Assembly (NCBI GenBank): GCA_029210545.1
Contig: JARGFV010000072.1
Span: forward strand, 1 to 13,314
From: a bacterium
GTDB lineage: Bacteria > BMS3Abin14
Direction: 5' to 3'
Length of the DNA: 13,314 nucleotides
Position 1 is the first letter of the stretch; the number at the start of each line of letters is the position of its first letter. Shown piece after piece: positions 1 through 13,314 of the stretch. The notes under the pieces are model-generated. The model saw only the letters and a program-made list of their open reading frames with translations, ran no database searches and was not told the DNA's origin. The position numbers and the translations under genes are program-made.

Positions 1-73
1 TAGTGCCATTCCCATTTATCTTTAATTGCCACACAGTTAGCTGACATCTCATTTGCATCATGAATAATGCGGG

Positions 74-1618
74 CTAGTTCCCTTCCCCTTCCAGTTTCTC
101 CAGGGCTACGTCGATCTCCCCCATCAGCTCTTCCGCCGATTCGTGGGAGAGGTTGCCCTGGATCATCATCTCGTAGAGGGTGCTCTTCTGCAGGGTGAGG
201 CTGGCCTGGCGGGTACGGTTTTCCCAGGAAAGCTGGACAGCGGGGTCGGTCTCAAGCTCCTCCATCCGGAACCGGGCGACCCTCAGATCTTCCTCCAGTT
301 CCCCCGCCACCTTGTCGTGGATCGCTCTGGACACCCGTCCGGAGGCAAGCTTCTGCCGCAGTTCGTCAAGAGCCTTGCTGAGCGCCACTAACCGGGCCAC
401 GGTACGTTCGTACTGTTCTTCCTCTTCGAGCCTGCCGCCTAACCCCAGCATGTGAACCAGTGGAGACATGGTCAGCCCCTGGATGGTCAGGGAGAGGAAA
501 ACCACCCCGAAGACGAGGTTGACGATGAACCCCCTCTCCGGGATATCGGGGAGTCCCAGTGCCAGGGCCACGGGGATCGACCCGTGGATCCCCCCCCAGT
601 TGATGACGTGGAACCACCGGACAGGGATCCTCTCTCCGGACATGTTGAGCAGGAGCAGGGACGGATAGCACGCCGCCGCCCTGGCGAGGGTGACGATGAC
701 AAACGCCGCCAGGATGGTGGGCCAGATGGCCCACAGCTCGGGCAGGTGGATCTGGGTGCCGATCAAGAGGAAGATCAGGGAGTTGATGACGAAGGCCGCG
801 ATCTCCCAGAAGTTCTTGATGGCGAGGCGGGTCGTGGGGCTCATGGCCAGGCGCGCGCCCTGGTTGCCCACCAGGACTCCGGCGGCAACCACGGCCATGA
901 CCCCGGAGACGTGGAAGGTGTGCTCCGCCACCAGGAAGGCCCCGAAGGCCAGAAGTACCGTGATCAGCACTTCCAGGACGTGGTCGTCCAGGCGTTTTAA
1001 AAAGAGGAACGCCAGGTAACCGAGGACGAGGCCGACGATGAGCCCCCCGATAACGACCTTGAAAAAAAGGAGGGTCGAGGCCCCGATGTTGAGGGTGCCT
1101 GAAGTTACGATGCCCAACAGGACGCTGTAAAGGACGATGCCGGTTCCATCGTTGAATACCGACTCGCCCTCGACGATCATGGACAGGCGCCTGGATACTC
1201 CCAGCTTTTTGAAAAGAGCCAGAACCGAAATGGGGTCGGTGGGGGTGATCATCACTCCCACCAGGAGGGCCACGGTCATGGGCAGGCCCGTGACTTTCAG
1301 TATGGCGTACCCGGCCAGGAAACCCGAGGCGATGAGTCCCGGGAAGGCCAGGGTGCCGATGGCCTTCATGTTTCGGCGCAGGTCGGTCAGTTCGAAATGG
1401 ATAGCTCCCTCGAAGAGAAGGGGGGGCAGGAAAATAAAGAGGATGAGTTCCTCGGTGAGATGGTAAGGCTGGACCCCGGTAAGGCTCACGAAAAGGCCGC
1501 CCATGACCAGCGCGATGGTGTAGGGCAGCCTGATATACTTGACCACAACAGCGATACCCGCCGCGATGGTCAGCAGGGTCAGGAACTGGATCTCGGAGCT
1601 TATAAGGGTAGGGTCCAT
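74..1618 (-). CDS. CPA1/NhaP-type cation:proton antiporter with cytoplasmic C-terminal helix tail
   Basis: A 514-residue inner membrane protein that should exchange Na+ or K+ for H+. Residues about 10-390 are a run of hydrophobic segments typical of a 12-13 TM antiporter. Visible family motifs are FLPPLLFEGA (63-72), TPTDP with Asp128, and EGESVFNDGTG, whose Asn156-Asp157 pair is the ion-binding ND motif of electroneutral CPA1 exchangers. Residues about 395-514 form a charged, probably helical cytoplasmic tail, likely regulatory. One departure is WGGIHGSIP at 341-349: most NhaP/NHE proteins have Arg where His345 sits. The ATG at 1618 has a weak ribosome binding site, but starting later would delete the first membrane helix. 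The gene stands alone; the upstream gap holds period-7 repeats. The family is clear from the motifs; the transported ion is not. Confidence 0.93.
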   Translation of the reverse strand: MDPTLISSEIQFLTLLTIAAGIAVVVKYIRLPYTIALVMGGLFVSLTGVQPYHLTEELILFIFLPPLLFEGAIHFELTDLRRNMKAIGTLAFPGLIASGFLAGYAILKVTGLPMTVALLVGVMITPTDPISVLALFKKLGVSRRLSMIVEGESVFNDGTGIVLYSVLLGIVTSGTLNIGASTLLFFKVVIGGLIVGLVLGYLAFLFLKRLDDHVLEVLITVLLAFGAFLVAEHTFHVSGVMAVVAAGVLVGNQGARLAMSPTTRLAIKNFWEIAAFVINSLIFLLIGTQIHLPELWAIWPTILAAFVIVTLARAAACYPSLLLLNMSGERIPVRWFHVINWGGIHGSIPVALALGLPDIPERGFIVNLVFGVVFLSLTIQGLTMSPLVHMLGLGGRLEEEEQYERTVARLVALSKALDELRQKLASGRVSRAIHDKVAGELEEDLRVARFRMEELETDPAVQLSWENRTRQASLTLQKSTLYEMMIQGNLSHESAEELMGEIDVALEKLEGEGN

Positions 1619-1625
1619 TGGAAAC

Positions 1626-1660
1626 CAAGGTTAAAGGTTCAAGGTTCAAGGTTCAAGGGT
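1626..1660. repeat. Period-7 tandem repeat, locus A1 (CAAGGTT)
   Basis: Five consecutive 7-nt units, CAAGGTT, AAAGGTT, CAAGGTT, CAAGGTT and CAAGGGT, lie just upstream of the antiporter start codon. The spacing is exact and the variation is confined to two positions. Confidence 0.9.
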
Positions 1661-1675
1661 AAACATGGAAATATA

Positions 1676-1710
1676 GGAACAGGGAACAGGGAAGGAGGGA
1701 GACGGAAGAA
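1676..1710. repeat. Period-7 purine repeat, locus A2 (GGAACAG)
   Basis: GGAACAG, GGAACAG, GGAAGGA, GGGAGAC and GGAAGAA follow each other at a 7-nt step, 15 nt after locus A1. The purine-rich stretch is largely complementary to the pyrimidine-rich DNA at about 1761-1785, which is the 3' end of the thioesterase gene, so a hairpin ending that transcript is possible. Confidence 0.65.
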
Positions 1711-1747
1711 GAGCAAAAACTTTCCGTACGCTCCCGGGCTTTGCCTG

Positions 1748-2161
1748 TTATTTCATATTCTTCCTTCCTCCTTCCACCTTCTCGTTAAGCGTGCGGTAGA
1801 ATCGATCCGTATCGATAATGGCGCGCTCGATATGGCCTTCGGCCACCTTTTCCACCTCGTCGTGGACTACCGCCTTGAACAGGTACCGGACCCCTTTTAC
1901 CTCTTTCAAGGTTACCGTGGTCGTTACCGACATGCCGGGGGGGGTAGGTTTCAGATGCCTGACCGATATCCAGGTGCCCACCGATATCTCCGTTTCCTTC
2001 ATGACAGGAGCCAGGGCATCGGTGGCTGCATTTTCGAACAAAAGGGCTATCATGGGAGTAGCAAGAACGTCCACTCCCGTATTACCCATGGTGCTCGCCA
2101 AGTGACTTTCGTCCACTGTGATCGTATATATCCCTGTTGTTCCGGCCTCAAGACGTTTCAT
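1748..2161 (-). CDS. FlK-like hotdog-fold acyl-CoA thioesterase
   Basis: A 137-residue single-domain protein of the FlK (fluoroacetyl-CoA thioesterase-like) family, cytoplasmic, expected to hydrolyse a short acyl-CoA thioester. The FlK catalytic triad Thr42-Glu50-His76 is matched with identical spacing by Thr35 (VLATP), Glu43 (LFENAA) and His69 (SVRHLKPTPPG). The following GMSV and the late GHIERAIID stretch are also typical of the fold. The length is normal for the family. The start is ATG 2161, preceded on the minus strand by a strong AAAGGAGG. It is divergent from citrate synthase and shares its intergenic region. The substrate cannot be read from sequence: most bacterial members are not linked to fluoroacetate, and general short-chain acyl-CoA housekeeping is more likely. 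Confidence 0.88.
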   Translation of the reverse strand: MKRLEAGTTGIYTITVDESHLASTMGNTGVDVLATPMIALLFENAATDALAPVMKETEISVGTWISVRHLKPTPPGMSVTTTVTLKEVKGVRYLFKAVVHDEVEKVAEGHIERAIIDTDRFYRTLNEKVEGGRKNMK

Positions 2162-2468
2162 TTAACCTCCTTTCCTGCTGTGAAAGTAACCACAGGTGAC
2201 CATTTGAGTCAAGTATTATGGCAGGTCGTGTGAAAAATCACTTGCACATGTGCAGGTTTATACGGTATTTTGTATACAATCTTACGGCCCCCATGGATGG
2301 CGGCCTGTTCACTGCGCACGGTTCAGCGTACATTGTCCGGAAGCCGTGCTCCTTCCAGGAATAAAGGCCTGTCCCAGTGCGGGTCTGGCTGTCATGAAAC
2401 AAGGGGACCATTCGCATCGATCTCAAACCGGTAAGCGAAGCAGTCAAAGTCAGGAGAGGAGTCTAGTT
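2162..2468. other. Divergent intergenic region with two abutting palindromes and a long citrate synthase leader
   Basis: This 307-nt gap separates the thioesterase (minus) from citrate synthase (plus). It contains TGTGA-AAAA-TCACT (2229-2242), with the 5-4-5 geometry of CRP/FNR-superfamily sites, directly followed by the perfect 12-bp palindrome TGCACATGTGCA (2243-2254). A plausible but weak plus-strand promoter overlaps them. The remaining roughly 190 nt up to the citrate synthase start is open in the citrate synthase frame from 2250, but its translation has no citrate synthase similarity, so I treat it as untranslated leader. I do not recognise a riboswitch in it. Confidence 0.55.
2229..2254. 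promoter_or_regulatory. Candidate operator: CRP/FNR-like inverted repeat plus 12-bp palindrome
   Basis: The inverted repeat TGTGA-N4-TCACT is followed without a gap by TGCACATGTGCA. A TTGCAC at 2242-2247 could serve as a -35 element with TATTTT at 2266-2271 (18-nt spacer), or TACAAT at 2275-2280 could be the -10. Any regulator bound here would sit on the promoter between two metabolic genes. The identity of the regulator is not known. Confidence 0.35.
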
Positions 2469-3746
2469 ATGGGTAAATTGCACGAGAAGTTCGGTGGTGA
2501 CCTTCCCGCCCTTCGCGATGACATCCGGGAGCTCGTAAAGAGCTATGGAGATGTCGTCCTGTCCGAAGCCACTGTTGCTCAGGCCTACGGCGGCATGAGG
2601 GGTATCAAGAGCATGATCTGCGACACCTCGGAGGTCAGCCCTGACAAGGGCCTCATCATCCGGGGCATTCCACTTCTGGAGATCACGGACAAGCTCCCCG
2701 AAGAGATCTTCTGGCTGCTCGTCACAGGTGAACTGCCCAACGGGGCGGAGCTCAAGGACCTGCAGGCCGACCTTACCGCAAGATCAGGTGTGCCAGGCTA
2801 CGTCTGGGACGTGCTCAGGGCCATGCCCAAGGACTCCCACCCCATGGCGATGATCTGTGTCGGCATCCTGGCGATGCAGAACCTTTCCCAGTACGCCAAG
2901 GCCTACGCCGCCGGCGTCAAGAAAACGGAGTACTGGGAGTCCACCATGGAAGACGTCCTGGACCTCATCGCCAAGCTCCCCGAGCTGGCGGCGGGTATCT
3001 ACCGGATCCGCTTCCACGACGGCAAACTGATCCCCCACGACAAGAGCCTCGACTGGGGCGGCAACATGGCCAAGATGCTGGGCCTGCCTGATCCTGACGG
3101 CAACCTGGCCGACCTCATGCGCCTGTACCTGACCCTGCACTCGGACCACGAGAGCGGCAACGTCAGCGCCCACGCGTGTCACACCATCGGTTCGGCTCTG
3201 TCTGATTTCTACTATTCCCTGGCCGGCGGCCTCGCTGGCCTGGCCGGACCGCTTCACGGCCTGGCCAACCAGGAGTGCCTGGCCTTCGTCCTCGAGATGA
3301 TCGACAAGTACGGCGGGGCCCCCACGGACGAGCAGCTCACCGAGTACTGCTGGGCCACCCTCAACGGCGGCAAGGTCATCCCCGGCTACGGCCACGCCGT
3401 TCTCAGGGTCACCGACCCCCGCTACGTCGCCCAGGTGAACTGGGGCAAGGAGAGGATCCCGGAGGACCCGGTTTTCAAGACCGTGGCAAAGATGTTCGAC
3501 CTGGTGCCCGGCATCCTCAAGGAGCAGGGCAAGGCCAAGAACCCCTGGCCCAACGTGGACGCCGCCTCCGGCTCCCTGGTCTACCACTTCGGCATCAAGG
3601 AGTTCCCCTTCTACACCGTCTTGTTCAGCGTTTCCCGCGCCCTCGGCGTCGGGGCCCAGCTGATCTACAACCGGGCTCTCGGGGCTCCCATCGAGAGGCC
3701 CAAGTCGGTCACGACCAATTTTGTCAAGGGTTTCGTCAAGAAGTAG
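2469..3746 (+). CDS. gltA: Citrate synthase, eukaryotic (mitochondrial-like) type
   Basis: A 425-residue cytoplasmic enzyme condensing acetyl-CoA and oxaloacetate to citrate, the entry step of the TCA cycle. It belongs to the mitochondrial-like class described in Geobacter rather than the common Gram-negative hexameric type. The pig enzyme residues His274, His320 and Asp375 correspond to His263 (GPLHGLAN), His309 (PGYGHAVLR) and Asp364 (WPNVDAASG), with exactly the same spacings of 46 and 55. The substrate-binding arginines 329, 401 and 421 correspond to Arg318, Arg390 and Arg410, again at exact spacing. The start is ATG 2469 behind AGGAGAGGAG; the frame is open further upstream to 2250, but that extension is not family-like. 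It is monocistronic and ends in a strong terminator. The gene symbol follows common usage. Confidence 0.97.
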   Translation: MGKLHEKFGGDLPALRDDIRELVKSYGDVVLSEATVAQAYGGMRGIKSMICDTSEVSPDKGLIIRGIPLLEITDKLPEEIFWLLVTGELPNGAELKDLQADLTARSGVPGYVWDVLRAMPKDSHPMAMICVGILAMQNLSQYAKAYAAGVKKTEYWESTMEDVLDLIAKLPELAAGIYRIRFHDGKLIPHDKSLDWGGNMAKMLGLPDPDGNLADLMRLYLTLHSDHESGNVSAHACHTIGSALSDFYYSLAGGLAGLAGPLHGLANQECLAFVLEMIDKYGGAPTDEQLTEYCWATLNGGKVIPGYGHAVLRVTDPRYVAQVNWGKERIPEDPVFKTVAKMFDLVPGILKEQGKAKNPWPNVDAASGSLVYHFGIKEFPFYTVLFSVSRALGVGAQLIYNRALGAPIERPKSVTTNFVKGFVKK

Positions 3747-3768
3747 GGCAAGCAGTTCAGCGATCCTC

Positions 3769-3804
3769 AAATGCCCGGGCGGGAAACCGCCCGGGCATTT
3801 TTTT
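3769..3804 (+). terminator. Strong intrinsic terminator of citrate synthase
   Basis: A perfect 14-bp stem (3769-3782 with 3787-3800) closes a GAAA tetraloop and runs into seven T residues (3798-3804). The stem is almost entirely G+C. It begins 22 nt after the citrate synthase stop codon. The upstream A residues pair with the T tract, so it could act weakly on the other strand too. Confidence 0.96.
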
Positions 3805-3882
3805 GCGAAAAGTTATCTAACCGCAGCGCGGCCGGCTGGAAGGCCGCTCCGCAAAGTTTAAAAGCAAAGGGGAAAATGTTTT

Positions 3883-3905
3883 GTGAAATGCTCCGGACAT
3901 TTCAC
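3883..3905. repeat. Perfect 8-bp inverted repeat in the gap after citrate synthase
   Basis: GTGAAATG (3883-3890) and CATTTCAC (3898-3905) flank the 7-nt loop CTCCGGA. There is no T tract, so it is not a standard terminator. It could be an operator or RNA hairpin upstream of the PP-loop gene. The rest of this 227-nt gap shows nothing else I can assign except the heptad repeat at 3984-4004. Confidence 0.5.
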
Positions 3906-3983
3906 CTGGTTTGCTTTACCCTGCGTACCCTGCGGTGGATCAGCCTGTCGCCTTTCTGGACTTGTGGGCAAAGTTAGTCTAAG

Positions 3984-4004
3984 TCTGTAATCAGTGATCA
4001 GCCA
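3984..4004. repeat. Period-7 repeat, locus B (TAATCAG/TGATCAG)
   Basis: Three 7-nt steps, TCTGTAA, TCAGTGA and TCAGCCA, lie just upstream of the PP-loop gene. The heptamer is the reverse complement type of the one near 10735-10755. The array is short, so on its own it would be weak evidence. Confidence 0.5.
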
Positions 4005-4031
4005 CCATGGCCTTTTCTTCGGAGATCTGAA

Positions 4032-5045
4032 TTGACCCGGAAAAATAAAAGCGAATCCAAAACCGTTTCAGCCCTCGGCCTTCTCTCCGGCGGTCTGGAC
4101 AGCATGCTGGCCGCGGAACTTCTAAGGCGGCAGGGTGTCCAGGTCACAGCCGTCATCTTCACCACCCCGTTTTTCGGCAGCGCCCGGGGAGAAGCGGCAG
4201 CCAGGCGCCTTGGTATCCCCTGCCGGGTGGAGGACATCACCGTCGATCACCTCGTCATGGTCAAGGCGCCAAAGTACGGCTACGGGAAGAACATGAACCC
4301 CTGTATCGATTGTCACGCCATGATGTTTGCCAGGGCCGGCGACCTGATGAAGCAGCTCGATGCTGATTTTCTTTTCTCGGGTGAAGTCCTGGGCCAAAGG
4401 CCGATGTCCCAGAATATCAGAGCCCTCGGGCTGGTGGAAAAAACCTCCGGTTACGAAGGTCTTCTCCTGCGCCCCCTGTCGGCGAAACTGCTTCCCGGGA
4501 CCGAGCCGGAGAATATGGGGCTCGTGGACAGGGAGGCGCTCCTTGACATCCAGGGTCGGTCGCGCAAGAGACAGATGGAGCTGGCCGGCCAATGGGGAAT
4601 ACAGGAGTACCCGAACCCGGGAGGCGGGTGCCTGCTCACAGATCCGGGTTTTTCGGTCCGGCTCAGGGACCTTTTCGATCACATGCCGGATGCGGGCGCC
4701 ACGGACGTTGAAAGACTGAAATATGGAAGACATTTCAGGCTGCCCGGGGGCACCAGGGTAGTGGTGGGGCGGCACCGGGAGGACAACGAAGCTCTCGAAC
4801 TCCTGGCGGGCCCGGGAGACATCCTGCTCAAGCACGACGGCGTTCCCGGTCCCCTGACACTCCTCGATCCGAAGGCCCCGTCAGAGGAAATAGAGATGGC
4901 CGCCTCCATCGCGGCCAGGTACGGAAAAGATCCGAACAAGAATCAGCCCGTATCTGTCAGGGTCCTGTTCCCGGATGGCGATGAGAACGTCCTGGAAGTC
5001 CGGCCCATGGGCCTGGTCGAACTTGAGGCATACCGTGTCGGATGA
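4032..5045 (+). CDS. PP-loop ATPase of thiouridine-synthase (ThiI/MnmA-like) type with C-terminal NFACT-R-like domain
   Basis: A 337-residue cytoplasmic protein. The N-terminal HUP/PP-loop ATPase domain has the ATP pyrophosphatase signature SGGLDS (19-24). PCIDCH gives a Cys91-X2-Cys94 pair and NPGGGCLLTDPGF includes Cys200; adenylating sulfur-transfer enzymes use such cysteines. From about 200 to 337 the pattern YGRHFRLPGG...VVVGRHREDNEALE resembles the NFACT-R (DUF814) RNA-associated domain that occurs fused to ThiI-like ATPases. The likely role is thiolation of a tRNA uridine; the exact position is unknown. Databases often mislabel relatives as thiamine biosynthesis or tRNA methyltransferase. 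The start is TTG 4032, chosen for the GGAG at 4021-4024 and because the PP-loop is near the N-terminus. The last 11 nt overlap the Smr gene, implying coupled translation. Confidence 0.85.
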   Translation: MTRKNKSESKTVSALGLLSGGLDSMLAAELLRRQGVQVTAVIFTTPFFGSARGEAAARRLGIPCRVEDITVDHLVMVKAPKYGYGKNMNPCIDCHAMMFARAGDLMKQLDADFLFSGEVLGQRPMSQNIRALGLVEKTSGYEGLLLRPLSAKLLPGTEPENMGLVDREALLDIQGRSRKRQMELAGQWGIQEYPNPGGGCLLTDPGFSVRLRDLFDHMPDAGATDVERLKYGRHFRLPGGTRVVVGRHREDNEALELLAGPGDILLKHDGVPGPLTLLDPKAPSEEIEMAASIAARYGKDPNKNQPVSVRVLFPDGDENVLEVRPMGLVELEAYRVG

Positions 5046-5343
5046 GCCGGTCCGGATACCGGTGGACGGGGTCCTGGACCTGCACACTTTTCAGCCGAAG
5101 GAAGTGGCCGACCTGGTGGAAGAGTATCTTGCGGTCTGCCGCAGCGAGGGGATACTCCAGGTCCGGATCATCCACGGAAAGGGAAAGGGCGTCCAGCGCC
5201 GGATCGTCAGGTCCCTCCTCGAAAAGCTGGACTATGTAGCCGATTACCGGAATGCGGAGGAAACGGCAGGCGGATGGGGAGCGACAACGGTCGTTCTCAA
5301 GGCAAAAAGTCCATCAGGTATTGAAAGAACATGGAGCAAATGA
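5035..5343 (+). CDS. Stand-alone Smr-domain protein
   Basis: A 102-residue cytoplasmic protein consisting of little more than one Smr (small MutS-related) domain. The core motifs are VLDLHTF (Leu-Asp-Leu-His, 14-17), IIHGKGKGVQRR (HGKGKG at 47-52) and GGWGATTVVLK (79-89), which is the usual order. Smr domains act as nucleases on DNA or RNA, including mRNA cleavage on stalled or collided ribosomes in the SmrB class. The start is GTG 5035, preceded by GAGG at 5025-5028 and overlapping the preceding gene by 11 nt; an in-frame start further upstream at 4975 would lie deep inside that gene. Together with the PP-loop protein it makes a two-gene unit apparently aimed at RNA. Whether the target is tRNA, mRNA or DNA cannot be told. 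Confidence 0.9.
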   Translation: MSDEPVRIPVDGVLDLHTFQPKEVADLVEEYLAVCRSEGILQVRIIHGKGKGVQRRIVRSLLEKLDYVADYRNAEETAGGWGATTVVLKAKSPSGIERTWSK

Positions 5344-5369
5344 AAGGCGGAAGTCCGGATTTCGTGTTC

Positions 5370-5398
5370 TTGTTGGTCAAGTCAAATTCAGTTATTAT
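5370..5398 (+). promoter_or_regulatory. Candidate sigma-70 promoter for the 5458 gene
   Basis: TTGTTG (5370-5375), a 17-nt spacer and TATTAT (5393-5398) lie about 60 nt before the start of the secreted protein gene. The -10 is a 5/6 match and the -35 is weak. Confidence 0.4.
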
Positions 5399-5457
5399 GG
5401 TTGCGTACCATATGTGGCGTTTCTATTGATATTGTCCATTTTGTCAGAGGTCCCTGC

Positions 5458-6483
5458 ATGAAACGGGTAGCGTTCCTGTGTTTGTTATCCCTCATCCTGA
5501 CGGCATCCGCAGTCCCGGAGGCTTACGGTGAATTAATGCGGGGGGGCGCCACTTTAAGTTCTGTTTCCTCGGTAGTGAAGATAAGCAGGGAAGGCAACGG
5601 ACTCGACTCTCTCACGGAGGGAGAGGTGCTGTATGTTTTCACGGAAACAGGTGATCCTGTATCCCAGATCGTCGTAAGGGACATCTTCTCAGACGAGATC
5701 CACAGTGAACCGCTTCCCGATGCGGTGGGGAGGCAGATCCGGGAAAGCGGGGCTATCCTTATTTTCAGCAACCTCAGGGAATACGGGGATTTTATCAAGG
5801 CCTACCTGGACGGATCCAAGGAGGCCTTCGGGAATTTCATCACCAGCCATCCTGACAGCGAACTGCGCGAAGAAGCACAGCGTGTTTTTGATGGCATCGT
5901 TTACCGGCCATACAAACTCCAGGGGACACCCCAGGCGCTGAACGAATTTATCGAGAAGAACCCGGAAAATTACTACGTCAGGAATGCTTTGAGAAGAAGG
6001 GATGATCTTTTTTACCAGCCGGTCAAGAGTATGGACCGGATCAGCTGTTACCGATGGTTCGTCTCAAACTACCCTGACAACATTAATGTTGACGGGGCCA
6101 TGGAACGCATCAGTGAACTACTCTCCATCTATGAAAATACCACCCTCGAGGAGGTGGCCAGATATCCTCGAAGTCATAAGGAGAAGAAGATCAAATTTTC
6201 CTGTTACCTGCAAAGCGCGCTGCCGGTGTACGTTGAGGGCCCTGGCGTCGGTAGAAAAACAGCACAGTTCAGCAGCCCCAGGAACGTTGGCGAGTACCTC
6301 AATTTCCAGGTTGAAGTGAAAGGCATCGTTTTATGGAGGCTTTTTGTCAACAGGGAGGATGAGACGGTTGTAAAAACGATCCTGGAGGCACGAAAGGGCG
6401 AGAAAATCCACGTGTATGGTGTCGTGTTCGATGCCACCGGTGGCGCTCCATGGATCGACGTGGATGATGTCGAAAAAAACTGA
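5458..6483 (+). CDS. Secreted protein of unknown function with helical repeats and a C-terminal OB-like region
   Basis: A 341-residue protein that I do not recognise. It begins with a clear signal peptide (basic MKR, a hydrophobic stretch to about residue 19, likely cleavage near AYG/ELM), so it should be periplasmic; there is no lipobox Cys. Residues about 115-235 show repeated helical units ending in HPDS, NPEN and YPDN after an aromatic-rich helix, like degenerate tetratricopeptide units. The last 90 residues are beta-rich (YLNFQVEVKGIVLW, GEKIHVYGVVFDATGG, WIDVDDVE) and resemble a small OB fold. The start is ATG 5458 with AGAGG 7 nt upstream; the longer reading from 5401 would put residues before a perfect signal peptide. 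It is followed after 18 nt by a membrane protein gene and probably forms an operon with it. Confidence 0.8.
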   Translation: MKRVAFLCLLSLILTASAVPEAYGELMRGGATLSSVSSVVKISREGNGLDSLTEGEVLYVFTETGDPVSQIVVRDIFSDEIHSEPLPDAVGRQIRESGAILIFSNLREYGDFIKAYLDGSKEAFGNFITSHPDSELREEAQRVFDGIVYRPYKLQGTPQALNEFIEKNPENYYVRNALRRRDDLFYQPVKSMDRISCYRWFVSNYPDNINVDGAMERISELLSIYENTTLEEVARYPRSHKEKKIKFSCYLQSALPVYVEGPGVGRKTAQFSSPRNVGEYLNFQVEVKGIVLWRLFVNREDETVVKTILEARKGEKIHVYGVVFDATGGAPWIDVDDVEKN

Positions 6484-6501
6484 TCCACCGGGAGGTGAGC
6501 C

Positions 6502-6867
6502 GTGACCTGGTATCTTTACATCGTTGCGCTGATGTTTATCGTTACAGGCAGTTTTCTCATCCTCGACACCGACAAGGCCCGGGAGCTGAGCCAGTCCTGG
6601 CTGGAAAGCGGCAACTACCGTCTCTGGGGTGTCGCCGCCGCCGTGTTCGGGATCCTGCTGGCAGTGGCCAGCTTCTGGAGCGGGGTGGTCTGGTTCCTTT
6701 TCCTCCTTGGACTGCTTGTCGGCGGGATGGGCATCTTCATCTTCGTGGGCGAGGAGGCAAAGGTCGCTCCCCTCATCAGGACCTGGACCTCCATTTCGGA
6801 CCGGGGGCTCAGGCTGTGGGGCCTCATCCTCGTGGTGACCGGAACGGCGATCCTGTCGTGGGTGTAA
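6502..6867 (+). CDS. Small four-helix inner membrane protein, function unknown
   Basis: A 121-residue protein made almost wholly of four membrane segments (about residues 3-21, 42-60, 62-82 and 104-120). It has an internal pseudo-repeat: YRLWGVAAAVFGILL at 39-53 and LRLWGLILVVTGTAIL at 102-117 look like copies of one helix, with the N-terminal helix (LYIVALMFIVTGSFLIL) a looser third version. The start is GTG 6502, fixed by an excellent GGAGGTGA at 6491-6498. It lies 18 nt behind the secreted protein gene and is probably co-transcribed with it. Nothing in the sequence suggests transport or catalysis. It could be an accessory membrane anchor. It is a real gene on codon pattern and ribosome binding site, but I cannot name it. 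Confidence 0.75.
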   Translation: MTWYLYIVALMFIVTGSFLILDTDKARELSQSWLESGNYRLWGVAAAVFGILLAVASFWSGVVWFLFLLGLLVGGMGIFIFVGEEAKVAPLIRTWTSISDRGLRLWGLILVVTGTAILSWV

Positions 6868-6886
6868 ATATGGGCCAAAGAGGCCC

Positions 6887-6956
6887 GCGCGAAGTACAAA
6901 GAGCGAAGCTCGAAGGACAAGCCTTCACTTCGCACATCGCGCTTTGCTCTTCGCGC
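6887..6956. repeat. Heptad-repeat hairpin, locus C (CGCGAAG)
   Basis: The left arm has five 7-nt units (CGCGAAG, TACAAAG, AGCGAAG, CTCGAAG, GACAAGC at 6888-6922). The right arm (6923-6957) reads back the same motif on the other strand, in 7-nt steps. The ends GCGCGAAG (6887-6894) and CTTCGCGC (6949-6956) pair perfectly. No T tract follows. It fills most of the gap between the membrane protein and the 193-residue gene. Confidence 0.8.
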
Positions 6957-7037
6957 TGCCTGTTGAAAACATGCCGAAGCAGCGATTTGTGAGTAACAAG
7001 TGCCAGACGGGCTGAACGAAGCGACAGAAAGGCACCT

Positions 7038-7619
7038 ATGAAATACATCACAATCTTCCCGGAGTACCCCATCAGCATCCACCAGATGGAAGAGCTCAAA
7101 AGATACCGTAAGAAGATCATCAACGCCCAGATCGATACGGCCTCCCTCATCAGGGTCCTCAACGGGCCTTCCAGGATCTTGCGCACGGTGGACGGCCACC
7201 ACGTGAACAAATCGTTCATCGTTGGAGCGAGGGACTACGTGGATCCCACAGCGAGAAAGTCCCAGCTTGCCGATTATGAGCGCAGGAACCAGATCAACCT
7301 TTACGTTTCCATGGAGCTTTCCACGGTGGAGGAGGTCGCCGGGATCATCTCGGTGCGAAAGATAACCGATAACGTGGAGCTTTGCCTCGAGCGGGCCATG
7401 GCTCCTACCGAGACGGGCGAGTTCATCGGGATGCTCACCGATTGGAGCACGACCAACAAGCTGGATTCCTTTATCGATCCCGGCATCATGAACGTTTTCG
7501 ACAACGCCAACCTCAGCCACTCATTCCTGGCCGTGAACCGGAACCTTATCAAGAGCTTTGTCCTGGTAAGGGAGATGGGGGAGGAGAATGTAGAACGGGT
7601 GATCCAGGCAAAAGCTTGA
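7038..7619 (+). CDS. Conserved-looking cytoplasmic protein of unknown function
   Basis: A 193-residue protein that I do not recognise. It has no signal peptide and no membrane segment, and the composition is that of a compact alpha/beta protein. Visible stretches that might define a family are LNGPSRILRTVDGHHVNKSF (41-60), RDYVDPTARKSQ (65-76) and APTETGEFIGMLTDWSTT (121-138). The start ATG 7038 has AAAGG 5 nt upstream, and codon use matches the neighbours, so the gene is credible. It is separated by 170 nt and a repeat hairpin from the gene before it and faces the selenoprotein gene tail to tail, with another heptad-repeat structure between them. No function is offered. Confidence 0.75.
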   Translation: MKYITIFPEYPISIHQMEELKRYRKKIINAQIDTASLIRVLNGPSRILRTVDGHHVNKSFIVGARDYVDPTARKSQLADYERRNQINLYVSMELSTVEEVAGIISVRKITDNVELCLERAMAPTETGEFIGMLTDWSTTNKLDSFIDPGIMNVFDNANLSHSFLAVNRNLIKSFVLVREMGEENVERVIQAKA

Positions 7620-7632
7620 GTTTTTTCAAGCG

Positions 7633-7681
7633 ATCCAAAAACCAAGATCCAAAATCCAAGATCCAAAAACCAAAATCCAAG
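7633..7681. repeat. Period-7 tandem repeat, locus D left arm (ATCCAAG)
   Basis: Seven consecutive perfect-length units: ATCCAAA, AACCAAG, ATCCAAA, ATCCAAG, ATCCAAA, AACCAAA and ATCCAAG. They start 13 nt after the stop codon of the 193-residue gene. This is the longest heptad array in the window. Confidence 0.95.
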
Positions 7682-7724
7682 ACAGGAACTTCAATCCCAT
7701 GAACGGATAAAGTAGAAGCCCTGG

Positions 7725-7752
7725 TTTGGAGCTTGGACCTTGGATCTTGTTC
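7725..7752. repeat. Period-7 tandem repeat, locus D right arm (CTTGGAT)
   Basis: Four units, TTTGGAG, CTTGGAC, CTTGGAT and CTTGTTC. CTTGGAT is the exact complement of the ATCCAAG unit of the left arm, so the two arms can pair around a 43-nt unique loop. The structure lies between two convergent genes and may end both transcripts, though there is no classic T tract. Confidence 0.85.
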
Positions 7753-7787
7753 CTTTTCCCGGCGACCGCCGGATAAAATCACACCCC

Positions 7788-8000
7788 TCACGTACCCCCG
7801 TAACCGATGGTCACCTTTCCTCCGTCGATGATGACGGGGACCCGGCGGCTGCCGCCGGCGGCCTTGAGCATCTCTTCCAGGAGAGATGAGTCCTGGACAA
7901 CGTCCCGGTAATCGACTTCCCGCCCCTCATTCCCATAGGCCTCACGGGCCTTGACGGTGTAGGGTCAGCTCAGTTTTCCGTAGATAATGACTTTGGACAT
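7788..8000 (-). CDS. Glutaredoxin-like selenoprotein with in-frame UGA (Sec12), UXXT active site
   Basis: A 70-residue thioredoxin-fold redoxin that is readable only if the UGA at 7967-7965 is translated as selenocysteine. The product starts MSKVIIYGKLS, then Sec12, then PYTVKAREAYGNEGREVDYR, and ends GGSRRVPVIIDGGKVTIGYG with GT. That is the glutaredoxin plan: beta strand, active site U-P-Y-T where CPYC is expected, helix, VPVII with the cis-Pro (Pro54), and the closing GYGG turn. The reading continues 58 codons beyond UGA to a second stop with full conservation of the fold. ATG 8000 has GGGAGG 6 nt upstream, and a TTGAAT-17-TATAAT promoter precedes it. A SECIS-like hairpin lies at the correct distance. 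I recall NCBI families named UXX-star (seleno)protein that fit this description. The only alternative is a pseudogene or a sequencing error at one codon. Confidence 0.88.
7937..7951 (-). promoter_or_regulatory. SECIS-like hairpin for selenocysteine insertion
   Basis: Reading the minus strand, AGGCC pairs with GGCCU around the 5-nt loop CGUGA. The loop begins 19 nt after the UGA and its second base is G. Published rules for bacterial SECIS elements ask for a loop of 3-14 nt with a G in the first two positions, 16-37 nt from the UGA, so all are met. CCC directly after the UGA can also pair with GGG at 7934-7932 to extend the base of the structure. Confidence 0.7.
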
Positions 8001-8017
8001 GGATTTCCTCCCGGAAA

Positions 8018-8045
8018 GTTTACGGTTTACAGTATGCGGTGAACG
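8018..8045. repeat. Period-7 repeat, locus E left arm (GTTTACG)
   Basis: Four units, GTTTACG, GTTTACA, GTATGCG and GTGAACG, directly upstream of the ribosome binding site of the selenoprotein. On the selenoprotein mRNA this is part of the 5' untranslated region. Confidence 0.8.
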
Positions 8046-8071
8046 ATAAATCGCTTTTACTTCGCCCCCTG

Positions 8072-8100
8072 ATTATAGAGAAAACAGTGTGCAAATTCAA
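8072..8100 (-). promoter_or_regulatory. Sigma-70 promoter of the selenoprotein gene
   Basis: On the minus strand TTGAAT (8100-8095) is followed by a 17-nt spacer and a perfect TATAAT (8077-8072), which would start transcription near 8065 and give a leader of about 65 nt containing the GTTTACG repeats. The -35 overlaps the palindrome TCAAATTTGA (8097-8106). Confidence 0.7.
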
Positions 8101-8177
8101 ATTTGATTGAAGTGGGCTATAGGAAAGCGGCTTGCCAAGGGACCTTTTACATTCATGGCGCTCTTTGATGCATGTGC

Positions 8178-8212
8178 TTCACTGTGAACAGTAAACCGAA
8201 AACTGTAAACTC
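8178..8212. repeat. Period-7 repeat, locus E right arm (TAAACCG)
   Basis: Five units, TTCACTG, TGAACAG, TAAACCG, AAAACTG and TAAACTC. GTAAAC and GTGAAC motifs are the complement of the GTTTAC units at 8018-8045, so the arms are inverted to each other about 130 nt apart, with the selenoprotein promoter between them. The rest of the 296-nt gap between the selenoprotein and the ferredoxin gene shows no clear plus-strand promoter. Confidence 0.75.
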
Positions 8213-8296
8213 TCCCCCCTAAAATCTGGCACATCGAAACCGTTTCTGCTAACTTATGTGGCCTTTTAATCAACAGCAATGACATTGGAGGTTTCC

Positions 8297-8833
8297 ATGC
8301 ACCTGACAGTGATCCCGGAACGGTGTTCCGGGTGCAAGGTCTGCGAACTGGCCTGCAGCGTCGGCCGGGCCGGGGCCAACAACCCGAAGAAGAGCAGGAT
8401 CCGGGTCATGGTCCTGTATCCGCATCCTGTCATCCGCATGCCCATCGTCTGCAAACAGTGCGGTGTGCCGAAGTGCGGAGAGGGCTGCCCCACCAACGCC
8501 ATCTACCGTGAAAACGGCGTGGTCCAGATCGACGAGGAGAAATGCATCTCCTGCTACCAGTGCATCGCCAGCTGTCCCTTCGGGGCCATGTTCCTGCACG
8601 AGGAAGTGGAACAGCCGTTAAAGTGCGACCTGTGCGACGGGCAGCCCATGTGTGTGCAGGCGTGCCCCAAGGAGGCTCTCAAGTTCCATCCAAAACATAT
8701 CCTGGGACAGGCTCACCGCCTTTCCGCGGCACGCAACTACGCGAAGATGAGCAAAGTGGAATACATGGACGGCGGGGAGAAAAAGACCCTCCGGTACGCC
8801 AGGATCAAGAAAGGCGGCCAGGATGAAACTTAA
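8297..8833 (+). CDS. Four-cluster ferredoxin subunit of aldehyde oxidoreductase (AorA-like)
   Basis: A 178-residue cytoplasmic electron-transfer protein with sixteen cysteines in four groups: CSGCKVCELAC (10-20), CKQCGVPKCGEGC (52-64), CISCYQCIASC (83-93) and CDLCDGQPMCVQAC (110-123). This is the arrangement of HycB/DmsB-type subunits carrying four [4Fe-4S] clusters. Its partner is the tungsten oxidoreductase encoded next, which it overlaps by 11 nt, so it should carry electrons from the tungsten site to ferredoxin or another acceptor, as AorA does in Aromatoleum. The start is ATG 8297, with GGAGG at 8287-8291. An ATG at 8279 in the same frame lies in front of that ribosome binding site and would only add six residues. 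No NADH-binding third subunit is present beside it. Confidence 0.92.
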   Translation: MHLTVIPERCSGCKVCELACSVGRAGANNPKKSRIRVMVLYPHPVIRMPIVCKQCGVPKCGEGCPTNAIYRENGVVQIDEEKCISCYQCIASCPFGAMFLHEEVEQPLKCDLCDGQPMCVQACPKEALKFHPKHILGQAHRLSAARNYAKMSKVEYMDGGEKKTLRYARIKKGGQDET

Positions 8834-10631
8834 AGGCGGCTACTTTTTCAGGATTCTCGAGGTGGACCTGACTTCAGGTACAAGTACGGTGCGGCCTTTT
8901 GACGAGGAGTTCGCCCTCAAGTTCATCGGCGGCAGAGGGTTCGGCGCCAGGATACTGGCTGACCACCTCAAGAAGCACGGGAAGGTCGATCCCCTCGGCC
9001 CGGAGAATATCCTTGTCATCGCTCCAGGTCCCCTCACGGGAGTCTATCTGCCCTCCTCGGGGAAGAACTCCTTCATCACCCTTTCCCCCGCCACGGGGAT
9101 CTACGGTGACTCCAGCATCGGGGGCGTTTTCGGGGTTGAGCTGCGGCAGGCGGGGTTCGATGCCGTCGTCCTGAAGGGCCGCGCCCCGGTGCTCTCCTTC
9201 CTTTCCATCGAGGACGACAAGATCAAGGTCGTCCCCATGCCGAGGGCGGCGGGCGCCACCAACCTTGAAGCGGAGAAGATGGTCCGTGAGGCGACCGGTG
9301 ACGAGGACATGAAGATCGCTTCCATCGGCCCGGCCGGGGAGAACGCCGTTGTCTATTCGTGTGTCAACACCGACTGGAGCCGCAACGCCGGACGGATCGG
9401 GATCGGCGCCGTCATGGGTTCCAAGAACCTGAAAGCCATTGCGGTGCGGGGCTCGAGGGACCTGCCGGTGGCCAACCTCCCGGCCCTCATGGAGGCGTCC
9501 AGGGAAGGGTATGCGCTACTGAAAAACCACGAGTATTTCCGCTTCTGGCAGGAGCAGGGTCTCATGTCGGTGGTGGATTATGCCAACAAGATGGGGATCC
9601 TGCCCACCCGCAATTTCCAGGAAACCATCTACGACAGGGCCGACCGCATGAACGGGTACGTCATGGAGGACCGTTACAAGATCGGCGATTCGGCATGCTT
9701 CGGCTGTTCCATGACGTGCGGAAACGTCTGCCTCGTCAAGGAGGGCAAGTACCGGGGCACCGTGACGGAAGGCCCCGAATACGAGTCGGCCGCCATGCTG
9801 GGCAGCAACCTGGGAACATCCAACTTCGCCTTTATTCTCAAGGCCAACGCCCTGTGTGACGAACTGGGCGTGGACACCATCTCCACCGGGTCCATTATCG
9901 CTGCGGTCATTGAGGGTCTCGAGCGGGGTTTCCTTACAGAGGGCGACCTGGACGGGAAGGCCATCGGGTGGGGTGACGAGGACCCGATCCTGGAACTGAT
10001 CGAAAAGATATCCAGGCGGGAGGGGGTCGGCGACACCCTGGCCGGCGGGGCGAGGTCCATTATCTCGAGGTGGCCCGATATGGCCCGCGTGGTCAACCAT
10101 GTCAAGGGGCTCGAGCAATCGGCCTACGATGCCCGGGCCGCGATTTCCATGGCCCTTGGCTTCGGGACCTCGGACATCGGTGCCCATCACACCAGGGCCT
10201 GGACCGTGGCCACGGAACTGGAGAACGGTACCGGCTGGGGCCTGGAGGAAAAAGCCGATTTCGTCATCTACCACCAGACGGTCAGGCCCCTGTTCGACAT
10301 GCTGGGTGTCTGCAGGCTTCCCTGGATCGAGCTCGGGTTCCCGGAAGAGTATTATCAGCGCTTTTTTGCCGCGGTCACCGGTGTGGACCTTTCAATGGAT
10401 GAGCTTATGGCACGTTCCAACCACATCTACGATCTCACACGGGCGATCAACGTCGCCCAGGGAGTGACCCGGAGTGACGATTATCCGCCCCGCAGGACCC
10501 TGGAAGACCCGGTGCCCGCCGGTCCCACCGCCGGCAAGTCCGTCGATCGTGAGGAGTACGAGAAGATCCTGAGTATGTACTATGAAAAGCGTGGATGGGA
10601 CCAGGACGGTAAACCTTCCATGGAACTCTGA
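8823..10631 (+). CDS. aor: Tungsten-containing aldehyde:ferredoxin oxidoreductase, catalytic subunit
   Basis: A 602-residue cytoplasmic enzyme that oxidises aldehydes to carboxylic acids, or runs in reverse, using a tungsten bis-pterin site and one [4Fe-4S] cluster. GGRGFGARIL (36-45) belongs to the N-terminal pterin-binding domain. The cluster ligands of Pyrococcus furiosus AOR (Cys288, 291, 295, 494) correspond to Cys292, Cys295, Cys299 and Cys497. The two DXXGL(C/D)-type pterin-binding motifs are DELGVD (346-351) and DMLGVC (492-497). EGPEYES (316-322) and GAHHTR (453-458, probable proton-relay His) match the active site region. The length is normal. The start is ATG 8823, overlapping the ferredoxin gene. 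Class II benzoyl-CoA reductase BamB is a relative, but no bam genes are nearby. The substrate is unknown. A bidirectional terminator lies 67 nt after the stop codon. Confidence 0.95.
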   Translation: MKLKGGYFFRILEVDLTSGTSTVRPFDEEFALKFIGGRGFGARILADHLKKHGKVDPLGPENILVIAPGPLTGVYLPSSGKNSFITLSPATGIYGDSSIGGVFGVELRQAGFDAVVLKGRAPVLSFLSIEDDKIKVVPMPRAAGATNLEAEKMVREATGDEDMKIASIGPAGENAVVYSCVNTDWSRNAGRIGIGAVMGSKNLKAIAVRGSRDLPVANLPALMEASREGYALLKNHEYFRFWQEQGLMSVVDYANKMGILPTRNFQETIYDRADRMNGYVMEDRYKIGDSACFGCSMTCGNVCLVKEGKYRGTVTEGPEYESAAMLGSNLGTSNFAFILKANALCDELGVDTISTGSIIAAVIEGLERGFLTEGDLDGKAIGWGDEDPILELIEKISRREGVGDTLAGGARSIISRWPDMARVVNHVKGLEQSAYDARAAISMALGFGTSDIGAHHTRAWTVATELENGTGWGLEEKADFVIYHQTVRPLFDMLGVCRLPWIELGFPEEYYQRFFAAVTGVDLSMDELMARSNHIYDLTRAINVAQGVTRSDDYPPRRTLEDPVPAGPTAGKSVDREEYEKILSMYYEKRGWDQDGKPSMEL

Positions 10632-10653
10632 CGGGAAGGTTTAACCATCCCGA

Positions 10654-10681
10654 GTGCAAAGTGCAGGGTGCAAAGTGCAGA
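10654..10681. repeat. Period-7 tandem repeat, locus F (GTGCAAA)
   Basis: Four units, GTGCAAA, GTGCAGG, GTGCAAA and GTGCAGA, begin 22 nt after the AOR stop codon and precede the terminator. Confidence 0.9.
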
Positions 10682-10689
10682 GGTAAAAC

Positions 10690-10723
10690 AAAAAAAACCG
10701 GTGCGTTTCGCTCCGGCCTTTTT
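10690..10723. terminator. Bidirectional intrinsic terminator between AOR and the NYN gene
   Basis: CCGG (10698-10701) and GCG pair with CGC and CCGG (10713-10716) around a TTT loop, with one mismatch. Eight A residues precede the stem and five T residues follow it, so it works on either strand. It ends the AOR transcript from the left and the NYN transcript from the right. Confidence 0.85.
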
Positions 10724-10734
10724 CTATGCTTGTT

Positions 10735-10755
10735 CTGACAACTGATTACTGATTA
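10735..10755. repeat. Period-7 tandem repeat, locus G (CTGATTA)
   Basis: CTGACAA, CTGATTA and CTGATTA run directly into the first copy of the 71-bp duplication. On the minus strand the array reads TAATCAG TAATCAG, the same heptamer type as locus B at 3984-4004. Confidence 0.75.
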
Positions 10756-10823
10756 CTTCCCTTCCTCTTTCCCGAACCCCACGATGATGTACGAGCCGCT
10801 CTTCTCGTCCTGGCGAAGGCGGA
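10753..10823 (-). pseudogene. Duplicated 3' end of the NYN gene (second, untranslated copy)
   Basis: This 71-bp stretch is identical to 10852-10922, the 3' end of the NYN gene. It encodes the same last 22 residues and stop codon and lies 99 bp (33 codons) further downstream, in frame with the gene but behind its TAA. The 28-nt spacer between the copies carries part of an imperfect hairpin, GGCGAAGGCGGAC with GTCCCGCCGGAGCC (10812-10840). Perfect identity points to a recent event, or to an assembly artefact. Confidence 0.9.
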
Positions 10824-10851
10824 CTTGTCCCGCCGGAGCCTGCAACCCGGT

Positions 10852-10922
10852 TTACTTCCCTTCCTCTTTCCCGAACCCCACGATGATGTACGAGCCGCTC
10901 TTCTCGTCCTGGCGAAGGCGGA
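10852..10922 (-). repeat. 71-bp direct repeat, copy inside the NYN gene
   Basis: This is the genuine 3' end of the NYN coding region, identical at all 71 positions to 10753-10823. The match stops at one base on each side (10851 and 10923 differ from their counterparts). Confidence 0.95.
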
Positions 10923-11640
10923 TAAGCCCGTTCCTCTGCGCGTCCTCGAGAAGCTCGCTGAAAGTCCGGTAACCCACAGCGGACTCTGAAAAAGAGGGCT
11001 TTTTCCGCTTCATGGTCTCCTTGACCATGGAGGACCACAGGATCTCCTTGTTCTCCCGGACCAGGGCGACGATGGAATCCACCAGGAGCTGGAATGCCGA
11101 TTTGCGCCCCTTCGGGATCGATTCGGCCAGCTTTGGCGGTATCCCCACCGGGTTTTCCAGTTCCTCGTAGTAGATGAACTCGTCGCAGTTGTCGGTGAGA
11201 AGGGCAGAGGCGGAATCCTGCAGGCTCATGCCGATGACCCGTTTGCCGTTCTCCTTGAGTTTGGAGACGAGGGGTGAAAAATCGGAGTCCCCAGACACGA
11301 TGACGAAGGTGTCGATGTGCTCCTTGGCCCAGGAGAGGTCCAGGGCGTCCACGACCAGCCTGATGTCGGCCGAGTTCTTTCCGACCATCTGGCGTTTGGG
11401 GATCTCGATAAGTTCGAGACCCGCCTCGTGAAGGGCGTGTTTGTAGTCGGCGTAGCGGGTCCAGTCCGCGTAGGCTTTCTTGACCACGATCTTGCCCTTT
11501 TCCACCAGACGTTCGATGATCAGCTTGATCTCGAACTTGCCCGATTTTTTCCCTTTGCCCCCCTGGCCCTTGAACCCGAGAACGATGTTCTCGAAATCCA
11601 CAAACACCGCCAGGGTGTGTCCGTTCTCGTCACGTGACAT
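10852..11640 (-). CDS. NYN-domain (PIN-like) putative RNase with C-terminal OST-HTH/LOTUS-like domain
   Basis: A 262-residue cytoplasmic protein of the LabA/DUF88 type. The NYN domain (about 8-160) keeps the acidic metal-binding residues in VFVDFEN (Asp15), KNSADIRLVVDAL (Asp92 and Asp98) and IVSGDSDFSPLV (Asp118, Asp120), as expected for an active nuclease. Residues about 180-256 (RKSAFQLLVDSIVALV, then YRTFSELLEDAQRNGLIRL) match the winged-helix OST-HTH/LOTUS domain that often follows NYN and binds RNA. The start ATG 11640 has GGAG about 8 nt upstream and lies 11 nt inside the preceding diguanylate cyclase gene, so the two are translationally coupled. RNA processing is the likely role; the target is unknown. 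Its 3' end has been duplicated. Confidence 0.92.
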   Translation of the reverse strand: MSRDENGHTLAVFVDFENIVLGFKGQGGKGKKSGKFEIKLIIERLVEKGKIVVKKAYADWTRYADYKHALHEAGLELIEIPKRQMVGKNSADIRLVVDALDLSWAKEHIDTFVIVSGDSDFSPLVSKLKENGKRVIGMSLQDSASALLTDNCDEFIYYEELENPVGIPPKLAESIPKGRKSAFQLLVDSIVALVRENKEILWSSMVKETMKRKKPSFSESAVGYRTFSELLEDAQRNGLIRLRQDEKSGSYIIVGFGKEEGK

Positions 11641-12535
11641 TGTTGTTCTCCATCATCTCTTTGTTCCAGGTGACGACCTGGTTTTTCCCGCTCTTCTTGG
11701 CCCGGTAGAGGGCCAGGTCGGCAAGCCGGATGAGGTCGTCCGGGAAACGGGAGCTGTTATTGGGAAAGCAGGCAACACCCAGGCTTGCCGTGGTCCCGGT
11801 TTCGGCGATGCCTTCTCTCAGCCTTTCAGCCAGTCGGCACGCCGGTAATATTTCGGTCCCTGGGGCAAGGACGATGAACTCCTCTCCTCCGAAGCGGGCG
11901 GCGATATCCATGTCCCGGATACGCCTCTTGATGACCTCGGCGACGGTCTTGAGCACCTGGTCACCGTACTGGTGCCCGTGTTCGTCGTTGACGCGCTTGA
12001 AATCGTCCAGGTCCACCATGATCAGGGAAAGGGGTGTCCCGTAGCGTTTGGACCGGTAGTACTCCTTTTCCAGCGTGGTCATGAACAGACGCCGGTTGAA
12101 CATGCCTGTCAGGCAGTCCCGGATCGCCAGGTCCTTCATCTTTTCATGGGCGGTCTCGATCTCCCGGACGAAAGCCTGCAGCACGTCCGATTGGGTGACG
12201 ACCCCGATGAGTTTCCTGCGCCTGTTGATGATGGGGAACCGCCGGAACCCCTTCTCCGTCATGAGGGTTACTGCCCGGTCCAGGGTGGTGTCGGCGTAGA
12301 GGGTCTGGACAGGTGACGACATGGCCTGACCGGCGGTGATCCCCTCAAGGCTGCCCCCGTTGGCGGCGAGATGCCGGACGATGTCCCGTTCGCTGATGAT
12401 CCCGAGGGCCTTTTCCCGGTCCTGGACGATGACACAGGAGATCTTCTTTCCGGACATCCTGCGGACGACCGTCACCAAGGTCGTCCTGGGTGTGACGGTG
12501 GCGACCTTTTTGGACATGACAGTGCTGACTTTCAC
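11630..12535 (-). CDS. Diguanylate cyclase with two N-terminal CBS domains
   Basis: A 301-residue cytoplasmic sensor enzyme that should make c-di-GMP from two GTP. Two CBS domains (about 3-58 and 68-122), a module that usually binds adenine nucleotides or SAM, are followed by a short linker helix and a GGDEF domain (about 138-295). Active-site features are MVDLDDFKRVND (173-184), GGEEF (216-220) and SLGVACF (251-257). The product-inhibition I-site RXXD is present as Arg207-Asp210, five residues before GGEEF. I chose GTG 12535, which follows AGGTGAT; a TTG at 12577 in the same frame has no ribosome binding site and would add 14 residues. It has no membrane segment. It heads an operon with the NYN gene, suggesting that nucleotide state controls both c-di-GMP and RNA turnover. 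Confidence 0.93.
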   Translation of the reverse strand: MKVSTVMSKKVATVTPRTTLVTVVRRMSGKKISCVIVQDREKALGIISERDIVRHLAANGGSLEGITAGQAMSSPVQTLYADTTLDRAVTLMTEKGFRRFPIINRRRKLIGVVTQSDVLQAFVREIETAHEKMKDLAIRDCLTGMFNRRLFMTTLEKEYYRSKRYGTPLSLIMVDLDDFKRVNDEHGHQYGDQVLKTVAEVIKRRIRDMDIAARFGGEEFIVLAPGTEILPACRLAERLREGIAETGTTASLGVACFPNNSSRFPDDLIRLADLALYRAKKSGKNQVVTWNKEMMENNNVT

Positions 12536-12849
12536 ATGATCACCTGTCCGGCAGAGGGTTTGGACTGCTTGATTCAACGGGAAGTTTACACGGTTTTTCC
12601 CCGGTGGGCAAAGGGATGTTCGAGCCCGGGATCCGCGGCTGGTTATAGGCAGCCCGCGGCCGGGGTGTCGATGACGCCGTTTTCAGCCCGGGAAACTGAC
12701 CCGGGCGCCGTCATGTGTTGTTGATCAACATCGAAACCCCGGCCGAACAGGTCCAATCAGCGGATTTCGGGCCTTGAAATTGATTCCCGATTAGCCGACA
12801 ATGCAGGCAATTTCAAAAACATGTTCCGTAAGGAGCAAAGGAGGATCAT
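12536..12849. other. Divergent intergenic region with two GC-rich hairpins and a 12-bp palindrome
   Basis: This 314-nt gap separates the diguanylate cyclase from the outer membrane protein gene. It holds CCGCGGCTG (12633-12641) paired with CAGCCCGCGG (12650-12659); GCCCGGG (12686-12692) paired with CCCGGGC (12700-12706) inside an outer ATGACG/CGTCAT pair (12671-12676 and 12709-12714); and the palindrome TGTTGATCAACA (12719-12730). I find no credible ORF. None of the hairpins has a T tract, so they are not ordinary terminators. Confidence 0.6.
12774..12816 (+). promoter_or_regulatory. Candidate promoter with overlapping 9-bp inverted repeat
   Basis: TTGAAA (12774-12779), a 17-nt spacer and GACAAT (12797-12802) form a plausible promoter for the gene at 12850. 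The perfect inverted repeat TTGAAATTG (12774-12782) and CAATTTCAA (12808-12816) brackets it, covering the -35 element and the likely transcription start, a good place for a repressor or an mRNA leader hairpin. Confidence 0.45.
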
Positions 12850-13314
12850 ATGAAACGATTGGCTGTGCTTACTCTTGCCGTTGCTCTCGTCCTCACCCTT
12901 GCCGCGGGCGCCTGGGCCTTTCCGTTCCCCATCACCGACGTGCGGGCCCTGGGCATGGGCGGCGCCTTTGTCGCTGCCGGCGAAGGGATCGGCGCGGTGC
13001 AGCACAACCCCGCTCTTCTCGGAGAGGACACGACCATGAGCGTTGTGCTCCCGAACCTCACCGTACGCATCGAGGACCATATCGGGATGATCGATCTCAT
13101 CGACGATTACAACGATCCTGCTGTAACTGTCACGACCCAGATATCAATCCTCAACAAGCTTGAGGATGCCGGATCAGTGGATGTCATGGGGAACACAGGC
13201 ATCGGTGCGGGCTTCGGCGCCTTCGGGCTCAGCATGGGCTTCACCTATTCGGACATGGTATTCGGGACGGTGTACGCCTCCAACATCACGGCGACTCTCC
13301 TTACCCAGGACGCC
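12850..13314 (+). CDS. TraF-like outer membrane beta-barrel protein, 5' part (runs off the window)
   Basis: The first 155 residues of an exported protein; the frame is open to the last base, so it continues beyond the window. MKR followed by a hydrophobic stretch and GAWA/FPFP is a signal peptide with likely cleavage after residue 23. The mature start, ITDVRALGMGGAFVAAGEGI, then AVQHNPALL, is the typical N-terminus of the TraF_2 / FadL-like barrel group, in which a conserved Asn-Pro-Ala follows the RALGMGGA segment. Alternating glycine-rich strands (TGIGAGFGAFGLSMGF) fit a beta barrel. The start ATG 12850 follows AAAGGAGG. Relatives are often labelled conjugal transfer protein TraF, but nothing conjugative is nearby; a porin-like role in the outer membrane is more likely. 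Confidence 0.85.
   Translation, partial: MKRLAVLTLAVALVLTLAAGAWAFPFPITDVRALGMGGAFVAAGEGIGAVQHNPALLGEDTTMSVVLPNLTVRIEDHIGMIDLIDDYNDPAVTVTTQISILNKLEDAGSVDVMGNTGIGAGFGAFGLSMGFTYSDMVFGTVYASNITATLLTQDA

Follow-up and report, generated by a model that had tools for sequence, protein, structure and literature searches.

UXX-star selenoprotein family 1 is already known as a curated NCBIfam model (NF041114); it appears in a 2026 review (PMC13188914) under the name "Distant Grx-like protein 1", with a UxxT motif and two selenocysteines (Sec, U), and a 2022 review (PMC9312934) gives Distant Grx-like protein 1 as UxxT. The 2026 review additionally says that UXX-star proteins may use Sec to bind metals or unknown substrates, and cites Haft and Tolstoy (2025) for UXX-star family 2 and a fusion. 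By its form, the name UXX-star probably stands for a C-terminal Sec-X-X-stop, which would make the second Sec the namesake feature. Here we describe a further member of the family, encoded on the minus strand of the window (the whole 13,314-nt stretch of DNA that we analyzed).

In the window sequence, a minus-strand ATG (8000-7998) is followed by ten codons and then a TGA (7967-7965). The first-pass annotation had noted this 11-codon frame and read the TGA as selenocysteine, yielding a glutaredoxin-like protein that carries the motifs UPYT, VPVII and GYGG; its start coordinates and motif readings are correct, but its 70-residue protein, ending at 7790-7788, is too short. Past that point the frame continues as TGA GGG GTG TGA (7790-7779), which we read as Sec71-Gly-Val-stop, so that the C-terminus becomes ...GYGGT-Sec-Gly-Val. 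Based on the family profile score and on homologue comparison, the complete coding sequence, including the stop, spans 7779-8000 (minus strand) and encodes a 73-residue double selenoprotein (MSKVIIYGKLSUPYTVKAREAYGNEGREVDYRDVVQDSSLLEEMLKAAGGSRRVPVIIDGGKVTIGYGGTUGV). The protein contains no cysteine, as had been stated of the 70-residue extent, but it carries two selenocysteines. Upstream, a ribosome-binding site (GGGAGG, 8007-8012, minus strand) lies 6 nt before the ATG, with similar sites in many homologues. The good promoter also claimed for the gene is present as a sigma-70-like site (TTGAAT-17-TATAAT, 8072-8100, minus strand, 10 of 12 matches), but by itself it is weak evidence for a gene because one such site was found against roughly 0.7 expected by chance.

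In a protein profile search, the sequence scored 103.9 bits (E 4e-30) against NF041114.2, "UXX-star selenoprotein family 1", whose curated cut-off is 72, with residues 4-71 aligned to profile positions 1-68 of 70 and the alignment running through the second TGA. A genome search with the same model gave 93.3 bits over profile positions 1-70 with two TGA codons inside the match; a second match in the same genome (C157) proved to be another glutaredoxin-like protein, whose motif is CVWC and whose gene lacks an in-frame UGA. Both hallmarks of the family are present, namely a UxxT motif with Sec near the N-terminus (UPYT, with its Sec at TGA 7967-7965) and a C-terminal Sec followed by two residues and a stop, as in all 28 genes compared below. 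We also compared the window gene with its homologue L055 (dN 0.12 vs. dS 0.71) and, more broadly, with the eight homologues whose alignment is gap-free (dN 0.12-0.29, dS 0.71-2.26), and found that differences fall mostly at third codon positions, which indicates purifying selection. Together with the family match, this selection excludes a chance origin of the frame. The comparisons thus indicate that the gene is real and readily overlooked, that UGA 7967-7965 is a selenocysteine codon, and that the protein is almost certainly a double-Sec member of UXX-star family 1.

The glutaredoxin fold proposed in the first-pass annotation, with Sec at the position of the N-terminal active-site Cys, is borne out by a PF00462 (glutaredoxin superfamily) score of 35.7 bits against a gathering score of 22.9, by exchange of Cys and Sec at position 12 among homologues, and by structure prediction. 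An AlphaFold2 model built from a 27-sequence alignment (pLDDT 90.4) has the order strand-helix-strand-helix-strand-strand, and its residues 1-69 match glutaredoxins and NrdH, which are its best fold matches, with Z of 9-10, and also match GST N-domains; the cis-Pro loop is kept. Sec71 immediately follows the point at which a full glutaredoxin would begin its last helix. In glutaredoxins that end of the sheet adjoins the active-site Cys as well as the glutathione groove, so that Sec12 and Sec71 could plausibly touch, by analogy. Where a mono-selenol with no resolving partner in the protein had been envisaged, a second Sec at position 71, three residues from the C-terminus, instead points to a probable role as a two-selenol redoxin or a metal(loid) ligand.

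For the redoxin reading, we propose that Sec12 of UPYT would act as the attacking selenol, and that Sec71, on a C-terminal tail that folds back, would serve as its resolving partner, the pair alternating between a two-selenol form and an internal diselenide. Thr15 is unable to resolve, and on this reading the second Cys of CPYC would not be needed. We give this cycle about even chances, while the account as a whole—a double selenoprotein of UXX-star family 1, with a minimal glutaredoxin fold of 73 residues and such a redox cycle—is the best explanation and one that we favor with some confidence. A more tentative extension is that UXX-star family 1 at large may consist of intramolecular di-selenol redoxins, in which a Sec12-Sec71 diselenide would span the glutathione-binding groove and the C-terminal Sec would stand in for the last helix as well as for the second active-site Cys; such a protein would work also in bacteria without a recognizable glutathione synthetase. 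A search for a glutathione synthetase domain, which represents one route to glutathione, gave no match in the window genome or in two family genomes with a completeness rating of 100% that carry the gene (G004 and G009), while two others contained the domain; glutathione is therefore doubtful as an obligatory reductant.

The strongest competing explanation keeps the same protein but assigns it a different chemistry, with Sec12 and Sec71 as soft ligands that would jointly hold a metal or metalloid, or pass it on (mercury, arsenic, copper or selenium itself), instead of cycling disulfides. Such a role agrees with the suggestion in PMC13188914 that UXX-star Sec residues may be metal ligands, and a Thr in place of the resolving Cys suits a dithiol redoxin poorly. 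Two scattered homologues additionally lie near genes that we identified by eye as an ACR3-like transporter (L063) or a CsoR-like regulator (L058), but a metal-resistance neighborhood is not consistent across loci, and the retained cis-Pro loop and best fit to glutaredoxins and NrdH speak for a redoxin. On balance we consider the ligand role rather unlikely and prefer the two-selenol redoxin.

Whether the protein has two selenols at all depends on the UGA at 7790-7788, which we examined in a homologue set of 28 genes (27 non-duplicate, window gene included) from the window's taxonomic family and from MAGs labelled Nitrospirae/Nitrospirota, Deltaproteobacteria, Rokuibacteriota, Acidobacteria, Spirochaetes and Myxococcales. 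A 70-residue mono-selenol glutaredoxin terminating at this codon would accord with UGA being a normal stop in this genome, and, should Sec be scarce, some ribosomes will stop there. Against this reading, codon 71 is TGA in all 28 genes, always two codons ahead of the stop, and the resulting C-termini follow the pattern U-[GASE]-[VA]-stop, whereas the true stop (7779-7781 in the window, where it is TGA) varies among TGA (14 genes), TAA (8) and TAG (6). The NF041114 profile also aligns through codon 71, and a SECIS-like hairpin follows it within a narrow distance range (see below). We therefore regard termination after 70 residues as very improbable; the comparison identifies UGA 7790-7788 as a second selenocysteine codon (Sec71, 7788-7790, minus strand) rather than a stop.

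The first selenocysteine codon (Sec12, 7965-7967, minus strand) is less constant. A search of homologues for Cys or Sec at position 12, as the first-pass annotation had recommended, found TGA in 26 of the 28 genes and a Cys codon (TGC or TGT) in the other two (L061 and L062), in agreement with its reading of this UGA as selenocysteine. A wider search recovered more relatives with Cys12, several of them with CPYC or CPHC motifs and still ending in U-x-x-stop (L093, L099, L102 and L103); another Cys12 relative, L037, has a C-terminal U-x-x followed by TGA. Most homologues thus carry U at the C-terminal site irrespective of whether position 12 is U or C, and because the Cys12 relatives mostly keep the U-x-x end, the C-terminal Sec is the steadier, more conserved of the two. 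We also observed a small branch (L038, L100 and L101) with a CPHT motif, Cys12 and no C-terminal Sec, ending in GYTGD, which provides a natural Cys-only comparison. Separately, we found a second, partial UXX-star gene copy (residues 43-73, with one TGA) in L076 (CP070698.1, bin582; match 6001-6093; G008:C1:541768-541863), lying far from the complete gene on the same chromosome, and either a relic or a rearranged copy.

Because an Rfam scan of the window returned nothing at gathering level, we tested for SECIS hairpins by comparison, with a search requiring at least 4 pairs and shuffled sequences as control. This minus-strand search, also anticipated in the first-pass annotation, yielded two candidate bSECIS-type hairpins supported by homologues, each placing a G in a small apical loop a short distance past its UGA (18 and 20 nt). 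The candidate for Sec12 (AGGCC-CGUGA-GGCCU, 7937-7951, minus strand) has its apical loop 18 nt past the UGA, and the second nucleotide of that loop is G. In the window sequence alone it was not significant (p = 0.395 vs. synonymous shuffles), but as an ungapped hairpin across 25 sequences it had 95.2% of cells paired, with 10 double-changed cells vs. 2.0 in shuffled controls (0/500) and a covariation score of 0.313 vs. 0.141 (0/500). In the two Cys12 homologues (L061 and L062), the pairing of this hairpin is lost while the 3' hairpin is kept.

The candidate for Sec71 (UCCGGC-GGUC-GCCGGG, 7758-7773, minus strand) lies in the 3' untranslated region, its loop 20 nt after the UGA in the window. 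A corresponding hairpin is present in 26 of the 27 non-duplicate genes, with the loop starting 16-24 nt after the second UGA and a G within the first two loop positions in all 26. Since MAFFT alignment of the 3' region leaves these hairpins unaligned, we counted pairs anchored on the loop, and found all five loop-proximal positions paired in 26/26, even though 24 of the 26 hairpins are distinct in sequence. Against dinucleotide shuffles the window hairpin reached p = 0.010, and the combined p over 27 sequences was about 1e-25, an optimistic value since kin are counted as independent. The comparison shows each Sec UGA to have its own candidate bSECIS-type hairpin, the second located beyond the stop codon, and the two UGAs 9 nt apart (Sec71 and stop 74) would be distinguished by their distance to this second hairpin.

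We additionally searched the window genome (2.72 Mb, 241 contigs, 97.5% complete) for the selenocysteine machinery that the first-pass annotation had expected, and found tRNA-Sec (74.3 bits, anticodon UCA), selA (598.5 bits) and selB (362.8 bits), as well as a Sec-type formate dehydrogenase gene (fdhA) with one in-frame TGA (G000:C14:23054-26143) directly before selA-selB on contig 14. The exception was selD, whose best match in the 241-contig assembly scored 64.8 bits, under the cut-off of 125; a relative's SelD as query also gave no match in the window assembly. Within the window's taxonomic family, 6 of 10 genomes carry a selD with one in-frame TGA. The neighbor of selD in one of these (G003), read by eye as YedF-like, likewise had zero matches in the window assembly, and the simplest interpretation would be a gap in the assembly. 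Of the 12 window genes, 6 end at UGA as an ordinary stop, and this, with the alternation of position 12 with Cys, rules out reassignment of UGA to Trp; the Cys/Sec exchange (L061, L062, L093 and L037) aligns the position with Cys rather than Trp. The weakest alternative, which takes the frame for a glutaredoxin pseudogene and the two UGAs for stops or sequencing errors, can cite the missing selD, but is already refuted by comparison, given the recurrence of the same UGAs in many independent genomes that bear the labels of different phyla, the purifying selection, the covarying hairpins and the presence of tRNA-Sec, selA and selB.

The genomic neighborhood gives no function, because neighbors of the selenoprotein gene change outside the taxonomic family. 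Profile matches identify a 4Fe-4S ferredoxin (8279-8833, plus strand) and an aldehyde:ferredoxin oxidoreductase (8823-10631, plus strand) divergent from the selenoprotein gene, and the latter, mostly with its ferredoxin, is upstream and divergent in eight loci of the taxonomic family (window included). With the pairing confined to this family, we dropped a functional link, and both genes are probably outside the selenoprotein's mechanism. A mobile origin was also dropped, with zero matches in phage records (DNA) or plasmids (protein). The convergent neighbor at 7038-7619 (plus strand) had zero Pfam or NCBIfam matches, and similar genes adjoin the UXX-star gene in several family genomes. Elsewhere in the window, 4032-5045 (plus strand) encodes a ThiI/MnmA-like HUP domain fused to an NFACT-R_2 RNA-binding domain, scoring under every NCBIfam equivalog cut-off.

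This locus illustrates that spotting the first UGA does not protect a short double-Sec gene from being misread, as a Sec codon three residues from the end mimics a stop. The covarying hairpins of the 3' untranslated region add comparative evidence for the C-terminal Sec as the more conserved of the two, and point experiments at the Sec pair rather than at a lone selenol.

Among known systems, classical glutaredoxins (TIGR02181; PF00462) and UxxC Sec-glutaredoxins share with the window protein the fold of residues 1-69, the cis-Pro loop and an active site after strand 1, but the window protein lacks the second motif Cys (Thr15 instead) and the final helix, has a C-terminal Sec, and scores 31.8 bits against the TIGR02181 (glutaredoxin 3) equivalog cut-off of 90. 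NrdH redoxin and cGrx1, whose wild-type forms carry a CxxC-type dithiol motif, resemble it in small size and fold (Z 9.5-9.8), and differ from its UPYT motif and C-terminal Sec. The related glutaredoxin-like (seleno)proteins of UXX-star families 2 and 3 (NF041211 and NF047338) and the HUGP/GUXX-star fusion (NF045501) match it at 43-49 bits, far under their cut-offs of 97-325 bits. With UXX-star family 1 there is no difference of substance: the window protein shares its length of about 70 residues, UxxT motif, C-terminal UXX-stop and two Sec residues, scores above its curated cut-off, and is 49-84% identical to the homologues collected here.
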